The notes below the pieces were generated by a model that saw nothing but the letters and a program-made list of their open reading frames with translations, did no database searches and was not told the DNA's origin. 64,000 nt of DNA from Kribbella kalugense (GTDB lineage: Bacteria; Actinomycetota; Actinomycetes; Propionibacteriales; Kribbellaceae): NCBI RefSeq assembly GCF_004365875.1, contig NZ_SODF01000001.1, positions 3,286,001 through 3,350,000 of the forward strand, written 5' to 3'. Made by a program: the position numbers and the translations under genes. This document shows positions 1 through 64,000 of this stretch, one piece after another. Numbering within the stretch: the first letter of the stretch is position 1; every line of letters starts with the position of its first letter.

Positions 1-187
1 TTGGCAACACGTGTTCACCTGTTGCGGAAGCCGTGACCTACAGCGCATTTCCAGGATCTTCGAAAGGCACTGCGACATCCAGACACGGACCCCCTTACGT
101 CCTACGATCGAACGGAAAGGTTGCTTAAGGCGCCGATCTCCCACCGGATTGCCGGATGGGATCTGTTCTGAAACGGAAAGGAATCGC

Positions 188-994
188 GTGATCTCGATCA
201 AATCGGCAACCACCCGTATTCTCGCCGCTGTCGCGGGTGTGGCGGCCGGTGCAACCCTGCTCGTGCCGGTAGCCGCTCAGGCCGCGGGTGCAGCCACGAC
301 TACCACGGCCCACACGACCGCGCAGTCCCAGGCGGCGGCGGTCTCTGACTTCCTCGCTCCCGGTCAGTACCTCAAGCCCGGTCAGTACCGCCGGTCCAAG
401 AACGGCGTCTACGCCCTCCTCATGCAAACCGACGGCAACGCCGTCCTGTACAAGGGCAAGAGCGCCGTATGGAGCACGGTTACGCACCGGAAGGCCTCGT
501 CGCTGATCATGCAGCGCGACGGGAACCTGGTTGTCATCTCGGGCCGGACTGTGGTCTGGGCCAGCGGTACAAGCGGCAGCACGAACTCCACCCTGCTCGT
601 CCAGAACGACTCCAACCTGGTTCTATACAACACCCGCAAGAAGGCGGTCTGGACCCGCTCCATGGTTATGGTCACGCTCGGCTCCGGCCGAGCGCTGAGC
701 GCGAACACCATGGTGGTCTCGCACAGCCGGGTCTACCGGCTGCAGATGCAGAGCGACGGCAACCTGGTGCTGCTGAAGAGCGGTAAGGCGATCTGGTCCA
801 CCGGGACCAAGAGCGGCGCCTACGCCGTCATGCAGCTGGACGGCAACTTCGTCCTCTACTCGGGCAAGAAGGTCGCGTTGTGGGGCACCAAGACGACCCG
901 CAAGGGCTCGGTGCTGCAACTGCAGGACACCGGTAACTTCGTCATCATCTATGGCCGCACCATCGTATGGTCAAGCCACACCGCCGGTCGCTGA
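188..994 (+). CDS. Secreted bulb-type (B-lectin) mannose-binding-like protein
   Basis: A 268-aa protein with an N-terminal signal peptide (hydrophobic stretch ending in AAQAAGA) followed by two B-lectin domains. I count six Q-x-D-x-N-x-V-x-Y sites in the mature part: sites 1, 3 and 5 (MQTDGNAVLY, VQNDSNLVLY, MQLDGNFVLY) are intact. Sites 2, 4 and 6 lack the final Tyr, and site 6 also lacks the Asp. In the family the intact motif binds mannose, so this is probably an extracellular sugar-binding protein. The open frame continues upstream to base 11, but the GTG at 188 follows a GAAAGGA ribosome site and begins directly with the signal peptide, so I chose it. No enzymatic domain is attached. Confidence 0.85.
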   Translation: MISIKSATTRILAAVAGVAAGATLLVPVAAQAAGAATTTTAHTTAQSQAAAVSDFLAPGQYLKPGQYRRSKNGVYALLMQTDGNAVLYKGKSAVWSTVTHRKASSLIMQRDGNLVVISGRTVVWASGTSGSTNSTLLVQNDSNLVLYNTRKKAVWTRSMVMVTLGSGRALSANTMVVSHSRVYRLQMQSDGNLVLLKSGKAIWSTGTKSGAYAVMQLDGNFVLYSGKKVALWGTKTTRKGSVLQLQDTGNFVIIYGRTIVWSSHTAGR

Positions 995-1841
995 CCCGTC
1001 GTCCATGAACGGCATGTCCGCCAACGTCGACTCGGCGACGTCGATGTTGGCGGGCCGGCTGGGTGTTTCCTCGCGGCCGAGTTCGGATGTGTCGTTTCGC
1101 CGACACGCATCTCACGGGTGTGTCATTGGCCCGACCCGTTGGCGACGTACGACGCCAGTCTGCGAACGCGTCGTCGCGCCGCAGGCGACCGAGGTCGGTC
1201 GGAAGGGCGTGGAGATCGGGTTCTTGGCCGCCGGGTACGTGGGCATGGCCATCGAAGCGAGCGTGTCGTGGCCACCGACGACGTCCCCTAAGTCTGAACC
1301 ACGTGCTGCAGTTCGATGCCGGCGTTACCTTCCAGGGCCGTCGGCGCGACCGCGGCTCCAAGTCTTGCGGAGGACTTCGACCCCGAGAGCGAGGTCGGCG
1401 ACTTCACCGAGCCGGACGGCTGGACCTTCGCGTCCGCGTCGCCCACGACCTGCGCGGGCCGCCAAGCTGTACCGCCCGCGGGCTCGAGGGCCAAACTCGA
1501 CACGCGCTTCTCCACGCCAGAACTGGCCGTGGATTCGCCTCTGCTCCCCCTGATTGTCGTCACCCCTATCGGCGGTCAGCCCCTGACCATCACAGCCTCC
1601 GGCGTGGAACACGCTTATGTACGGGAGTTCGTGGCCGATGGAAGACCTGCCCATCGTCGCCGGCGTCACCTGGATAGTTCTTGACGAGCATGCGGACCGT
1701 TCGTTCGAGTGCCGCCGTCAAGCCCGCCCCTCCACGATTGATACGCCCGGTCATACCTCGACTGGCGCCTGACCGTCACATCCCCTCCACCCCGCCGCCG
1801 CTCAGCCAGGTAGAACCCCTTCGCTGACACAAGAATCCTGC
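995..1841. other. No confident gene
   Basis: About 850 bases after the lectin gene. Short overlapping open frames exist on both strands, the best on the plus strand at 1316-1684 (122 codons). None has a ribosome site, a recognisable domain or a consistent codon pattern. The plus-strand reading around 1370-1650 looks partly protein-like and may be a decayed gene, but I cannot name it. Confidence 0.5.
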
Positions 1842-3014
1842 TTAAAGCTGCCTACCGTTGTTCAACGTCTGCTGCGCACTTTGGCGTCCGCCGGCGTTGC
1901 CGCGCGCACCGTCTGCGGTCTGTGATTGCGTCGAACTCCCGGCCGGAGGCAGCGCCGACAATGCCGTGCGCGTCGTTCGGTCTTGCGCTGCATCGGTGGT
2001 GGCGCCAGGCGACGCCAAGGAGGCAAACGCTGACGTCACCGCGGATGTCGTGTTCGGGAGAGGGATCGGGGAGGTCTCCCGGCCGATGGCCCGGTACACC
2101 CGATCGATCGCCCGTTCACGATCCTCTGGCGCGAGAGGCGGCAGGTTGTTGCGGTTCACCAAGGCGTCGACCAGAGCTCCGGCCCGCTCAGCCGGAGGCA
2201 CTCCTATCACCAGACCCAGCGCATGCGCCTTGTCCAGCTCGGTGTGCTGAGCGAGCTCGTCGCCCAGGCGATGCGCGGTCGCCGTCAACGGTGTCGCTCG
2301 CGCGGCGAAGTTCTGCTCCAACTCGGGCAGCGCAGCACCCACACCAACCTCGCGACTGATCGCCGGGCCTTCAGCCTGCACCCACGCTCTCTCCACCGGG
2401 CGCGCCAGTACGTTGTTCCCTGACCGGGCAAGTACGTTCGAGACAAGGATGCTGCCCACCGAGCCGCCAACCGAAACCGCCGCCAACCACGGCGCCGGCG
2501 TCGTCTGCATGGCAGCCGCTACCTCTGGCGCGAAGCGTGCGACATCGTGCGCTAGATCCAGGACCGGCTGGACGAAGAGTGCCTTGCCGATCGGCGTCAT
2601 CGCCGCAAGGCCGACTCCGCCGCCCGCGAGAGCGCCCGCGCCTATGCCAGCAGCGACCCCCTCGGCGGATTCTCGCGCCACTACCCGGGTCCGGAAATTG
2701 CTCTGCGGGCTGCCAACCGGATTCGTCATCCGCTGCACCTGCGCGGCCATCACGTTCTCGAGTGCGGCGACGGTGCGCTCGCGGAGCCTTGTGTCCTGAA
2801 TCGGGTTGTCGGGCTGCTCCGCGAGCCGTCGCAGAACCGCCTCGTCTCGCCGCCCGATCTGGACGACTCCGTCTTCACGAACCCGAGTCCGGCCCGACCT
2901 CGCATAGGCATAGCGCTGCTCGTCATCCTTCAGCGCCGGCACATCCGGCATCCGCACAGCGATTCTGGCGTGCAACTTCCTCAGCAGATCGGACATAGGT
3001 GTTAGCTCTGACAC
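1842..3014 (-). CDS. Hypothetical protein with Gly/Ala-rich hydrophobic segments
   Basis: A 390-aa protein that I do not recognise. The GTG at 3014 is preferred because AGAGGA lies six bases upstream, overlapping the end of the upstream gene; an ATG six codons further in (2996) is an alternative. The first 110 residues are charged and helical. Two Gly/Ala-rich hydrophobic stretches follow (about residues 115-160 and 175-200) that could insert in or associate with a membrane. The last 60 residues are Ser/Thr/Gln-rich and probably disordered. It sits two bases after the small acidic gene at 3017-3262 and is almost certainly co-transcribed with it. Confidence 0.7.
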   Translation of the reverse strand: MSELTPMSDLLRKLHARIAVRMPDVPALKDDEQRYAYARSGRTRVREDGVVQIGRRDEAVLRRLAEQPDNPIQDTRLRERTVAALENVMAAQVQRMTNPVGSPQSNFRTRVVARESAEGVAAGIGAGALAGGGVGLAAMTPIGKALFVQPVLDLAHDVARFAPEVAAAMQTTPAPWLAAVSVGGSVGSILVSNVLARSGNNVLARPVERAWVQAEGPAISREVGVGAALPELEQNFAARATPLTATAHRLGDELAQHTELDKAHALGLVIGVPPAERAGALVDALVNRNNLPPLAPEDRERAIDRVYRAIGRETSPIPLPNTTSAVTSAFASLASPGATTDAAQDRTTRTALSALPPAGSSTQSQTADGARGNAGGRQSAQQTLNNGRQL

Positions 3015-3016
3015 GC

Positions 3017-3262
3017 TCAGTCCTCTGTCGGTACACCGATGGAGTCGTCGAGCTGCTCGACGATCTGTTCGAGGGGCTCGCACAGATCGAGCAACTCCAG
3101 TTCCTCGGCTGCGGTCGGGGCCGTGGAGGCGATCCGATCGATCTCCTCGATCCCTCGCTGTGACGCTGCCAGTAGCTCCGACGGCGAGACAGTCATCTCG
3201 AACACCCCGTCGAGTACGGCCCGCACTCGCTCCTGCCGCGCCTGCGCATCCTTACTGTCCAT
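3017..3262 (-). CDS. Small acidic hypothetical protein
   Basis: An 81-aa acidic, mostly helical protein starting MDSKDAQARQ and rich in Glu/Asp near the C-terminus. No domain is recognised. It ends two bases before the GTG of the 390-aa gene, so the pair forms an operon; a partner or chaperone role for the larger protein is only a guess. The start is uncertain: a TTG at 3283 would add seven residues and neither start has a clear ribosome site. Confidence 0.6.
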   Translation of the reverse strand: MDSKDAQARQERVRAVLDGVFEMTVSPSELLAASQRGIEEIDRIASTAPTAAEELELLDLCEPLEQIVEQLDDSIGVPTED

Positions 3263-3582
3263 GCCTCGAAAATATCGCTTCAAAAGGTCAGATTTGGCTG
3301 GAGAAATGTAGCGATCGCAGGCTCGCTGCGCATTTCAAGAAAACTCGAAATGCCGTGACGCAGCCACCCTCAGTCCCTTACACGCGCAGACGTCACAGGA
3401 TTCCAGAATTTGCAGGTTATTGCAGGTTTGTGGCTGGAATGCAAGGCAGACCGGCGGCGGGTGTCGAGTCGGGTGACGGTCACAACGTCGATTGAGGTGT
3501 GGTCGGCTTGGCGACTATGGCTAGGCAGACGTCGGGCAGCAAGATCATGTTCCAGAGCGGATGCCGAGAGTGCATCCACGGG
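3263..3582. other. Intergenic region with a short tandem repeat
   Basis: About 320 bases between the two-gene unit and the phzF-like gene, without a convincing ORF. It holds a perfect-but-one tandem repeat of a 10-mer (TTGCAGGTTA then TTGCAGGTTT) at 3410-3429. I see no other structure. Confidence 0.5.
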
Positions 3583-4455
3583 TCACCGCCGAAGGCGGTA
3601 CTCACCCCGCCCGACGATGACGGCCGAGCCGGCTATCTCGACGGAGTCGCCGAGCGCCCGAACGTGGATGCGTGATGGACGAGCGATCTCGGCTCCTTGC
3701 CGGATTTCGATCTGCTCGCCGAACTCGATCTCACCGTTCCGGGCCAGGTGATCGGCGAGTGGTCCGGCCGCCGAGCCGGTCGCCGCATCCTCGTATACAC
3801 CACCGGCGGGGTAGAACATTCTCGTCTTCCACGAGCGTCCAGAGCCGGCGAAACAACTCACCGGAACAGCGAGGCTCTTCAGGTGTCCCATGTCCGGCTC
3901 GAGTGCGACCACCTGATCCTCGTTTTCGAGAGCGACGAAGACATGGCATGGACCGTTGCGATAGCTGACGATCTCCAGCCGCGAGGACGGAACCCCGACG
4001 GCGGCCAGCAACTCGCCGGCGGCCGAATACGGCTCCGGCTGCGGAATCGCATGCCGCATCCGGCACACGGTGATCCGGGTTCCCTGCCGCTCGAGCGCGA
4101 CATTGATGATTCCGGCGCCGGTCTCGAGTTCGACCGAGTTCAGATTCGATGCGCTCGCCAATACGAAGGCTGTGCCGAGAACCGGGTGTCCGGCGAACGG
4201 GAGCTCGCCGCGTGGCGTGAAGATCCGGATCCGCGCCGTACCGCCGTCTTCGGGCGGCAGCACGTACACCGTTTCGGAGAGGTTCATCTCCCGAGCGACC
4301 GCCTGCATCTCGCCGGACGTGAACGGTCGTCCGTCGACGAACACCGCCAACTGGTTGCCTTCCAGCGGTACGTCGGAGAAGACATCGGACACCAGGTACC
4401 GGTGGACGGCCACTCCCTCTGCCCAATCGAAATCCCGAACGATCGGATCATCCAT
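3583..4455 (-). CDS. PhzF-family isomerase/epimerase-like protein
   Basis: A 290-aa cytoplasmic protein of the PhzF (phenazine biosynthesis-like, diaminopimelate-epimerase fold) family at the usual family length. The N-terminal half carries GNQLAVF and NLSETVYV, which contains the conserved catalytic Glu of the family, then FAGHPVLGTA. The second half has the hallmark EDAATGSAAGPLADHL. No other phenazine genes are nearby, so the substrate is unknown and phenazine synthesis should not be assumed. It is divergent from an ArsR-type regulator with a palindrome between them, so that regulator probably controls it. Confidence 0.9.
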   Translation of the reverse strand: MDDPIVRDFDWAEGVAVHRYLVSDVFSDVPLEGNQLAVFVDGRPFTSGEMQAVAREMNLSETVYVLPPEDGGTARIRIFTPRGELPFAGHPVLGTAFVLASASNLNSVELETGAGIINVALERQGTRITVCRMRHAIPQPEPYSAAGELLAAVGVPSSRLEIVSYRNGPCHVFVALENEDQVVALEPDMGHLKSLAVPVSCFAGSGRSWKTRMFYPAGGVYEDAATGSAAGPLADHLARNGEIEFGEQIEIRQGAEIARPSRIHVRALGDSVEIAGSAVIVGRGEYRLRR

Positions 4456-4479
4456 GCGCCGGCACCCTTCGTCGTTAAC

Positions 4480-4495
4480 ATAGTGATATCGCTAT
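4480..4495. promoter_or_regulatory. Palindromic operator between phzF-like and ArsR genes
   Basis: The 16-bp sequence ATAGTGATATCGCTAT is an inverted repeat with one mismatched pair (arms ATAGTGAT and ATCGCTAT). It lies 25 bases from the phzF-like start and 45 bases from the preferred ArsR start. ArsR-family repressors typically bind AT-rich 12-2-12-like palindromes in divergent promoters, so this is the likely binding site of the 4541-4864 product. Confidence 0.65.
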
Positions 4496-4540
4496 ATGTC
4501 TTACCACGGTTCGGGTTCGACCATCCATTACGCTGCGGAC

Positions 4541-4864
4541 ATGGCGAACCGGGCACCGGTGGTGGACACCCTCGAGGTGCTCCGCGCCCTCGCCAGCCCG
4601 AAGCGCTTGCAGATTCTCGAGTGGCTCCGCGACCCGGTCGCGCATTTCCCGCCACAGCGGGACGGGGACCTGGTCGACGACGGCGTGTGCGTGATCTTCA
4701 TCGCCGAGAAGCTGGCGGTGGCCCAGCCCACCGCGACCTCCCATCTGCAAACCCTGGCCCGCGCCGGCCTCCTGACGTCGAAGCGCATCGGGCAGTGGAC
4801 GTTCTACCAGCGCGACGAATCCGCGATCAGCGCGTTCACCGAGCACATCCAGCGGATTCTGTAG
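4541..4864 (+). CDS. ArsR-family winged-helix regulator
   Basis: A 107-aa single-domain winged-helix protein. LRALASPKRLQILEWL near the start and QPTATSHLQTLARAGLL in the recognition helix are typical of the ArsR/SmtB fold. A Cys occurs in the middle (DGVCVIF), but no clear metal-site Cys pair is visible, so metal sensing is unproven. The ATG at 4541 puts the HTH at the normal distance; an upstream start at 4496 would run into the operator palindrome. It is divergent from the phzF-like gene and presumably represses that gene and itself. Confidence 0.85.
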   Translation: MANRAPVVDTLEVLRALASPKRLQILEWLRDPVAHFPPQRDGDLVDDGVCVIFIAEKLAVAQPTATSHLQTLARAGLLTSKRIGQWTFYQRDESAISAFTEHIQRIL

Positions 4865-4972
4865 CCAGCGCCGGATCGACCGACTCAGAGGATTCCCTAT
4901 GAGGTCATAATGGTATACGTTCTAGTGGGCGGGCCGTCCAGAGAGGTGACTCTCTTCTAGCCGGAGGTCCGC

Positions 4973-6127
4973 ATGCGTGTTTTGCGACGAACAGTCGTGA
5001 GCTTTCTGATCGCGCTCTCGCTGGTGGCTGCCCCGATGATGGTGCAGACCGCCGCGGCTGTCCCGAACTACTCCCAAATCATCGCCGATGAGGCGTACTG
5101 GATTTCCCTCGCCCAGGTGCCAACCACTGTGGCCGGCCCGGGCCGCGGTGGCATGGCCTGGTACCCGGACAGCGGTACGCGGAAGATCCGCCCGTATATC
5201 GCCAACCGTGGGGCGGTGGGCATGCTGCTCGCGGGGCCTTACTACTACCCGATGGTGCAGGCATACGTCGACTGGTACTTCCGGCACGTGAACGGCGGGC
5301 CGAGCAGCGCTCTCCCCGCGGATTACAACGGAGTGTCGGGCACGGTATACGACTGGGACGTCACGGTGGCAACGGGCGCGGAGACGTACGGTGCGGACCC
5401 CGGATCGGGTACGACGCCGTGGTACGACTCGACCGATGCCTACGCAGGCACGTTCCTGACGCTGCTTCGCAAATGGGCTGAGGCCGACACCAGCAGCCAC
5501 AGCTATCTGGTGTCCAAGGCAAACGATATCGACATGATCGCTTCAGCCTCGCTCGTCACGCTACAAGCGAACGGACTGACCGGAGCGAAGCCCGACTACG
5601 CCGGGCAGTTCCTGATGGACAACGTCGAGGTCGCGGCTGGGTTGCGCGACGACGTCTGGTTGCTGCAGAACGTGCTGAACAATCCGACCAAGGCGGCGCA
5701 GCGGCAGGGGCAGTTGAACACCCTGCTGACCGCAATCGAGAACCACCTGTGGACACCTGGACCCGGAATGTACTGCTGGGCCTCCGATCAATGCACGAAC
5801 ACGCTGTGGACCAGGTTCTACTCCGATGCTGTCTCTCAGGTTTGGCCGATCGTGGCCGGCATCGCGTCACCGACCAGGGCGTCGTCGTTGTGGTCGTCGT
5901 TCAACACCAACTGGCCGAACTGGACGACCAGCGTCAACAACCCGGACGGCAGCCCGTGGGCGATTCTGGCCGTCGCCGCCGCTGTCCGGGGCGACAAAAC
6001 TCGCGCGGACAGCTATCTGGACGGATCACAGACCGGATGGGTGAACGGCGGCCGCGCCTGGCCGTGGAACATCGCAGACTCGGCCGACCGCGCGACGGCC
6101 GCATCGCTGGCGAGCGCGCTGCCGTAA
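4973..6127 (+). CDS. Secreted (alpha/alpha)-barrel-like protein
   Basis: A 384-aa exported protein starting after an excellent GGAGGT site. The signal peptide (about residues 1-29) ends in TAAAVP. The mature part is rich in Trp, Tyr and Asp and has helix pairs resembling the (alpha/alpha)6 folds of polysaccharide lyases and glycoside hydrolases (MDNVEVAAGLRDDVWLL, GGRAWPWNIADSADRA). I cannot assign a CAZy family. It resembles in style the C-terminal half of the 838-aa secreted protein at 13685-16201, at the far end of the neighbouring amino-sugar operon, so a role in glycan breakdown outside the cell is likely but inferred. Confidence 0.7.
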   Translation: MRVLRRTVVSFLIALSLVAAPMMVQTAAAVPNYSQIIADEAYWISLAQVPTTVAGPGRGGMAWYPDSGTRKIRPYIANRGAVGMLLAGPYYYPMVQAYVDWYFRHVNGGPSSALPADYNGVSGTVYDWDVTVATGAETYGADPGSGTTPWYDSTDAYAGTFLTLLRKWAEADTSSHSYLVSKANDIDMIASASLVTLQANGLTGAKPDYAGQFLMDNVEVAAGLRDDVWLLQNVLNNPTKAAQRQGQLNTLLTAIENHLWTPGPGMYCWASDQCTNTLWTRFYSDAVSQVWPIVAGIASPTRASSLWSSFNTNWPNWTTSVNNPDGSPWAILAVAAAVRGDKTRADSYLDGSQTGWVNGGRAWPWNIADSADRATAASLASALP

Positions 6128-6213
6128 CGCCGCCGTCGAGGATGACGATGGCGCGGCGGGCCGGACTCCAGGCCACATCATCGCCCGCCATCGTCACCTC
6201 CAGCGACGCGATC

Positions 6214-7010
6214 TCACGTGTCGATGTCGGGCGACTGCACCGGGACTCCGCGAACGAAAACCGCATCGATCACGAGGGCGTCGTCGATGATCACGAGATC
6301 AGCGTCCAGTTCCTCAGCCAAGTATCGGTTCGCTGTGAGAATACGCGCGGGTGTTGTAGATGCGGACGTGATCGCGTCCGCCGGGGTCGACCCGCTGGCT
6401 GGCCAGAGCGAGCTGTTGAGTGCCATGGTCGGAATAGGACGAAGCGAAACCAGCCGCCGGAGTCGCGTCGGTGATCAATGCGATTCTCCGAGAAGCAGCG
6501 GGGCTGAAAGTCATGAGGGCGATCGCGTCGTGCAGGCGGGCTCCAGCATTCACACGACCTCGCAGGTGACGCGGGGATGCTCAAGCACGGACAGCGTTGC
6601 ACCGGGAGTTCGATGGTGGAGGTCACTCATCGCGTTGAGCAGATGGGTGACCAGTCACGCACCGGCGTTGATGTATTTCAGAGTGTCGTCGTACTCGGCA
6701 TCGGTATGACCGACGGCGGCCACGGAATACGCGGCGACGATCATTGGCGATGACTGAGGTACAGGCCCTCGGGATGACTGCCGATGCTGGTCGAGCCAGG
6801 TACCGGATCGGTCGTCGCGCACCGAATGCTTCCACTGTCGCCAGCAACGATGGTGGGGGTACCGCGGCGGGCACGAGCCATAGCGACCTGGTAGATCGCT
6901 TCCAGGTCACCAGACTGCGCGGCCGCGCTACCTCCCCCGTGGATATGCAGGTCGACGAAGCCCGGCGCCAACCAGCTGCCTCGCAGCTCATGGACAGCCT
7001 CCAGCATCAT
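6214..7010 (-). pseudogene. nagA: Decayed N-acetylglucosamine-6-phosphate deacetylase (nagA)
   Basis: Pieces of a NagA-like deacetylase appear in order across several frames of the minus strand. WLAPGFVDLHIHGGGS is the metal-binding N-terminal motif; AAVGHTDAEYDDT and INAGA-stop-LVTHLLNAMSDLHHR follow, then DGARLHDAIAL-like sequence, RIALITDATPAAGF, and the C-terminal STTPARIL and LDADLVIIDDALVIDAVFVRG. At least two in-frame stops (after INAGA and after CEVV), a frameshift and missing sequence in the N-terminus and middle show that it is non-functional. It starts 17 bases after the SIS gene and is the last member of the amino-sugar operon. NagA removes acetate from GlcNAc-6-phosphate, so its loss breaks the pathway unless another copy exists. 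Confidence 0.85.
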
Positions 7011-7026
7011 CGCTGAACTGTGGAAC

Positions 7027-7800
7027 TCATCCGTTCTTCTCGGCCAGGAACTTGCTGTTGTCCTGATCGCCGTTGTCGAGGTTCCCCGACGTCAGGATCT
7101 CCGGTTGGTGGCCCCGCTGGACGATCCGACGTGCGACCTCGACGATCAGACCGTGCAGAATCGCGCTACCGACAGCCGTCGAGGTAGGTCCGACCGGCGC
7201 GCTCGAGCCGTCGATGGTGACGGCCGCATCGCCGATGCTTCCAGGTAGATCGATGACATGTTGGGCGATCTCGAACAGCCGCGCGGATCCCCGCGGCGTC
7301 ACCGCCTTGGAGTAGGTGAGCGATGTGAGCGCGATGACCTGGGCACCGCGCTCGCGGGCGGCAGCAGCCAGTTCCGTAGTGACGGGATTACGGCCCGACA
7401 CAGAGATCACCAGCACGACATCGTCCGGCTTCAGCGCGACGTCGTCGAGCAGGAGTTCACCGAAACCGGGCATCCGCTCGAGCAGGGTGGTGCGTGTCAC
7501 CGGACGCTCGTTGAGCATCAGGCCGGCCGGCAGAATCGGTTCGACCCTCGCCAGTCCCCCAGCCCGGTAGTACAGATCCTGAGCCAGCAATCCCGCATGC
7601 GTCGCACCGAATACGAACAGCGGGCGGCCGCGTAGCTGGGCAGCGGTGATCAGGTCAGCGACCTCGTTGATCACTGGACCATTCTGGCCGATTGCCTCGT
7701 CGAGACGCTCCTGCACAATGGAGAGGTACTGGACGAAACCTGGAGTGGATCCTTTGAACCTGGCGAGATCCAGGGCTGCGGCCTTCGAAGAAGTCGTCAT
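7027..7800 (-). CDS. SIS-domain sugar-phosphate-binding protein
   Basis: A 257-aa cytoplasmic protein with a single SIS (sugar isomerase) fold. Helical sequence at the start is followed by RPLFVFGATHAGLLAQDLYYRAGGL and the nucleotide/sugar-phosphate loop VLVISVSGRNPVT. The architecture matches the UPF0309 type of SIS proteins found beside sugar operons. The ATG at 7800 follows AAGAAGGG and lies four bases after the stop of the NanE-SIS gene, so the two are translationally linked. Its closest relative in the window is the C-terminal SIS domain of that neighbour. The exact reaction (isomerase, deaminase-like or sensory) is not known. Confidence 0.8.
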   Translation of the reverse strand: MTTSSKAAALDLARFKGSTPGFVQYLSIVQERLDEAIGQNGPVINEVADLITAAQLRGRPLFVFGATHAGLLAQDLYYRAGGLARVEPILPAGLMLNERPVTRTTLLERMPGFGELLLDDVALKPDDVVLVISVSGRNPVTTELAAAARERGAQVIALTSLTYSKAVTPRGSARLFEIAQHVIDLPGSIGDAAVTIDGSSAPVGPTSTAVGSAILHGLIVEVARRIVQRGHQPEILTSGNLDNGDQDNSKFLAEKNG

Positions 7801-7804
7801 CGGT

Positions 7805-9241
7805 TCAGTGACCCTTCTTTGCGTAGCGTGCCTCGATCTGGGCGACATCGGCAGGCCCACCCGGAAGGTGGATGCTGCGATAGACGCTGGGCTCGATGCC
7901 GCGTGCGGCGAGTTTCTCGGCCGCGCTGGCGATCACCGCCCAGAGAGCGGTCACGGCACCAAGCCCCGACAGCGGCACCAAGGGTCGGTCAAGCAGGCGA
8001 ACGGTCAGGAACGCATCACCGTAGGGAGCTTGGTTGTCCAGTACAACGTCGGCGACATCCAGCAGCCGTCGTCCGGAAGGATGCTCTGGCTCGAGCCGAC
8101 TCGAGTGCTTCGATGCGGTGACCGCGACGACCGCCGCGCCCCGGTGCCTCGCCGCCATTGCCAGCTCGACGGTGTCGCGGCTGGTTCCCGACACCGACCC
8201 GATGATCAGTACTCCACCGCTCACTACCGACGCCGAGTCCAGCCCAGCCTCGATACGTGTCTGGCTGTCAGCGCCGGCAGGGATCTCCAGCCGGGTGAGG
8301 GCGACCAGGCCTCCGGTGCGGGCCACGAACTCGTGTGAAACCAGGTGCCCGGTGTCGTAGACGGCGACCCGGTGCCCACCGGCGATCGCGTCGGCGACCA
8401 GGCCTGCGGCCGCTTCGATCATCGGCCGTTGGTTGTCTCGAAGGTCGGCAAGCTCCTGCAGAACGCGTCCGAAGAGCCGGTCGACGGCTGGCTCAGTCGT
8501 CTCCGGAGCATCGGCCACGGGCTCGCGATCCTGCTCGGGGAGGGCGGCGACGAACCGGCGGGTGATGAACTCCGGAACAGTGATCGCGGACCCGACGACG
8601 ACAGCGTGAACACCTGCGGCGAAGCATGCCTGGATGTCCTCGATGGTCCAGATCCGTCCCTCGACGATCACCGGGATCCCCGGGAGATCGGCTACCAGAG
8701 CAGCCGCGAGTTCAAGCGCCGGCCCCGCCTCGTGCCGGCTGTACGGCGTATAGCCGGCGATGGTGGTGGCGACCAGATCGGCGCCCGCCTCCACCGCAGC
8801 CAGGCCTTCCGCGTGCGAGGCGATGTCCGCCATCACCGGTACGCCGCATTCGCGGTGAATCCGGGCGATGAGGTCGCCCACCGTGTCTCCCTCTGGCCGG
8901 GGGCGCTGTGTCGCGTCGATCGCGACCAGATCAGCACCCGCGTCGACGATCGCGCGAGCGGCATCGAAACCAGGCGTGATGAAGACGTCGAAACCAGTTC
9001 GGGGTTGCTTGTTGATCCCGATGATCGGCAACGCCGACTGCTTCCGGACCGCCGCGACATTCTCCGGGCGGTCGACCCGGAAGCCGTGTGCTCCGCCGCG
9101 ACCGGCCGAGGCCGCGAGGGCGGCAATCATGTCTGGCGAGTTCAACGGACTCTCCGGACCTGCTTGGCAGGACACGATCAGTCCGCCGCGAATTCTCCCC
9201 AGCAACGGGGTGTCTTCAGGCTTGCTCATATCGATGCTCAT
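7805..9241 (-). CDS. nanE: N-acetylmannosamine-6-phosphate epimerase (NanE) fused to a SIS domain
   Basis: A 478-aa two-domain protein. Residues 1-235 form a NanE-type TIM barrel: IIGINK with a probable catalytic Lys78, ADLVAIDAT, VPVMADI and VIVEGRI with a probable catalytic Glu194, each equivalent by position to active-site residues of characterised NanE. NanE interconverts ManNAc-6-P and GlcNAc-6-P. Residues about 255-478 form a complete SIS domain (VYDTGHLVSHEF, IIGSVSGTSRDT) similar to the separate SIS protein encoded next. The ATG at 9241 follows GAGG; longer frames upstream overlap the kinase gene. NanE is normally a stand-alone enzyme of about 230 residues, so the fusion is unusual. 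Confidence 0.85.
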   Translation of the reverse strand: MSIDMSKPEDTPLLGRIRGGLIVSCQAGPESPLNSPDMIAALAASAGRGGAHGFRVDRPENVAAVRKQSALPIIGINKQPRTGFDVFITPGFDAARAIVDAGADLVAIDATQRPRPEGDTVGDLIARIHRECGVPVMADIASHAEGLAAVEAGADLVATTIAGYTPYSRHEAGPALELAAALVADLPGIPVIVEGRIWTIEDIQACFAAGVHAVVVGSAITVPEFITRRFVAALPEQDREPVADAPETTEPAVDRLFGRVLQELADLRDNQRPMIEAAAGLVADAIAGGHRVAVYDTGHLVSHEFVARTGGLVALTRLEIPAGADSQTRIEAGLDSASVVSGGVLIIGSVSGTSRDTVELAMAARHRGAAVVAVTASKHSSRLEPEHPSGRRLLDVADVVLDNQAPYGDAFLTVRLLDRPLVPLSGLGAVTALWAVIASAAEKLAARGIEPSVYRSIHLPGGPADVAQIEARYAKKGH

Positions 9242-9254
9242 GGTGTGTGCGACC

Positions 9255-10334
9255 TCAAAAATGTGTAGGGCTGGGATGGATGTCGGTCTTCGCCAGCATC
9301 GGCAGCAGTGACGACAGCGATGACTCGATGCGGGCCTCGACGATGGGATCCGCGGCGGGTACGCCGAGACTGAGCAACGCCAACCAATAGGCACCGATGA
9401 CCGGAGGGTGACGTGGATCGAGGAGAGTGTGGTCCGGCATCAGTACCCGCAGCCGATCAGCGAACGAAATCCAGACGCGGTTCCGAGGCCGGAACACTCC
9501 GCCAGCCGGTACGACGCTCTGCCAGCTCACCGCCGGGTCCGTCAGGGGCACAATGCCCGCCGCACGTGCGGTTTGCGCAGCCAGAGTCGCCAGGTGGTGA
9601 CCAGCCTGGTCGGCGATTCGTACGGCGATGGGGTCCCCGTCACTGGCCGCGGCGACGACTGGCTGTGCGAGGGCCGCTACGGCCGCGCGATCGAGGTCGG
9701 CGTAAACCCGTGCCGCGACGCCACGGAGATCCTGCGCGGCGAAGTGTTCGACGACACGATCGACAAACTCGGTTCCGGCCGTCCATTCGGTTCGGGCACT
9801 TTCGACGATGGCGATAGCTGCCTTGATGGCCTCGAGCCCGATCCAGAAACCACTGCCTTCATCTCCTAGCAGGAATCCCCAGCCGCCACGGATAACCGGC
9901 TTGCCCTCTGGCGGCACCGCGACGGCGATCGATCCGGTCCCGGCGATTACCGCGATGCCAGGACCACCCTGCGTGCCCGCGGCTAGCGCGGCCAGCGCGT
10001 CTGACTCCGCGACGATCCGGCGGCAGTCTGCGAGGCCTGCGACGATGCCCGGCGCGATGTCTGCGCCACCGGTCAGCGACAGGTAGGCGACCTCGATATG
10101 GACATCGCCCGGCGGTCCGACCGAACCCTCCGCGGTCGTAAGGGCTCCAATGACCGCCGCACGGAGAGCGCGGGTCATGACCTCATGGTTGCGCTCCGTC
10201 CGGACATGGACCAATGGGCCGCCACGACCAACGCCGAGCACCGTGCCGTCGTCTCGGCCGAGTACGGCGAGCGTGGCCGTCTGACCGCCGTCGACGGCCA
10301 GCACAAGCCGGCCCGCACCGGCCGTGTCAGCCAC
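9255..10334 (-). CDS. BadF/BadG-type N-acetylhexosamine kinase
   Basis: A 359-aa kinase of the ASKHA fold. The phosphate-1 loop is DGGQT (residues 15-19) and the phosphate-2 motif is AGTGS (131-135), followed by RGGWGFLLGDEGSGFWIG, the signature of the BadF/BadG/BcrA/BcrD ATPase family that includes eukaryotic-type GlcNAc kinases. It probably phosphorylates an imported amino sugar in the cytoplasm, feeding the NanE-SIS enzyme. The GTG start at 10334 overlaps the end of the upstream permease gene by eight bases, a sign of tight operon coupling. Confidence 0.85.
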   Translation of the reverse strand: MADTAGAGRLVLAVDGGQTATLAVLGRDDGTVLGVGRGGPLVHVRTERNHEVMTRALRAAVIGALTTAEGSVGPPGDVHIEVAYLSLTGGADIAPGIVAGLADCRRIVAESDALAALAAGTQGGPGIAVIAGTGSIAVAVPPEGKPVIRGGWGFLLGDEGSGFWIGLEAIKAAIAIVESARTEWTAGTEFVDRVVEHFAAQDLRGVAARVYADLDRAAVAALAQPVVAAASDGDPIAVRIADQAGHHLATLAAQTARAAGIVPLTDPAVSWQSVVPAGGVFRPRNRVWISFADRLRVLMPDHTLLDPRHPPVIGAYWLALLSLGVPAADPIVEARIESSLSSLLPMLAKTDIHPSPTHF

Positions 10335-11184
10335 GGACAGCTCCCGCCATGACGCCTCTCACGATGAATCGCTGGAAGACCAGGTAGATGGCCAGGGCGG
10401 GAACCATCGTGATCGTCGTCGCGGCCATCATCAGCCCGTACTGCGAGAAGAACGTCCCTTGGAAGGTCATCAGGCCAACCTGCAAGGGCATCCGTTGCTG
10501 ATCGGAGAAAACGACCAGGGCGAACAGGAATTCGTTCCAGACGCTGAGGGCGGTGAAGATGGTGATGGTCGCCAGGGCGGGTTTGGCCAGCGGCAGCGCG
10601 ATCAGCCGATAGACCTGAAGCCGGGTGGCGCCGTCGATCCTGGCACTCTCCTCGATCTCCCGCGGGATCTCCTCGAAGAAGCTGCGAAGGATGAAGATCG
10701 CCACCGGCAGACCGGCGTTGATCATTGGAAGGATGTATCCCAGCGGAGTGTCGATCAGACCGAGATTCACCAGCAGTACGTACAGCGGAATGAAGGACCC
10801 AGGAAGCGGGAAGGTCAGAAAGATGAGGAACAGGTAGAACACGAGGTTCTTCAGCGGGAAGCGCATCCGGGCGAACGCGTACGCCGCCAGCGACGAGATG
10901 ATGAGAACGCCCGCGACAATCGTGACGGTGTAGATGACGCTGTTCTTGAAGTACGTGCTGAAATGCGCTTGCGTCCAGGCCTGGGTGTAGTTGCCGAGCT
11001 CAAGGTGACGCGGGATCAGATGGATGCCGGAGTAGATCTCCTGATTACTCTGCAGCGACGCCGACAGGGTCCACAGCAAGGGCAGCAAAGAGGCGACCGC
11101 CCACCCCAGCAGCGCAAGGTGAAGCAAGCGGCGCCGCGGCGCCCGTGAACCACGCGAGAGGAGCCGGCCCGCTGATGTGCTCAT
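10327..11184 (-). CDS. ABC sugar importer permease (MalG type)
   Basis: A 285-aa inner-membrane protein with six predicted membrane helices and the binding-protein-dependent permease EAA loop EESARIDGATRLQVYRLIAL, where the ATPase docks. Its length and second place in the permease pair fit the MalG/CUT1 family, which imports oligosaccharides or amino sugars. Its ATG overlaps the TGA of the MalF-type permease (ATGA). No ATPase gene is in the operon. Many actinobacterial CUT1 systems share one MsiK-type ATPase encoded elsewhere, and I infer the same here. Confidence 0.92.
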   Translation of the reverse strand: MSTSAGRLLSRGSRAPRRRLLHLALLGWAVASLLPLLWTLSASLQSNQEIYSGIHLIPRHLELGNYTQAWTQAHFSTYFKNSVIYTVTIVAGVLIISSLAAYAFARMRFPLKNLVFYLFLIFLTFPLPGSFIPLYVLLVNLGLIDTPLGYILPMINAGLPVAIFILRSFFEEIPREIEESARIDGATRLQVYRLIALPLAKPALATITIFTALSVWNEFLFALVVFSDQQRMPLQVGLMTFQGTFFSQYGLMMAATTITMVPALAIYLVFQRFIVRGVMAGAVRG

Positions 11185-12260
11185 CGATCCGCTCCGCGGC
11201 GAGCAAGGCGCAGTTGCGCGATGGACACGGCGAGGAGAAGCACTCCGAAGATCACGGCCAGGGCCGACGCGTAGCCGAAATGAAACAGACCGAACGCTTC
11301 CCGGTAGATGTGCAGCACCGGCACTTCGGTCGAATACCCCGGCCCGCCGTTGGTCATGGCAAGCACCAGATTGAACATCTGCATGGCCCCCAGAATGGTA
11401 AGAATGTTGACGGTGGTGATGACCGGTCGGAGCAATGGCAGCGTGATGCTGAAGAAGATCCGCCGCTCCGAGGCACCATCGACAGCAGCTGCCTCGTACA
11501 CCTCATCCGGGATCGATTGGAGCCCGGCGAGGTAGAGCAGGAACGGGTACCCAACCCCCTGCCAGATCGACGCCAGCGACACCGCCCACAACGCCGTACC
11601 GCCGTCACCGAGCCATGCTCGTGCCACGGAGTGCAGGCCCAGTTGGTCGAAGGCCTGGTTGATCGGGCCGCCGTACGGCTGGTACAGCCACTTCCAGATC
11701 ACCGCGACGACGATGCCGCTGAGGATGGTGGGGACGTAGAAGGCGGTGCGGTACGCCGCCCGGCCGCGCCGGACCCGCTCCACACCGACCGCCAGGAGTA
11801 GTCCGAGCGGTGTCATCAACAGCAGGGCGGCGGCGACGAACAAGCCGCCGTTCAGCAACGATCGCCACCACAGGCTGTCGTGGAGTGCCGCGCTGTAGTT
11901 GTCCAGACCAACGAAGTTGGCGTGGTTCGACAGACCGTCCCAATCGCTGAAGCTGAGCGAGATCGTCCGGACGAATGGGTACACCGTGAACAGCAGAAAG
12001 AACGCCAGTGCCGGTACGACGAACAAAAGACCTTGTTTCCAGTCCTGATCGTAGCGGCGCTGGGACCGCGCCGGGCGGGCGGGCCGGTTGCCCGGCGCGG
12101 TCGCTTCCAGCACCTCACCCGAGCCAGACGGCCCCGCCGATACCGGCGACGGGACCGCCTGCGGCTCACCAACCGGAGGTGAGGGATTCGGCCGACCGGA
12201 ATCGGACTGGCCGGCAGAACCGGTCGCCGAGCCTGCGTTGGATCGAGTGGGGTGGTTCAC
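11181..12260 (-). CDS. ABC sugar importer permease (MalF type)
   Basis: A 359-aa membrane protein. A long Pro/Ser-rich cytoplasmic N-terminus (about 75 residues) is followed by six membrane helices starting at GLLFVVPALAFFLLF, with the EAA loop DEVYEAAAVDGASERRIFF. It pairs with the MalG-type permease to form the channel of a CUT1 importer. I chose the GTG at 12260, 28 bases after the end of the binding-protein gene; no strong ribosome site decides this. The extended N-terminal tail is longer than usual but low in complexity. Confidence 0.9.
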   Translation of the reverse strand: MNHPTRSNAGSATGSAGQSDSGRPNPSPPVGEPQAVPSPVSAGPSGSGEVLEATAPGNRPARPARSQRRYDQDWKQGLLFVVPALAFFLLFTVYPFVRTISLSFSDWDGLSNHANFVGLDNYSAALHDSLWWRSLLNGGLFVAAALLLMTPLGLLLAVGVERVRRGRAAYRTAFYVPTILSGIVVAVIWKWLYQPYGGPINQAFDQLGLHSVARAWLGDGGTALWAVSLASIWQGVGYPFLLYLAGLQSIPDEVYEAAAVDGASERRIFFSITLPLLRPVITTVNILTILGAMQMFNLVLAMTNGGPGYSTEVPVLHIYREAFGLFHFGYASALAVIFGVLLLAVSIAQLRLARRGADR

Positions 12261-12288
12261 CTGGACCGTCGCTTTCTTCAGTCGATCG

Positions 12289-13656
12289 TCACTTGGCCTG
12301 GCCGGTGGACTGGGCGTGTTGTAACGCAGCGGCGACGGCGGCCGGTGCTGACTTGCCGGCCAGGATGTTCTGCAGACCGGCATGCAGGGACGTGTTCACC
12401 GCGGCAGGCATGCTGTGCGGCAGCGAGGGGAAGACCTTGTCCATCTCAGCCGCGAACTTCTGCAGCACTGGTGTGGTCGAGATCTTGCCGGCGACCTCGC
12501 GGTTGGCCGGGAGGTTCGCGCTGGTCGTGGCGTACTTCACCTGCTGGTCAGGGTCGGTCAACCAGCGCACGAACTTGACCGCTTCGTCCTTGTGCGGCGA
12601 TGTACCGACGACGAGGAGTTGAGCTCCGACCCCACCGGGGATGGCGAGCTTTCCTGTGGCGCCGCCGACCGAGGGCGGCAACATCACGTCGTAGTCGGTG
12701 AATCCTGGATTCTTCTGCTTGAAGACGCCGACCGCCCACGAGCCGTCGAAGATCATGCCTGCCTGACCGTTCGCGAACAGGCTCTCCGCTGCCGGCATAT
12801 CTGCGGCGAGAATCCCCTGTGCGAGCGCCTTGGACTCACGCAACTGCTGGAACAGTCCGAGGAAATCCAGCCAGGCAGGATCTGTGTACTTCCGCTTGCC
12901 GCTGAAGGTGGCGTCCATCGCGTCGGCGCCGATGACGTCGTACTGGTACATCTGGGCGAAGGAGTCGAGAGGCCAGGACGCGAACCCGGACGTGAAAGGA
13001 ACGACACCTGCCGTGGCGAGCTTCGCGCTGGCGTCGAGGAAGTCCGCGAAGGTCGCTGGCGGCGCGCTGATCCCAGCCTTCGCGAAGTGCTTGGTGTTGT
13101 AGAGGATCTGCATGTTGTTCGCGTCGAGCGGCACGAGGTAGGGACCAGGTGGGACGCCGAAGCTGTTGCCGGGTTGGAAGGAGCCGGCCTGCAGGTGTGC
13201 GGGATAAAACCGCTGGCTCCAGCCGTCGTTCATGGCTGCCTGGAGGTTGAGGATCGTTCCCTGCTTGGCGTACGGCGCCAGCCCGTCACCGACCCCGGTC
13301 CAGCCTGCCGCGACGTCGGGAAGCCGTCCGGCCTGCGCGGCTGCCTGGAACTTCTGGCCCAAGGTGTCGCCCGGAATGAGCTGCAACTTCACCGTCACAC
13401 CGGTCTGATCGTGGTACTGATCGGCGAACTGTTGTAGCAATTCGGCGCGGTCCGTGAAGTAGTGCCAGAAGTTCAGGGTGACCGACGACTTGCCTGAGCT
13501 GCTGCTCGCGCTCGACTTGTCGTTGCCGCCGGGGGCGCATCCTGCGACCGTCAGAGAGATTCCGGCCAGGGCGGTCAGGACGGAGCGACGGCTGAACCCG
13601 CGGGGGGTTTGTTCAGCCGTAGCCGAGGCGGGTGGTGGTACGTGAGACCTGTTCAT
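12289..13656 (-). CDS. Extracellular solute-binding lipoprotein of the sugar ABC importer
   Basis: A 455-aa binding protein. The signal region has twin arginines (RRSV) and ends in a lipobox (VAGC), so it is an exported lipoprotein, possibly through Tat. The mature part is a family-1 solute-binding protein: VTLNFWHYFTDRAELL, then a long alpha/beta fold with many aromatic residues for sugar stacking. The ATG at 13656 follows AAAGG; the frame upstream overlaps the 838-aa gene on the same strand. It delivers substrate to the two permeases downstream. The nature of the operon suggests an amino-sugar-containing glycan fragment. Confidence 0.9.
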   Translation of the reverse strand: MNRSHVPPPASATAEQTPRGFSRRSVLTALAGISLTVAGCAPGGNDKSSASSSSGKSSVTLNFWHYFTDRAELLQQFADQYHDQTGVTVKLQLIPGDTLGQKFQAAAQAGRLPDVAAGWTGVGDGLAPYAKQGTILNLQAAMNDGWSQRFYPAHLQAGSFQPGNSFGVPPGPYLVPLDANNMQILYNTKHFAKAGISAPPATFADFLDASAKLATAGVVPFTSGFASWPLDSFAQMYQYDVIGADAMDATFSGKRKYTDPAWLDFLGLFQQLRESKALAQGILAADMPAAESLFANGQAGMIFDGSWAVGVFKQKNPGFTDYDVMLPPSVGGATGKLAIPGGVGAQLLVVGTSPHKDEAVKFVRWLTDPDQQVKYATTSANLPANREVAGKISTTPVLQKFAAEMDKVFPSLPHSMPAAVNTSLHAGLQNILAGKSAPAAVAAALQHAQSTGQAK

Positions 13657-13684
13657 CGGATAGTCACGCCTTTCGGGTTCCTGG

Positions 13685-16201
13685 TCAGAACCACAGCGAG
13701 TGGTCGCGGTCGAAGGTGAGAATGCGGATGAGGTGGCCGGCAGTGATCGCCAGCGTGGCCGGGTTGCGGCGTCCCTCGATGCTGAGATATTCGTCGACGA
13801 AGTGCTGGGCGGCAGCTGGATCCCCGACCCGCAGGGCGGCCTGGGCCCACCACATGTATTGGGGCGTGTCATTGATGGCCAGCGGTCGCTGATCAGCCTG
13901 GCCGACATCAAATTTCTGCACGAGTTGCTGGAACAGCGGGAGGTCCCCCGGTCCACCGATGTGCGATAGCGGGAGCACCGATGCCAGCGCGTCGGGGAAC
14001 CAATGCTCGAGCGGACCTTCCTGGATTCCGTTCGGATGGACGGCTACCGCGAAGTGCCCATCTGGCTGCACCGGATAGCGCGCACGCAGCGCGTAGAGGT
14101 TGCGCGCGGCGAGATAGGCGGCGAGACGGCGCTGCACGGCATCGTGTACGTCGCGGGCGAGGCGGACCGCCGCGACCTCTCCGTTGTAGGTCTCGGCGTT
14201 GTCCATCGCGAACCGGACCGGGTAGCTCTGCTTGGCGATGGTCGTGCCATCGGTCAGGAAGACGGTGTCGAGAGCGCGTTCCGCCTTGGTCACAAAGGGC
14301 TGCACGGCCTGCAGGTACTGCTTCCGGGCTACCCCGGCCGGCGTGACCTGAACGCGCTTCTGCACCGCCAACAGGTAGGTGGCCGCGTACGAGTCCACAG
14401 AGTCGTGGTCGCCGGTGTCGACGCAGTTCGGGTATACACCCAAGCAGTCGTCGACGATTCCGTCCGCGTCCATATGACTCTGGTACCAAGCCAACCACTG
14501 GTCGGCCGCTTCCCGGTAGGCACGTTTTCCGGTCACCTCGAAGGCTCGCAGCAGTCCGAGGGTGGCGTAGTTCGCGGCGTATGGATCGACCTTGCCGCTC
14601 CAGGGATCGCCAACCGGTCCAACCACCAAGCTGCCGTCAGGCTTCTGGCTGGTCAGAATCTGGTCCGCCAGTTCCCGGACCTGTGTCTTGATCTCCGGGG
14701 TCAGGCTGCCAACCGGCGAATCGTCATCCTTGGCCGCAGCCCGCACCTGTGTAGCGAAGGGCGTCAGACTCTGAGTCACCTGCACATCGTCGACAGTGAA
14801 GGCGGCCTCACCACCTGTCGCCGTTTCCAGCTTCAACTCAACGCTCCGCACGAACTGACCGACCAGCCCCGGGTCGATATCGGACAATGCGAGTTGGACG
14901 TGCCGCCATTCGCCGGTCGGAATCGATCCGGCGTCGAGCACCCGGAACTTCGTGTATCCCGCGTCCGTGGCAGCCGCGACGACAAGATCGGCGGGCTCAG
15001 CAGAGCCGTCCACGCGGAACCAGAATCCGATCGAGCTGTTCTCATCGAGCCAGTGCGCCGTCCGGATGTGGGAGATAACGAACGGCCCAGCGGCGGTGCC
15101 GACACCTTGCAGCGCGGTTCCACCGGAGTGCACCGGGCTGGTGACGATCTGGGCCGACGAGCTATCCGCGTTGCTGTACAGACTCCACGGCGCGGCGCTG
15201 GTCAGCTCATCGCGCAACAACGTTTCGGGAGGCGCCGGATTCGTGCCTGCGGCCGTCCGGAAACCCCAGGTGATCGGTTGGTCGAGCGATACGCCCGCGG
15301 CAGATCGCACGTCGGTGATGCTCACATCGACGTCCGCATTCGGCGGTAGCGGATGGAGAGGGACGACCATCACCGCGTGCTGACCGGCCGCGTAGCGGAC
15401 CGCCGCTGGGACCGCCTGTCCCGCGATACTGACGGTCGCGGAGGCGTCGGTCACGCTGGTGCGGTCCAGCGCCGTGTTCAGGAAGGCTGTGATGACCCTG
15501 TTCGGACGGACGTTGGTCGCCCCATCGACCGGCGAGGTCGCACTAGCCTGCGGTGGCGGCTGAACACCGTTTGCGATCTCGACATCGTCGATGGTGAAGT
15601 CCGCCGTACCGGCTGCTGAATCGGTGACGGCCTTCACAACGAATCGGGTGATAGCGGCCCCGGCGAGCTGATCGGACACGTCCGTCAGCGCTATCGATGC
15701 TCGAGTCCAGGCGCCGGTAGCGATCCCCGCCGGCACCGTCGTGAAGTAGTCCGCTCCAGCGGCGGTGCGGACCTCGACCACCAAACTGCGGAAGGTGGCG
15801 GTTCCTTCGGCCAGGTACCAGAAACTCAGGGCTGAGTTGTCCTCGTTGAACGACAGGCCGTCGCGGATGTGCGCCAAGCCGATCTCGGACTGAGCCGGAT
15901 CAGCGGTGGCGGTACCACGGAGCGCACCAATACCACCGTGTGTCGGCGAATTCACGACCTGTGCCGCACCGTCGCGGCCGTTGGTGTAGTACGTCCAGCC
16001 AGGGGCTCCTGCTTCGAAGTCCTCGCTGAAAACCACACTAGCCCCACCGGCCGCGGTCGCCGTGCGGGCCGAGGCTGGGCATGCCAAGGTTGCACACAGA
16101 GCCAGCACGGTGACCGCAACTGCGACGGCGATCGCGCGCGGTTTGGACGTGTTGCTCGACCGGAATGACGAGTTCAGAGAGGACGGCGGGAGGAAGAACA
16201 T
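13685..16201 (-). CDS. Secreted multidomain glycan-active-like protein
   Basis: An 838-aa exported protein and the first gene of the amino-sugar operon, starting after GAGGAG. After a signal peptide (about 1-50) come two related beta-sandwich modules (about 55-212 and 330-480; each opens with a W-x2-Y-near motif and ends in FTIDDVEI or FTVDDVQV), like carbohydrate-binding modules. Between them is a bacterial Ig-like domain (SPVDGATNVRPN, 218-320). The C-terminal 340 residues are helical with aromatic-rich motifs (VDPYAANYATLGLLRAF, MDNAETYNGEVAAVRLA), suggestive of an (alpha/alpha) barrel lyase or hydrolase. No catalytic residues can be assigned with certainty. It probably releases the oligosaccharide that the ABC system imports. 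Confidence 0.75.
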   Translation of the reverse strand: MFFLPPSSLNSSFRSSNTSKPRAIAVAVAVTVLALCATLACPASARTATAAGGASVVFSEDFEAGAPGWTYYTNGRDGAAQVVNSPTHGGIGALRGTATADPAQSEIGLAHIRDGLSFNEDNSALSFWYLAEGTATFRSLVVEVRTAAGADYFTTVPAGIATGAWTRASIALTDVSDQLAGAAITRFVVKAVTDSAAGTADFTIDDVEIANGVQPPPQASATSPVDGATNVRPNRVITAFLNTALDRTSVTDASATVSIAGQAVPAAVRYAAGQHAVMVVPLHPLPPNADVDVSITDVRSAAGVSLDQPITWGFRTAAGTNPAPPETLLRDELTSAAPWSLYSNADSSSAQIVTSPVHSGGTALQGVGTAAGPFVISHIRTAHWLDENSSIGFWFRVDGSAEPADLVVAAATDAGYTKFRVLDAGSIPTGEWRHVQLALSDIDPGLVGQFVRSVELKLETATGGEAAFTVDDVQVTQSLTPFATQVRAAAKDDDSPVGSLTPEIKTQVRELADQILTSQKPDGSLVVGPVGDPWSGKVDPYAANYATLGLLRAFEVTGKRAYREAADQWLAWYQSHMDADGIVDDCLGVYPNCVDTGDHDSVDSYAATYLLAVQKRVQVTPAGVARKQYLQAVQPFVTKAERALDTVFLTDGTTIAKQSYPVRFAMDNAETYNGEVAAVRLARDVHDAVQRRLAAYLAARNLYALRARYPVQPDGHFAVAVHPNGIQEGPLEHWFPDALASVLPLSHIGGPGDLPLFQQLVQKFDVGQADQRPLAINDTPQYMWWAQAALRVGDPAAAQHFVDEYLSIEGRRNPATLAITAGHLIRILTFDRDHSLWF

Positions 16202-16213
16202 GGCAGCTCCTCG

Positions 16214-16233
16214 TATAAGATGATATCTTTATA
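16214..16233. promoter_or_regulatory. Inverted repeat, probable GntR operator
   Basis: An AT-rich imperfect palindrome just upstream of the operon's first gene. Its core is AAGAT-GAT-ATCTT (16217-16229), flanked by TATA on both sides. It stands out in GC-rich DNA, lies 12 bases from the ATG at 16201, and is between that operon and the divergent GntR gene. I infer that it is the binding site of the 16316-17062 regulator. Confidence 0.6.
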
Positions 16234-16315
16234 CGGACTACTCAAACCGCCTGTCAAGCGATCCTCCGAGGCCACCGACGCCCGGTCCCGGAGAGACTCG
16301 AGGGAGTGACGTCAC

Positions 16316-17062
16316 GTGACCGCTGGGAGCGCGCCGCTGTACGCGCAGGTGACCGACATGCTGCGCACACGCATCGAAGGCAAGCACTGGAAGCCAGGCG
16401 ACCGGCTGCCGGCCGAGCAGCAGCTGTGCCAGGAGTTCCGCGTCAGCAGCATCACGATGCGGCGCGCGCTCGCGTCGCTGGTCGCCGAAGGGAAGCTCGT
16501 CCGGCACCAGGGCCGCGGCACATTCGTTGCCGACAGTCACCACCTCGTCCTAGGCCCACCCAGACTGTCCTCCTTCAGCGAGGATCTTCAGCAGCGCGGC
16601 TGGGCCTCGACCTCGAAGGTCCTGCGCCTCGAAACGATCTCCGGGCCTGAGGAGATCACCTCCCGGCTCGGCATGTCGCCAGGAGCCGAACTCACGGTTC
16701 TTCGACGGCTGCGACTGGCCGACGACGAGCCCATCGGGATCCAGACCGCTTGGCTTCCCGCGCATCTCGCTCCCGACCTCGACCAGGCCAGCAGTCTGGA
16801 GACGGAATCGCTGTATGAGGTTCTGCGCCGCGACTACGGCATCACCGCCACCCAGGCCACGGAAACCTTCAGCGCGGCACTCGTCGAGACTGGCGACGCC
16901 GACCTGCTGACCGTGCCCGCGGGATCGGCCGCGTTCCGGGTCGAGCGGCTCACGACCGACGGCACGAACCGCCCGATCGAGTTCGTCAGATCCGTCATCC
17001 GGGGCGACCGCTATACAGTCGCGCTCAACCTGTCCAGGTTGCCTGCGGGTATCGGGTCTTAG
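16316..17062 (+). CDS. GntR/HutC-family regulator with UTRA domain
   Basis: A 248-aa regulator. Residues 1-75 are a GntR winged helix (PLYAQVTDMLRTRI, GDRLPAEQQLCQEF, SSITMRRAL, GRGTFV). Residues about 90-240 form the UTRA ligand domain of the HutC subfamily (RLETISGPEEI, VLRRLRLADDEPI, FRVERLTTDGTNRPIEFVRS). Relatives sense sugar phosphates such as GlcN-6-P. It is divergent from the amino-sugar operon, so it most likely represses that operon until an internal sugar phosphate appears. Its end overlaps the convergent histidine-kinase gene by four bases. Confidence 0.88.
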   Translation: MTAGSAPLYAQVTDMLRTRIEGKHWKPGDRLPAEQQLCQEFRVSSITMRRALASLVAEGKLVRHQGRGTFVADSHHLVLGPPRLSSFSEDLQQRGWASTSKVLRLETISGPEEITSRLGMSPGAELTVLRRLRLADDEPIGIQTAWLPAHLAPDLDQASSLETESLYEVLRRDYGITATQATETFSAALVETGDADLLTVPAGSAAFRVERLTTDGTNRPIEFVRSVIRGDRYTVALNLSRLPAGIGS

Positions 17063-18207
17063 GTGACGATCGGCAGACTGACCCGGACGGTGAGACCGCC
17101 TTCTGGGTTGGCCTGTGCGTTGGCGTCGCCTCCGTGTGCGCGTGCCACCGCACGGACGATCGACAACCCCAACCCGGAACCCTTGTGACCGGTTCGTACC
17201 CGACCCCTGCGGAAGGGCTCGAACAGCGACTCCACGTCGTACTCGGGTATCACTGGACCGGTGTTGACCACGGTCAGCTCCGCGTGCTCACGCGACTGTC
17301 TGGTCTCCACGTCCACTCGCCCGCCCGTGATGTTGTAGCGAACGGCGTTCTCCACCAGGTTCTCCACCAACCGCCCGAGCAGCACCGGATCGCCTGCGGT
17401 TCGTGCTCCCTTCAGTGAGCTCCTAATCGTCAGTTCTGTCTCGGTTGCTTCGATCACCTCGGCTGCGATCGAGGCGAGGTCGGTCGGCTCCTTCTCGAAC
17501 GCGGCCCCCTCGCTCTCCGCGAGCAGTAACAGCCCCTCGATCAGTTGTTCATGCCGCTCGTTGACCTTGAGCAGCGAGGTGCCCAGATCCTTCGTCTGGT
17601 CTGGTACACCAGCTTCGCCGAGCGCGATCTCGACCAGCAGGCGGTTCATCGCCAGCGGCGTGCGCAGCTCGTGGGACGCGTTGGCGACGAACCTGCGCTG
17701 CCCGTCGAACGATCGGTCCAGCCGCTCCAGCATCTCGTCGAAGCTGTCGGCCAGCCGCTTCACATCGTCCTCCGGACCGCGCAGCGCGATCCGCTCGTGC
17801 AGGCCGGACCCGATCCCATCTGCCGCGGCGATCCGTTGGGCGGTCTCGCGGATCCGTTGCACGGGTCGAAGCGCTCGCCCGGCGATCACCCACCCGGACG
17901 CCCCGGCGAGCAGGCCGACCCCGAGCAGCGCGAGTCCACCTTGGGTCAGCAGCGACCGCCCGGCCGTCGCGCGTACCTCGTCCTGCTGACGCCGGATCTC
18001 GTCAACCAGCTTGTCCATGTCGCGGCCGGGGGTGTTCGTGGCCTCGGCTCGGAGCGCGGTGACGCGCGCGTCGGTCTGCCGATTCAGCTGTGCGGCAAGG
18101 CTGTTCTGAACCAGGACATACGTCACACCAAGTAGCATCGCGCCGGCGACGAGGAAGAGACCGCCATACAGCACCGTCAGGCGCCCCCGCAGGGTCCAGC
18201 TCCTCAT
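17059..18207 (-). CDS. Sensor histidine kinase
   Basis: A 382-aa membrane sensor kinase. Two membrane helices (about 12-34 and 88-110) flank a short external loop of about 50 residues, followed by HAMP. The H-box NASHELRTPLA carries the phospho-accepting His179. The ATPase domain has the N-box ENLVENAVRYN and the G-box GHKGSGLGLSI. Its ATG overlaps the stop of the response-regulator gene by four bases, so the two form one operon with the regulator first. The lipoprotein/ABC-export cluster divergent from them is the likely target. Confidence 0.92.
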   Translation of the reverse strand: MRSWTLRGRLTVLYGGLFLVAGAMLLGVTYVLVQNSLAAQLNRQTDARVTALRAEATNTPGRDMDKLVDEIRRQQDEVRATAGRSLLTQGGLALLGVGLLAGASGWVIAGRALRPVQRIRETAQRIAAADGIGSGLHERIALRGPEDDVKRLADSFDEMLERLDRSFDGQRRFVANASHELRTPLAMNRLLVEIALGEAGVPDQTKDLGTSLLKVNERHEQLIEGLLLLAESEGAAFEKEPTDLASIAAEVIEATETELTIRSSLKGARTAGDPVLLGRLVENLVENAVRYNITGGRVDVETRQSREHAELTVVNTGPVIPEYDVESLFEPFRRGRVRTGHKGSGLGLSIVRAVARAHGGDANAQANPEGGLTVRVSLPIVT

Positions 18208-18860
18208 GGCAACCGGTAGCCCGCGCCGGGCACGGTCTCGACCAAGGGCGGGTCACCCAGCTTGCGACGCAGCTTCATCACCGTCACCCGGACCGCGTTC
18301 GTGAACGGATCGATGTTCTCGTCCCACGCCTTCTCCAGCAGCGTTTCCGCCGACACCACGGATCCCTCAGCGCGCAGCAGCTCCGCGAGAACGGCGAACT
18401 CGCGGTTGGCCAGCGTGATCGACCGCCCGTCCCGCTCGATCGACCGCCGGGCCGGATCCAGCCTGATGCCGGCGCGCTCGAGCAGCGGCGGCACGGCCGG
18501 TTGAGAACGCCGGGCCAGCGCGTGCACCCGGGCCGCCAGCTCGGCGAACGAGAACGGCTTGCCCAGATAGTCGTCCGCTCCGATCGCCAGACCTGCCACC
18601 CGCTGCCGAACCGCGGTCGATGCCGTCAGCATCAATATCCGCGCGGACGATCCACTGTCGACGATCCGCCGGCACACCTCGTCGCCATGCACGAGCGGCA
18701 GGTCCCGGTCCAGGACGACCACGTCGTACGCGTACAAGCCGATCCGCTCCAGCGCAGCGGCGCCGTCGTACACCACGTCGACGGCGAAGGACTCGCGGCG
18801 CAGGCCCCGCGCGACCGCATCCGCCAGCACGTCCTCGTCCTCGACCACCAGGATCCGCAT
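18204..18860 (-). CDS. OmpR/PhoB-type response regulator
   Basis: A 218-aa regulator. The receiver domain starts MRILVVEDED; the phospho-acceptor is probably Asp51 in VVLDRDLP, and the conserved Lys lies in LGKPFSF. The C-terminal winged helix (NREFAVLAELL, NAVRVTVMKLRRKLG, ETVPGAGYRLP) is of the OmpR type. The true start is the ATG at 18860, directly behind GGAGGT; the much longer open frame upstream is antisense to other genes. It is paired with the kinase at 17059-18207 and transcribed away from the lipoprotein/ABC genes. Confidence 0.93.
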   Translation of the reverse strand: MRILVVEDEDVLADAVARGLRRESFAVDVVYDGAAALERIGLYAYDVVVLDRDLPLVHGDEVCRRIVDSGSSARILMLTASTAVRQRVAGLAIGADDYLGKPFSFAELAARVHALARRSQPAVPPLLERAGIRLDPARRSIERDGRSITLANREFAVLAELLRAEGSVVSAETLLEKAWDENIDPFTNAVRVTVMKLRRKLGDPPLVETVPGAGYRLP

Positions 18861-18951
18861 ACCTCCATCGTGCCGGGCAGCTTGTAACCAGGACATAACC
18901 GACATGCTGCTGGTTACGCTGCGGTTATTCCTCGACCGCTTCAGTGGTCGC

Positions 18952-19461
18952 ATGACAACGAAACGAACCGCGGTACTCCTTCTGCTCGCCGTCTCCCTGA
19001 CCGGATGCTTCGGCGGCACGAGCGACAAGGTAGCGACGGCCAATACGCCGGCGGCGACCGTAACAGCTTCGGCGCCGGCGGTACCCACAAGCACTACGAG
19101 CACAGCCAAGACCTTCAGCGAGTGCATGGCGGACCACGGCGTCGACGTCCCCGAGCCCGAGCCTGGCAAGGGCCTGGCCGGAATCGATCCGGCGCTGGCC
19201 GAGACGCCGGCCTTCAAGACGGCGCTCGAGGCCTGCAAGAACCTGATCCAGGGTGGCGTCCGCAGCAGCCAGCCACAGGACATGGACAAGTACCTGGCTT
19301 TCGCCAAGTGCATGCGAGGCAACGGGTTGCCGGACTTCCCGGACCCCAAGCCGGGCGACAAGAACGGACTGTTCGGCGGCAGCAACGTCGACCGTAACAG
19401 CCCGGCCTTCCAGAAGGCGTCCAAAGCTTGCACCCACGTCCTGAGCGGGGCGGCCGGATGA
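18952..19461 (+). CDS. Cys-repeat lipoprotein of an ABC-export cassette
   Basis: A 169-aa lipoprotein. The signal peptide ends in the lipobox LTGC, then a Ser/Thr/Ala-rich linker. The mature part holds two copies of an arrangement: F-x2-C-M-x-D-H/G-N-G followed by P-x-P, then later a Cys in LEACKNL or SKACTHVL. This gives four Cys that could form two disulfides. I have the impression that such proteins often precede HlyD/MacB cassettes controlled by two-component systems in actinomycetes. Its stop overlaps the start of the next gene (ATGA). The precise role (sensor, chaperone or substrate trap) is unknown. Confidence 0.75.
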   Translation: MTTKRTAVLLLLAVSLTGCFGGTSDKVATANTPAATVTASAPAVPTSTTSTAKTFSECMADHGVDVPEPEPGKGLAGIDPALAETPAFKTALEACKNLIQGGVRSSQPQDMDKYLAFAKCMRGNGLPDFPDPKPGDKNGLFGGSNVDRNSPAFQKASKACTHVLSGAAG

Positions 19462-20545
19462 GAACACGGCTCTTGATCGGCGGCGGCCTGGTCGCGGTGG
19501 TCGTGCTCGTCGTGGTGATCGTCGGTGTCGGCGGAGGTGGCAACGAGTCGTCGGCAGGCAACGGGTTGCCGCCGGCAACAGCCACCGTGACGAAGGCCGA
19601 CCTGGTTCAGTCCGTTCATGTGAGCGGGACCCTGTCGTACGGCGTACCGCAGGCGATGACCGCCGCGGCAAACACCGGCGTCGTCACCTGGATCGCACCG
19701 GAGGGTTCGATCGTGAAGGTCGGCCAGCCGGTGTACAGGATCGACAACGTGCCAGTGATCCTGCTGCAGGGCACAACACCCCTCTTCCGCGCGCTCGGCC
19801 CAGACTCCAAGGGATCGGACGTTCTGGAAATCGAGCAAAACCTCGCGCTGCTCGGTTTCTTCAAGCAGAAGGCGAACACGGTGTACGACGCCGCCACGGT
19901 GAGTGCGGTCAACGCGTGGCAGCAGGCGACCGGACAGCCGGTGACCGGCTCGGTGGATCCGCACCTCGTGGTGATGGCCCAGCTCGGGCCGCCGGCGAAC
20001 CTGATCGGGAACGGCGACATCCGTGTCGCGCTGCACTCGCTGGAGATCGGCGACCGGGTCGGCTCGAACGCGAACAACGGGATCATCACCTATACCGGGA
20101 CTAAGCCGCTGGTAGTGGTCGGGCTCGATGTGGCCAAGCAGTACCTGGTGAAGAAGGGGCTGAAGGCAACCGTCACGCTTCCGACCGGAAAGTCGTCGGC
20201 CGGGACTGTGGCCAGTGTCTCCAAGGTCGCGACGGTTCCCGATCCGGGTGACAAAGACGCCCAGCCGCCGACCATTCCGGTCGTCATCACGCTCGCCGAT
20301 CCGGCCTCGGCCGGTGAGCTCGATGCCGCACCTGTCGACGTGGCGCTGGTGTCGGCACAGAAGACCGGCGTACTCGCAGTGCCGATCTCGGCGCTGGTCG
20401 CGCTGGCCGAAGGTGGGTACGGCGTCCAGGTCGTCGCCGACGGCAAAGCGTCATACGTCCCGGTAGGAACGGGGATGTTCGCGGACGGGAAGGTCGAGAT
20501 CTCCGGCAGCGGGATCAGCGCCGGGACTGTGGTCGGGGTGCCGTC

Positions 20546-20549
<4 letters not shown>
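19458..20549 (+). CDS. Membrane fusion (HlyD-like) protein with peptidoglycan-binding domain
   Basis: A 363-aa protein anchored by an N-terminal membrane helix (LLIGGGLVAVVVLVVVIVGV). A beta-barrel/lipoyl-like first part (VTKADLVQSVHVSGTL) is followed by a PG-binding-1 helical domain (DVLEIEQNLALLGFF, VSAVNAWQQATG), then barrel sequence to the end. This layout is typical of adaptor proteins of Gram-positive MacB-type exporters. It overlaps its neighbours on both sides (ATGA with the lipoprotein, GTGA with the ATPase), so the four genes 18952-22439 form one tightly coupled operon. Confidence 0.88.
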
Positions 20550-21245
<696 letters not shown>

Positions 21246-21256
<11 letters not shown>

Positions 21257-22439
21257 GCTCATTCCTGGACGACTGTCGTTGCCGGACTTGGTCCGGGTAG
21301 GGCAGGCCGGTCTCCGGGCTCGGCCGCTGCGTGTCCTGTTGTCGGCGCTGGGCATCGCGATCGGAATCGCCGCGATGGTCGCGGTGGTGGGGATTTCCAG
21401 CTCCAGCCGCGAGGATCTGAACCGGCAACTACAGTCGCTCGGAACGAACCTGTTGACGGCAGGCCCAGGGAAGAATCTGTTCGGCGAGGACGTGCATCTC
21501 CCGGCGGAGTCGGTAGCGATGGTCGGCCGGATCGAACCGGTCACCTCGGTCTCAGCGACCGCGCTGGTGCAGGATGCTTCGGTGTATCGGACGGACAAGA
21601 TCCCGGCCGGACAAACTGGTGGCATCCAGGTCCTGGCCGCACAGGTGGATCTGCTCCCGACGATCAGTGGGCAATTGGCCGAAGGGGTGTTCCTCAATGA
21701 AGCCATCGCTCAGTACCCGGCGGTCGTTCTGGGTGCTCAGGCCGCCGATCACCTCGGTGCCGCGCCCCATCAGCAGGTCTACCTCGGCAAGCAGTGGTTC
21801 ACGGTTGTCGGCGTCCTGCAACCTGCGCCGCTGGCGCCGGAGCTCGACAACGCCGCGCTGGTTGGTTGGCCGGCAGCCGAGAAACTTCTCGGTTTCGACG
21901 GCTATCCGACGACGATCTATGCACGGGCGGTCGAGGACGACGTGACCGCTGTACAGAAGGTGCTTGCGACAACGGCCAATCCCGAAGCCCCGAACGAGGT
22001 GGACGTGTCTCGCCCGTCCGACGCGCTGGCCGCACAGCAGGCCGCGGACGCGACACTCAACGCACTCCTCCTCGGGCTGGGCGCGGTCGCGCTGCTGGTC
22101 GGCGGCGTCGGCGTGGCGAACACCATGGTGATCTCGGTGCTTGAACGCCGCGGCGAGATCGGTCTTCGCCGCTCACTCGGCGCGACCCGCGCTCAGATCC
22201 GCTCGCAGTTCCTCGCCGAGGCACTCCTGCTGTCGACCCTCGGTGGAGTCGGCGGCGCCTTGATCGGATCGCTCGTCACCATCGGTTACGCGTTCTCCCG
22301 CGGCTGGCCAGCTGTCGTGCCGCCGTGGGCCCTGGCCGGTGGACTCCTCGCGACCCTGGTGCTCGGTAGCATCGCCGGCCTTTATCCGGCCATCCGGGCC
22401 GCCCGTCTGTCTCCGACGGAGGCGCTGTCGACTCCATAG
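21246..22439 (+). CDS. MacB-like ABC exporter permease
   Basis: A 397-aa membrane protein. The first membrane helix (VLLSALGIAIGIAAMVAVVGI) is followed by a large extracytoplasmic MacB-PCD domain and three C-terminal helices of the FtsX type (LLLGLGAVALLVGGVGVANTM, EIGLRRSLGATRAQI). It completes the exporter with the ATPase and adaptor. The ATG at 21246 lies inside the end of the ATPase gene. Its substrate is not evident; MacB relatives act mechanically on envelope substrates or expel antibiotics and peptides. Confidence 0.93.
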
Positions 22440-22448
22440 CGACACCAG

Positions 22449-23894
22449 CTAGCGCCGGACGGCGTCATCGCGCAAGGACGCTGCGGCGACAACCAGCGCA
22501 AGCAGGGCGAACACGCACGCGATGACGAACCCGAGCCGCACGGCATCCGAAAGAACGGACTCAGCGGTGAACGCGATCAGTGTGGAGATGGCAAACGCGA
22601 GCGCTCCCCCCGCTTCCTGGCTAGCGCCGAGGATGCCACCGATGACGCCGGCTTCCGAGTTCGGCACATCGCGCATGATCGCGATCTGCAGCGCGACGAA
22701 CGAGGATCCGATCCCCAGTCCCGCGATGACGAATCCCGGCAGCAGCGACAACGGGTAGCTGGCAAGCGGAGCCGACGCGCCGATCGCGGCGGTTCCCGCC
22801 GCCGTGAGACCGAACGCGAGAACTTCGACCTTTGCAGGACCCCAGCGCTCAACGAGACGCGATCCCGCGATCGAGCCCACAATGACGCTCATCGCGATCG
22901 GGAGGTACGCGATCCCAGTCAGCGTAGGCGTGAGACCGAGCACCCGGTTGAGGTAAAGACTTGCGAAGAAGAACAGCGTGAGGAGGGTACCGAAGGCAAG
23001 GATCGTCAGCACCAGCACCACGCGAACGCCGCTGCGGGCCAGCACGCTCGGGGGCACGATGGGGTGAGCGACGCGGCGCTCGACGAGGACCGCCGCAACC
23101 AGCAGAACGATCCCCACCGCAAGAAGCACGAATCCCAGCACTGTGGTCTGCTCGCTGACCTCGCCAAGGCCAAGGCATCCCGCGAGGAGACCGGTTGCAA
23201 TGAAAACACCGCCGGCAACGTCGACCGGCCGGCGTTCGATCGCGGCGCCACTTGGACGGACGGTGTAGTGGATGCCAGCGAGGACGAGCACACCGACTGG
23301 CACATTAATCAGAAATGTTGCACGCCATCCCAGCGACTGGGTGAGCACGCCTCCAAGGATGACGCCTGCGACAGCACCGAGGCCACCGAGCGCGCCCCAG
23401 ATCCCAAATGCCCGGGAACGGTCACGGCCTCCGGGGAATGCCTCGTTGAGCGCTGCAAGTGCGGCTGGAGACAATAGAGCGGCCCCGATCCCTTGGACGA
23501 CTCGGGCCCCGATCAGCATTGGCGGGTTCAGACTGAGGCTCGCGAGTGCCGAAGCAATGACGAAGATCGCCGTACCGGTCACCAGGATCCGTCGATGACC
23601 CATCAGATCAGCCAGGCGTCCCCCGAGGATCAGCAGTCCACCGAGCGTCGCGCCGTATCCGGTTACCAAGTACTGCAACTGCCCGGCGCCGATGCCGAGG
23701 TCGGCGCCGATGGTCGGCAACGCGACATTGATGATGGAGACGCCGATGAAGACCATCGCCTGGGCAGCACAGAGTACGGCCAGGATTCCCCATCGGTGCC
23801 CCTGCCGTGGTGGATCGGCGGGTGAGCCACTCAGGGGGTGGGGCTGCTCCTGACGGGGCTGCGCCTGCGATTGATCCACTACTCGTCGAGCCAT
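22449..23894 (-). CDS. MFS multidrug efflux transporter (DHA2/EmrB type)
   Basis: A 481-aa transporter with about 14 hydrophobic helices. Family motifs are seen: ADLMGHRRILVTG (motif A), GARVVQGIGAALLSPAA (motif B) and WGALGGLGAVAGVILGGVLT (motif C), as in drug:H+ antiporters. The ATG at 23894 follows AAAGGA. It is divergent from a MarR regulator with a long palindrome between them, the usual arrangement for a drug-responsive pump. Nine bases separate its end from the convergent permease gene. Confidence 0.92.
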   Translation of the reverse strand: MARRVVDQSQAQPRQEQPHPLSGSPADPPRQGHRWGILAVLCAAQAMVFIGVSIINVALPTIGADLGIGAGQLQYLVTGYGATLGGLLILGGRLADLMGHRRILVTGTAIFVIASALASLSLNPPMLIGARVVQGIGAALLSPAALAALNEAFPGGRDRSRAFGIWGALGGLGAVAGVILGGVLTQSLGWRATFLINVPVGVLVLAGIHYTVRPSGAAIERRPVDVAGGVFIATGLLAGCLGLGEVSEQTTVLGFVLLAVGIVLLVAAVLVERRVAHPIVPPSVLARSGVRVVLVLTILAFGTLLTLFFFASLYLNRVLGLTPTLTGIAYLPIAMSVIVGSIAGSRLVERWGPAKVEVLAFGLTAAGTAAIGASAPLASYPLSLLPGFVIAGLGIGSSFVALQIAIMRDVPNSEAGVIGGILGASQEAGGALAFAISTLIAFTAESVLSDAVRLGFVIACVFALLALVVAAASLRDDAVRR

Positions 23895-23923
23895 CAGCAG
23901 TCCTTTGTCGAGATCATCACTAG

Positions 23924-23957
23924 TTGAGATCATCGACTTTAAAGTTGATGATCTCAA
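23924..23957. promoter_or_regulatory. 34-bp palindrome with an extra half-site (MarR operator)
   Basis: A near-perfect palindrome with outer arms TTGAGATCATC and GATGATCTCAA and inner arms GACTTT and AAAGTT (one mismatch). A further direct copy of GAGATCATC lies just left, at about 23910-23918. The site is centred between the MFS start (23894) and the MarR start (23995), so it should cover both promoters and be bound by the MarR product. Confidence 0.75.
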
Positions 23958-23994
23958 CAGTCAACATGACCATCGATCGTCTACACTGTGGAGC

Positions 23995-24447
23995 ATGCCC
24001 ATCGACGACGGCCTACTCCTTTCGGAGGGTCTGATTGCTCTGGGCCTCGCCGTCGAGCGCTTGCGCGCGAGCGTGTGCCGCGAGCTGGACCTCACGCCAC
24101 AGCAGGTCCAGCTCGTCTGCGCCCTCGATCATGGCCAGCGAACTTCCGGCGGCCTGGCCCGACTGCTCGCGTGCGACAAGACCAACATCACGGGCCTTGT
24201 CGACCGACTTGGATCCAAGGGGCTGGTGCACCGCGTCCGCGACGAGGCGGACCGACGCATCGTCCATATCGCACTCACCGACGAAGGGCGCCAAGTAGTT
24301 AACGAGTTCCGGCGACTGGCTGGCGCACAGTTCGCGGCCGCCGTCGCAAGCTGGCCGCACAGCGAGCAGCAGCAGCTAGCCCGAGCTGCCCGCAAAGCAG
24401 TGCAGGCGTTCGGGCCAGATCTCCTTCCTCCAGCAGTCAGCGGCTGA
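23995..24447 (+). CDS. MarR-family regulator
   Basis: A 150-aa winged-helix protein. The DNA-binding part reads GGLARLLACDKTNITGLVDRL, followed by the wing DEADRRIVHIALTDEGRQV, which are MarR hallmarks. The ATG at 23995 follows GTGGAG. The frame open upstream runs through the palindrome and is not used. It presumably represses the divergent MFS pump and itself until a phenolic or drug ligand binds. It converges with the cupin gene, leaving 11 bases. Confidence 0.9.
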   Translation: MPIDDGLLLSEGLIALGLAVERLRASVCRELDLTPQQVQLVCALDHGQRTSGGLARLLACDKTNITGLVDRLGSKGLVHRVRDEADRRIVHIALTDEGRQVVNEFRRLAGAQFAAAVASWPHSEQQQLARAARKAVQAFGPDLLPPAVSG

Positions 24448-24458
24448 ACTGGCGGTGG

Positions 24459-24758
24459 CTAGGGTGCCTTCAATTCGAAGATCAGCGACCTGATCACCGT
24501 CGTGCCCACGTTCTCGGTTGCGTGCTCTGCCGCGTCGTGCCACCAGGCGGTGCCGACTGGGAGTTCGACCTCTTCCGTCTCACCGGACGCTGTGTGGAAG
24601 CGCAGCCGGCCCGTCTCGAGGTTGTATACGACGATGTCGGGGTGACTGTGCATCGGAGTCGTGTCGCCCGGCGTCAGGCGCGACTGCAGCAGACGGATGC
24701 GTTCGTTCTCGAACACTTTCGTGTACACGTGCGAAGCTACTTCAAGGGGATCAGGCAT
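24459..24758 (-). CDS. Small cupin-domain protein
   Basis: A 99-aa single-domain cupin. The first cupin motif is visible as TPGDTTPMHSHPDIVVYNLETG with two His and an acidic residue nearby, and the second as AWWHDAAEHATENVG, so a metal site is plausible. Its reaction is unknown. It follows GGGAGCGG and is probably the last gene of the operon WrbA-LUD-cupin. Confidence 0.8.
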   Translation of the reverse strand: MPDPLEVASHVYTKVFENERIRLLQSRLTPGDTTPMHSHPDIVVYNLETGRLRFHTASGETEEVELPVGTAWWHDAAEHATENVGTTVIRSLIFELKAP

Positions 24759-24799
24759 GATCCGCTCCCTTCAGACTTGAGTTCTGTGAGTGCTCTGCA

Positions 24800-25402
24800 T
24801 CAGTAGCCGAGGTTCTCGTCGACGAGGACGATCGTGGTGCGGCCCGGAACCGGCTCACCGGAATAGACGACAAGTTTGTTCACCGCACTGCCTCCCCAGC
24901 CGATGCTCCTGACTCGCGCGTCTTCCTGCGGAAGCGCCACCTGGTAGACCCGCGCGATCGCCGCCTCGAGATCCTTGACGAGCTTGTTCGCTCCGACCAC
25001 CCAGACGACCTTCGCCGGACCAAAGGTGTAGAAGGCCTGGCGACTACCAGTCAGGTCAGCACCCACAACCTGCCCGTCTCGTGTAACGGCCTGCACGCTG
25101 CCCAGGTATACGTCCGCGTTGATCGAGATGCGTTTGCGAATCTCCGTCCGCCGCGCTGCATCGGATTCGGCGATCCAATCCGCATTGCCATAGCGGAGGT
25201 TCTGCGAGCTCTGCAGTTCCTCCACCAAGCCGATCTGCTGCAGGGTCGCCGAGCTCCCGTGCGCGACCAAGGAGCCGCCTGGCAGCAGCTCCAGTACGGC
25301 GTCGCGTGCCTCCGCGCCGGTGCTCACGTGGATGGTCGTGAACCCGCGCCCACTCAGTGCATCGAGCAACCGTCGATCAATCTTGAGTTCATCGAAGTTC
25401 AT
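24800..25402 (-). CDS. LUD-domain protein (LutC/YkgG-like)
   Basis: A 200-aa protein with the LUD fold: GGSLVAHGSSATLQQIGLVE is the conserved loop, and ADVYLGSVQAVTRDGQVVGAD and VVWVVGANKLVKDLEAAIARV complete the fold. LUD proteins are linked to lactate utilisation or to poorly defined redox functions. No lutA/lutB genes are present, so lactate oxidation is not implied. It lies 34 bases after the WrbA gene. Confidence 0.85.
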   Translation of the reverse strand: MNFDELKIDRRLLDALSGRGFTTIHVSTGAEARDAVLELLPGGSLVAHGSSATLQQIGLVEELQSSQNLRYGNADWIAESDAARRTEIRKRISINADVYLGSVQAVTRDGQVVGADLTGSRQAFYTFGPAKVVWVVGANKLVKDLEAAIARVYQVALPQEDARVRSIGWGGSAVNKLVVYSGEPVPGRTTIVLVDENLGY

Positions 25403-25436
25403 TCGGGCATCCCTGCCGTACCAAACACCGCGACAT

Positions 25437-26048
25437 TCATCGGACCGAGGCTCGAGCCGAACGGATCAACTGCGCGAACCGAACGAGGCGCTCAACCAGG
25501 TGATCCATCGAGGCGAAGTGCTCGTCTCTCGGCGCGCCGTCATTGCTCACGTGGGACACGCCATACGGATTCACGACACTCGGGTTGGTATAGCCCGGAG
25601 GCACGAGCACGCCACCGAAATGATGGACCGAGTTGTAGAGCGCGAGGAGCGTTGTCTCCTGGCCACCATGCCGTGTCGAAGCCGAGACGAAACCGGCGTA
25701 CGCCTTGTCGGCCAGGCGGCCCTCAGACCAGAGCCCACCGAGCTGATCGATGAACTGCTTGAGCTGCGCTGAAACATTGCCGAAACGGGTCGGCGTACCG
25801 AACAGTACGGCGTCGGCCCACTCCATGTCGTCCGGCACCGCGGCGGGAACGTCGCGAGTGTCGACAAGGTGGTCGAACCATGCGGGGTTGGACGCGATCG
25901 CCGATTCCGAGGCGATCTCCGCCGCCCGCCGAAGGCGGACCTCAGCGCCGATCTTCTCCCCGGTGTGCGCAGCCCGCTTGGCGAGTGCGTGAACGTTGCC
26001 GGTGGCGCTGTAGTAGATGATGGCCAGGCGTGTGGACGCGTCGGACAT
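25437..26048 (-). CDS. wrbA: WrbA-type NAD(P)H:quinone oxidoreductase
   Basis: A 203-aa flavodoxin-fold protein. LAIIYYSATGNVHALAK is the FMN phosphate loop, GTPTRFGNVSAQLKQFIDQLGGLW and VPPGYTNP are hallmarks of the WrbA family, which reduces quinones by two electrons and limits oxidative stress. The ATG at 26048 follows GGAGGT. It leads an apparent three-gene operon with the LUD and cupin genes and is divergent from the large LuxR-type regulator at 26230. Confidence 0.9.
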   Translation of the reverse strand: MSDASTRLAIIYYSATGNVHALAKRAAHTGEKIGAEVRLRRAAEIASESAIASNPAWFDHLVDTRDVPAAVPDDMEWADAVLFGTPTRFGNVSAQLKQFIDQLGGLWSEGRLADKAYAGFVSASTRHGGQETTLLALYNSVHHFGGVLVPPGYTNPSVVNPYGVSHVSNDGAPRDEHFASMDHLVERLVRFAQLIRSARASVR

Positions 26049-26229
26049 AGGTACCTCCATTTCACTGCCGGCCGATGCTCCGGCTCTTTAAGACTGCTGA
26101 GATCGTCGCCCGCCGCAACCATCCCGCGAATCCACCGTCTGCTACCCGATACGACCGGCTTTGCCTTACCTACCGTGCAGTAACGCCTTAGTTCGAGAGA
26201 TGTGAACGTGCGCGCTACGCCTGCCCGAG

Positions 26230-29172
26230 ATGGTCCACAATGAGACTGTGCAGGATCATCACGGGAGCACCGAGCTGGTTGGGCGCGAGACTCAAGGCAG
26301 GCTTCTCGACTCAGCTCTCCGGCTGACTCTGGCCGGCGAATCCCAGGTGCTCGTGCTGGGCGGCGAAGCCGGCATCGGTAAGACGCGTCTCGCCGATCAG
26401 ATCGCCGCCACCGCCAGGGCGGCCGGTGTCAGAGTGCTCACGGGCAGCTGCGTTCCACTCGGAGCGGACAGGCTGCCACTGGCGCCCGTGCTCGAGGCCC
26501 TGCGAGGTCTCGCCGATGAAATCGGCCGGGAGCGAATCGCCGCTCTCGTTCGTGGCGGCCGCCTTACCCGCTTGATTCCCGGCCTTCAGTTGTCGCCCGA
26601 CGCGGGCGAGCCCGATGCCGCGGACGGACTTTTCCCAGAGCTTGTCGGGCTGTTCGAACGCTTGCTGACAGATCGCCCGTTAGTGCTGATCGTCGAGGAT
26701 CTTCACTGGTCCGATCGATCGACGCGGGAGATCCTCGATGTGCTCGCCCGTGGCATGCGCCAGACTTCGCTCCTGATCGTGGTCACCTGCCGCACCGAAG
26801 GCAACCGGCAACCCGAGGCAGTTCGCGGATTCCTCGGCGAATGGGATCGGCTCCGGCACGTGACCAGAATCGAGCTGGGGCCGCTCTCGCGCACCGAGAC
26901 ACTCGCGATGGTCTCCAACCTGCTCGAATCGCTCCCGGCCGCGGAGGCTGCGGAGCGCATCTTTCGGCGGTCCGCCGGCAATCCGTTCTTCATCGAGCAA
27001 CTTGCTCGCATGGAGACGGCCAGCGAACCCCAGACGATCGACAACTCGCTGCGAGACGTCCTGACGACTCAGATCGAACGCCTTGATCGCATCTCGCGGC
27101 GCGTGGTTCAGATCGCCGCACTGGGCGCACATCGCATCCCGCACCGGCTGCTGGCCGCAGTCGCCACGATGCCGGAGGAGCAACTGCTGGGCGCGATCAG
27201 GCAGGCGGTCGACTTCGGCGTTTTGTCTGTCGAGGGCGACGACTACGGTTTCCGCCATTCCCTGCTTCGCGACGCCGTCGTGCAGTCGACGCTGCCGGGC
27301 GAACGCATCGAGATTCACCGGCGCTACGCGCACGCGCTCGAAGATGTGCCAAGTCTTGTGCCCGCGCTCGAGCAACCGTCCGAGCTCGCGCATCACTGGT
27401 GGCGTGTTGGCGACGCCGATCGTGCAGTACCCAGCTTGCTCACAGCAGCGGACGCCGCCGGAAGGATTTTCGCGCACTCCGAGAGGGTCACGATGCTCAA
27501 GTGCGCCCTCGACTTCTGGCCGAAACTCTCCGAGCCACGGTCCGACCTGGCAGATGTTCTGGACGAGGTCATCGACGCCGCCATGTACTCCGGACAGCAT
27601 GCGCTCGCGGTGGACCTCATCGACAGGGCGCTCACCAGCGCACCGGTCGGCGATCACAGTGAACGGACCGCCTTGCTGACGGCGAAACGCGGCGGGTGCC
27701 TGATGTCTCTCGGTGATCAGCGAGCCGGCGAGGTTCTGTATGAGGCTGTACGGATGGCGCCGTCTGGAATATCCGACATACGAGCAAGCATTCTCTCCCT
27801 GAGCGCTTTCGCCCTCGCATCCGCAGGGGACTCTCAGTACGCCGCCGATCTAGCCCGCGAATCGATGCAGCTCGGGCAGGACTTGGGCGACGCTCGAATC
27901 GAAGTGCGGGCGCGCACCGCGCTGGGGCTCGCGCTCGGACATGCCGGCCTCGACGACGCGAGCATCGAGGAGGTCAAAGTCGCTCTGGCCCTCGCGGATC
28001 TGCACGACGATCGCCACGGTGCGGTGATCGCGTATGACGTCCTGTGCCACATGCTGATGTCGATCGGGCTTCTCGACGAGGTACTCGAGGTCGCACCGGC
28101 TGGCCTTGCCCTCGCCCGCGAGACCGGGCTTCTCCGGACGGAGTATTGCCGGATCGCCAACTCACTCGCGTCGGCCCTCATCGATCTCGGCCGGTGGGAC
28201 GACGCGGAGCGACAGCTGATGGAGATCGTCGACGTCGATCATCCAGGCGCGTTCGCGGCGTCTCCACGCCTGTCTCTCGCCGATCTCGCGCTGGCCCGTG
28301 GGGATCTGGACACGACCAGGCAGTTCCTCGCCTGGGCAGACCAGCTGCTGAACCATAGCCAGCTCGACCAGGAATCCCTTGTCACACGGGCCTGTCTGAG
28401 TGCGGAAATTGCTCTCGCGGATCATCGTGTCGATGAGGCGGTCGGGGCTGTCATCGCCGGACTCGCGCTTCCTGGCGCCCCCGCACATGTTTCCGCGAGC
28501 TGGCGGCTGCTGAACACCGGTGCCCGAGTCGAGTCTGCGGCCGCCTTGAGCAGAACACTGCGCCCCGACGCAGTCGACCGTACTTTCCGTTCCACGATGC
28601 AGGATCTCGCCGGCAAGCTCCGGACCGACCGCCCGCAGTGGGTCGCATCCGCGCAACAGTTCGACGCGGAGCTCGACTCCGGCATCTCCCCCAGTCCGCT
28701 GTGGACGGGGGCGGCGGCATCCTGGGAGGTAGCTGGTCACCCTTACCCGCTGGCACTCAGCCTGCTGCGAGCAGCCGAAGTCGCGCTCAACGCAGGTGAC
28801 AAGGCGTTCGCGAGCCGGAACCTCGGGCGCGCATTGAAGATCTGCGAGCTATTGGATGCAAGGCTGCTGGCGACTGAGATCCAGCACTTGGCGAAGCGAA
28901 GTCGAGTGCTGATAGCGGACGCGAACCCGGCGACCGCAGAGAGTGGGAAACCGTCGGCCGAGCAGGTTGGGTTGACCTCGCGCGAGGCAGAGGTCTTGCG
29001 GCTGCTCAGCGAAGGATTCTCGAACAACGACATCGCCACCACGCTGTACATGTCATCCAAGACGGCAAGCGTTCACGTGTCCCGGATCTTGCACAAGCTT
29101 TCGGTGAAGACCCGCGGTGAGGCCGCCGCCATGGCGTACCGCCTGCGACTCTTCGATCGGCAGCACGACTGA
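26230..29172 (+). CDS. Large ATP-binding LuxR-family (LAL) regulator
   Basis: A 980-aa regulator. The N-terminal AAA-type ATPase has Walker A GGEAGIGKT (residues 44-52) and Walker B VLIVEDLHWSD (about 154-164). The middle 500 residues are helical, TPR-like repeats. The C-terminus (about 915-975) is a LuxR HTH: LTSREAEVLRLLSEGFSNND and SVHVSRILHKL. LAL proteins such as MalT activate catabolic or antibiotic genes after binding an inducer. Its start (ATG at 26230) has only a weak ribosome site. No obvious target lies downstream; a strong hairpin terminator follows. The divergent WrbA operon is one candidate. Confidence 0.9.
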   Translation: MVHNETVQDHHGSTELVGRETQGRLLDSALRLTLAGESQVLVLGGEAGIGKTRLADQIAATARAAGVRVLTGSCVPLGADRLPLAPVLEALRGLADEIGRERIAALVRGGRLTRLIPGLQLSPDAGEPDAADGLFPELVGLFERLLTDRPLVLIVEDLHWSDRSTREILDVLARGMRQTSLLIVVTCRTEGNRQPEAVRGFLGEWDRLRHVTRIELGPLSRTETLAMVSNLLESLPAAEAAERIFRRSAGNPFFIEQLARMETASEPQTIDNSLRDVLTTQIERLDRISRRVVQIAALGAHRIPHRLLAAVATMPEEQLLGAIRQAVDFGVLSVEGDDYGFRHSLLRDAVVQSTLPGERIEIHRRYAHALEDVPSLVPALEQPSELAHHWWRVGDADRAVPSLLTAADAAGRIFAHSERVTMLKCALDFWPKLSEPRSDLADVLDEVIDAAMYSGQHALAVDLIDRALTSAPVGDHSERTALLTAKRGGCLMSLGDQRAGEVLYEAVRMAPSGISDIRASILSLSAFALASAGDSQYAADLARESMQLGQDLGDARIEVRARTALGLALGHAGLDDASIEEVKVALALADLHDDRHGAVIAYDVLCHMLMSIGLLDEVLEVAPAGLALARETGLLRTEYCRIANSLASALIDLGRWDDAERQLMEIVDVDHPGAFAASPRLSLADLALARGDLDTTRQFLAWADQLLNHSQLDQESLVTRACLSAEIALADHRVDEAVGAVIAGLALPGAPAHVSASWRLLNTGARVESAAALSRTLRPDAVDRTFRSTMQDLAGKLRTDRPQWVASAQQFDAELDSGISPSPLWTGAAASWEVAGHPYPLALSLLRAAEVALNAGDKAFASRNLGRALKICELLDARLLATEIQHLAKRSRVLIADANPATAESGKPSAEQVGLTSREAEVLRLLSEGFSNNDIATTLYMSSKTASVHVSRILHKLSVKTRGEAAAMAYRLRLFDRQHD

Positions 29173-29173
29173 T

Positions 29174-29203
29174 GTCCCGCGGCTCGGGCCCGAGCCGCGG
29201 GAC
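29174..29203. terminator. Bidirectional hairpin terminator
   Basis: A perfect 30-bp palindrome with GC-rich arms (GTCCCGCGGCTCGGG and its complement) begins two bases after the stop of the LuxR-type regulator and ends 18 bases before the end of the convergent metallopeptidase gene. There is no T-run, as is common in actinobacteria. It can serve both strands. Confidence 0.8.
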
Positions 29204-29221
29204 GACCCATCTCCTACGGAG

Positions 29222-30316
29222 TCATGACACCCGAGCCGCCGGGGCGGCCCAGGTATTGCAGGCCCCGGGGCGTTTCAGGGCGATGCCACGGCTGATCCAA
29301 TAGCGCTGGTTGGCGACGCTGCCGTGGTTGGCGATCGTGATGGTCCGCCAACTCCAGTCGTGCAGCATCTGTGACGTGTAGGGGTAGCTGTTCTTGTTGG
29401 CAGCCAGGAACATGTGACCGAGGCAGGACGCTTGCAGCTCCAACCGCCGCGTCAGCTGATCTTTCGACGCCGCGCTTGGGGCTTGGTTGTACAAACGCCC
29501 ATAGGCTTGGAACATCCCCGAGAGCTCCTGAATGTGATGTCCGTACTCGTGCGGCAGAACATGCGTCGCCCACCTGCGGGCCTGAACGGTTCCCCAGTTG
29601 TGGTAGACGTAGACGATCTCCTCACCGCTGGGGTAGATCCTCTCGTCGCCGCCGCAGTAGAACGACACGTACTTGGTGCTGGCACCACAAGGCGTCTGGA
29701 TAGCGCCGGACCAAATAGTCATCGGCGGTACGCGGAACTGGTATCCGGCGGCCATGACCGTGGCTGGCCAGGCCCGGTCGAGACAAGCTTTGAGGGAGGT
29801 GTAGTAGGACCGCACCGCAGCCAGCGCGATCGGCTTCACCTTCGGTTCGTGACATCCGATCGACCGCATGGCACCAACCGAGTAGAGCCGGTTCTTGGTG
29901 AGCAGATCGCTGTCGCTCGGCGGAGGTGGAATGGTCCGTATCGGCTTCGGCTGTCTCGACGTCCTGATAGCGGTGGGCTTGACTGGCGCCGGAGCGGTGG
30001 TCATGCCGGTCACAGGGTTCGTGGGCTGGTTGTTCCACGCATTCGGCTGGCCGGATGCTGCCGACGGCGAAACGCGTGGATCTGCGGATGCGCTGCGATC
30101 GCCGTGGGATCGCAGTACCAGAACTCCCCCGATCAGAACCAGCGCAGCGAGCCCGCCTGCGAGCACTGCCAGCAGCTTAGGCGTCTTCGACGGAGGGCGC
30201 GGCTGAGGACCCGACGAGCCGCCGGGTCCTCCCCATCCGGGGTTGGATGACCCCTGCTGCGGATCCGGCGGCGGAGGGTACGGTGGCCCCTGCGGTGGCC
30301 ACGGTGGATTACTCAT
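29222..30316 (-). CDS. Membrane-anchored neutral zinc metallopeptidase
   Basis: A 364-aa protein. A Pro/Gly-rich cytoplasmic N-terminus (about 45 residues) and one membrane helix (LLAVLAGGLAALVLIGGVLVL) are followed by a Thr/Pro-rich linker. The extracellular catalytic domain has HEYGHHIQELSG (about residue 257) as the HExxH-like zinc motif and the downstream LELQASCLG, typical of the putative neutral zinc metallopeptidase family. Cys pairs in the domain may form disulfides. The type II topology puts the protease outside the membrane. Its substrate is unknown. Confidence 0.88.
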   Translation of the reverse strand: MSNPPWPPQGPPYPPPPDPQQGSSNPGWGGPGGSSGPQPRPPSKTPKLLAVLAGGLAALVLIGGVLVLRSHGDRSASADPRVSPSAASGQPNAWNNQPTNPVTGMTTAPAPVKPTAIRTSRQPKPIRTIPPPPSDSDLLTKNRLYSVGAMRSIGCHEPKVKPIALAAVRSYYTSLKACLDRAWPATVMAAGYQFRVPPMTIWSGAIQTPCGASTKYVSFYCGGDERIYPSGEEIVYVYHNWGTVQARRWATHVLPHEYGHHIQELSGMFQAYGRLYNQAPSAASKDQLTRRLELQASCLGHMFLAANKNSYPYTSQMLHDWSWRTITIANHGSVANQRYWISRGIALKRPGACNTWAAPAARVS

Positions 30317-30431
30317 CTGTCTCCCTTTGGCACGACGCCGGCCGCTTCAACACGCTAGTAGATGCGCGTGCTGCGAAGCGTCTTCTTGGACGTCGTTCGG
30401 TCAGCGTCTAGGTCTCGCCGTTTCCCACGGA

Positions 30432-30908
30432 TCATGAGGCCTCCTGCGGATCGGCCGGTTCCGTGCTGGTCGGGCCGGGCCACGTCCAGTGAGGCACCGC
30501 GTTGAGCGGATGGAGCTGGTCATCGGTGACGGCATGGGAGTTCTGCTGGGCCACTGTCGTGCCGAACTCGACATGCTCGCGAAGAGCCTGACGGAAGGCA
30601 GGATCGTCGGAGAGGCCGACCTTGTCGACGGCAGCCATGTAGAGCTCGATGAACCGCTCCCGCTGAGCATCCGTGATCTCGAGGCCGCGATGAACGTCTA
30701 CCAGGTGCTGGAATCCGAGCTCGCGGGTGAACGTGTCAGGCCCCCCGAAGGCTTCGGCATCGAAGTCTGTTAGGTGGTCAACGTGGCTGGGCTTACCAGA
30801 ACCGAACAGCGGCTGCAGGAGGGGGTCGGCAAGGACAGAAGAATAGAATGTATCGATGAGCTTTCGCAGTGGCTCACGGCCACCAGCGAACTCGTACAAC
30901 GTAACCAT
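30432..30908 (-). CDS. Truncated (group II-like) haemoglobin
   Basis: A 158-aa globin. TLYEFAGGREPLRKLIDTFYSSVLADPLLQPLF covers helices A-C, FTRELGFQHLVDVHRGLEI contains the probable proximal-helix His (HRGL), and FGTTVAQQNSH is the G/H region, as in actinobacterial truncated globins. It binds haem and may detoxify NO or peroxide, or carry oxygen. The ATG at 30908 has only a weak ribosome site. It stands alone between the metallopeptidase and luciferase-domain genes. Confidence 0.85.
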   Translation of the reverse strand: MVTLYEFAGGREPLRKLIDTFYSSVLADPLLQPLFGSGKPSHVDHLTDFDAEAFGGPDTFTRELGFQHLVDVHRGLEITDAQRERFIELYMAAVDKVGLSDDPAFRQALREHVEFGTTVAQQNSHAVTDDQLHPLNAVPHWTWPGPTSTEPADPQEAS

Positions 30909-30992
30909 GTGAATCCGGCTCTCACTAGCGACTGGGACGCCGACGTTGTCGGCTCCGACGGGCGTTGACTGCGGGGTTCTGTGCTGTGGGAT

Positions 30993-31445
30993 TCAGTACT
31001 CGCCCTTGGCGAACGCGTACGAGGCCTGCAGCAGCAGCCACACCACGTTGAGCTCATCTTCGTCGCGAGGCCCGAAGATGAGCGGTGTGCCGCTGCGCGG
31101 GTGCGGCTCGCCCCAGCCCGCATCGAATGCCGCGCGCGCGAGATCGGTGGGGAGGGTCATGTGCAGACTCCCGTCAGCCACCGGATGCAGGTGCGCGAAC
31201 TCGCGCTCTGCTTGAAATGCCTCCGGCGGCCCGGCAGCACTCAGCTCGTCCAGGATGAACGCCACCGCGCCCGGGACCGACACCAGACTGTCCCCTCCGT
31301 GCACACCGTCGAGCGCGAGAGCACGTGCGGCCAATGCATCCCAGAGGTCTGGCGGGGACTGGTCGGAAACCTGCGCGTGCGGGTTTGGACCGATCGTCTT
31401 GGGACGCGGCCCGCTCCTCGTGGGCAAAGCATCAGCTGTGTTCAA
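30993..31445 (-). CDS. Luciferase-domain (DUF5519-type) protein
   Basis: A 150-aa protein matching in style the small luciferase-domain family: REFAHLHPVADGSLHMTLP, GWGEPHPRSG and NVVWLLLQASYAF are its typical blocks. Despite the name, no bioluminescence is implied and the function is unknown. The start is a TTG at 31445 placed five bases after a perfect AAGGAGG; the very long frame further upstream is antisense to the LysR gene. The ribosome site sits inside the end of the small ORF at 31432-31659, so the two would be translationally coupled. Confidence 0.8.
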   Translation of the reverse strand: MNTADALPTRSGPRPKTIGPNPHAQVSDQSPPDLWDALAARALALDGVHGGDSLVSVPGAVAFILDELSAAGPPEAFQAEREFAHLHPVADGSLHMTLPTDLARAAFDAGWGEPHPRSGTPLIFGPRDEDELNVVWLLLQASYAFAKGEY

Positions 31446-31659
31446 ACCATCCTCCTTCTGGATCGATGACCGCCAACCGGTTGTCAGCGCATCGCTGGCC
31501 ATCGCCAGACGCGAGAAGCCACAGTCGCCGGTCCAGGTCCTTCCCGACGACTGTGGCCTGTCCACCAAGAGGCGGTAGCGAGCGCGCAATACCCACACCG
31601 CATTCGGAACGCAAAAGCGAGATCCTCGTGGCTGGGAGAGCACTGAGGATCTCGCACAA
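31432..31659 (-). CDS. Possible small ORF preceding the luciferase-domain gene
   Basis: A 75-codon frame beginning TTG at 31659 with coding-like codon use, ending in NRLAVIDPEGGWFEHS and overlapping the luciferase-domain start by 14 bases. I do not recognise it. It lacks its own ribosome site. In the same frame, one TGA further upstream, is the well-initiated mini-ORF at 31663-31725. It is therefore either a broken longer gene or a separate coupled small gene. Confidence 0.4.
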   Translation of the reverse strand: MCEILSALPATRISLLRSECGVGIARSLPPLGGQATVVGKDLDRRLWLLASGDGQRCADNRLAVIDPEGGWFEHS

Positions 31660-31662
31660 CCA

Positions 31663-31725
31663 TCAACGCTCGGACGACCGCAGCACCCGCCGACGCGCGG
31701 CGACGCGTCGGTGATCAGCACACAT
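31663..31725 (-). CDS. 20-aa mini-ORF (leader peptide or 5' end of a broken gene)
   Basis: The ATG at 31725 follows AAGGAGAAGGACG, a near-ideal ribosome site, and encodes a very basic 20-residue peptide beginning MCADHRRVAARRR before a TGA. It is the first ORF of the minus-strand transcript opposite the LysR gene. The HRRV string recalls the short leader peptides seen in front of some actinobacterial operons, but the match is weak. The same frame reopens two codons later as the 75-codon ORF, so a nonsense mutation is an alternative explanation. Confidence 0.4.
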   Translation of the reverse strand: MCADHRRVAARRRVLRSSER

Positions 31726-31749
31726 CGTCCTTCTCCTTCTGGCTGCGGT

Positions 31750-31805
31750 ATGAATGCTGCCCTGGATCGGTAAGCTCTGCAACAGAAAGCAGAGATAGCA
31801 TTCAT
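31750..31805. promoter_or_regulatory. Nested inverted repeats in the LysR divergent promoter
   Basis: An outer repeat pair ATGAATGCT (31750-31758) and AGCATTCAT (31797-31805) encloses an inner pair CTCTGC and GCAGAG (31775-31780, 31789-31794). The block ends 19 bases before the LysR start and lies upstream of the minus-strand mini-ORF. LysR proteins bind spaced dyads in such divergent regions, so this is probably the operator/activation site. Confidence 0.6.
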
Positions 31806-31824
31806 CTGGTCAGGAGATAAGTCC

Positions 31825-32709
31825 ATGGAGTTGAGGCAGCTCGAACACTTCGTCGCAGTGGCAGAGGAAGGCCACTTCAGCCGGGCGGCGGAACGCGTCC
31901 ACATCGTCCAGTCGGGGCTTTCCTCGTCGATTCGCTCGCTCGAACGCGAGCTCGGCGCCGAGCTCTTCATCCGGACCACCCGCCACGTCGCCATGACCGA
32001 AGCCGGGCGGCAGTTCCTGACCGACGCTCGCTCCGCGCTCGCAGCCGCACAGCGTGCGCGAGACGCTGTCGCGGGAGTGCGCCAGCTGCTGCGCGGCCAC
32101 CTCACGATGGGGATCATGCAGGTACTCGAGCCAATCGATCTGCCAGCCGTGCTCGCCCGTTTCCATGGCGAGCATCCGGGCCTCGAGATCGACCTCCGGC
32201 AAGCCGGAGCATCGACGCTCATCGAGCAGTTGCGCGCAGGCGTCCTGGACCTCGCCTTCGTCGCGCTCCCACCTGACCAGCTACAGGGGCTCGATGTCAC
32301 GGTGATCAGCGACGAGGCCATGCGTGTCGCCTGCCCGCCCGCACACAGGCTGGCGACCCGGAAGAAGATCAGCCTCGCCGACCTCGCCGATGAATGTTTC
32401 ATCGGGTTCTCCCCGTCCTGGGCTGCTCGCATCGTCATCGACCGCGCCTTCGCCGCGGCCGGCGTCCGGCCGCGAATGGCCTTCGAACTCAACGATCTGA
32501 GGACAGTTCTCGGACTCGTCGCCAACCGCCTCGGTGTGGCGATCGTCCCGCGCTCCGTCGCGAAGTACCGAATGCCGGTCAAGCTGATCCCGCTCGGCGA
32601 AGGAGCCCCACGATGGCAGCTCAGCGTCGTGACGCGCGCAGGCGAACGACCAAGTGCCGCCACCCGGGCGTTCGTCGACATGCTCGAGCTCGACGGGAAC
32701 GCGCCCTGA
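31825..32709 (+). CDS. LysR-family transcriptional regulator
   Basis: A 294-aa regulator at normal family length. The N-terminal HTH reads MELRQLEHFVAVAEEGHFSRA then RVHIVQSGLSSSIRSLERELG. The remainder is the two-lobed periplasmic-binding-like effector domain (LTMGIMQVLEPIDLPAVLARF, GLVANRLGVAIVPRS). The start follows AGGAG. It is divergent from the mini-ORF and luciferase-domain genes, which are its likely targets through the dyads at 31750-31805. Confidence 0.95.
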   Translation: MELRQLEHFVAVAEEGHFSRAAERVHIVQSGLSSSIRSLERELGAELFIRTTRHVAMTEAGRQFLTDARSALAAAQRARDAVAGVRQLLRGHLTMGIMQVLEPIDLPAVLARFHGEHPGLEIDLRQAGASTLIEQLRAGVLDLAFVALPPDQLQGLDVTVISDEAMRVACPPAHRLATRKKISLADLADECFIGFSPSWAARIVIDRAFAAAGVRPRMAFELNDLRTVLGLVANRLGVAIVPRSVAKYRMPVKLIPLGEGAPRWQLSVVTRAGERPSAATRAFVDMLELDGNAP

Positions 32710-32757
32710 AGGAGCTTGTCTCGGGCTGTTGTTAACCGCGACGACACTGGCGGGTTC

Positions 32758-33573
32758 TCAGGTGAGGTGGTCGTAGTCGCCGCGGGTCCAGGCTGCGTGG
32801 CGGTCGGCTGAGCGGCGGACTACTGTCTTGGCGTCGACGGGGATGCTGGCGCCGAAGTTGTTGTAGAGGCGGTCGAAGTTATAGGGGTCGAGGGAGCGGG
32901 CGACTCGGTCTACTACTGCACCGGACAGCGGGATGCGGTTCGGGTAGCTGCGCATGAAGCTGACCGAGGTGCGGTCGGGGTTGGCGAAGATGGTGTCGCC
33001 GGACAGGATCACACCCTTGCCCTCGGCACCGTTCTGCCAGTGCACGACCGCGCTGCCCGGGAAATGACCGCCTGGTTGAAGAACGGTCACTCCGGGTAGC
33101 GGTGTCAGTGTGCCCGACCAGGTCTGGATGACCGGGTCCTGGCGGGCGACCCATTCCTTGTCCGGCTCCGAGACGTACACCGGTACGTCGCCGAGACGGT
33201 GGCTCCACTCGACCTGGACGCCGTACATGTGCGGATGACTGGCGATGATCGCGACCACGTCGCCGTGCTCGCGGACCCGGCGTACGGCGTCGTCGTCCAC
33301 GTACCCGATCGGGTCCCAGAGCAGGTTGCCCGCGTCCGTTGTCAGCAGCATCGACTGCTGCCCGATCCCGACCGGCGGCTTCGAGCGGATGCCGTACAGG
33401 CCGGGCTCCACCTCGGCGATAGTCACCTCGGTGCCGGCCAGCTCTTCGAGCGTGGTCCAGTGCTGGCCGTCGGCGGGCACCCACTGCCGCTCGTCGGCGC
33501 AGATCGCACAGACCTCGACCTGCTCGGAATGTTCGACCGCACAGGTCGCACAGATCCAGAAACTCACTGTCAT
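32758..33573 (-). CDS. MBL-fold metallo-hydrolase with N-terminal zinc-ribbon
   Basis: A 271-aa protein. The N-terminus has two CxxC knuckles (ICATCAVEH and VCAICADER), a small zinc ribbon or rubredoxin-like module. The metallo-beta-lactamase fold follows, with SHPHMYGVQVEW (the H-x-H part), GGHFPGSAVVHW and LSGDTIF. The GD and His residues fit a dinuclear metal site, though the canonical HxHxDH is only partly seen. The ATG at 33573 follows GGGGAG. Its substrate is unknown; a hydrolase of thioesters or lactones is typical of the fold. It converges with the LysR gene. Confidence 0.8.
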   Translation of the reverse strand: MTVSFWICATCAVEHSEQVEVCAICADERQWVPADGQHWTTLEELAGTEVTIAEVEPGLYGIRSKPPVGIGQQSMLLTTDAGNLLWDPIGYVDDDAVRRVREHGDVVAIIASHPHMYGVQVEWSHRLGDVPVYVSEPDKEWVARQDPVIQTWSGTLTPLPGVTVLQPGGHFPGSAVVHWQNGAEGKGVILSGDTIFANPDRTSVSFMRSYPNRIPLSGAVVDRVARSLDPYNFDRLYNNFGASIPVDAKTVVRRSADRHAAWTRGDYDHLT

Positions 33574-33789
33574 TCTCCCCTTCGGCGCCACCTCAACCCA
33601 GTTGAAGTCACCGTCATCTTCCGTGTCAACACAAACATGCCCACAGCAACAAATTGAACCAACAACCACCTCTGTCAGAGCAAATTGTCAGTTCCAGAAT
33701 TCAGTCCGGTGACCTACATCTTGAACTTCCGTCCCGATATAATCACACCGGCTAGCTCATGTAGTACCAGACTCAGACGGAAGGGTGTC

Positions 33790-33960
33790 ATGGCATTTCG
33801 AATATCTTCGAATAGCGATCCTGGGACATCGGATCCCCGGGAGGTTCCTGCAGTGCCGAAATCCACGCAAGAGACCTCTGGGTCACGCTTAGACGCGACG
33901 TTTTGGACGGAGCGTGGCCGTCATGGAACCGAGGAACGTGGCCGCAGAAGAAGTGCGTGA
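33790..33960 (+). CDS. Possible small ORF starting MAFR
   Basis: A 56-codon frame from the ATG at 33790 after GGAAGGG. It starts MAFRISSNSDPG, like the start of the 34325 gene (MAFRKRRDPDSP). The rest is Ser/Arg-rich without a domain. It may be a degenerate third member of the small-protein family downstream. Confidence 0.25.
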   Translation: MAFRISSNSDPGTSDPREVPAVPKSTQETSGSRLDATFWTERGRHGTEERGRRRSA

Positions 33961-34160
33961 GATGAAGGCTACGGCGAGAGCCGCGGCGGGCAGAGACGCT
34001 CGGAGAGCGATCAAAACAGGCTGGAGTCGCTAAGAAACTGACCGAGATCACGCGAGCACGAGCGGCACCCATCCGGCGGACCGCGCAGCTAGCCCTGAGG
34101 CGAACAGTCTGCGGCGCCGGCAAACGTCGCAGTCCGTCCACGGCAGGAGCTCTGCTGACA
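33923..34160 (+). pseudogene. Possible remnant of a small helix-turn-helix protein
   Basis: From the ATG at 33923 one frame reads MEPRNVAAEEVREMK and on to DARRAIKTGWS, then stops. A neighbouring frame continues with VAKKLTEITRARAAPIRRTA. Joined across a one-base shift, the text resembles the short HTH modules of actinobacterial small proteins. It overlaps the end of the MAFR ORF in another frame. The rest up to 34324 shows nothing. Confidence 0.25.
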
Positions 34161-34324
34161 ACTCTGCGAGTATTTGTCCCTCGACTGCGGACTGCATTCC
34201 AACCGTCCGAGGTAAATACGGGCATCTACGACTCGTCGCCGCGCAGCGCTGGGCACATTCACTACCTGCCCACCAATCGGGTTCATAACAAGATCCACGG
34301 ACAATCACGACGAAAGGGGTTTGA

Positions 34325-34645
34325 ATGGCGTTCAGAAAGAGGCGTGATCCAGATTCGCCCGAAAATCAGACTGCGTCCCGCGCGCGAACAGAAAGGAGCC
34401 TGTCGGCCGCGCAGAAAAAATTGGGAGCCGCCAAGAACGCTCAAAATGAGCCGACGTCTTACCGTGGCTTCCGCGCCAGCGAGAAGACCAGAAAGGCAGC
34501 ATGGGACGTCCGGAAGGTCGAGGATCAGCAGCGGAAGGCTGCCTCTGACGCCGTGGATCGCATGTACCAAGACCCTGAGACCGCCGGAAGAAGCCGTCGG
34601 ACTGCGAAGACACAGAAAGATGGCAAGAAAAAACGCGGACGCTGA
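34325..34645 (+). CDS. Small, highly basic helical protein (copy 1)
   Basis: A 106-aa Lys/Arg-rich protein beginning MAFRKRRDPD and ending KDGKKKRGR. Ala/Glu/Lys-rich middle parts suggest one long helix or coiled coil. It follows AAAGGGG. It is similar in start, end, composition and stop context (GCTGACCTT) to the 100-aa gene 500 bases downstream, so the two are tandem paralogues. No known domain is recognised; nucleic-acid binding is only suggested by charge. Confidence 0.65.
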   Translation: MAFRKRRDPDSPENQTASRARTERSLSAAQKKLGAAKNAQNEPTSYRGFRASEKTRKAAWDVRKVEDQQRKAASDAVDRMYQDPETAGRSRRTAKTQKDGKKKRGR

Positions 34646-34852
34646 CCTTGAACCGATCAACCCCAGCCGCGCCGAATGAACGGTTGCGATGGCGGCTTGA
34701 ACGTCGCAAGCCGCGTACCCGAGATTCCTCTCAGGCAGGAGCGGAGGTAGTTCCCCGCCGTTCCGGTTCAACCCCACACAAACACGATCACGAGTTCATG
34801 ACCCGGTGGCTTGCTCGGCCGTTTCTCGTGATGATGAACGAAGGAGGTCCGA

Positions 34853-35155
34853 ATGGCATGGCGAAAGAGCAGGTTTGAGAAAGGCGTAGAGAAGATTGAG
34901 GCCGAGCGGAGAGGTAAGATCGAAGCCGCAAGGGGACGGGTGAGGACCGCGAGGGAAACTCAGTCGACAATGCAAGAGATCAACGGCGTGAACCCCGACC
35001 CGAACTACTTCAAACTGCTCCATGAGTCCGCGACCGAAGTCAACAGGGCGACAAGGAACCAGAAGAGGGTCGAGAGACGAGCCAACAGTGCAGCGGAAAA
35101 GGCGTTTGGAAGACTCGAGGCGAAGGAAACCAAGAAGCGTGGACGTGGGCGCTGA
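34853..35155 (+). CDS. Small, highly basic helical protein (copy 2)
   Basis: A 100-aa protein beginning MAWRKSRFEKG and ending KETKKRGRGR, predicted helical throughout and rich in Arg/Lys/Glu. The start follows GAAGGAGGT, an almost perfect ribosome site, which supports real translation. It is paralogous to the 34325 gene. The central NPDPNYFKLLHES is the only stretch with aromatic residues. Function unknown. Confidence 0.7.
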   Translation: MAWRKSRFEKGVEKIEAERRGKIEAARGRVRTARETQSTMQEINGVNPDPNYFKLLHESATEVNRATRNQKRVERRANSAAEKAFGRLEAKETKKRGRGR

Positions 35156-35198
35156 CCTTTGGTGGGTCATGTGAGGTATCGGTCCTGATGCGCACGGT

Positions 35199-35465
35199 TT
35201 ATGGCGGCGGCGAGCGTCGTAAGCCGTGTGAACCGGGGCCCCACCCAGGTCGATAGCTGAAGGTTGCCTTCTTGTTCACGCGTCCACCTGCCGGCAAGCA
35301 TTCCGCACAAACGTGCTGAACGCTCAGCAATGCCGCCAAGGAATGCCCGACCGCGGCGCCGCCAGGAATGACAGCGGCGGCGAAGGGAAAAGTGTGCGGA
35401 TTCTGACGAGGGGTCGGCTCAGCAAGAACCGGTAGTTCAAGCGGCTCCGTCGGCAGTTCGAACAT
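35199..35465 (-). CDS. Uncertain small ORF
   Basis: An 88-codon frame from the ATG at 35465 starting MFELPTEPLELPV, with a mid-part containing CAEC. There is no ribosome site and it overlaps the downstream repeat of the tandem duplication, so it may be chance or a gene remnant. Confidence 0.25.
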   Translation of the reverse strand: MFELPTEPLELPVLAEPTPRQNPHTFPFAAAVIPGGAAVGHSLAALLSVQHVCAECLPAGGRVNKKATFSYRPGWGPGSHGLRRSPPP

Positions 35466-35583
35466 TGTCAGCGGCACCACGGATCATGCGGGACGGAACG
35501 ACCGGCGGGCGGGCGCGCGTCCCGGCCGGCCCGCGGGAGGTGGCCATCCTCGCCACACCTGCGAGCAAGGGCGCGTAATTGAG

Positions 35584-36504
35584 TCAAGAGCCGCTTGGTG
35601 GCTGGATGGCGGGTTCTGCCCTGCGCTCGTGCGCTCTTGTGGAGGCTCGGGGCCTCGATGCGTAGAGGGAACCGAGGATAACGAGGGTGAGGCCCGCCGC
35701 CATATTGGCACGGAAGGATTCGTGGAGCAGCAGTACTCCGAGGATCGACGCGACCGCCGGATTGACGTATGTGATGATCGTGGCACGGACGGGTCCCCAG
35801 GCGTGGACCAGAGTGAAGAACAGCAGGAGCGCGACGGCTGTGCAAACGATCGCGAGGGCAGCCAGGGCTGTCGTTTGACCGACGGTAGGAACCTTGCGTA
35901 CGGCAACAACTCCTGGAACGGTGTAGATCAGCGCACACAAAGCCAGGGACGCAGTTGCGACGACTACGCTGTCGATGTCGCCGAGATAGCGAGTGATGAC
36001 GATTGGGGCGAGTGCATAGCCGATCACGACCAGGCCCATCTCGACGAGCGCGACCGGGCTGAGGCCGGCGGTGTCGATGCCGCAGAGGATCACCACGCCG
36101 GTGGCGCCGATCAGCAGACCGAGCGGCTTGACCTCGCGGAGCGTCGATCGGCGGGTCGTGATCGCGATGAACCCGCTGACGAGGGGGACCGTAGCGATCA
36201 GGATCGCAGTCATCGTGCTGGAGATCCGTGTCTCCGCGGTCGGGATGCAGTACCAGGGAACGATGAACTCGGCCAGCGCGAACAGTCCGATCCCGTAGCG
36301 ACAACGCCACACATCACGAAGGCTTCCGCGCTTGGTCGCGATCGGCAGGAGTAGCAAGGCCGCGAGAGCCGTGCGGACGAGGGTGATCGTCACCGGTTCG
36401 AATCCCCGCAGCGCGATCTTGATCAGCAGGTACGGCAATCCCCAGACGAACGACACCGCGACGAACGCGGAGGTGCCGCGGTCGAATTGCTGGCTACGGT
36501 TCAT
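35584..36504 (-). CDS. EamA/DMT-family transporter
   Basis: A 306-aa membrane protein with ten hydrophobic helices in two EamA halves (FVAVSFVWGLPYLLIKIAL, and YVNPAVASILGVLLLHES in the second half). This drug/metabolite family exports amino acids or other small molecules. Its ATG at 36504 overlaps the last 11 bases of the AhpD-like gene, so the pair is an operon. A substrate cannot be told. Confidence 0.9.
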   Translation of the reverse strand: MNRSQQFDRGTSAFVAVSFVWGLPYLLIKIALRGFEPVTITLVRTALAALLLLPIATKRGSLRDVWRCRYGIGLFALAEFIVPWYCIPTAETRISSTMTAILIATVPLVSGFIAITTRRSTLREVKPLGLLIGATGVVILCGIDTAGLSPVALVEMGLVVIGYALAPIVITRYLGDIDSVVVATASLALCALIYTVPGVVAVRKVPTVGQTTALAALAIVCTAVALLLFFTLVHAWGPVRATIITYVNPAVASILGVLLLHESFRANMAAGLTLVILGSLYASRPRASTRAHERRAEPAIQPPSGS

Positions 36505-36997
36505 AAGACCCAGGTGTCCAAGCCCGCGTACTGACGGCGATCATGTTCCAGGCGTTGATGGCCGTGATGAGACTCACCAAGGCCGCGATCTCCTCAAGAC
36601 CTAGATGGTTACGAATCGCCTCGAAGGCCGCGGCAGGAACGTGGTCATCGGCCAGTAACGTCAGCGCCTCGGTGAAAGCCAGCACCGCGCGCTCGCGCTC
36701 ACTGAAGTACGGAGTTTCGCGCCAGGCGGGAAGCGCGTAGATGCGCTGCTCAGTCTCCCCGAGCGTGCGAGCGTCCTTGGTGTGCACGTCGATGCAGTAA
36801 GCACAGCCGTTCAACTGGGACGCGCGGATACGGACGAGCTCACGCAGCCGGCGATCGAAGTCGACGCGGTCGAGTTCGTGGGTCGCAGCTACGTCCAGGC
36901 TCCCCATGGCGGCCGAGAACCTCGGAGCGTTGTCGTCGAAATCGAGGCGTACCGGAATCTTGACCGGCGTATCTGCTGTCGTGTCGATGGTGGTCAT
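36494..36997 (-). CDS. Carboxymuconolactone decarboxylase/AhpD-like protein
   Basis: A 167-aa helical protein with the CxxC active site of AhpD-like alkylhydroperoxidases in LNGCAYCIDVHTKDAR and the family block LVSLITAINAWNMIAV. It may act in peroxide reduction with a thiol partner. The ATG at 36997 is chosen because the protein then starts at family length; the longer frame upstream is not supported. No ribosome site is obvious and it may be leaderless. It overlaps the DMT transporter gene. Confidence 0.88.
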   Translation of the reverse strand: MTTIDTTADTPVKIPVRLDFDDNAPRFSAAMGSLDVAATHELDRVDFDRRLRELVRIRASQLNGCAYCIDVHTKDARTLGETEQRIYALPAWRETPYFSERERAVLAFTEALTLLADDHVPAAAFEAIRNHLGLEEIAALVSLITAINAWNMIAVSTRAWTPGSYEP

Positions 36998-37214
36998 GAC
37001 AGTGACACTACGGCTGCTTCGACCGATAGCTAGGATCCAATTCCAGCGCAGGAATGTGGGCCACTTCTCCTTCGCACATAGGATCCTCAGTTCCCCTGCC
37101 ACGCGTAGGCAGAACTTGACGGAGTACCGGACTGACAGCCAACGGTGGCTCAGGGCAACGATGTCGCGGTACCGGCAGGTCACATGGTCCCGGTGGCACA
37201 GTCGGGACACGGGA

Positions 37215-37244
37215 ATGGGCCGCCTGCGAACGCAGGCGGCCCAT
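37215..37244 (-). terminator. Strong hairpin downstream of the small peptide gene
   Basis: A perfect inverted repeat with 14-bp arms (ATGGGCCGCCTGCG and its complement) around a 2-base loop. It lies 27 bases beyond the stop of the 50-aa ORF on the minus strand and before the promoter of the AhpD-like gene. The form fits a factor-independent terminator of the T-less actinobacterial kind. Confidence 0.75.
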
Positions 37245-37270
37245 GGGGGGAGGATGAAGAACTCAGCACA

Positions 37271-37423
37271 TCACAAGCAACGAGGGTGGCACCCAGGTCC
37301 CGTGTAGTTCGAGGTCACCGAGGAGTGCCCATCGGCGACCGCAGCGAAGATTGCGACCGAAGTCGCTGCCCCACCGCACAGCGCGACCGCAACCGAGCCG
37401 ATTTTGACCCACCATTTCGGCAC
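37271..37423 (-). CDS. 50-aa exported or membrane peptide with a Cys-containing tail
   Basis: A small gene starting with GTG at 37423, nine bases after GAAAGGA. The peptide opens MPKWWVKIGSV, has one hydrophobic Ala-rich segment (about residues 8-30, with one Cys) and ends TGPGCHPRCL with two Cys in the last six residues. It looks like a signal-anchored or secreted small peptide. A strong hairpin follows 27 bases after its stop, so it is probably its own transcript. It lies downstream of the ArsR-like gene. Possible roles are a signal, bacteriocin-like or regulatory peptide; none is shown. Confidence 0.6.
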   Translation of the reverse strand: MPKWWVKIGSVAVALCGGAATSVAIFAAVADGHSSVTSNYTGPGCHPRCL

Positions 37424-37559
37424 GAGAGATCAGTCCTTTCTGTGGACATCGTCATGCCGCGGACCAACTCGGTCTCCCGAGTCTTGATCCAGTAGATCGC
37501 GCTACGTGCACGGGGACAACGACCTTCGAACTTCGCAGAAGTACCAGCGACTCCGGCAG

Positions 37560-38579
37560 CTAACTCCCCCGGCCGGACAGGAGTTCGACGATACGGTCGC
37601 CGCGCTCGGTGCGCGTCCCCCACATTTGTTGCGCGTGCCGCTCGCGACGGATCAGGTCGGCGATGTGCAGCTGGTCGCAGTGATAGGTGATCGTGCTCTG
37701 CGAACATTCCAGGACACGGGCGAGTTGCTGCATGGTCATCGGGGTGCGCAATGCGCGAAGGATGCTGGCTCGGCGCTGCCCCACGATGAGGCTCAGTACG
37801 TCGCCGTCGCTCTCGGTGCCGACTGTGCCACGCCCGTTCCAGAGGGTGTCGATTCCCGGCACAGGATATGCCACCCACTGTGCCTCCGGTCCGCTCGTGA
37901 AGCGGGTGATCATGGCGTTTCGACCGGCAATCATGGGCACCAGAACCAAGCGACGTCCAGCCAGGTCATACCGAGCCGGATCTGGATCGGCCATCGTCAG
38001 GCGTCCAGGCTCATAGGTGATTCGCGGGTGGATCGTGGTGAGGAGCCCATCCAAACCACCCCGCACGACGGCGGTGCCGACCCGGTTCACCTCACGCTCG
38101 AGCAGCCGCTGTGCGCCGCGCCATGCGGGGTCAAGCTCCGCCCACGCATCCGAGACCGCTCCTGCCAGATTGTTGCCCCAAGTCCGTGGAGCTCGCGCAA
38201 CCGCTTGCCATTGCGGCGGAACCCGCCGCCCGTACTCCGAATCCAGATCAGTCAGCAACGACTCAAACGACGACTCTCGCAGTTGCTCAACCTGGTCCCG
38301 CACAGGCACGTCGCCGACTGGCTCCAGCGGCACGATGAAGTCCGGTGACACTGACTCTCCAGGCCGGACAATCGGAGCCATCGCCGCGTAGTTGGCCGGC
38401 GCGACGGCATGCCGTACGGCTCGCCGCCACGGCTCTGGAAGCCCTTGTCGCCGACCGCCGATCACATCTGCGAGCACCGCGAGCACCGATACGTACGGGC
38501 TCAACGACACCGATACCGACAACTCTCCGACGTTGCCGAGGTCAATAACAGTACGTTGCTGCATCGTCTGCCTGTCCAT
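37560..38579 (-). CDS. ArsR-like winged-helix regulator with N-terminal sensor-like domain
   Basis: A 339-aa protein. The C-terminus is an ArsR-type HTH: GQRRASILRALRTPMTMQQLARVLECSQSTITYHCDQL. The first 250 residues form the helical domain often attached to such regulators (DUF5937-like), starting VIDLGNVGELSVSVSLSPYVS. The ATG at 38579 follows GAAAGAGGATCC. The role of the N-terminal domain is unknown. The 50-aa peptide gene follows 136 bases downstream on the same strand and could be under its control. Confidence 0.85.
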   Translation of the reverse strand: MDRQTMQQRTVIDLGNVGELSVSVSLSPYVSVLAVLADVIGGRRQGLPEPWRRAVRHAVAPANYAAMAPIVRPGESVSPDFIVPLEPVGDVPVRDQVEQLRESSFESLLTDLDSEYGRRVPPQWQAVARAPRTWGNNLAGAVSDAWAELDPAWRGAQRLLEREVNRVGTAVVRGGLDGLLTTIHPRITYEPGRLTMADPDPARYDLAGRRLVLVPMIAGRNAMITRFTSGPEAQWVAYPVPGIDTLWNGRGTVGTESDGDVLSLIVGQRRASILRALRTPMTMQQLARVLECSQSTITYHCDQLHIADLIRRERHAQQMWGTRTERGDRIVELLSGRGS

Positions 38580-38648
38580 GGATCCTCTTTCACCCGGGAC
38601 GGCCCCCCACTCACCACACCGACGTTCGCCACATTGCGATGCGCCTAA

Positions 38649-38662
38649 TGACCACTTGGTCA
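38649..38662. promoter_or_regulatory. TetR-type operator in front of the decayed tetR
   Basis: TGACC-ACTT-GGTCA is a perfect inverted repeat. A 22-base block around it (38646-38667) is repeated with one change upstream of the intact TetR gene at 50491-50512, marking both as the same operator. Confidence 0.65.
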
Positions 38663-38721
38663 GTAGCACGATAGCGCGGCCAGTCAAGCGTCACCAGTTG
38701 TATGCGCTTTCCCTACGCCGT

Positions 38722-39110
38722 GTGAGGAAGTCGGCCGCTGGCCCACATCGCGTACGCGACCTGCAGGTCTATCGAGCCGAGATCCTGGTCGCCGCGCGGA
38801 TCCTGATGAGCTCGGAAGTATTCGGACGACATCGTTGCCGGAGACCTCGAAATCGCGCCCGAGCGCTTAACTGTCGGCGTTGTGGAGCGGATCGCGCGCC
38901 TCCGACACCAGCGACACGACCGTCGCGCTCACCCGCAGCGCCACGACCGAGAACGTTGCTGTAGCGCTCTGTCAGGCGATCAGGGGGCGCAGCAGTGTGG
39001 CTTCCAGAGTGGATCAGCAATCCTTGAGCCTGACGTCCACCGGATCGGGGCCGTTTTTTCAGCGCCGTCCCATTCGTCCGCTCGTCAGAGTTCAGAGCAG
39101 ACAGGAGTTC
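38722..39110 (+). pseudogene. Decayed TetR-family regulator, paralogue of the 50528 gene
   Basis: Fragments match the intact TetR protein at 50528-51142 in order: AAGPHRVRD and AEILVAARILMSSE (N-terminus), DDIVAGDLEIAPERL and VERIA in another frame, then ALTRSATTENVAVALCQAI and GRSSVASRV in a third. The DNA-binding helix-turn-helix (about 50 codons) is deleted, and at least two frameshifts are present. The upstream operator is retained. This shows a duplication followed by decay. Confidence 0.75.
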
Positions 39111-39373
39111 CTTGCCATCGGCCCGGATGCGGGCGAACGCCGCGACATCGAGTGGCCTGAGTATCGCTCCCCGGGCCGCTCAACCCAGGTCACGGCGCAG
39201 AGTTCGGCGAGAACGTTGACGGGAGGATGGATCACGCCGGAACGTAGCCGACGATGTGGAGCAGTGGCCCTATGTCCACTCCCGACTCGAACATCGGTGG
39301 CGTTAGCCCGGGCTGCGGTTTCCGTCTTTCGGCACTACAGATCCGCGCTAATAGGCGGACTAGGATCCTGTTC

Positions 39374-39982
39374 ATGCCGCCAATCAATCGCGCGCTGGAC
39401 AAACGCGCAAGACGTTCCGAGCCCGCGTTCGACCGACTGACGTCCGCTGCCCGGGACTTGTTCGCCTCAGAGGGGTACGGTCACACCAGCCTCGATTCGG
39501 TCTGCGAACGGGCCGGGGTGACAAAGGGCTCGCTGTATCACCATTTCCACGGCAAAGCTGAATTGTTCGAGGCGGTGTTCGAGGCCGAAGCGAAGCGGGT
39601 GACTAGCCACGTGGCTGCCGCGATGGCGGCAGAAACCGATCCTTGGATGGCCGCAAACGTCGCGTTGACGGGTTTCCTGGACACAGTGTCCGAATCAGGC
39701 GTGCAGCGCATCTTGTTCGAGGACGGACCAAGCGTGCTTGGCTGGATGCGGGTGCGTGAGATCGATCGCCAGTACGGACTGGCACTGATCACCGACGCGT
39801 TGAATCGTCTGACAGCAGAGGGCGGAATCGAGATCTCAGATCCACCGACCCTCGCTCACCTGCTGCTGGCCGCCTTAATCGAGGCGGCATTGCTCCGAAT
39901 GTCGCGGGCAGACGAACCAGAGGCTTCCGAACGAGTGGTCCAGGAGGTCCGAGCGCTGTTCGCTGCACTGATCATGCGCTGA
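39374..39982 (+). CDS. TetR-family regulator
   Basis: A 202-aa regulator. The HTH is at residues 17-63: LTSAARDLFASEGYGHTSLD, VCERAGVTKGSLYHHFHGKAELF. The C-terminal ligand domain is of the common TetR-C type (VLGWMRVREIDRQYGLAL, HLLLAALIEAALLRMSRA). The ATG at 39374 is preceded by AGGATCC; longer frames overlap the TetR remnant. It precedes the M28-hydratase-zeta operon by 63 bases, where a palindrome overlaps the likely promoter, so it is the probable repressor of that operon. Confidence 0.92.
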   Translation: MPPINRALDKRARRSEPAFDRLTSAARDLFASEGYGHTSLDSVCERAGVTKGSLYHHFHGKAELFEAVFEAEAKRVTSHVAAAMAAETDPWMAANVALTGFLDTVSESGVQRILFEDGPSVLGWMRVREIDRQYGLALITDALNRLTAEGGIEISDPPTLAHLLLAALIEAALLRMSRADEPEASERVVQEVRALFAALIMR

Positions 39983-40025
39983 AACCGACCGTGGGAACTG
40001 CGCACTACATCCCGAGGGTATGCAA

Positions 40026-40042
40026 ACATACTGCCAGTATGT
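40026..40042. promoter_or_regulatory. Palindrome at the start of the M28 peptidase operon
   Basis: ACATACT-GCC-AGTATGT is a perfect inverted repeat (7-bp arms) ending three bases before the GTG at 40046. It is AT-rich against its surroundings and lies directly downstream of the TetR gene. I infer a TetR operator that would block transcription of a leaderless message. Confidence 0.7.
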
Positions 40043-40045
40043 AGT

Positions 40046-41245
40046 GTGTCTGATGTGATTGAGTCTCAGAGCAGCGACCTACCGCCGGCGATGGGTACCG
40101 GCGGTGCCATGGTTGATCGTCTTCGGCGTGACGTAAAAGCGCTCGTAGGACTCGATCGACGGACGACATCCGAGGGAGAGCGAGCCTCCGCACGATGGAT
40201 CATGGGGCGATTGCGGGAGATCGGTGCCGACAACATTACTGAGATGCGCTTTCGCAGTCAGTCGTCTTGGGTGCCCGCACATCTCACGCATCTTGCGCTG
40301 GGAACGGCCGCGTCACTGCTGCCGGCGCTACCGGGCCGTCTTGCGTCGGCGGCAGTTGCGGTTTCGTATGAGCTCGACGTCAGTGGACGCAGTCAATGGT
40401 TGCGGACGCTGCTGCCAGGACGGACCGGAGTGTCAGTGTCCGCGACGATTGAGCCCACCGGTAACGCCAAACAGACCTTGGTTCTGACCGCTCATCATGA
40501 CGCAGCGCACTGTGGCTTGGTATGGCATTCGCGGGCGATCGCAGCAAGTCGCGCGTTGGCGCGTCGAACCGGGAGCCCGCCACCAACTCACGCAGTGATA
40601 CTGGCAGCACTGGTTGCGGCGGCATCCCCATTAGCTGCAGCGCGGCATGTTGCCCGTGCGGTCATGGTCGCCGCGGGATTGCTGGCCTGGCAGTCCATGT
40701 CTAGCAAGACGACACCAGGAGCCAACGACAACGCGACGGGCGTGGCGGCAGTGCTGGAGCTCGCGCGGCTTCGGCAGCTGGACCCACTGTCAGACACCCG
40801 CGTCATCCTGGTCTTTCCAGGAGGTGAGGAGGTCGGCAGTGCGGGGATGCGGGCGTGGCTGCGCAGTGCTGGTCGTAATTTGGATCCTCGGACGACACTG
40901 GTCGTGAACCTCGACGCTGTCGGCAGTGCCGGCCACCTCGTGGTGGCTAACCGAGAGGGGCTGACAGGTCGGCTGGACCTGCTAGACCTAGATTTGGCGA
41001 TGATCGCGGCCGAGCGCGCCGGACTCGAACTGCAGTCGACTGCCTTGCCCAATCCGACCGATGGCGCCGCAGCGAGAGCGGCTGGCCTGCCAGTCGTATC
41101 GCTGGCCTCTCTCGATGACGGCTGGATCGGGCATCTCCATCGTGAGACCGATACGGCCGAGAACGTCGAGTGGTCCACTGTTGAGGACGCCGTCAGATTG
41201 ACTGAGGAAATCACTCGACTTTGGCAGCACCGGAGTGTTCGATGA
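40046..41245 (+). CDS. M28-family (aminopeptidase-like) zinc metallopeptidase
   Basis: A 399-aa protein with the M28 metal ligands in order: H-x-D in LTAHHDAAHCG, Asp in GANDNATGVAAVLE, Glu-Glu in FPGGEEVGSAGM, Asp in NLDAVGSAGHL and a late His in GHLHRETDT. Two hydrophobic stretches (about 80-112 and 180-215) inside the fold may associate with a membrane. The GTG at 40046 directly after the palindrome suggests a leaderless transcript. It is the first gene of a three-gene operon; the next start overlaps its stop (ATGA). Substrate unknown. Confidence 0.85.
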   Translation: MSDVIESQSSDLPPAMGTGGAMVDRLRRDVKALVGLDRRTTSEGERASARWIMGRLREIGADNITEMRFRSQSSWVPAHLTHLALGTAASLLPALPGRLASAAVAVSYELDVSGRSQWLRTLLPGRTGVSVSATIEPTGNAKQTLVLTAHHDAAHCGLVWHSRAIAASRALARRTGSPPPTHAVILAALVAAASPLAAARHVARAVMVAAGLLAWQSMSSKTTPGANDNATGVAAVLELARLRQLDPLSDTRVILVFPGGEEVGSAGMRAWLRSAGRNLDPRTTLVVNLDAVGSAGHLVVANREGLTGRLDLLDLDLAMIAAERAGLELQSTALPNPTDGAAARAAGLPVVSLASLDDGWIGHLHRETDTAENVEWSTVEDAVRLTEEITRLWQHRSVR

Positions 41246-42246
41246 GTGCTTCAGTAATTCCTCGTCTACTCCTCGAACAAAACGGTAGATTGCTGACCGT
41301 CCGGTTTAACAATCCACCGCGAAACTTCTTCGACGAGCAGATGAGCATTGAACTGGACGACCTCGCCCGAGCCCTGCGTCGCGACGACTCGATCGGCGCA
41401 GTTCTGTTCACAGGCGTCGAAGACTCGTACATGACCCATTTCGATGTAGGTGACCTCCTACGCGCCTCGCGATCGATGCCGGTGTCAATGAGCTACAAAT
41501 CAGCTCGCGTCGCAGCCGCCCTAGCTCGCGGAGCCGCGCGCTGGCCAGGAGCCGACCAATTGCTCCGGCGGACACCAGCGCGTCAGGCGATGCTCCTCGC
41601 GCGGATCTATGGCTCTCTGGATCGGCTCAACCGGCTGGACAAGGTGATCGTGACCGCGATCAACGGACTCGCGTTCGGCATGGGGTGCGTGTTTGCTCTC
41701 GCCTGCGATATTCGGGTCATCAACGACAGCTCCGACATCGGGTTGACAGAGTCCGCCTTGAACATGCTTGCCGCCGGAGGTGGAACTCAACGGCTGACTC
41801 GAATGATCGGCACCGGTCGCGCGCTCGACCTTTTGCTCGAGGGTCGTTGGCTCACCGCCACCGAAGCCGCTGACCTCGGGCTCGTGCACAGCGTCATCCC
41901 ATCCACCGATTTGTTGCCGTACACAACCAACCTCGCGGAGCGGCTCTCCCACCGATCGGCGGTGAACATTCGCGAGATCAAGCGAGCGGTCTATGAGGCC
42001 GCGGCACGGCCACTCGCCGGCGGCCTAGCCCGCGAGGCCGCCGGCGCGATCATCGCTCTCACTTCACCACAGGCCGAACGAGCGCTCAACACGTATCAGA
42101 AGTTGCTCGACAGCCACGAACCGCTGACCGACAACGATGTGAAGGTCAGCCTCCGCACGGTCGCTGATCAGGGACTTTGTTCCAGCGGAGAGCCCACAAG
42201 TCCCCCAGGTGTTCTTCGAGAGAAGTTGAAAGGCATAGGTCTCTGA
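41242..42246 (+). CDS. Enoyl-CoA hydratase/isomerase-family protein
   Basis: A 334-aa crotonase-fold protein. INGLAFGMGCVFALACDIRV is the oxyanion-hole region and IGLTESALNMLAAGGGTQRLTR the second active-site block. The Glu of GLTE is present, but the position usually Glu in GxCE is Val (GCVFA), so simple hydratase activity is doubtful; many family members use other chemistry. An insert near residues 70-120 (RASRSMPVSMSYKS and on) is also unusual. It overlaps the M28 stop by four bases and precedes the zeta-like gene by about 36 bases. Confidence 0.8.
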   Translation: MSASVIPRLLLEQNGRLLTVRFNNPPRNFFDEQMSIELDDLARALRRDDSIGAVLFTGVEDSYMTHFDVGDLLRASRSMPVSMSYKSARVAAALARGAARWPGADQLLRRTPARQAMLLARIYGSLDRLNRLDKVIVTAINGLAFGMGCVFALACDIRVINDSSDIGLTESALNMLAAGGGTQRLTRMIGTGRALDLLLEGRWLTATEAADLGLVHSVIPSTDLLPYTTNLAERLSHRSAVNIREIKRAVYEAAARPLAGGLAREAAGAIIALTSPQAERALNTYQKLLDSHEPLTDNDVKVSLRTVADQGLCSSGEPTSPPGVLREKLKGIGL

Positions 42247-42282
42247 CCACATCGTTGATAACCATGGGTCGTGGATGAGCCT

Positions 42283-43260
42283 ATGACCGACGACGGTACT
42301 ATCGATAGCGGTAGAAAGATGGCGACGATCGAACACAACACGCCGGATCAGTACGCGCTGGACGAGGTGGAGAGCCAGCGGATCTTTAGCGAGCGCATCG
42401 TCCCCGACCAACTCAACGGCACCAAGCAAGATCGGCCCGTTGCAGTATTCATCGGTGGCCAACCTGGTGACGGCAAGGCGTCGATCACCGCACTGACGCG
42501 TGGCCTTCTGGATCGCCGGGGTCGAGCGGTAACTCTCGCGTCGTCCGCGTACGAGCCATACCATCCCGACTTCCATGCACTGATCGCTAGCAACTCCCTC
42601 GACGCCGCCGAGGGTGTCACCTTCGACGGCCGACGATGGTTGGTGCATGCCGAATCGCTGGTGATCGCCGAACGGTACGACGCCGTGATAGAGACCGATC
42701 TGTACGACCCCGCGGAACTCGCTGCATCAGCTCGCCGGTTCAAGTCCGCTGGCTATCGGGTCGAGGTCGCGCTCATCGCGGTGCACGCCTCGCTCAGCCG
42801 CATCGGTGGACTCAAGCGACATATGCTGGCGCTGCAAGCGTTTGGACTCGCGCAAATGGCCACAGCGAGCTCACATGACAGGTGCTACGAGGGTGTGTTG
42901 AAGGCTGCTGCCTTGGTCGACGAGACCGAATTCGCTGATGTGGTGGCCGTGCTCCGACCGAACGGCCACCGCGTCCACAGCAATCAACGAATGGATGATG
43001 GCCGCTGGCAACAATCCCCCGGTACGTCTGATGCCATCAGGCGAGAGCGTGAGCGTCCGTGGACTGCGCTGGAATCGAAACAGTTCCTCGCCGATGTTTG
43101 GGCCTACGAGCACTACGGAATTGCTGCGCCCGACCAGTCGATCCGAGACGCGGTGGTCCGTGAGACCAGGCAGGTCATCGACCTGGCGCGGCCGCGGCTT
43201 CACCCCACAGCGGCTACCGCGCATATCGCGACAACTGGCACCGCGGACCAAGGCAGCTAG
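42283..43260 (+). CDS. Zeta-toxin-family kinase paralogue 1 (altered active site)
   Basis: A 325-aa protein (ATG at 42283; 42319 is an alternative start) of the zeta toxin family, which phosphorylates UDP-sugars in its characterised members. FIGGQPGDGKASITAL is the P-loop, but the Thr/Ser normally following GK is Ala. In AYEPYHPDFH the family Asp six residues before HP is replaced by Ser (SSAYEPYHP). Those changes suggest lost or changed catalysis. No epsilon-like antitoxin precedes it; it ends the M28 operon. A paralogue at 52606-53595 shares the P-loop change but keeps the Asp. Confidence 0.8.
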   Translation: MTDDGTIDSGRKMATIEHNTPDQYALDEVESQRIFSERIVPDQLNGTKQDRPVAVFIGGQPGDGKASITALTRGLLDRRGRAVTLASSAYEPYHPDFHALIASNSLDAAEGVTFDGRRWLVHAESLVIAERYDAVIETDLYDPAELAASARRFKSAGYRVEVALIAVHASLSRIGGLKRHMLALQAFGLAQMATASSHDRCYEGVLKAAALVDETEFADVVAVLRPNGHRVHSNQRMDDGRWQQSPGTSDAIRRERERPWTALESKQFLADVWAYEHYGIAAPDQSIRDAVVRETRQVIDLARPRLHPTAATAHIATTGTADQGS

Positions 43261-43375
43261 TGGCCTTGACCTTCGCGCCACGCGCTGCGATGAGTGGAAC
43301 CGCCGGTCTTTCACCATCTTTCGCCGGTGTCCCGTCGCCGATGGGCGATGCGGGCGACGGACGTGATTACCAAGT

Positions 43376-44200
43376 CTATCGTCGCCCGCGGGCCTTCCAC
43401 TGGCTTGGTGCCATTCCGAGGTACCGGCGGAACCCTGCCCGGAAATGAGAGGACGAGTGGATCCCGACTTGAGCTGCAGCGGTCTGCAGATCGACGCCGG
43501 AATCGATCAGCTCTGCGGCGCGGCGCATCCGTGCGGACAACAAGTAGTCCCTCGGCGAGACTCCGAACTGCTGGCGGAAGAGCCGGGCGAAGTGCCCCGG
43601 ACTGAGGTTTACCCGGGTCGCGAGCGCGACCACGTCGATCGCCTCGCCGAGGTGTTCTTCGAGGTAGTCTCGCGACTCCCGAAGCCGCGCCGCGTGCACG
43701 CCCTTCATCTCATGCTCGACGCGGAGTGCTTCGACTGCGAGGATCGAAACATAGTTGTCAATGGCAAGCTCTCGCGCGAGCCGGTCATGTGCGAGCTCGT
43801 CCAGCAGCATCCGGCGGGCCGCGTCGATGCGATTATTCATCCCACAATGGGACAGATCGAACAGTCCGCCGTCACCCCGGTGGGTCGTCGTCAGCGCGTC
43901 GACGAAGGCCGGCTTCAGGCTGATCATGACCTGAGCATCGCGGGGCTCGGACTCGTCGTGCCGGATCCGGAGCTCCTGCTTCGCGTCGAGTGCTACGAGA
44001 CAGTCCGCCGTCACGCCACCGCTCGAGGCGGACGTCCGAAGGTGCCAGCCACCCCGAGTGGTCAGGACGAGTTCGGGGCCGTCGGTCAGTTCCTCATTCG
44101 GGTCGCGATGCCTGCGCCCCGGATGGTGCTGGAAAGCGCTGATGTCACACGCCGGCGTATGAGCCAGAGATGCGATCAGACCGATCTGCGTCGATTTCAC
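43376..44200 (-). CDS. AraC-family regulator
   Basis: A 274-aa regulator. The last 100 residues contain two HTH motifs (VVALATRVNLSPGHFARLFRQQFGVSPRDYLLSARM and TAAAQVGIHSSSHFRAGFRRYLG); I quote them from overlapping blocks. The N-terminal half is a beta-rich ligand part ending in the helical block IDNYVSILAVEALRVEHEM. The GTG at 44200 has a weak ribosome site. It is divergent from the MFS exporter gene with only 29 bases between the starts, so the two promoters must overlap and the regulator probably controls the pump. Confidence 0.88.
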   Translation of the reverse strand: MKSTQIGLIASLAHTPACDISAFQHHPGRRHRDPNEELTDGPELVLTTRGGWHLRTSASSGGVTADCLVALDAKQELRIRHDESEPRDAQVMISLKPAFVDALTTTHRGDGGLFDLSHCGMNNRIDAARRMLLDELAHDRLARELAIDNYVSILAVEALRVEHEMKGVHAARLRESRDYLEEHLGEAIDVVALATRVNLSPGHFARLFRQQFGVSPRDYLLSARMRRAAELIDSGVDLQTAAAQVGIHSSSHFRAGFRRYLGMAPSQWKARGRR

Positions 44201-44229
44201 CTTTCGAGTTTAGCTTTTGGAGACTACTG

Positions 44230-45450
44230 ATGGCGGGTTATCTGACCACGCTGAAGCTGCGCGACTACCGCTTGCTGTGGATCGGGTCCACCGTGTCAAC
44301 GTTCGGCGACGCGATGACGCTGGTCGCCCTCACCTGGCTCGTTCTTAGTCAGTCAGGGCCAACCGGTGTGGGCTGGCTGGTCTTTGCATTCGGGGCTCCG
44401 GTGGTGATCGGCGGCCTGCTGACCGGCCGGATCCTGGCGAGGTTCGGTGTCGTTCGAACGCTCTTCACCGACAGCCTGATCCGGGCTGTCATCGTGTCGT
44501 CGGTGCCTGTCGCCGAACTGATTGGTCATGCACCGCGTTGGCTCCCGTTTGTCGTTGCGGTGTCGTACGGGCTGGCCAAGATGATCCCGCTGGCCGGAGT
44601 CCCCACCTTGATCCCGGACTTGGTCGACAGCGAGAGCCTCAACGCGGCGAACGCCCTCGAGACAATCTCGTACGGCGCGGGCTCGGTCGCTGGCCCGGCA
44701 CTAGCCGGCGCGATGCTGGCGTTTCTATCTCCAGGCAGCGTGCTTGCCGTCGACGCCGCAAGCTTCGTCGTCTTCGCTATCTGCCTCAAGCTGATGCAGC
44801 GGCAAGTAGAAGTAGTCAGCGGGACGTCGGACGGCATCGGTGTGATGACGGCACTGCGATTCATTGTTCGTTGCGCTCCGATACGATCCACGACGCTGAT
44901 GTTTGCCGGATGCAACATTGGTCTGGGCACGCTGGCCGTCGTACTCCCTGTTTATGCCGTCAACACGCTCAAGGTCGGCGCCGCAGGCTTCGGAACGATG
45001 ACCGCTGCGCTTGCCGCGGGCGAGCTCCTCGGCGCCGCCGCAGCAGGAGTTTGGCCGGTACGACGCAACCTGGGCCGAGCCATCGCCGGCACGCAGCTCG
45101 CCACCGGTCTCGCTGCCTGCGGACTGCTTCTACACCCGCAGTTGATCGCCACGTGCATAGTCCTGGCTCTGGTCGGGGCTTTCAGCGCACCGATGACGAT
45201 CTGGGCCCAAACCATCCGGATGGCCTTGGTTCCCAGTGATCTGCGCGGTCACGTGTTCGCATTGCTAAGGACAACTATGCAAGCGGGCGCACCGGCCGGC
45301 GGTGTGGTCGGTGGCGCTGCCATCAGTGGTGGCATTGGGTTAGCGACGGCCCTATCCGCTGCTTGGCTGGGGCTCCCCGGGGCCGTGGGCCTCGTCGCGC
45401 CATCTCTGTCGGACACTGCAACAGCACCTCCAGCAGCCCGCGTCACCTGA
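44230..45450 (+). CDS. MFS exporter (EntS-like)
   Basis: A 406-aa transporter with 12 hydrophobic helices. It opens LKLRDYRLLWIGSTVSTFGDAM, typical of the MFS-3/EntS group that exports siderophores or macrolides, and has GRILARFGVVRTLFTDSLIRA as motif A. The ATG at 44230 follows GGAG. It is divergent from the AraC regulator. Its substrate is unknown. Confidence 0.9.
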   Translation: MAGYLTTLKLRDYRLLWIGSTVSTFGDAMTLVALTWLVLSQSGPTGVGWLVFAFGAPVVIGGLLTGRILARFGVVRTLFTDSLIRAVIVSSVPVAELIGHAPRWLPFVVAVSYGLAKMIPLAGVPTLIPDLVDSESLNAANALETISYGAGSVAGPALAGAMLAFLSPGSVLAVDAASFVVFAICLKLMQRQVEVVSGTSDGIGVMTALRFIVRCAPIRSTTLMFAGCNIGLGTLAVVLPVYAVNTLKVGAAGFGTMTAALAAGELLGAAAAGVWPVRRNLGRAIAGTQLATGLAACGLLLHPQLIATCIVLALVGAFSAPMTIWAQTIRMALVPSDLRGHVFALLRTTMQAGAPAGGVVGGAAISGGIGLATALSAAWLGLPGAVGLVAPSLSDTATAPPAARVT

Positions 45451-45624
45451 GCGAGGAACCCCGGATCCTGGAGGTCGGCGTGCCAAAGTCCACGCACGTC
45501 GATCGGTCTGGGCGCCAGACCTCCGTTGGCTGGATCATGTGGAGAGGCCGAAACGGACACCATGCAGGGCGGGCGCGCTGAGACCACGCCCATACGGCTA
45601 TCGAGTCGAGGAGGCGCAAATGCT

Positions 45625-46174
45625 GTGGCAGGGTTGGCGGTTGTCATCGGCGATCTTCAGGTAGGTGTCACGCACAAGTACCCGATCGCGGCTGAGCTTG
45701 TTCCGCGCGCGGCCGCTCTGGCGGCTGCGGCCCGAAAACGTGGGCATCTTGTCGTGTTCGTTCGCACACAGCTCCGTGCGAACGGCAGCGACGTGTCAGC
45801 GCAGAACGCTGGCGTTCATGCCATCTATGACATGAACGACGACTACCACCAGGGATCGACTGGTGTCGAGCTCGATCCTGGTCGGGGACGGGCGCCCGGC
45901 GACGTCGTCGTCACCAAACGCCGGGCCAGTGCGTTCGCTGGGACCGACCTCGACGTGGTGCTGCGCTGCAACGGTGTCGGCATGCTTGTCGTCGCGGGAA
46001 GTCGCGACGAGCGCGATGGTGGCCGCAACGGTCTATGATGCCGCAGACCGTGACTTCCGGGTCCGCGTCGCGAGCCAGGTGTGCGCCGACCCGATCAGCG
46101 CGCTACACGACTTCCTCATCGGCACGCTGTTCCCATCCCGTGGCGTCGAGATCGTGACCGATCTAACGCCGTGA
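45625..46174 (+). pseudogene. Isochorismatase-family hydrolase broken by one base
   Basis: The GTG at 45625, eight bases after GAGGAGG, starts a cysteine-hydrolase (isochorismatase) fold: LAVVIGDLQVGVTHKYPIA, then AAALAAAARKRGHLVVFVRTQL, RASAFAGTDLDVVLRCNGVGMLVVAG. At 46001 an extra G throws the frame. If it is removed the text continues GIATSAMVAATVYDAADRDFRV and on to the normal end ASQVCADPISALHDFLI-VFP-like. The nucleophile position reads Ser, as in some family members. It is either a recent pseudogene or a sequencing error. Confidence 0.75.
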
Positions 46175-46281
46175 TGGCAGGCGCCTGCATTTCGCCGATT
46201 TCGTGAGCTCTGCCCCGAGGCGCTGGTAGAATCTTACGTTGACGGCTTAGTCACTTGCACTGCGAGAAGCAGGGAGTTGCT

Positions 46282-47127
46282 ATGCCTGAAAGCGAATTCG
46301 ATCGCCTCCCGAGGGTCGCGCTCGACGACAGCATTGGGCCTCGGACATCGCAGCGCGATCTGGATCCACGCCCGGAGATCGCGTCGGAGGAGCGGCAAGC
46401 AGCGGCAGCGTTGGAACTGGCTCGGGCGTGCTTGATAGCCCGGGAACGGCTCATGTCCGCGTTGGGTTTTGTGGCCACGGCGCGTCGCCATCTACCCGGT
46501 GCCGACGAACGCGACGGCCTCCTGGACCTCGTGGATGCCCACGGCCGCGACGCCACATCCTGGACCGAGCGGGAAATCGAAGATGTTGACGGCACTTGGA
46601 AGTTCGCGCTGGAGGATGCAAAGGACGGACTCCGTAACGCCTTCACATACCTTGCCGACGCCCAGTACACGCTCCAAAAGGCGTTGAGGGCGCAGGGCCT
46701 GGACAGCGATCTTGGCTGGCTGGAGATAACCACGGTGGATGACAGCATCAACGACATAAGGCTGTGGCTGGAAACAGTCCACGAAAACGTTGCCGCCAGC
46801 GAGTCTGACGCGACCGGACACATCCGGGTCAACGGTGGAGCCACCTCCGTCGCTGGCGTAAGCACGGCTTCGCTCCGACTCGTGAATGCGCGGCAGGTTC
46901 TGGATCCGGACCGCTCTACGGGGATTCGACGGCTGCAGAAGACTGCGTCTCACCTCGGCCGGCTGTCTGATCAACTGTCTCAACACGGCGAGCGAAACGC
47001 ACGGCCGGCACACGACGAAGCCTCGGTCAGCTACCGCCAAACATCCAAGCACCCAGCAAAACCTGCGCGCCCGCGCACGACCGGGCAGTCCACCCGCGCG
47101 CGTCGGGGCCATTCGACAGGGTTGTAG
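46282..47127 (+). CDS. Hypothetical helical protein
   Basis: A 281-aa protein that I do not recognise. It begins MPESEFDRLPR with a good ribosome site (AGGGAG). The middle (about residues 40-170) is predicted helical with heptad-like Leu/Ala (AAALELARACLIARERL, DAKDGLRNAFTYLADAQYTL); the tail after residue 240 is Pro/Arg/Ser-rich and probably disordered. No signal peptide or membrane segment. No operon partner. Confidence 0.65.
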   Translation: MPESEFDRLPRVALDDSIGPRTSQRDLDPRPEIASEERQAAAALELARACLIARERLMSALGFVATARRHLPGADERDGLLDLVDAHGRDATSWTEREIEDVDGTWKFALEDAKDGLRNAFTYLADAQYTLQKALRAQGLDSDLGWLEITTVDDSINDIRLWLETVHENVAASESDATGHIRVNGGATSVAGVSTASLRLVNARQVLDPDRSTGIRRLQKTASHLGRLSDQLSQHGERNARPAHDEASVSYRQTSKHPAKPARPRTTGQSTRARRGHSTGL

Positions 47128-47460
47128 GCCGGTGCCCTGCGTAGTGGTCCTTTGCCAGCTGCGCAGTTCGATTAGCTTGAACGCACCTGTTTGTGGATTC
47201 GAACGAACGCCTGGCAAGCACCACGAAGTCTTCGCGACCCTCCCCCTGCGAACCTCATCGATATGACCAAACCGCTGCGCATGTCGCGAATCTCGAGGCG
47301 AAGGAGCGGGGAGGTTGGGATCGACCGAGCCATCTTCTCCACTCGAGGCGAAGCCAGCTACGACTGAGCGATATCGCGACGACCGGGCACGCCGATCGGT
47401 TTCTGCGGCGCTGGAGGGCTTGCGCTATTGGAGTACCAGCCGGATCCCTCAGACCGGGAT

Positions 47461-47510
47461 TTCCGCAATGTTCGAAGTTCGTTGGCGCCACTCCAGCGGT
47501 GGGATCTACT
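47461..47510 (+). repeat. Dispersed repeat, copy A
   Basis: The first 25 bases (TTCCGCAATGTTCGAAGTTC and the following GTTGG) are identical to the reverse complement of 50116-50140. Similarity continues to 47510 with about four in five bases shared. A weaker match is also seen on the minus strand at about 37519-37545. Confidence 0.7.
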
Positions 47511-47596
47511 CAATGAGCAACGATGACGGGTCGGCAAGAGACGGAAAGATGCGGTCGTGTCGCCAGCACGCGTGCCCTGAGCGAGAGGGCCGCTGA
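47468..47596 (+). CDS. Small ORF starting MFEVRW (copy A)
   Basis: A 42-codon ORF that begins MFEVRWRHSSGGI. The start region is nearly identical at DNA level to the minus-strand ORF ending at 50133, with differences mostly arranged by codon, which suggests it is or was translated. No Shine-Dalgarno site is present; the shared TTCCGCAATG includes the start codon. Function unknown. Confidence 0.4.
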   Translation: MFEVRWRHSSGGIYSMSNDDGSARDGKMRSCRQHACPEREGR

Positions 47597-47706
47597 CTGG
47601 CTGCACCTCTGCAAGTCTGCACCACTTCTCGATTCCCCATTTGAGTCCAGCGGCCGGCGAGTCTGAACCGCTAGCAGACCGTGCATTCGATTCCGTTAGG
47701 AGACCT

Positions 47707-48642
47707 GTGACCAGCCGAACATTGACGGCCGAAACAGCCGGACCTGTTGTTGTCGACGCGTCGCTGTTGCGGCACGCAGGACGGGTGGTCATGCGTGCCG
47801 ACTCCGACTGCGAACGGGCGACCGTGACGATCCAGACCGCAGACGAGAACGGTCCAGCCGCGGATGCCGTTCGGAGCGCCCAACTGCGGTCGACCCCGGA
47901 AGGTTTGGAAACCTCTGTTCGCGGAGACGGATCGACGTCGGGAGGTGCAATCTCCGGCGGCGGTTTCACCATCTCGGGCGGCACCTTTGGCAATATCAGG
48001 ACCGGTCGCGGCATAACGGTGAACGGCATGCACATCAGCGGTGGTAACGACATCGTCGTGAATGGCGTCCACATCACTGGTGCAGGCGGCACCGTCAACG
48101 TATCGCAGGGGGTGTCACCGATCGAGATCGTCGCCGTCGTGCCGAAGGGCAGTTCGCTGCAGACCCGATCTGACAGCGCGGACATCGAAGCGACCGGACA
48201 GCTCGCCAGGGTCGATGCCAATTCCGTCAGTGGAGATGTGGATATCGACCGGGCAGACGACATCAAGGCTAGGACCACCAGCGGTGATATCCGGATGGGG
48301 CGCACCGACCAGGTCTCCGCCCACTCCGTATCCGGGGACATCAGCATCGACGACTTCGGCGGCTCGGCCAGAACCGAGACCGTGTCCGGCGATGTGCGGG
48401 TGCACGCGACCGAGGGCGGCAATCTGAGTGCAGGCTCGGTGTCCGGCAACATCACCGTCACCGCCAGCGACGCCAATGTCGCTCAGCAACTGAATGTGCA
48501 GACGTCGACCGTGTCGGGGCGCGTTCGCACCCCGCAGCCGGCGATGAGTGCCGAGTCCCGCCGCCGCGACGACTCCGGCGGCGCACGCAACTACAAGACT
48601 GGGCGGACCGGTCCAGGCCAGGCCGCTGACAGAACGCTCTAA
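47707..48642 (+). CDS. DUF4097-type beta-helical repeat protein
   Basis: A 311-aa protein. The C-terminal half has repeats of the DUF4097 kind, strands ending in SVSGDV or TTSGDI (VDANSVSGDVDI, ARTTSGDIRM, AHSVSGDISI, TETVSGDVRV, SAGSVSGNITV), building a right-handed beta-solenoid. An unusual Gly-rich insert precedes them (about residues 80-145: ISGGGFTISGGTFG, VNGMHISGGND, VNGVHITGAGG). The GTG at 47707 follows AGGAG. There is no signal peptide, so it is probably cytoplasmic or membrane-associated through a partner. Function unknown; relatives are described as adhesin-like or envelope-associated. Confidence 0.75.
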   Translation: MTSRTLTAETAGPVVVDASLLRHAGRVVMRADSDCERATVTIQTADENGPAADAVRSAQLRSTPEGLETSVRGDGSTSGGAISGGGFTISGGTFGNIRTGRGITVNGMHISGGNDIVVNGVHITGAGGTVNVSQGVSPIEIVAVVPKGSSLQTRSDSADIEATGQLARVDANSVSGDVDIDRADDIKARTTSGDIRMGRTDQVSAHSVSGDISIDDFGGSARTETVSGDVRVHATEGGNLSAGSVSGNITVTASDANVAQQLNVQTSTVSGRVRTPQPAMSAESRRRDDSGGARNYKTGRTGPGQAADRTL

Positions 48643-49908
48643 CGACAGTTGTCCGGGACTCCCCGTGTGGCCGCCATGGAACTGACTGGCGATGCGGCAC
48701 GTCACTGTCTGCGTCTGAGAAAGGCGCCGCTCCACCGCGCACTCAAGCTATCCCTAGCATTGAAGACACTGTCCGCGACGCGACCCCCTAGGTCGCAAAT
48801 CAGGATTCGTTCCCGAGCTTAGGAAGCCCACGTTCCTGGCCGGACTGTCCGATCAGCTCCATGGCTGCTGCCGCACAACTCAGCGTCTGGTCAACATTTC
48901 GCCGCATCACCCCACACTGGCCAGATCACGAAGCACACCTCGACCGCCCAGCACCATCGGCTGACAAGACGCAGCATGTCGTGGAGAGACGTAACCTTAC
49001 GGTCGGCCTGCCAAGAGGTAAGTGTGGCCTGGTTCCAGAGTGCTCAGATGGCCGCGATCCGCCGAGGCACGCCCATCCGCCGGCTCTGACTCTTCCCGAC
49101 CATCGCTCGAGCTCCTTGCATATGTTCGAACGCTCGCTCGCACGCGTCAGGTCGCCAAGTCCGACTGGTACCTGCGTCTTAACCACGCCGACCCGGCAGC
49201 ACGTCGAGAGGGTGCCACGGCCGAACCAGACCATGTCGGCAGCCGACGCCAGCAGTAGGCGCCGTGTCTCGCGAACTGCTGCTCATATGCGCTGATGAAG
49301 GCGCCTGATCATCGCGCATTCCGCATAGATCTCCGACATTTGCCTCAAGATCGGTCTCTTTTGGCCGACGTGTTGGGGTGGCCACCGGTCGCCATATCGA
49401 TCGCTGGCCAGACACCCTGAGTTGTCTCGACCGGACTGGCTCGGAAATATGGGCTGACTGACGCCAAGCACGCGCGCCGATCGGATCCTGCGGCTCTAGC
49501 AGACACCACGGCCGCCGTGACGGCTTAGGACCGACGGCCGCAGCGTCTGCATTCTCGAATCCGGCCGCGCTGATGGCTAGTTGCCGGGCCGCATTCGAGA
49601 TACGTAGGGAGATGCCAATCGTGCCGCAAGCAACTACATCCTGCAACAGAAAGTCGAGATAGGGACCATCTTTGTATGAGATGAATTGACATAGACTAAC
49701 GGCAAGTTCTAGCACTTGGTCCCCGAACCGAGGAGACCCATTGGAAGAAGCTCCACAGCATCACCTCAGCCCAAGTTCGCCTCGACGCCATCTGCCGGGA
49801 AATTGTGCATTCCACAATCGGCGATCAGGTCGCCCGCCGGTCAGTAGCAGGCGCCGTAGAGATGAGATGACATGAGAGGCATGGTGTGGACTTGCAACGG
49901 GTCACCAC
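48643..49908. other. Long stretch without a confident gene
   Basis: About 1.27 kb with lower-quality coding signal. Open frames exist (for example 48861-49295 plus and 49179-49715 minus), but they lack ribosome sites, domains and a steady third-position G/C pattern. It probably consists of decayed genes. I see no tRNA, array or strong hairpin. Confidence 0.5.
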
Positions 49909-50133
49909 CTAAGCGGAAATAGCGCCTCGCACCAAGCTCACCGCCGCGGATGGAGATGCCGGGCTAACAAAGTACGCTCTGCCCGCCATGACAGATCTGC
50001 CCTTAGCCATCAGTTCCGCATCAGGGAACAGTCCTTTCTCGTACGATTTCGAGGGCCTTCTGTGCGGCTCAAGTGTCCCGAGCCACGCCCAGTGAATCCC
50101 ACCTTTGGAGCAGGCCCAACGAACTTCGAACAT
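49909..50133 (-). CDS. Small ORF starting MFEVRW (copy B)
   Basis: A 74-codon ORF on the minus strand beginning MFEVRWACSKGGIHW. Its first 14 codons match the ORF at 47468 almost codon by codon. The remaining 60 residues share nothing with copy A. As there, the conserved DNA is TTCCGCAATG with no ribosome site. Function unknown; it may be a start module captured by different tails. Confidence 0.4.
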   Translation of the reverse strand: MFEVRWACSKGGIHWAWLGTLEPHRRPSKSYEKGLFPDAELMAKGRSVMAGRAYFVSPASPSAAVSLVRGAISA

Positions 50134-50140
50134 TGCGGAA
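50091..50140 (-). repeat. Dispersed repeat, copy B (inverted)
   Basis: Reverse-complement partner of 47461-47510; 25 bases are identical and the rest diverges by codon. The two copies are inverted and 2.6 kb apart, enclosing the DUF4097 gene. Confidence 0.7.
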
Positions 50141-50490
50141 GTGTCAGGCGCGCGGATCAGGGACGCATCCAGTCAAGAGATCGACGAGGCCATCGCCGCG
50201 CGCGACCGTCCGTTCCTCGTGCGCGGTGCCCACGGGGGAACGAAACCGACAAGCTTGCAACTGGTTGCGGCGATCTGCGAGATGCTCGGCAGACGGGCAA
50301 TCATCGGCACCAGGCAGCGGACCGGAAGCTCCTACCCCGCCCGCCTCCGACCCGCCATCCCATGTCGGCTCGACACCTATGGAGCTCCGGGACCACAGAA
50401 TCCGACAGCTTGTCTGACGTCATCGATCTCGCCAACGACTGGCTTCTGAATCGTGTGTCTGGCGTCCGTCGTGCACTTGGGCCCGACGTC
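50141..50490 (+). other. Possible broken ORF before the tetR gene
   Basis: A plus-strand frame reads EIDEAIAARDRPFLVRGAHG then LQLVAAICEMLGRRAIIG with coding-like codons. A different frame near 50400-50490 reads LSDVIDLANDWLLNRVSG. Together they suggest a small gene with a frameshift near 50370. I do not recognise the family. Confidence 0.25.
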
Positions 50491-50493
50491 TAA

Positions 50494-50507
50494 TGACCAC
50501 TTGCTCA
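50494..50507. promoter_or_regulatory. TetR operator upstream of the intact tetR gene
   Basis: TGACC-ACTT-GCTCA, an inverted repeat with one mismatch, inside the 22-base block shared with 38646-38667. It lies 20 bases from the start at 50528, so autoregulation is likely. Confidence 0.65.
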
Positions 50508-50527
50508 GTAGCAGCGGCGATAGGACC

Positions 50528-51142
50528 ATGGACGACGGTTGTATGATCTCGCACATGGGCCGTACGACGAGACCGGCCGCCGGCCCGCGCCGCGTGCGCG
50601 ACCCTACGGTCCATCAGGCTGAGATCCTCGCAGCTGCCAGAGACTGCTTCAGCGAGTTCGGGTACGCTCGAGCCACGATCCGCGAGATCGCACGCCGCGC
50701 CGGGGTGACCCATGGGTTGGTGATACGGCACTTCTCGACGAAGGAGGATCTCTTCGTCGCGTCGATGCCCGGCCTAAGAGATCTCGACGACATCGTCATA
50801 GGAGATCCCACGACGCTGCCCGAGCGGGTTGCGGCCGCCTTTGTGGAACGGATGGATGCGGCAGCGGCAGCCGATCCAATCGTCGCTCTCATCCGGAGCG
50901 CTGCAACGAACGAGAAAGTTGCCGTCGCGCTCTACCAGTCGATGCAGCATCGCAGCAGCGTGGCCTTCCGCCGAGTGGTGAAGGGGCGAGATGCAGACAA
51001 CCGGATCGACATGCTGAACGCAATCCTGATCGGCGTCACCTTCAACCGGTACGTCGTACGAGTTGGGCCAGTCGCGTCGATGCCTCCGAAGCGACTGGTC
51101 GCGCAACTCGCTCGGGAACTGCGACACATTCTCTTCGACTGA
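50528..51142 (+). CDS. TetR-family regulator
   Basis: A 204-aa regulator. The HTH is RDCFSEFGYARATIREIARRAGVTHGLVIRHFSTKEDLF (read as overlapping blocks FGYARATIREIARRAGV and THGLVIRHFSTKEDL). The C-terminal domain (AAADPIVALIRSAATNEKVAVAL) is of the type seen in several actinobacterial TetRs. I chose the ATG at 50528 after AGGACC; 50543 and 50555 are alternatives. It probably represses itself through the upstream operator. The gene converges with the FAD monooxygenase, and a decayed paralogue lies at 38722-39110. Confidence 0.9.
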   Translation: MDDGCMISHMGRTTRPAAGPRRVRDPTVHQAEILAAARDCFSEFGYARATIREIARRAGVTHGLVIRHFSTKEDLFVASMPGLRDLDDIVIGDPTTLPERVAAAFVERMDAAAAADPIVALIRSAATNEKVAVALYQSMQHRSSVAFRRVVKGRDADNRIDMLNAILIGVTFNRYVVRVGPVASMPPKRLVAQLARELRHILFD

Positions 51143-51155
51143 TCTTCGCGTGCAG

Positions 51156-52298
51156 TCAGTAGTCCTTGAGCTTCATCTTGATCGGATCGACTTCCAATTG
51201 CTGACCCGCCTCGGGTTTCAGAAACCACTCAGCGCCCCTTTTCCCGATCTCCTGGTTTTCGATCACGTACGGACGCAACTGCCGCTCGTACTCACTGAAG
51301 GCTGCGGCATGCTCCGCGTTTCTGGCAAGCTCGCCCGCCAGTACATAGGCAGCAACAACCGCCTGCGACGTGCCAAGTCCGGACGTCGGGGCGGCACATG
51401 CAGCGGCATCACCAACCAGCACGACCCGGTCCGTGGACCAGGATGGCATCCGGATCTGGCTCATGGGATCGAAGTACAACTCCCGGACCTTGCCCATGGC
51501 GTCCAGCAGCCGCGGCACCTCCCACTTCATATCCCCTAACTGCTCGACCAGAACCACCTTCTGCCGAACAGCGTCGCTCCGATCATCCAGAGGGGAGTCG
51601 GTAGCAAAGGAGAAGACCACCTGCATATCCTGCCGATCAGCTCGGCAACTGACACCGGCCGCACGGCCACCCAGCCGGTACAGGAAGCCTCGGTCGGCAG
51701 GGGGGAAAATGGTCGGGGCGGTGAACCCGGCGCCCATCATGCCAAGGTAGTGCGCGAACTCCCGCTCCGGTCCGAAAGCCAAGGAGCGAACCGTGGAATG
51801 CACACCGTCAGCTCCGACGACCAGATCGAAGACCTGGGATTCGCCTTGCCGGAACTCCACATACACTCCGTCGGTCTGCGCTGCCAGCGCGGTCACGGTA
51901 TCGTCGAACCAATGCGGGATCTCCCGGGTCGCAGCCGCGAGGATGTCGATCAGGTCGCCCTTCCGGATCTCGATGTCTCCTCCGAACACCTCCGGCGGCA
52001 CCGTCAGTTCGGGCTCTCCCTCCGGATCGAGGACAAGCGTTTCGCGTCGTGGCGTCTGACGGTGGCGGACTTCATCAATGAGGCCCATCCGGTCCAGGAT
52101 CTCCAGTGCAGGCCCGCGGAAGTCGACGTCGTACCCACCGGTGCGATGCGTGGTCGCGCATTCGACAACGAGAACGGAGAAGCCGTGCTGCTTCAGCCAG
52201 AACGCGAGCACTTCGCCGGCCACACCAGCACCGGAGACGAGAACCTTCTTAGGAGCCACTGCCAACTCTTTTCGGTTGAACGGAACGAAGACACTCAT
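51156..52298 (-). CDS. FAD-dependent aromatic-ring-type monooxygenase
   Basis: A 380-aa class A flavoprotein monooxygenase. The dinucleotide fold VLVSGAGVAGEVLAFWLKQHG is at the start, VVGADGVHSTVR is the DG motif and RVVLVGDAAACAAPTSGLGT is the GD motif that binds the FAD ribityl chain. Relatives hydroxylate phenols, polyketides or tetracyclines (TetX-like), so detoxification or tailoring is possible. The ATG at 52298 lacks a strong ribosome site; the GTG at 52259 would give a more typical N-terminus. It is not in an operon. Confidence 0.88.
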   Translation of the reverse strand: MSVFVPFNRKELAVAPKKVLVSGAGVAGEVLAFWLKQHGFSVLVVECATTHRTGGYDVDFRGPALEILDRMGLIDEVRHRQTPRRETLVLDPEGEPELTVPPEVFGGDIEIRKGDLIDILAAATREIPHWFDDTVTALAAQTDGVYVEFRQGESQVFDLVVGADGVHSTVRSLAFGPEREFAHYLGMMGAGFTAPTIFPPADRGFLYRLGGRAAGVSCRADRQDMQVVFSFATDSPLDDRSDAVRQKVVLVEQLGDMKWEVPRLLDAMGKVRELYFDPMSQIRMPSWSTDRVVLVGDAAACAAPTSGLGTSQAVVAAYVLAGELARNAEHAAAFSEYERQLRPYVIENQEIGKRGAEWFLKPEAGQQLEVDPIKMKLKDY

Positions 52299-52605
52299 AT
52301 TTGGTCATAGGTCGGAGGTAGTGGCGGCGCCCTGCTGCGCCTCCGCCTAAAGCTCGACTGCCGGCGGAATGGGCGACTTAGTCGATAGGTGGGTACAGGG
52401 GTCGATGGATGGACGAGATCTCCTCCGTCCACCTCCCACACAAAACCTTGCCATTGACAACTATATGCCTGCGCTCGCGGTTCAAGCGACCTGGAGCGGG
52501 TGGCAGGTTTCTCCAGCGAAGACGTTAGATCCAAGGTGCCATGTTCTTCGCCTGAGGCAACGAGATCTGCCGGATGAGAGGCGAGAGAGCCAAATCGACA
52601 GACGC
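52299..52605. other. Intergenic, nothing recognised
   Basis: About 300 bases between the monooxygenase start and the end of the zeta-like gene; it should hold the monooxygenase promoter. No clear hairpin or ORF was seen. Confidence 0.4.
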
Positions 52606-53595
52606 TCACCGTGGAACTCCCGGACGTGGAACTCCCCCCGGCGGGCGTAGTCGTGGAGCGGTCGTGCCGGCCGTCGCGATGCGGAAGGTGACCGCGATTG
52701 GATCCAGCTGCGGTCTGGCCAGATCGACGACCGCGATGGCCCCATTGATGGCCTCCTCTCGAATCCATCGGTCCGGCGCGCCGAGGCCGCGGAGTTCGTA
52801 GTCCCTGACGTCGCCCAGGAACTGCTTCGACTCCGCTAACGTCCAAATACGAGCACGCTCAGACCTGACGGCGTCGGCGGTCGCCGGAGAATGTTGCCAT
52901 CGGCCATCATCAGTCCGCCGATTACGGTAGACCGTCTGGCCATTTGGGCGAACCACCGCGACTACGTCCGCCGGACCGTCCTGGTCGAGCATGTCGGCCG
53001 CTTCCAGGACACCTTCATAGCACGCTTCGTGAACGCACATCTCGGCCATTCTGGCGTATCCGTAGGCCTGCAACGCCCGCAAGTGGCGATCCAGTCGACC
53101 GAAACGGCTGATCGACGCATGGGCCGCAACGAGGGCGACCTCGACTCGGTAGCCGCGGGCCTTGAAGCGGCGAGCCGATACGTCGAGCTCAAGCGGGTCG
53201 GCGAGATTCGTTTCCACCACCGCGTCGTATCGCTCCTCGATCGTCAACAACTCCGCCTCAGCAAGCCAGCGCCGGCCGTCGAAGCCGACGCATTGTTCGG
53301 CCCTGAGATCGTTGCTTCCGACAAGCTCGTGGAACGCGGGATGGTACGGCTCATATTGGTCTGCGCACAGCGTGACCACACCACCACGCCGATCCAGCAC
53401 TGAGCGGGCCAGCGCGCTAACAGACGCCTTGCCGTCACCTGGCTGACCCCCAACGAATACCACGACCGGGTTGTCCTGCCGACTAGCGGTCAGTTGGTCC
53501 GGAACAATGTGGTCGTGGAAGATCCGCTGACTCTCGGTCTCGTCGAGTACGTACTCGTCAGTGCTGTACTGCTCGTTCACTCGAACCACCGTCAC
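52606..53595 (-). CDS. Zeta-toxin-family kinase paralogue 2
   Basis: A 329-aa protein paralogous to 42283-43260 over almost its whole length (shared ETESQRIF, GGQPGDGKAS, FDGRRWL, RYDAVVETNLADP, CYEGVL, DDGRWQHSP). The P-loop again has Ala after GK. The conserved Asp before HP is kept (CADQYEPYHPAFH), unlike paralogue 1. A basic region (RFGRLDRHLRALQAYGYARM) matches the substrate-binding part of zeta proteins. The GTG at 53595 follows a GGAG-like site. No antitoxin gene is adjacent. It is monocistronic as far as can be seen. Confidence 0.8.
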   Translation of the reverse strand: MTVVRVNEQYSTDEYVLDETESQRIFHDHIVPDQLTASRQDNPVVVFVGGQPGDGKASVSALARSVLDRRGGVVTLCADQYEPYHPAFHELVGSNDLRAEQCVGFDGRRWLAEAELLTIEERYDAVVETNLADPLELDVSARRFKARGYRVEVALVAAHASISRFGRLDRHLRALQAYGYARMAEMCVHEACYEGVLEAADMLDQDGPADVVAVVRPNGQTVYRNRRTDDGRWQHSPATADAVRSERARIWTLAESKQFLGDVRDYELRGLGAPDRWIREEAINGAIAVVDLARPQLDPIAVTFRIATAGTTAPRLRPPGGVPRPGVPR

Positions 53596-54002
53596 TCCGC
53601 CTCGTGGCCAGTCCCACCTCAGACATAACCGAACAAGCTTGGTACCTGTCCCAGCATTTCCAGTTCCTTCGAACTACCGCGACCTATTCGTGCTCAACGG
53701 AACGCGCCACTCGGCGACCAACCCTGGTGTCGCGATGCTCGCCGCGACCAACGGGTGGATCGGCACGCTGGACGAGAACAACGGCAGCGTTTCAGTAACG
53801 CTGTGCCGGCGCCCCTCGAACACGAGGTCGAACGCGCGGCTGGTACGAATCGTCCCGACCCGTGCCTGCGTGCAGTCATCGGTAATGCGAACAATCAGGC
53901 TGGACTCGGTCAGACCCAGGTCAAACGATCCACGAATATCCTCACGTCGCCGGTCAGCGCGAACACATAGCGGCGCCTGGCGTTCCGACCAGAGATTTCA
54001 CG
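53596..54002. other. No confident gene
   Basis: About 400 bases with short frames on both strands but no domain or ribosome site. It presumably contains the zeta paralogue promoter at its left edge. Confidence 0.4.
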
Positions 54003-54350
54003 GTGCGCATCGGACCGCTGACCCACATGCACAGGTATCGTCTGGCCGTGGTAGATGCTCCCTTCAACGTTCTCGCCGAACTCGGCGCTGCTGCCTGGTC
54101 GCCTCGAGAGGCGGCCGCGTACGAGGCCGCGTTGGAGGGGGTCAGCCAGGCGATCGGGCACTTCGAAACGCTCATCGCGGCAGAGCAGGCGGCGGAACAT
54201 CCGAACGACCTCCAGATCGCTGACTGGCAACTGCAGCGACGCGCATGGGCAGCTCGAGGTCGCACGCTGACGCCATTAGACGAAGATGAGATCGCTCAAA
54301 TTTGGGTGGACGGCGAGGAACTCCTTGCCGACCCGGACTGGACCGGCTGA
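54003..54350 (+). CDS. Hypothetical acidic protein
   Basis: A 115-aa protein (GTG at 54003; ATG at 54027 is an alternative). It is acidic and mostly helical (SPREAAAYEAALEGVSQAI, DEDEIAQIWVDGEELL). Codon use is typical of real genes here. No domain is recognised and it has no operon partner. Confidence 0.5.
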   Translation: MRIGPLTHMHRYRLAVVDAPFNVLAELGAAAWSPREAAAYEAALEGVSQAIGHFETLIAAEQAAEHPNDLQIADWQLQRRAWAARGRTLTPLDEDEIAQIWVDGEELLADPDWTG

Positions 54351-55004
54351 GCACCTCTCAGTAAGTACGCCCCAACCAAGGCGCGTTCGTGGCCGGATGG
54401 GGTCCCCAAAGGAGCCCTCACCGCGATCTACCGGGCAGTTCCGAGCAGGTTCTCACGCGTCGCCGCATCGCTCGGAGCCAGCACATCGTCCGCGGCCATC
54501 CCGCATCCGATCATCAAGCACAAGCCGCCAACTCAGGTCCTGGATCGGACCCTGCTCAAGGTCGCAGTGGTGCGGCACATTCGGCATGATCTCGGGCAAC
54601 TCAAGCAGCCGATGCCGACTAAACGCCGTCAGCCCAGACCAGACATCAGCAGTCGATTCCTCACGCCTTCGATGATCACCTTTGCCCTGTTCATGAGCTC
54701 GACCATTCGCCGCCGGGCGGCAACGCTGCGCGTCACTTTCAGTCCATCTGCTGCCTCCATTGTGACCGCTGATACGAGGTCCGATACCTCCAACGCGGAG
54801 CACAGCGGCTCAACTGATGCCGTCGGCAACTTTCTGTCACGCGAACTCAGGAGGTCGGGCTTCGGCTTCGAGATTGATCGGCTGCGCATGCTCTTCTCTA
54901 CAAGCCAAGTGCGCCGCTTCAACGATCCTCGAAAGATCTCTTCTCCCACGACCTTCGCACCTACGCTAGCCGCGTTGACCATCCCCTTCCTTGAGGAGCT
55001 CACC
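54351..55004. other. No confident gene
   Basis: About 650 bases between two small genes. A minus-strand frame near 54630-54880 (LEVSDLVSAVTMEAADGL) looks mildly protein-like, but there is no start or domain. It may be a gene remnant. Confidence 0.4.
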
Positions 55005-55331
55005 TTGCGGATTCCCCGAACCGCACTTCGCGCAACACTGTCCCTGGTGGCGGCAGCCGCCCTCGCCACCACTGGCAGTACCCTCGCTCAGGCGCAGCCG
55101 GCCCGCCCCGCCTCGGTGACCTGCAGCATGGGCTCGGACTGGAACCACATCACAGGCGATGGAGTACAGATCCACACGCAGCCCAACGCCGGGTCGACTG
55201 TGCTCGGTCTTGCATACAGGAGTGGCCTCTTCTGCGACGCCGGCATAGCCGGCAACTGGGTCTACGGACGGTACTACCCGACCGGAGTCACCGGCTGGGT
55301 CTACAGGGCCTACGTCGAGCCCTGGGCCTGA
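55005..55331 (+). CDS. Secreted SH3-like-domain protein
   Basis: A 108-aa secreted protein starting with TTG at 55005 after a perfect GAGGAG. The signal peptide (RIPRTALRATLSLVAAAALA) ends near AQAQPARPA. The mature part is a bacterial SH3-like domain: GDGVQIHTQPNAGSTVLGLA and GNWVYGRYYPTGVTGWVYRAYV, with two Cys (TCSMGSD and LFCDAG) that likely form a disulfide. Such domains bind cell-wall material. A hairpin terminator follows. Confidence 0.8.
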   Translation: MRIPRTALRATLSLVAAAALATTGSTLAQAQPARPASVTCSMGSDWNHITGDGVQIHTQPNAGSTVLGLAYRSGLFCDAGIAGNWVYGRYYPTGVTGWVYRAYVEPWA

Positions 55332-55350
55332 ATTCTCGTACCCTTAGCCC

Positions 55351-55393
55351 GTGGGGCTGGCCCTCTCGCCTCTCGATGGCCAGCCCCGCACGA
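55351..55393 (+). terminator. Hairpin terminator after the SH3 gene
   Basis: Arms GGGGCTGGCC (55354-55363) and GGCCAGCCCC (55379-55388) pair perfectly around a 15-base loop, with extra pairing outside. It lies 20 bases after the SH3 gene stop. There is no T-run. Confidence 0.7.
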
Positions 55394-55534
55394 ATGCCTG
55401 TTCCGCTGTCCCACATCTGCATGTACCGAGCGCTTCTCGGCCCCAGGCCGATGCTGACCTGTTGAGTTGCTCGCGAAACAACGCGCGCAGCCGAACCATG
55501 GCGCATTTTCTGCTCGGGCCGATGCCGCGGACCT

Positions 55535-56743
55535 CTATGTCTGCCTCTCCGCCGCAGATGGATCCGGGGCAGGCCGTATGCCGTACCACACCACGACGCC
55601 GTAGAGCGCTGGTACGACGAGGAGCACGAGAAGGACGACCAGTAAGGCAGTCGTCGGCCAACCCGGTACCAGCGACGTCAGCGCCGCCACGGCCCCACAC
55701 AACACCTTCAGACTCGGGCTGAGCCGCGCATGGGTCGGCTCGTCCGGACCACGGTCGAGCGTCAATTCGAGCAAAGCCAGCCCAACAAGAGCAACAGCAA
55801 CCGCGCTGCCCAGAAGTACATGCCCCGCCATCGCCCGAACTCCGGCGCTCTCGCCGATGCTGAGCGAAATCGCCGCACCGGTTGCCGTGATCGCGACAAG
55901 CACCACCAGATGCAAATACACCCAGCCCAACGCAGCACCGAACCTCGGCCGTGGCGGCCGTCGCGCGATGAAATCGAAGTAGACCCACCACAAGCCAAAT
56001 CCGACGGCCAACCCGAGCAAGCCATCGAGTGCCTGAATCACCCCCAAGCGATGCTCGTGATTCAGCTCACCCAGACCGGTCACAACCCCAACGATCGCCT
56101 CCCCCAGCACGATGATCGTCAACTGACCGAACCGCTCCGGGAACTTCGACGCCGAAATCCGCGGCAGCGCGGACTGACGCCGAAGCGTCAGGGTCGGTGT
56201 GAGGATCTCGACGAGCACGGCGGTTCCGAACAACAGTCGGCGCTCCCAGCCCTCGAGATCAATGGCCAACAGCAGCAGCACGGACGCCGATAAGAACCCT
56301 CCTACAAACCGGACCGCCACTGGACGAAAGACCGGCTCATGGCAGGCCGCCCGGACCCACTGCACCATGTTCACCGCCCGCGTCGCCAGGTAGGCACCGA
56401 TGAACCCGCCGTACCCAGCGCCGAGCCCATCCTCGGTCCAGACCGCGAGCGCCGCCACAGCAGCCATCGCTACAAACGTGAACAGACGGTTCTCCAAACC
56501 ATCAGACTCGAATCGCTCAACGTAGTAGGTAAAACCATTCCAAGCCCAGAACACCGCGCCGAACTGCAAACAGAACCCAACCACGGCACCAGGCGTCACA
56601 TCTTGCGCCAGATCGTGCGACAGCCGTGCGATGACGACGACGAAGACAAGATCGAAGAACAGCTCGAGCCACGAGACGTGGCGCTCGATCTCATCATCCT
56701 CGTCGGTTCGCAGCCGAGCTCGCTGCCACCAGATTGTTCTCAC
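55535..56743 (-). CDS. LtrA-family membrane protein
   Basis: A 402-aa polytopic membrane protein of the low-temperature-requirement A family. The N-terminal block VSWLELFFDLVFVVVIARLSH is its hallmark. FPERFGQLTIIVLGEAIVGVV is the second conserved block. About 10-12 hydrophobic helices are visible. The function is poorly known. The GTG at 56743 is preceded by AAGGGG. No partner gene is evident. Confidence 0.9.
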   Translation of the reverse strand: MRTIWWQRARLRTDEDDEIERHVSWLELFFDLVFVVVIARLSHDLAQDVTPGAVVGFCLQFGAVFWAWNGFTYYVERFESDGLENRLFTFVAMAAVAALAVWTEDGLGAGYGGFIGAYLATRAVNMVQWVRAACHEPVFRPVAVRFVGGFLSASVLLLLAIDLEGWERRLLFGTAVLVEILTPTLTLRRQSALPRISASKFPERFGQLTIIVLGEAIVGVVTGLGELNHEHRLGVIQALDGLLGLAVGFGLWWVYFDFIARRPPRPRFGAALGWVYLHLVVLVAITATGAAISLSIGESAGVRAMAGHVLLGSAVAVALVGLALLELTLDRGPDEPTHARLSPSLKVLCGAVAALTSLVPGWPTTALLVVLLVLLVVPALYGVVVWYGIRPAPDPSAAERQT

Positions 56744-57248
56744 CGGTCAACGTCCCCTTGATTGACTACAACGAGCATTGCATGTCTGGAAGTTCCACGT
56801 TCGTTGTACTTGGACGCCATACGAAGCGGCAAGGTCGCGTGGCTGACTGAAACAGATTCGATAGCTACCGATCGCGCTGACCTCAGCAGGCTGGCTGATC
56901 GATCCTTCGTCGGTCATCATGAGGGCATCGAGCCTCTGGCCAGGGTTGAGAGCGGAGCGATCGCGCCGTTCGGAGCCACGCACCATCTCGCCGACCATCA
57001 CCTCATTGAGGTGAACAGTAACCACGCCTCACCGCGGTCGGACGTGGTCCAGATGCTCAACCTGCCCTGGAGTTCACTGGTTTGTCGCCGAACGGTCCCA
57101 TTCATGCGTCGCCTGATCGATGCGGAAGTACACACATCAAGCTGACTCTTCCGATCGATCCGAGAACAAGTGGCTTCGAGGATTGTTGAAGATGGTGGAC
57201 ATGTGTGAACACGAAGATTCTCAACGATCTCACTGCTACCATCGCACC
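56744..57248. other. No confident gene; promoter region of the MarR gene
   Basis: About 500 bases. The best frame (56762-57145 plus, 127 codons) has neither a ribosome site nor a domain, and base composition is lower in G/C than the neighbours. It may be degraded. Confidence 0.4.
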
Positions 57249-57767
57249 GTGTCGCCCGCGTTGGATTCTGTGGATCACCTTGTAGAGGTTCTGGCGGACT
57301 CGCATGAGCCGGGGCAGCTTCGCGCCAAAGCGCTGGCCTACCGTCTGCGCCGCCTCGCACACTGGTTGGAGACCGAGATCAAGCGCGAGCTGGCCGCTCT
57401 CGGCATCGAGTTGTGGGAGCTGGAGCTACTCGCCTGCCTGATCCGCTCCACCCCGGACCGTCAGCTCAGCGCTGGGCAGCTGGCCGCCGAGTTGCAGCTC
57501 ACGTCTGGCGCCGTCACGAATCGCGTCGGACGTCTCGAGCGCTTGGGATGGGTCACCCGGGACTTCGCTCCCACCGACCGCCGCTCGGTGCTGGTGACCC
57601 TGACGGAGGCCGGAGCGCAGCGTGCGTACGACGTGTTCGCCGCGAAGACAGGCATCGAGTCCGCGCTCCTGTCGGGGATCACCGCGGCCAGGCAAGATCG
57701 GCTCAACAATGATCTCCGGGCCCTCCTGCTCACAATGGAAACGCTCAAGGGCGACGGCAGCCGATAG
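57249..57767 (+). CDS. MarR-family regulator
   Basis: A 172-aa winged-helix regulator. ELELLACLIRSTPDRQLSAGQLAAELQLT and SGAVTNRVGRLERLGWV (overlapping blocks) form the HTH, and DRRSVLVTLTEAGAQRAYDV the wing and dimer helix. The GTG at 57249 gives the family's length; the frame is open upstream without support. Its probable target was the short-chain dehydrogenase encoded on the opposite strand next to it, now only a remnant. Confidence 0.88.
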   Translation: MSPALDSVDHLVEVLADSHEPGQLRAKALAYRLRRLAHWLETEIKRELAALGIELWELELLACLIRSTPDRQLSAGQLAAELQLTSGAVTNRVGRLERLGWVTRDFAPTDRRSVLVTLTEAGAQRAYDVFAAKTGIESALLSGITAARQDRLNNDLRALLLTMETLKGDGSR

Positions 57768-57822
57768 CCCGCAGCACGAGGCCGGCCCAGGCGCTCGCAC
57801 GGCCCCGATCCAGGTGCTGAAG

Positions 57823-58053
57823 CCACCCGATCGTGACCGTCGCGCCGGTGGCGCAGTCAGCTTCCGGTCCATCCAGATAGGAGACCATCTCGGCAGGAAC
57901 AGCGATCCAGCCGACCGCCGTGCGGCCGACGATGATCGAGGTGCCCAATCCGTTCACTGGCCTCGGGTTGTTCTCGGTAGACCTGGGCTGAACGTTGTTC
58001 ACCGTGATGCCGCGGAGGCCCAAGTCTCTGGCCAGACGACGAACAAGATGCCG
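57823..58053 (-). pseudogene. Remnant of a short-chain dehydrogenase/reductase
   Basis: About 77 codons on the minus strand read LVRRLARDLGLRGITVNNVQP, then later AVPAEMVSYLDGPEADCATGATVTI, the C-terminal half of a classical SDR (normally PG-ST after VNNVQP and GATLTVDGG at the end). The N-terminal cofactor-binding and catalytic parts are absent. It lies just downstream of the MerR gene on the same strand. Confidence 0.75.
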
Positions 58054-58135
58054 GCCGGCCGCTAGTGGTTGCGGGGTGGGACGTTGATAACGCCAGCGTG
58101 GCGCGACGTTGGACTTGAGCTTCCCACGGATGGTC

Positions 58136-58528
58136 TCAGGATTCGCGGACGAAGCTCGCACAGTCCGGACAGCTGTCGAGATATCGATGGCGACACTCGG
58201 CGGTGTGCTGCAGAAACGTGATCGCCTGCTGTTTGCGAACTATCTCATCTTCGAGCGCCGCGATCTTCGCCTTCACGATCGCCTGTGCCGCCGACTTCGT
58301 CGGCGCCATTGCGGCGGTCACCTCGGGCAGCGAGAGCCCAACGCGTCGGAGTTTCAGCACCGTGCGCGCCTGCTCGATGGCGCTGTCGTTGTAGGTGCGG
58401 TAGCCGTTGCCGTCGCGGCCCACGGTGAGCGCCCCCACCTGTTCCCAGTGCCGCAGCACGTGAGTTTCGATGCCGAGTTCTGCGGCTACTTCGCCGATCG
58501 TCTTCAGCAACCGCACCCTTGCCTTCAT
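58136..58528 (-). CDS. MerR-family regulator
   Basis: A 130-aa regulator. The N-terminal HTH/wing is TIGEVAAELGIETHVLRHWEQVGAL followed by GRDGNGYRTYNDSAI; a long coiled-coil dimerisation helix (IVKAKIAALEDEIVRKQQAI) precedes a Cys-containing tail (ECRHRYLDSCPDC) that could sense metal or oxidants. The ATG at 58528 lies inside the palindrome shared with the divergent NmrA-like gene, so it should regulate that gene and itself. Confidence 0.9.
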   Translation of the reverse strand: MKARVRLLKTIGEVAAELGIETHVLRHWEQVGALTVGRDGNGYRTYNDSAIEQARTVLKLRRVGLSLPEVTAAMAPTKSAAQAIVKAKIAALEDEIVRKQQAITFLQHTAECRHRYLDSCPDCASFVRES

Positions 58529-58539
58529 GTCAACATGAA
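58524..58539. promoter_or_regulatory. Perfect 16-bp palindrome between merR and the NmrA-like gene
   Basis: TTCATGTCAACATGAA is a perfect palindrome, overlapping the MerR start and 18 bases upstream of the NmrA-like start. MerR regulators bind such dyads within the promoter spacer, so this is the likely operator. Confidence 0.7.
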
Positions 58540-58556
58540 CCCTTAGCTTCTCGATC

Positions 58557-59510
58557 ATGCCTGACACTGCTGACCCCACCGGGTCTCGTCACCGTCCGTC
58601 GATCCTTGTCACCGGCGCGACCGGCAATGTCGGTCGCGAAGTCGTCAACCGTCTCGTCGAGCGCGACGCTCGCGTGCGATGCCTCGTGCGGAATCGGCCC
58701 GAACCGCGATCTGACGTCGACTGGGTGGTAGGTGACCTCACAGACCCCACCGATGTACGTGAGGCGATGGTCGGGGTGGACACGGTCTTCCTCATCTGGC
58801 CCCTACTCGATTCCGGCCCAGCTTGCGAGGTCGTGACGGAACTCGCAGCGACGACGCCCCGCGTCGTCTACCTGTCTTCGACCGCGATCGACGACAGCGC
58901 TTCTCGGCAGAGCGATTCTATCGTCCAGGTTCACGCCGAGATGGAACGGTTGCTGCACCACGCCGGTCTGAGCACCATCGTGCTGCGCAGCGACACGCTC
59001 GCGTCCAATGCGCGTGGCTGGGTGGCGCAACTGAGCATGGGAGACGAGGTGTCCGGTCCTGACGTCGCGCGGACGCCCGTGGTCGACGAACGAGATGTCG
59101 CGGATGCCGCCGTCGCCGCGCTACTCACGCCGAACGACGAACTCGACCAGGGCCTGTACCTGCTCACGGGACCCGAAGCCCTCACCCGCGCCGACCAGGT
59201 AGCCCAACTCGGCGCCGCACTTCACCGTCCCTTACGCTTCCGCCCGCTCCCAGCAGACCTGGCGCGATCACGCATGCTCGCAGACGGTCGACCAGAGCCA
59301 TTGGTGGAAGCACTGGTCAGCGCCTCGGTGCACGACCGGCGCGCAACCGCATCACTGATCACGTCGAGCGCCTCACCGGCCGACCAGCCGGCACCTTCGC
59401 CAAGTGGGCCACCGACCATGCGGTCGAGTTCCACTGACGAGGACTGCGGGATCCCACCCCACGCCGCTACGAACCTGCTCGACGACCTGCATGGGGTGAG
59501 CACGAACTAG
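58557..59510 (+). CDS. NmrA-like NAD(P)-binding protein with a frameshifted C-terminus
   Basis: A Rossmann-fold protein: ILVTGATGNVGREVVNRL is the dinucleotide loop, then WVVGDLTDPTDVREAM and VDTVFLIWPLL as in NmrA/atypical SDR redox sensors or quinone reductases. As written it has 317 residues, but after about residue 263 the text is Ser/Pro-rich and unlike the family. A neighbouring frame from about 59345 reads RITDHVERLTGRPAGTFAKW and stops at 59437, the normal ending. One base is therefore lost or gained near 59343. The core is intact, so it may still fold. It is under the divergent MerR gene. Confidence 0.75.
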   Translation: MPDTADPTGSRHRPSILVTGATGNVGREVVNRLVERDARVRCLVRNRPEPRSDVDWVVGDLTDPTDVREAMVGVDTVFLIWPLLDSGPACEVVTELAATTPRVVYLSSTAIDDSASRQSDSIVQVHAEMERLLHHAGLSTIVLRSDTLASNARGWVAQLSMGDEVSGPDVARTPVVDERDVADAAVAALLTPNDELDQGLYLLTGPEALTRADQVAQLGAALHRPLRFRPLPADLARSRMLADGRPEPLVEALVSASVHDRRATASLITSSASPADQPAPSPSGPPTMRSSSTDEDCGIPPHAATNLLDDLHGVSTN

Positions 59511-59537
59511 TCGTTAGAGTCCGACTGGAAGGTACCC

Positions 59538-60472
59538 ATGGCGCACGACAACGCTCCACTGTCCGTCTAGGGACGCCGGCGGCTGGTCGAGCGCTGCAAG
59601 GCCCGACCGATCGCACACGTCGCCGCCGAGATGGGGATCTCGCGCGTCTGCGCCTCGAAGTGAGTGAGCCGATGGCGGCAGCACGGCGAGGCAGGGCTCC
59701 TCGACCTTTCCTCGACTCCGCACCACAGCCCACGCAACACCCTCCCTGGGTGATCGAGCAGGTTGAGGCCTGGCGGCGAGAGTACAAGTGATCTGCCCAA
59801 CGGATCACCGACGAGCTCGCGGACCTGGCTTCAGCATCAACCGCCGCACCGTCACCCGGCATCTGACAAGGCTCGGGCTCACTAGCCGCCGGTTCATTGA
59901 CCCTGACGGCGACAACAACCGCATGCCCGGAAAGATCAAAGCCCGCTGGCCCGGACCTATGGTGCATCTGGACGTTAAGAAGGTCGGTCAGATCCCCGAC
60001 GGCCGCGGCTGGCGCGAAACGCGGCGACATCTACCTGCATTCGGCCATCGACGGCTTCTCCTACACCGAGCCGCTCGAAGACGAGAAGGGAACGACCGTC
60101 GCTGCGTTCCTCATGCGAGCCAAGGCGTGGTTCGCGGCCCACGGCATCAACCACATCCACCGCACAGTTGCCGACAACGGTGCGTGTACCGGTCAGCGGA
60201 CTTCGCCCGCATCGTGGGTAACCGGACCCGACATCAGAGGACCAGGCTTACACCCCACGACACAATGGAAAGGTGGAGCGCTACGAGCGGATCCTGGCAG
60301 AGAGGAGCTCCTTCACGCTCGCGAGTTCACCAGCGAAGACGCACGCTCGACTGCGGTCGCGGTCTGGAACATCCATTACAACTACCACCGTCAGCACAGT
60401 GGCGCAGGCGGTCAGCCACCAGCATCATGTTTGCGGGCGGGAGTCACCAATGTCCGGGCCTCCTACTGCTAG
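59538..60472 (+). mobile_element. Degenerate IS481-family transposase
   Basis: Successive frames give the IS481 transposase text in order: MAHDNAPLSV-stop-GRRRLVERC, RPIAHVAAEMGISRVCASK (HTH), RWRQHGEAGLLDLSSTPHHSPR, FSINRRTVTRHLTRLGL, GPMVHLDVKKVGQIPDG (first catalytic Asp), DIYLHSAIDGFSYTEPL, HIHRTVADNGAC (second Asp), and KVERYERIL with EFTSEDARSTAVAVWNIHYNYHR. At least three stop codons and several frameshifts destroy it. I could not define terminal inverted repeats. Confidence 0.85.
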
Positions 60473-60783
60473 TCATCGACCGCGGCGCGGTTCGAGAGGT
60501 CGTTGACACAGAAGCCGATGCGGAGTACATAGCGAGGCCAAGGAGTTCCCGCCCGAGTGGTGCCGGCCAGCGAGTGGTGCAACCGCCATTCGCGAAGGTG
60601 GTCTGGCCCGCTCAACCAGTGGCCACCGCCAGCCAGCGCACCTGCTAGGCCACAGAACCCATCCGCAGGTCATCGCCGCCCTCGCTACCAATCCACCGGA
60701 GACGTCGACCTCGGCGAACCCTCGCCGACCCGACCCACACGACTTCCGCCATTAGCGCCACCCTTGGGCATCGGAACGAAGCG
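60473..60783. other. No gene recognised
   Basis: About 310 bases between the IS481 remnant and the end of the oxidoreductase gene. Only short frames are present; it may be further insertion-sequence debris. Confidence 0.4.
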
Positions 60784-61758
60784 TCATTTCATCGCGTTGT
60801 AGGCCAGCTCGAGAGTTCGCAGCGACGCAGCCGGGCTGACCGTGGCAGCTGCGCCCTGCCGTCTACGTGCGAAGTCGTCCACAGCACCGTCGAAGGTGAC
60901 GCCGAAGTCCACATCGAGGTCTTCATGGGTCCAGTGCGGGTCACCAACGTGGTACGTATCCAACCCCCCAGTCGGCGTGACTGTAAGTCGCACGGCACCT
61001 TCAGTGGCATTGAGTTCGATGCCTTGCCGCCACCCCGCGGGCCAAGGAAGGTCCGAGGCTGGGGCGGAGTATGCGTAAGAGACCCTCAGGCTGACGACCG
61101 CACCCGATTCGAATCTTCCGATCGCGACGCTGCTGTCTTCGCCACCGACTCGCGATGGACCCGTGGCGCCCCATGCGTCAAGTCTCTCGAACGGTCCGGC
61201 AAGCGCCGCGAGGGTGTAGATCAAATGAGGGGCCGCGTCGAACCATGCGCCACCGCCTGCCATTGCGCTGTCTCGGCGAAAGTCCCAGGGTGCGATATCC
61301 AGCCAGCCCAGCGACCATGCGTCGATCGAGACGACCGTCCCCAGGATGCCGGTATCGAGAATCTCTCGCGCGCGGATGACGGCGGGATGGAAGAGGAGGT
61401 TGTGATTGATCCCGACGACTCTCCCGAGTGATCTCGCTCGGTCGAGGATCGCCGCACCGTCGCGTGGCGTCAACGCGAGCGGCTTATCCACGAAGACGTC
61501 GACCCCCCGGTCCAACGCCATCATTGCCTGTGGCAAGTGCAGGTGGTGCGGTGTCGCTATCGAGACGACCTCAAGCTGTTCAGCATCCAGCATCTCGCCA
61601 AGGCCGCTGTAGGGTTTCGCGCCATAGACGGTCGCCAGTGCGGCCGCGGCCTCCAACCTCGGGTCTGCAACCGCGACGACCTCGAGGCCGGCGCGCTGGA
61701 ATGCGCTCGCATGAAAACCCGAAATCCGGCCCGCACCGCAAATGCCTACTCGATCCAT
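60784..61758 (-). CDS. Gfo/Idh/MocA-family oxidoreductase
   Basis: A 324-aa NAD(P)-dependent sugar/inositol dehydrogenase-type protein. DRVGICGAGRISGFHASAF is the cofactor loop. VDVFVDKPLALT holds the catalytic Lys of the family (usually EKP, here DKP). GINHNLLFHPAV and GGAWFDAAPHLI (catalytic His) follow. The ATG at 61758 follows AAGGG. It oxidises or epimerises a sugar or cyclitol, substrate unknown. Upstream on the same strand are a broken MFS transporter and a ketopantoate-reductase-like gene, so the locus is carbohydrate-related. Confidence 0.9.
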   Translation of the reverse strand: MDRVGICGAGRISGFHASAFQRAGLEVVAVADPRLEAAAALATVYGAKPYSGLGEMLDAEQLEVVSIATPHHLHLPQAMMALDRGVDVFVDKPLALTPRDGAAILDRARSLGRVVGINHNLLFHPAVIRAREILDTGILGTVVSIDAWSLGWLDIAPWDFRRDSAMAGGGAWFDAAPHLIYTLAALAGPFERLDAWGATGPSRVGGEDSSVAIGRFESGAVVSLRVSYAYSAPASDLPWPAGWRQGIELNATEGAVRLTVTPTGGLDTYHVGDPHWTHEDLDVDFGVTFDGAVDDFARRRQGAAATVSPAASLRTLELAYNAMK

Positions 61759-61995
61759 GACGACCCTTCCCCTCGACGTGCTACTACTTCGGTAGGTTCC
61801 ACCAGGTACTTTTCGGCGCGGTCGATGAACGGAACTCGCGTCGATGTTCGCCGTCCCCGCACTCACGAACCCGAACACGCCGCCGAGGTGCAGAAGCCGG
61901 TGTCGACTCCAGCCGTGGACCCTGCGAGTCACGATGATCCGACGCGTTCGTCCTGGTGTCGTTGACCAGAACCGGCCGGAACCGTCGGCTGACGA

Positions 61996-62223
61996 TCACA
62001 AAGACAAGATCCCCGTTGCGAGACCGTAGGTCGCTGCGTCCGGCCCGAGGCCTTGTCCATCCCCGATGCGGCGAAGCTGACAGTCGTCCTGTGCACGAAG
62101 TTGATCAAGAAGAACACGCTCATCAGGGGGCATCAGCCCGGGTGACACGTCGGATAGTCGCCTTCTCAGGGGCAAGGGCCGCACAGCTGCGGTGAGCTTG
62201 CGAAGCGGAACATTATCGCTCAT
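61996..62223 (-). pseudogene. N-terminal remnant of an MFS transporter
   Basis: Three frames of the minus strand give in order MSDNVPLRKLTAAVRPLPLRR, then LMSVFFLINFVHRTTVSFAAS and GMDKASG, then AATYGLATGILSL before a stop. This is the first part of an ACS/phthalate-permease-type MFS protein (normally NF-x-DR-x-NVSFAA). Frameshifts and the loss of everything after helix 2 show that it is dead. It sits between the ketopantoate-reductase-like and MocA genes, where a sugar-acid transporter would be expected. The rest of the gap to 61758 shows nothing clear. Confidence 0.75.
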
Positions 62224-62285
62224 GGTTGATGTCTTCTTCTCGCTGAGGTGGCGCGATCAGGAGAGACCTGCCGACGAGGCCACCC

Positions 62286-63212
62286 CTAACCGTCGAGTTC
62301 CCAGCTGTGCTCGAGCCCGGACACCAGTCTTGCTAGTGCTGCGTTGAGGGGTGCGGATATCCCGTAGGATGCGGCTGTCTTGACGATGGCGCCGTTGATA
62401 ACGTCGATCTCGGTACTCCGGCGCCGTTCGACGTCCTGCAGCATCGAGGGCTTGCCACGGCCCGCCCGTGTGTTCGTCGCCCGGATCGCCGCGATGCGCT
62501 CGTCGTCGTCGATGTCGTAGCCGGCAGCTCGTGCAATGGCACACGACTCCCGAGCGATGTCCTCGGCCAGCTCTGCGATCGGAGGGTAGGTCACCACTTC
62601 GACGGCGGGAAACCGAGTGAGGGCTGACAACGGCAGCGATACGGAGTTGAGGATCAGCTTCTTCCACACCTCGGTTGCAGCATCGGCTGTCGCGGTGCAA
62701 TCCCAACCAGCTTCGGTCAGGACGGCCGCGACCTCGGTCGACCGTGTAGTCCCGCCTGCGTAGTCGCCGATGTAGGTTGCGCCCACACCCGACTGGTCGA
62801 CCTTGCCGAGTCCACGAACATGACAGCTGTTGTAGGTCACTCCCTGGATGAGTTGATCGCGCGGCATCGCAGTTGCCAAGACTTCGACATTGCCCCAACC
62901 ATTCTGCAGCGACATGATGCTGGTCTGCTCGTCGATTAGCGGCTGAAGCGTCTTCGCGACTTCGCCAGTATGCGTTGACTTGACCAGCACGACCACAAGA
63001 TCCGCGATCCCGATCTCGGCAGCCTCGGTGGTGGCACCGGGCGTTCCGATGACCGTGCCGGCCCGAGGAGTTGCGACTTCGATACCGTGCTTACGGATGT
63101 GCGAGATCAGTTCGGAGGATGCATCCAGCACATACACGTCGTTGCCACTGAGCTGCAAGGCGGTCGCCAGGGTCCCACCCATCGCACCGCTGCCGACAAT
63201 CGCGATCTTCAT
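62286..63212 (-). CDS. Ketopantoate reductase-like (ApbA/PanE family) oxidoreductase
   Basis: A 308-aa NADP-dependent 2-oxoacid reductase-type protein. MKIAIVGSGAMGGTLATAL is the cofactor loop, VVVLVKSTHTGEVAKTL and SLQNGWGN follow, and WKKLILNSVSLPLSALTR carries the catalytic Lys of the family; PSMLQDVERRRSTEIDVINGAIV is the C-terminal signature. The genomic context (carbohydrate genes, GntR regulator) suggests a sugar-acid or oxoacid rather than pantothenate synthesis. The ATG at 63212 follows AAGGTGAGGA and is controlled across the palindrome at 63261-63284. Confidence 0.88.
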   Translation of the reverse strand: MKIAIVGSGAMGGTLATALQLSGNDVYVLDASSELISHIRKHGIEVATPRAGTVIGTPGATTEAAEIGIADLVVVLVKSTHTGEVAKTLQPLIDEQTSIMSLQNGWGNVEVLATAMPRDQLIQGVTYNSCHVRGLGKVDQSGVGATYIGDYAGGTTRSTEVAAVLTEAGWDCTATADAATEVWKKLILNSVSLPLSALTRFPAVEVVTYPPIAELAEDIARESCAIARAAGYDIDDDERIAAIRATNTRAGRGKPSMLQDVERRRSTEIDVINGAIVKTAASYGISAPLNAALARLVSGLEHSWELDG

Positions 63213-63260
63213 CCGAATCCTCACCTTAAGGGCACGCCTGTCCGACAGGGTCTCGTCGCA

Positions 63261-63284
63261 CCTATATTGGTTGACCAATATAGG
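63261..63284. promoter_or_regulatory. Perfect 24-bp palindrome, FadR-type GntR operator
   Basis: Arms CCTATATTGGT and ACCAATATAGG flank a TG centre and pair perfectly. The core TGGT-x2-ACCA fits the TNGTNNNACNA pattern bound by FadR-subfamily GntR proteins. It lies 49 bases upstream of the PanE-like start and in front of the divergent GntR gene, so one regulator can act on both promoters. Confidence 0.8.
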
Positions 63285-63471
63285 CACAGTACAGCAGGAT
63301 TGGCGATCCTGAAGCCAGTCAGGCTCGATCCGCTCCAAATTGGTATGCCAATTGCGTGGAGGGTTCAGCAGTGAGGGTCCTCGCCGTTGTCACCCGGCCG
63401 ACGCTGAGTGATCGCGCGGACGCCAGGGCACTAACGTGGACCGCCGAACGTAGGTCCGAAGGGAAGTCAGC

Positions 63472-64000
63472 ATGGATGTCGCGGAGACGGACGATGGCGC
63501 CCTGGGCACCGGCTCGCAAGCGGTGACCCAGCAACTGATGGACATGTTTGTGGGCGGCAACTTCCGACCCGGCGATCGTCTTCCCGCCGAGCGGCGCCTG
63601 GCCGAAAACTTCGGTGTCGGACGAGCCGCGATCCGAGAGGCACTTGCGGCTCTCGAGATGTTGGGTGTCGTCGAAACCCGCCACGGTGCCGGAACCTACC
63701 TGCAGGCCACCGCCGAGAACCTCCTCCCGCGTTCGATCGAGTGGGGCCTGTTGCTGAATCAGCGGGAGGCAATCGACCTCGCCGAAGCGCGCGAGCAACT
63801 GGAGATCTCGATCGTTCAACTGGCCGCGACCAGGGCGTCGGCCCAGGACATCGACCGGCTGTCCGCGGCCCAGGGCCGGATGGAATCCGCGACAAGCGAC
63901 CCGGACGCGTTCGTCGCCGCCGATGTCGAGTTCCATCTGGAACTGGCGAAGATCGCCGGCAACAGCGTGTTGGCCGGGATGCTTGCGAGCACGAGGTCCC
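63472..64000 (+). CDS. FadR-subfamily GntR regulator (cut by window end)
   Basis: The first 176 residues of a GntR/FadR regulator. The winged helix is at residues 14-80 (AVTQQLMDMFVGGNFRPGDRL, then PAERRLAENFGVGRAAIREAL and TRHGAGTYL). The helical FCD ligand domain follows (LAEAREQLEISIVQLAATRAS, FVAADVEFHLELAKIAGN, with metal-ligand-like Asp and His). The ATG at 63472 follows GAAGGGAAG. It runs off the right edge; about 60 residues should be missing. It is divergent from the PanE-like gene and probably represses the sugar-acid locus. Confidence 0.9.
   Translation, partial: MDVAETDDGALGTGSQAVTQQLMDMFVGGNFRPGDRLPAERRLAENFGVGRAAIREALAALEMLGVVETRHGAGTYLQATAENLLPRSIEWGLLLNQREAIDLAEAREQLEISIVQLAATRASAQDIDRLSAAQGRMESATSDPDAFVAADVEFHLELAKIAGNSVLAGMLASTRS

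Follow-up and report, generated by a model that had tools for sequence, protein, structure and literature searches.

A NanE epimerase fused to a UPF0309 (SIS) domain in a putative amino-sugar operon of Kribbella

In the 64,000-nucleotide stretch of DNA analysed here (the window), from the soil actinobacterium Kribbella, one gene encodes a NanE-type epimerase followed by a SIS domain of the UPF0309 family, and its anatomy is that of a real fusion of adjacent genes in an operon that is common to another family. The exact NanE-UPF0309 pair is without precedent in the searches made. We propose a model, to which we give about an even chance, of a gene fusion within an operon for amino-sugar uptake and breakdown, in which the epimerase would be tethered to a diverged UPF0309 subunit (SIS1) acting with a separate UPF0309 protein (SIS2) on GlcNAc-6-P. 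The features concerned are the following.

6440..6971, minus strand: decayed nagA (GlcNAc-6-P deacetylase); stops and frame changes, weak traces to 6256
7027..7800, minus strand: SIS2, separate UPF0309 protein, 257 aa (P0002); PRK02947 2.2e-67
7805..9241, minus strand: NanE-SIS1 fusion gene, 478 aa (P0001); stop-free translation, Pfam and NCBIfam matches to both halves
7814..8482, minus strand: SIS1 domain, residues 254-476, UPF0309/PRK02947 family; PRK02947 7.7e-48, phmmer to NagS 9eol 5e-26
8483..8539, minus strand: linker, residues 235-253, separating the NanE domain from the SIS1 domain
8540..9205, minus strand: NanE domain, residues 13-234; PRK01130 5.2e-73
9255..10334, minus strand: BadF/BadG-type kinase; PF01869 2.3e-28
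10327..11184, minus strand: sugar ABC transporter permease; PF00528 2.1e-20
11181..12383, minus strand: sugar ABC transporter permease, longest frame; PF00528 1.5e-19
12289..13956, minus strand: extracellular sugar-binding protein, longest frame; PF01547 8.2e-37
13685..16201, minus strand: secreted-looking 838-aa protein; Big_5 alone above cut-off, tblastn to L090 and L091
16316..17062, plus strand: divergent GntR/UTRA regulator; PF07702 9.2e-38, PF00392 5.4e-21

The fusion gene is a single frame from an ATG (7805-9241, minus strand) that encodes 478 aa with zero internal stops. Pfam places NanE at residues 39-234 (E 1.9e-43) and SIS_2 at 261-375 (2.6e-13), while NCBIfam places PRK01130 NanE at 13-234 (5.2e-73) and PRK02947, "sugar isomerase domain-containing protein", at 254-476 (7.7e-48), both above their curated cut-offs. 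Expressed in bits, the NanE profiles give 148.4 (PF04131, cut-off 27) and 244.9 (PRK01130, cut-off 189), and the PRK02947 cut-off of 135 is passed by the fusion at 162.8, by SIS2 at 226.8 and by the four SIS1 and SIS2 counterparts described below at 196.2 to 239.3. An earlier note on this DNA had described a complete NanE barrel and a complete SIS domain in one chain, with a second SIS protein of the same kind four bases further on; with both halves above family cut-offs, the stop of the fusion gene ending at 7805 and the next ATG, that of SIS2, at 7800, this description stands. The structure prediction that the same note had suggested was run on the fusion, and in the AlphaFold model the second half matches the UPF0309 structures 3cvj (Z 22.0) and 9eol, the latter being NagS (Z 21.5), and the first half matches NanE (4utu, Z 21.3). 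The model was built from an 8-row alignment whose 7 non-query rows span the SIS half only; the first half matched NanE structures though no NanE relatives were aligned. Its mean pLDDT is 66.9, and the low confidence of residues 218-254 (below 50) would be as expected of a flexible linker.

The N-terminal half resembles known NanE (PF04131, PRK01130; 4utt, 6vva) and keeps Gln11, Arg40, Lys63, Asp124, Tyr149 and Glu180 of the S. aureus enzyme. Its active-site positions are Gln26, Arg55, Lys78, Asp139 and Glu194, and the probable catalytic Lys and Glu already noted from the sequence correspond to Lys78 and Glu194. Gln11, Arg40, Lys63, Asp124 and Glu180 (S. aureus numbering) are present in the fusion and in 63 of 63 NanE compared. 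The NanE half is most likely a working epimerase. Besides its C-terminal SIS domain, the fusion differs from NanE at one position of the signature motif VG(S/G)AxTR, published along with the catalytic residues (PMC8482478). In S. aureus NanE, Arg208 of this motif touches the C3 and C4 hydroxyls of the substrate (PMC8482478); the equivalent in the fusion is Val222, which departs from the motif. With Arg at this position in only 5/63 NanE, the motif is no defining feature of the family in the set compared. A special substrate of the NanE half, read from the Val, was considered and dismissed as evidence, 58/63 NanE being without this Arg. Most actinobacterial members among the 63 NanE (L001-L080) carry Asn (27) or His (19) there, contrary to the published motif.

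Both SIS units share family and fold with NagS of Streptomyces (SCO4393, UPF0309, structure 9eol), which is a GlcNAc-6-P dehydratase (PMC12680351). As reported there, ManNAc-6-P is also a substrate, used about 40 times less efficiently than GlcNAc-6-P, and the active site is common to two monomers, Arg64 and Asn228 being supplied by the neighbour. His53, Arg64, Glu94, Asp179 and Asn228 are essential, and N228A lowers kcat/Km from 5.48e4 to 263 per M per s (PMC12680351). Of four NagS homologues assayed there, only that with 65.5% identity was active, the other three (25.7, 33.2 and 35.7%) showing no or negligible activity, orthologues having at least 58.7% identity (PMC12680351). In the literature searched, we found no UPF0309 member with a known reaction other than Streptomyces NagS.

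Over NagS residues 30-241, SIS1 is 36.9% and SIS2 37.2% identical to NagS, both below the orthologue level. SIS2 keeps His53, Arg64, Glu94, Ser119, Ser121, Asp179 and Asn228, Ser54 and Ser91 being replaced by Ala and Thr. SIS1 keeps His53, Arg64, Ser119, Ser121 and Asp179 in all three sequences available (the fusion and its counterparts in the genomes G191 and G211), and in the same three Asn228 is replaced by His and the loop with Ser54, after His53, is shorter by two residues. The Glu94 equivalent of SIS1 is Glu, Asp, Thr or a gap, depending on the alignment and the member; a loss of Glu94, read from a first alignment, was rejected, two later alignments placing Glu there and another Thr. The five essential residues are kept by 24/24 distinct non-SIS1 UPF0309 proteins, NagS included (26 rows were compared, SIS2 of the window and of G211 being duplicated, and the fragment L086 was omitted). 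Thus, these residues mark UPF0309 as sampled and do not diagnose a dehydratase. With its full set of essential NagS residues, SIS2 appears the likelier catalyst of the two, and SIS1 looks able still to bind a 6-phosphosugar in an altered site. MurQ was rejected as an identity for the SIS units: SIS2 reaches 29.6 bits versus 168 for PRK05441, and no MurQ model is among the 7 listed for the fusion. Elsewhere, a NagS-like protein of G139, a genome assigned to the family of G191 (L112:3954-4634), is 53% identical to S. coelicolor NagS, adjoins a GntR regulator and keeps all NagS residues checked; it could extend the range of NagS.

The operon of the fusion and SIS2 lies on the minus strand of an 8.3-Mb genome, with the GntR-type regulator facing away. 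The sole NCBIfam match of the kinase is N-acetylglucosamine kinase NagK (NF046058, 4.4e-24), at 85.5 bits under the cut-off of 370. Homology of the permease at 11181..12383 to L091 runs from residue 118 on, and its true start is probably further in, as is probably that of the binding protein. The 838-aa protein is kept in the operon of the relatives at 40-41% identity, and searches of families and solved structures gave no useful match for it. This protein and the one encoded at 4973-6127 on the plus strand are both secreted-looking and without a catalytic family match; BLAST aligns about 156 residues of the two at 26% identity (E 4e-7 for that pair), and phmmer gave no link. SIS2 is not in the dmdR1 neighbourhood of NagS: it sits between the fusion gene and the nagA remnant, in an operon with NanE and a transporter. 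This remnant, directly downstream of SIS2, matches TIGR00221 (5.6e-12) with an internal stop and is hit by tblastn with the genome's own NagA (3e-16) in two frames; the deacetylase gene of the operon seems to have been lost in the window. In L090 and L091, this tblastn gave no nagA-like hit. Elsewhere in the genome there are nagA-like genes at C3:1049727 (above cut-off) and C1:2153615 (below). No nagB above cut-off was found in the genome, the nearest match being C1:2154814 (130.4 bits versus 236.9), beside the nagA-like gene C1:2153615.

The eight-gene order of secreted protein, binding protein, two permeases, BadF-type kinase, NanE, SIS1 and SIS2 recurs in two genomes of a different family, G191 and G211 (loci L090 and L091); in these, NanE and SIS1 are encoded by two genes that overlap in different frames. 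These are 60-62% (NanE) and 43-44% (SIS1) identical to the fusion. The relatives' NanE stop falls within the first bases of SIS1, whose presumed start is a TTG preceded by AGGAG(G); SIS1 in turn overlaps SIS2, at GTGA. An RpiR-type regulator lies ahead of the operon in G191. The G191 BadF kinase (L090:8812-9772) aligns in two pieces with a frame change near the end, and that of G211 in one piece. Within their genus, matches at 1e-60 or better are confined to G191 and G211 (2/12 genomes), and SIS1 at 1e-32 is found in 2/22 genomes of their family. NanE and a UPF0309 gene lie within about 1.3 kb of each other in 9/12 genomes of this genus, including these two. In two further genomes of the genus (L101, L102), a transporter and a BadF kinase are followed by NanE, one more gene and a UPF0309 gene; in L101, the gene between NanE and UPF0309 gives just a sub-threshold ceramidase match.

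Outside this genus, the pairing of NanE with UPF0309 was not seen in the other families listed, four candidates per genome being scored. The second NanE of the Kribbella genome itself (L092) has no UPF0309 gene within the 16 kb read around it. Among the 38 genomes of one genus that sample the family of the window, 38/38 match the fusion protein, 10 of them via a SIS gene alone without NanE. UPF0309 is therefore not generally tied to NanE. SIS1 at 1e-28 is found in the order sample in its own genome only (1/391), and in the phylum sample 3/396 genomes matched, namely its own and two at 34 and 40% identity, the 40% match being 89% identical to NagS. There is overlap between these samples, and with 4 to 7 candidates scored per genome in the searches at class, order and phylum level, fusions that are rarer or have diverged further could have escaped notice.

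That NanE is normally a single-domain enzyme, as the earlier note had stated, agrees with 64 of 66 distinct NanE frames, which lack any match to MurQ, SIS or BadF references; N-terminal partners other than these were judged by eye. The two exceptions are the fusion of this window, alone in having a C-terminal extension of more than 26 residues, and a MurQ-NanE fusion on a plasmid of Deinococcus peraridilitoris, that is, one NanE-UPF0309 fusion and two NanE-SIS fusions in the wider sense. Eleven frames have at least 200 residues ahead of NanE without a MurQ, SIS or BadF match; as further N-terminal fusions they were rejected: their first 60 residues, like those of two frames with about 150 extra, looked by eye like high-GC DNA translated out of frame. 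Among 414 plasmid records with a match, none covers 80% of the fusion, and no relative of the NanE half was found among 6 pattern matches in viral contigs. A scan of genome contigs with the fusion, which reaches close relatives only, returned 9 loci, all matching the SIS half only. As for the architecture being already common and characterised, it is seen once among the 66 frames, and a literature search by titles and abstract starts gave no description of it.

In a 28-row tree, for which the program warned of long branches, SIS1 forms its own clade (100/100, stem of 1.3 changes per column) and SIS2 another (100/99), which joins the clade that holds NagS at 91/89. Between G191 and G211, dN/dS is 0.25 for NanE, 0.27 for SIS1, 0.18 for SIS2 and 0.25 for the binding protein; the value for SIS1 indicates purifying selection in this pair. 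From the separate NanE in other loci, we infer that the direction was fusion in this genome and not splitting in the relatives.

The earlier note had also raised the possibility that the domains are encoded separately in close relatives and joined here by a frameshift. This is partly the case: the genes are separate, and since their frames differ in both relatives, the printed frame presupposes an indel whose length is not divisible by three. The NanE-SIS-SIS order is, however, common to the relatives, which argues for a functional link independent of the fusion. As for a one-base sequencing or assembly error joining two overlapping genes, it is unlikely, and we would give it only a small chance. 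Codon usage over the linker places the printed frame ahead of the next one by 9.7 log2 units, and this frame is favoured in every 24-codon window starting at residues 215-262 (1/13 training frames, cut out of frame, was left out), the test being blind to an error at the linker's left edge. An error at that edge would go with a CCCC run just past the conserved NanE end, with an in-frame GTG at residue 241 that could be the old SIS1 start and with the presence of the fusion in one genome only. Nevertheless, the six other operon genes compared (secreted protein, binding protein, two permeases, kinase, SIS2) align in one piece with L091 along their frames in the window, and the relatives' AGGAG(G) signal is absent in the window. 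If NanE were unfused, its end would lie at least 18 codons past its conserved RRFV, versus 7 and 10 in the relatives, and it would overlap SIS1 more than either relative's does. Decay as the explanation is improbable too, if slightly less so: found in one genome only and beside a pseudogene of the same operon, the joining could be a neutral by-product of operon decay without a selected role, which would be compatible with the other readings. The nagA remnant with its stops lies directly downstream, and the other 37 genomes of the family contain neither the fusion nor a SIS gene more than 39% identical to SIS1, so that the operon is not kept across the genus. On the other hand, the remaining operon genes, like both SIS units, have open frames and family matches, and the nagA-like genes elsewhere in the genome mean that the loss in the window need not disable the pathway.

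In our preferred model of a tethered epimerase, the ABC transporter would import an N-acetylated amino sugar, the BadF-type kinase would phosphorylate it at C6 and the NanE half would convert ManNAc-6-P to GlcNAc-6-P, as their families suggest, and the SIS units would act on the GlcNAc-6-P. Since NagS builds its site from two subunits, we propose that SIS1 pairs with SIS2 and that the fusion tethers the epimerase to this pair; in a mixed dimer of SIS1 and SIS2 the two sites would differ from each other, and NanE would be held beside them. The same proteins are encoded by overlapping genes in the relatives, and hence the fusion would alter linkage, not pathway. A past nagA in the operon would fit either ordinary GlcNAc-6-P deacetylation or the NagS-NagA sequence of Streptomyces. 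The window holds no nagB match, so that one of the SIS units could conceivably be a deaminase, but NagS is reported not to bind GlcN-6-P (PMC12680351). The BadF-NanE-X-UPF0309 clusters of L101 and L102 count for the tethered-epimerase model; the roughly 37% identity of SIS1 and SIS2 to NagS and the lack of a general tie between UPF0309 and NanE count against it. A more specific form, which we regard as a long shot, would make SIS1 and SIS2 an obligate heterodimer with one working site that, with NanE, would take ManNAc-6-P through GlcNAc-6-P to a dehydrated amino sugar phosphate for breakdown. If so, NagS-type chemistry would be a catabolic route outside Streptomycetaceae, SIS1 would be a UPF0309 subunit adapted to work with a partner, and the fusion would fix this assembly in one chain.

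The earlier note had instead suggested either a bifunctional enzyme channelling ManNAc-6-P and GlcNAc-6-P or a regulated epimerase. Channelling is plausible, NagS of the same family acting on both sugars (PMC12680351); a "bifunctional enzyme" is no more than a candidate reading, given the differences of SIS1 at Asn228 and in the loop after His53 and the absent or negligible activity of three distant NagS homologues (PMC12680351). In its strict form, NanE would make GlcNAc-6-P and SIS1 would convert it as a dehydratase, deaminase or isomerase, SIS2 being independent. The five NagS residues kept by SIS1 in 3/3, its purifying selection between G191 and G211 and the precedent of a barrel-SIS fusion of consecutive enzymes (HPS/PHI, 9lj9, matched over both halves) lend this some weight, which is offset by the shortened Ser54 loop, the uncertain Glu94 equivalent and the change of Asn228 to His in 3/3, at a residue whose replacement by Ala costs NagS most of its kcat/Km (PMC12680351); we hold it to be rather unlikely. 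As for regulation, SIS1 would be a sensor domain modulating NanE activity upon binding of a sugar phosphate. RpiR regulators sense sugar phosphates through SIS domains, and an RpiR-type regulator precedes the G191 operon; SIS1 also keeps the phosphate-binding Ser119 and Ser121 and has lost Asn228. In the relatives, though, SIS1 has its own gene next to SIS2, as would be expected of a partner subunit more than of a cis-acting sensor, and a sensor seems to us quite improbable.

The fusion and the shared NanE-SIS-SIS operon tie two further UPF0309 branches to ManNAc-6-P/GlcNAc-6-P metabolism. These concrete candidate substrates are a clue to the role of a poorly understood family, and the SIS1/SIS2 pair raises the question of whether shared-site dimers can be mixed. 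Among known systems, the bifunctional 3-hexulose-6-phosphate synthase/6-phospho-3-hexuloisomerase (NF041755, 9lj9) likewise has a phosphosugar TIM barrel and then a SIS domain in one chain, but barrel and SIS families and the reactions differ. The RuMP_HxlAB profile gives 25.4 bits on the fusion, far under its cut-off of 500, and the domains of 9lj9 are placed differently (rmsd 18.3 over 328 residues, against a low-confidence model of the fusion). The MurQ-NanE fusion of D. peraridilitoris plasmid pDEIPE01 (WP_015231443.1) also joins a SIS-family enzyme to NanE in an operon with a sugar ABC transporter and a BadF kinase; unlike in the Kribbella fusion, its SIS part is MurQ and lies N-terminal of NanE. 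This 523-aa protein (L113:2074-3645), which adjoins the BadF kinase and the sugar transporter, is annotated just as a MurQ etherase.
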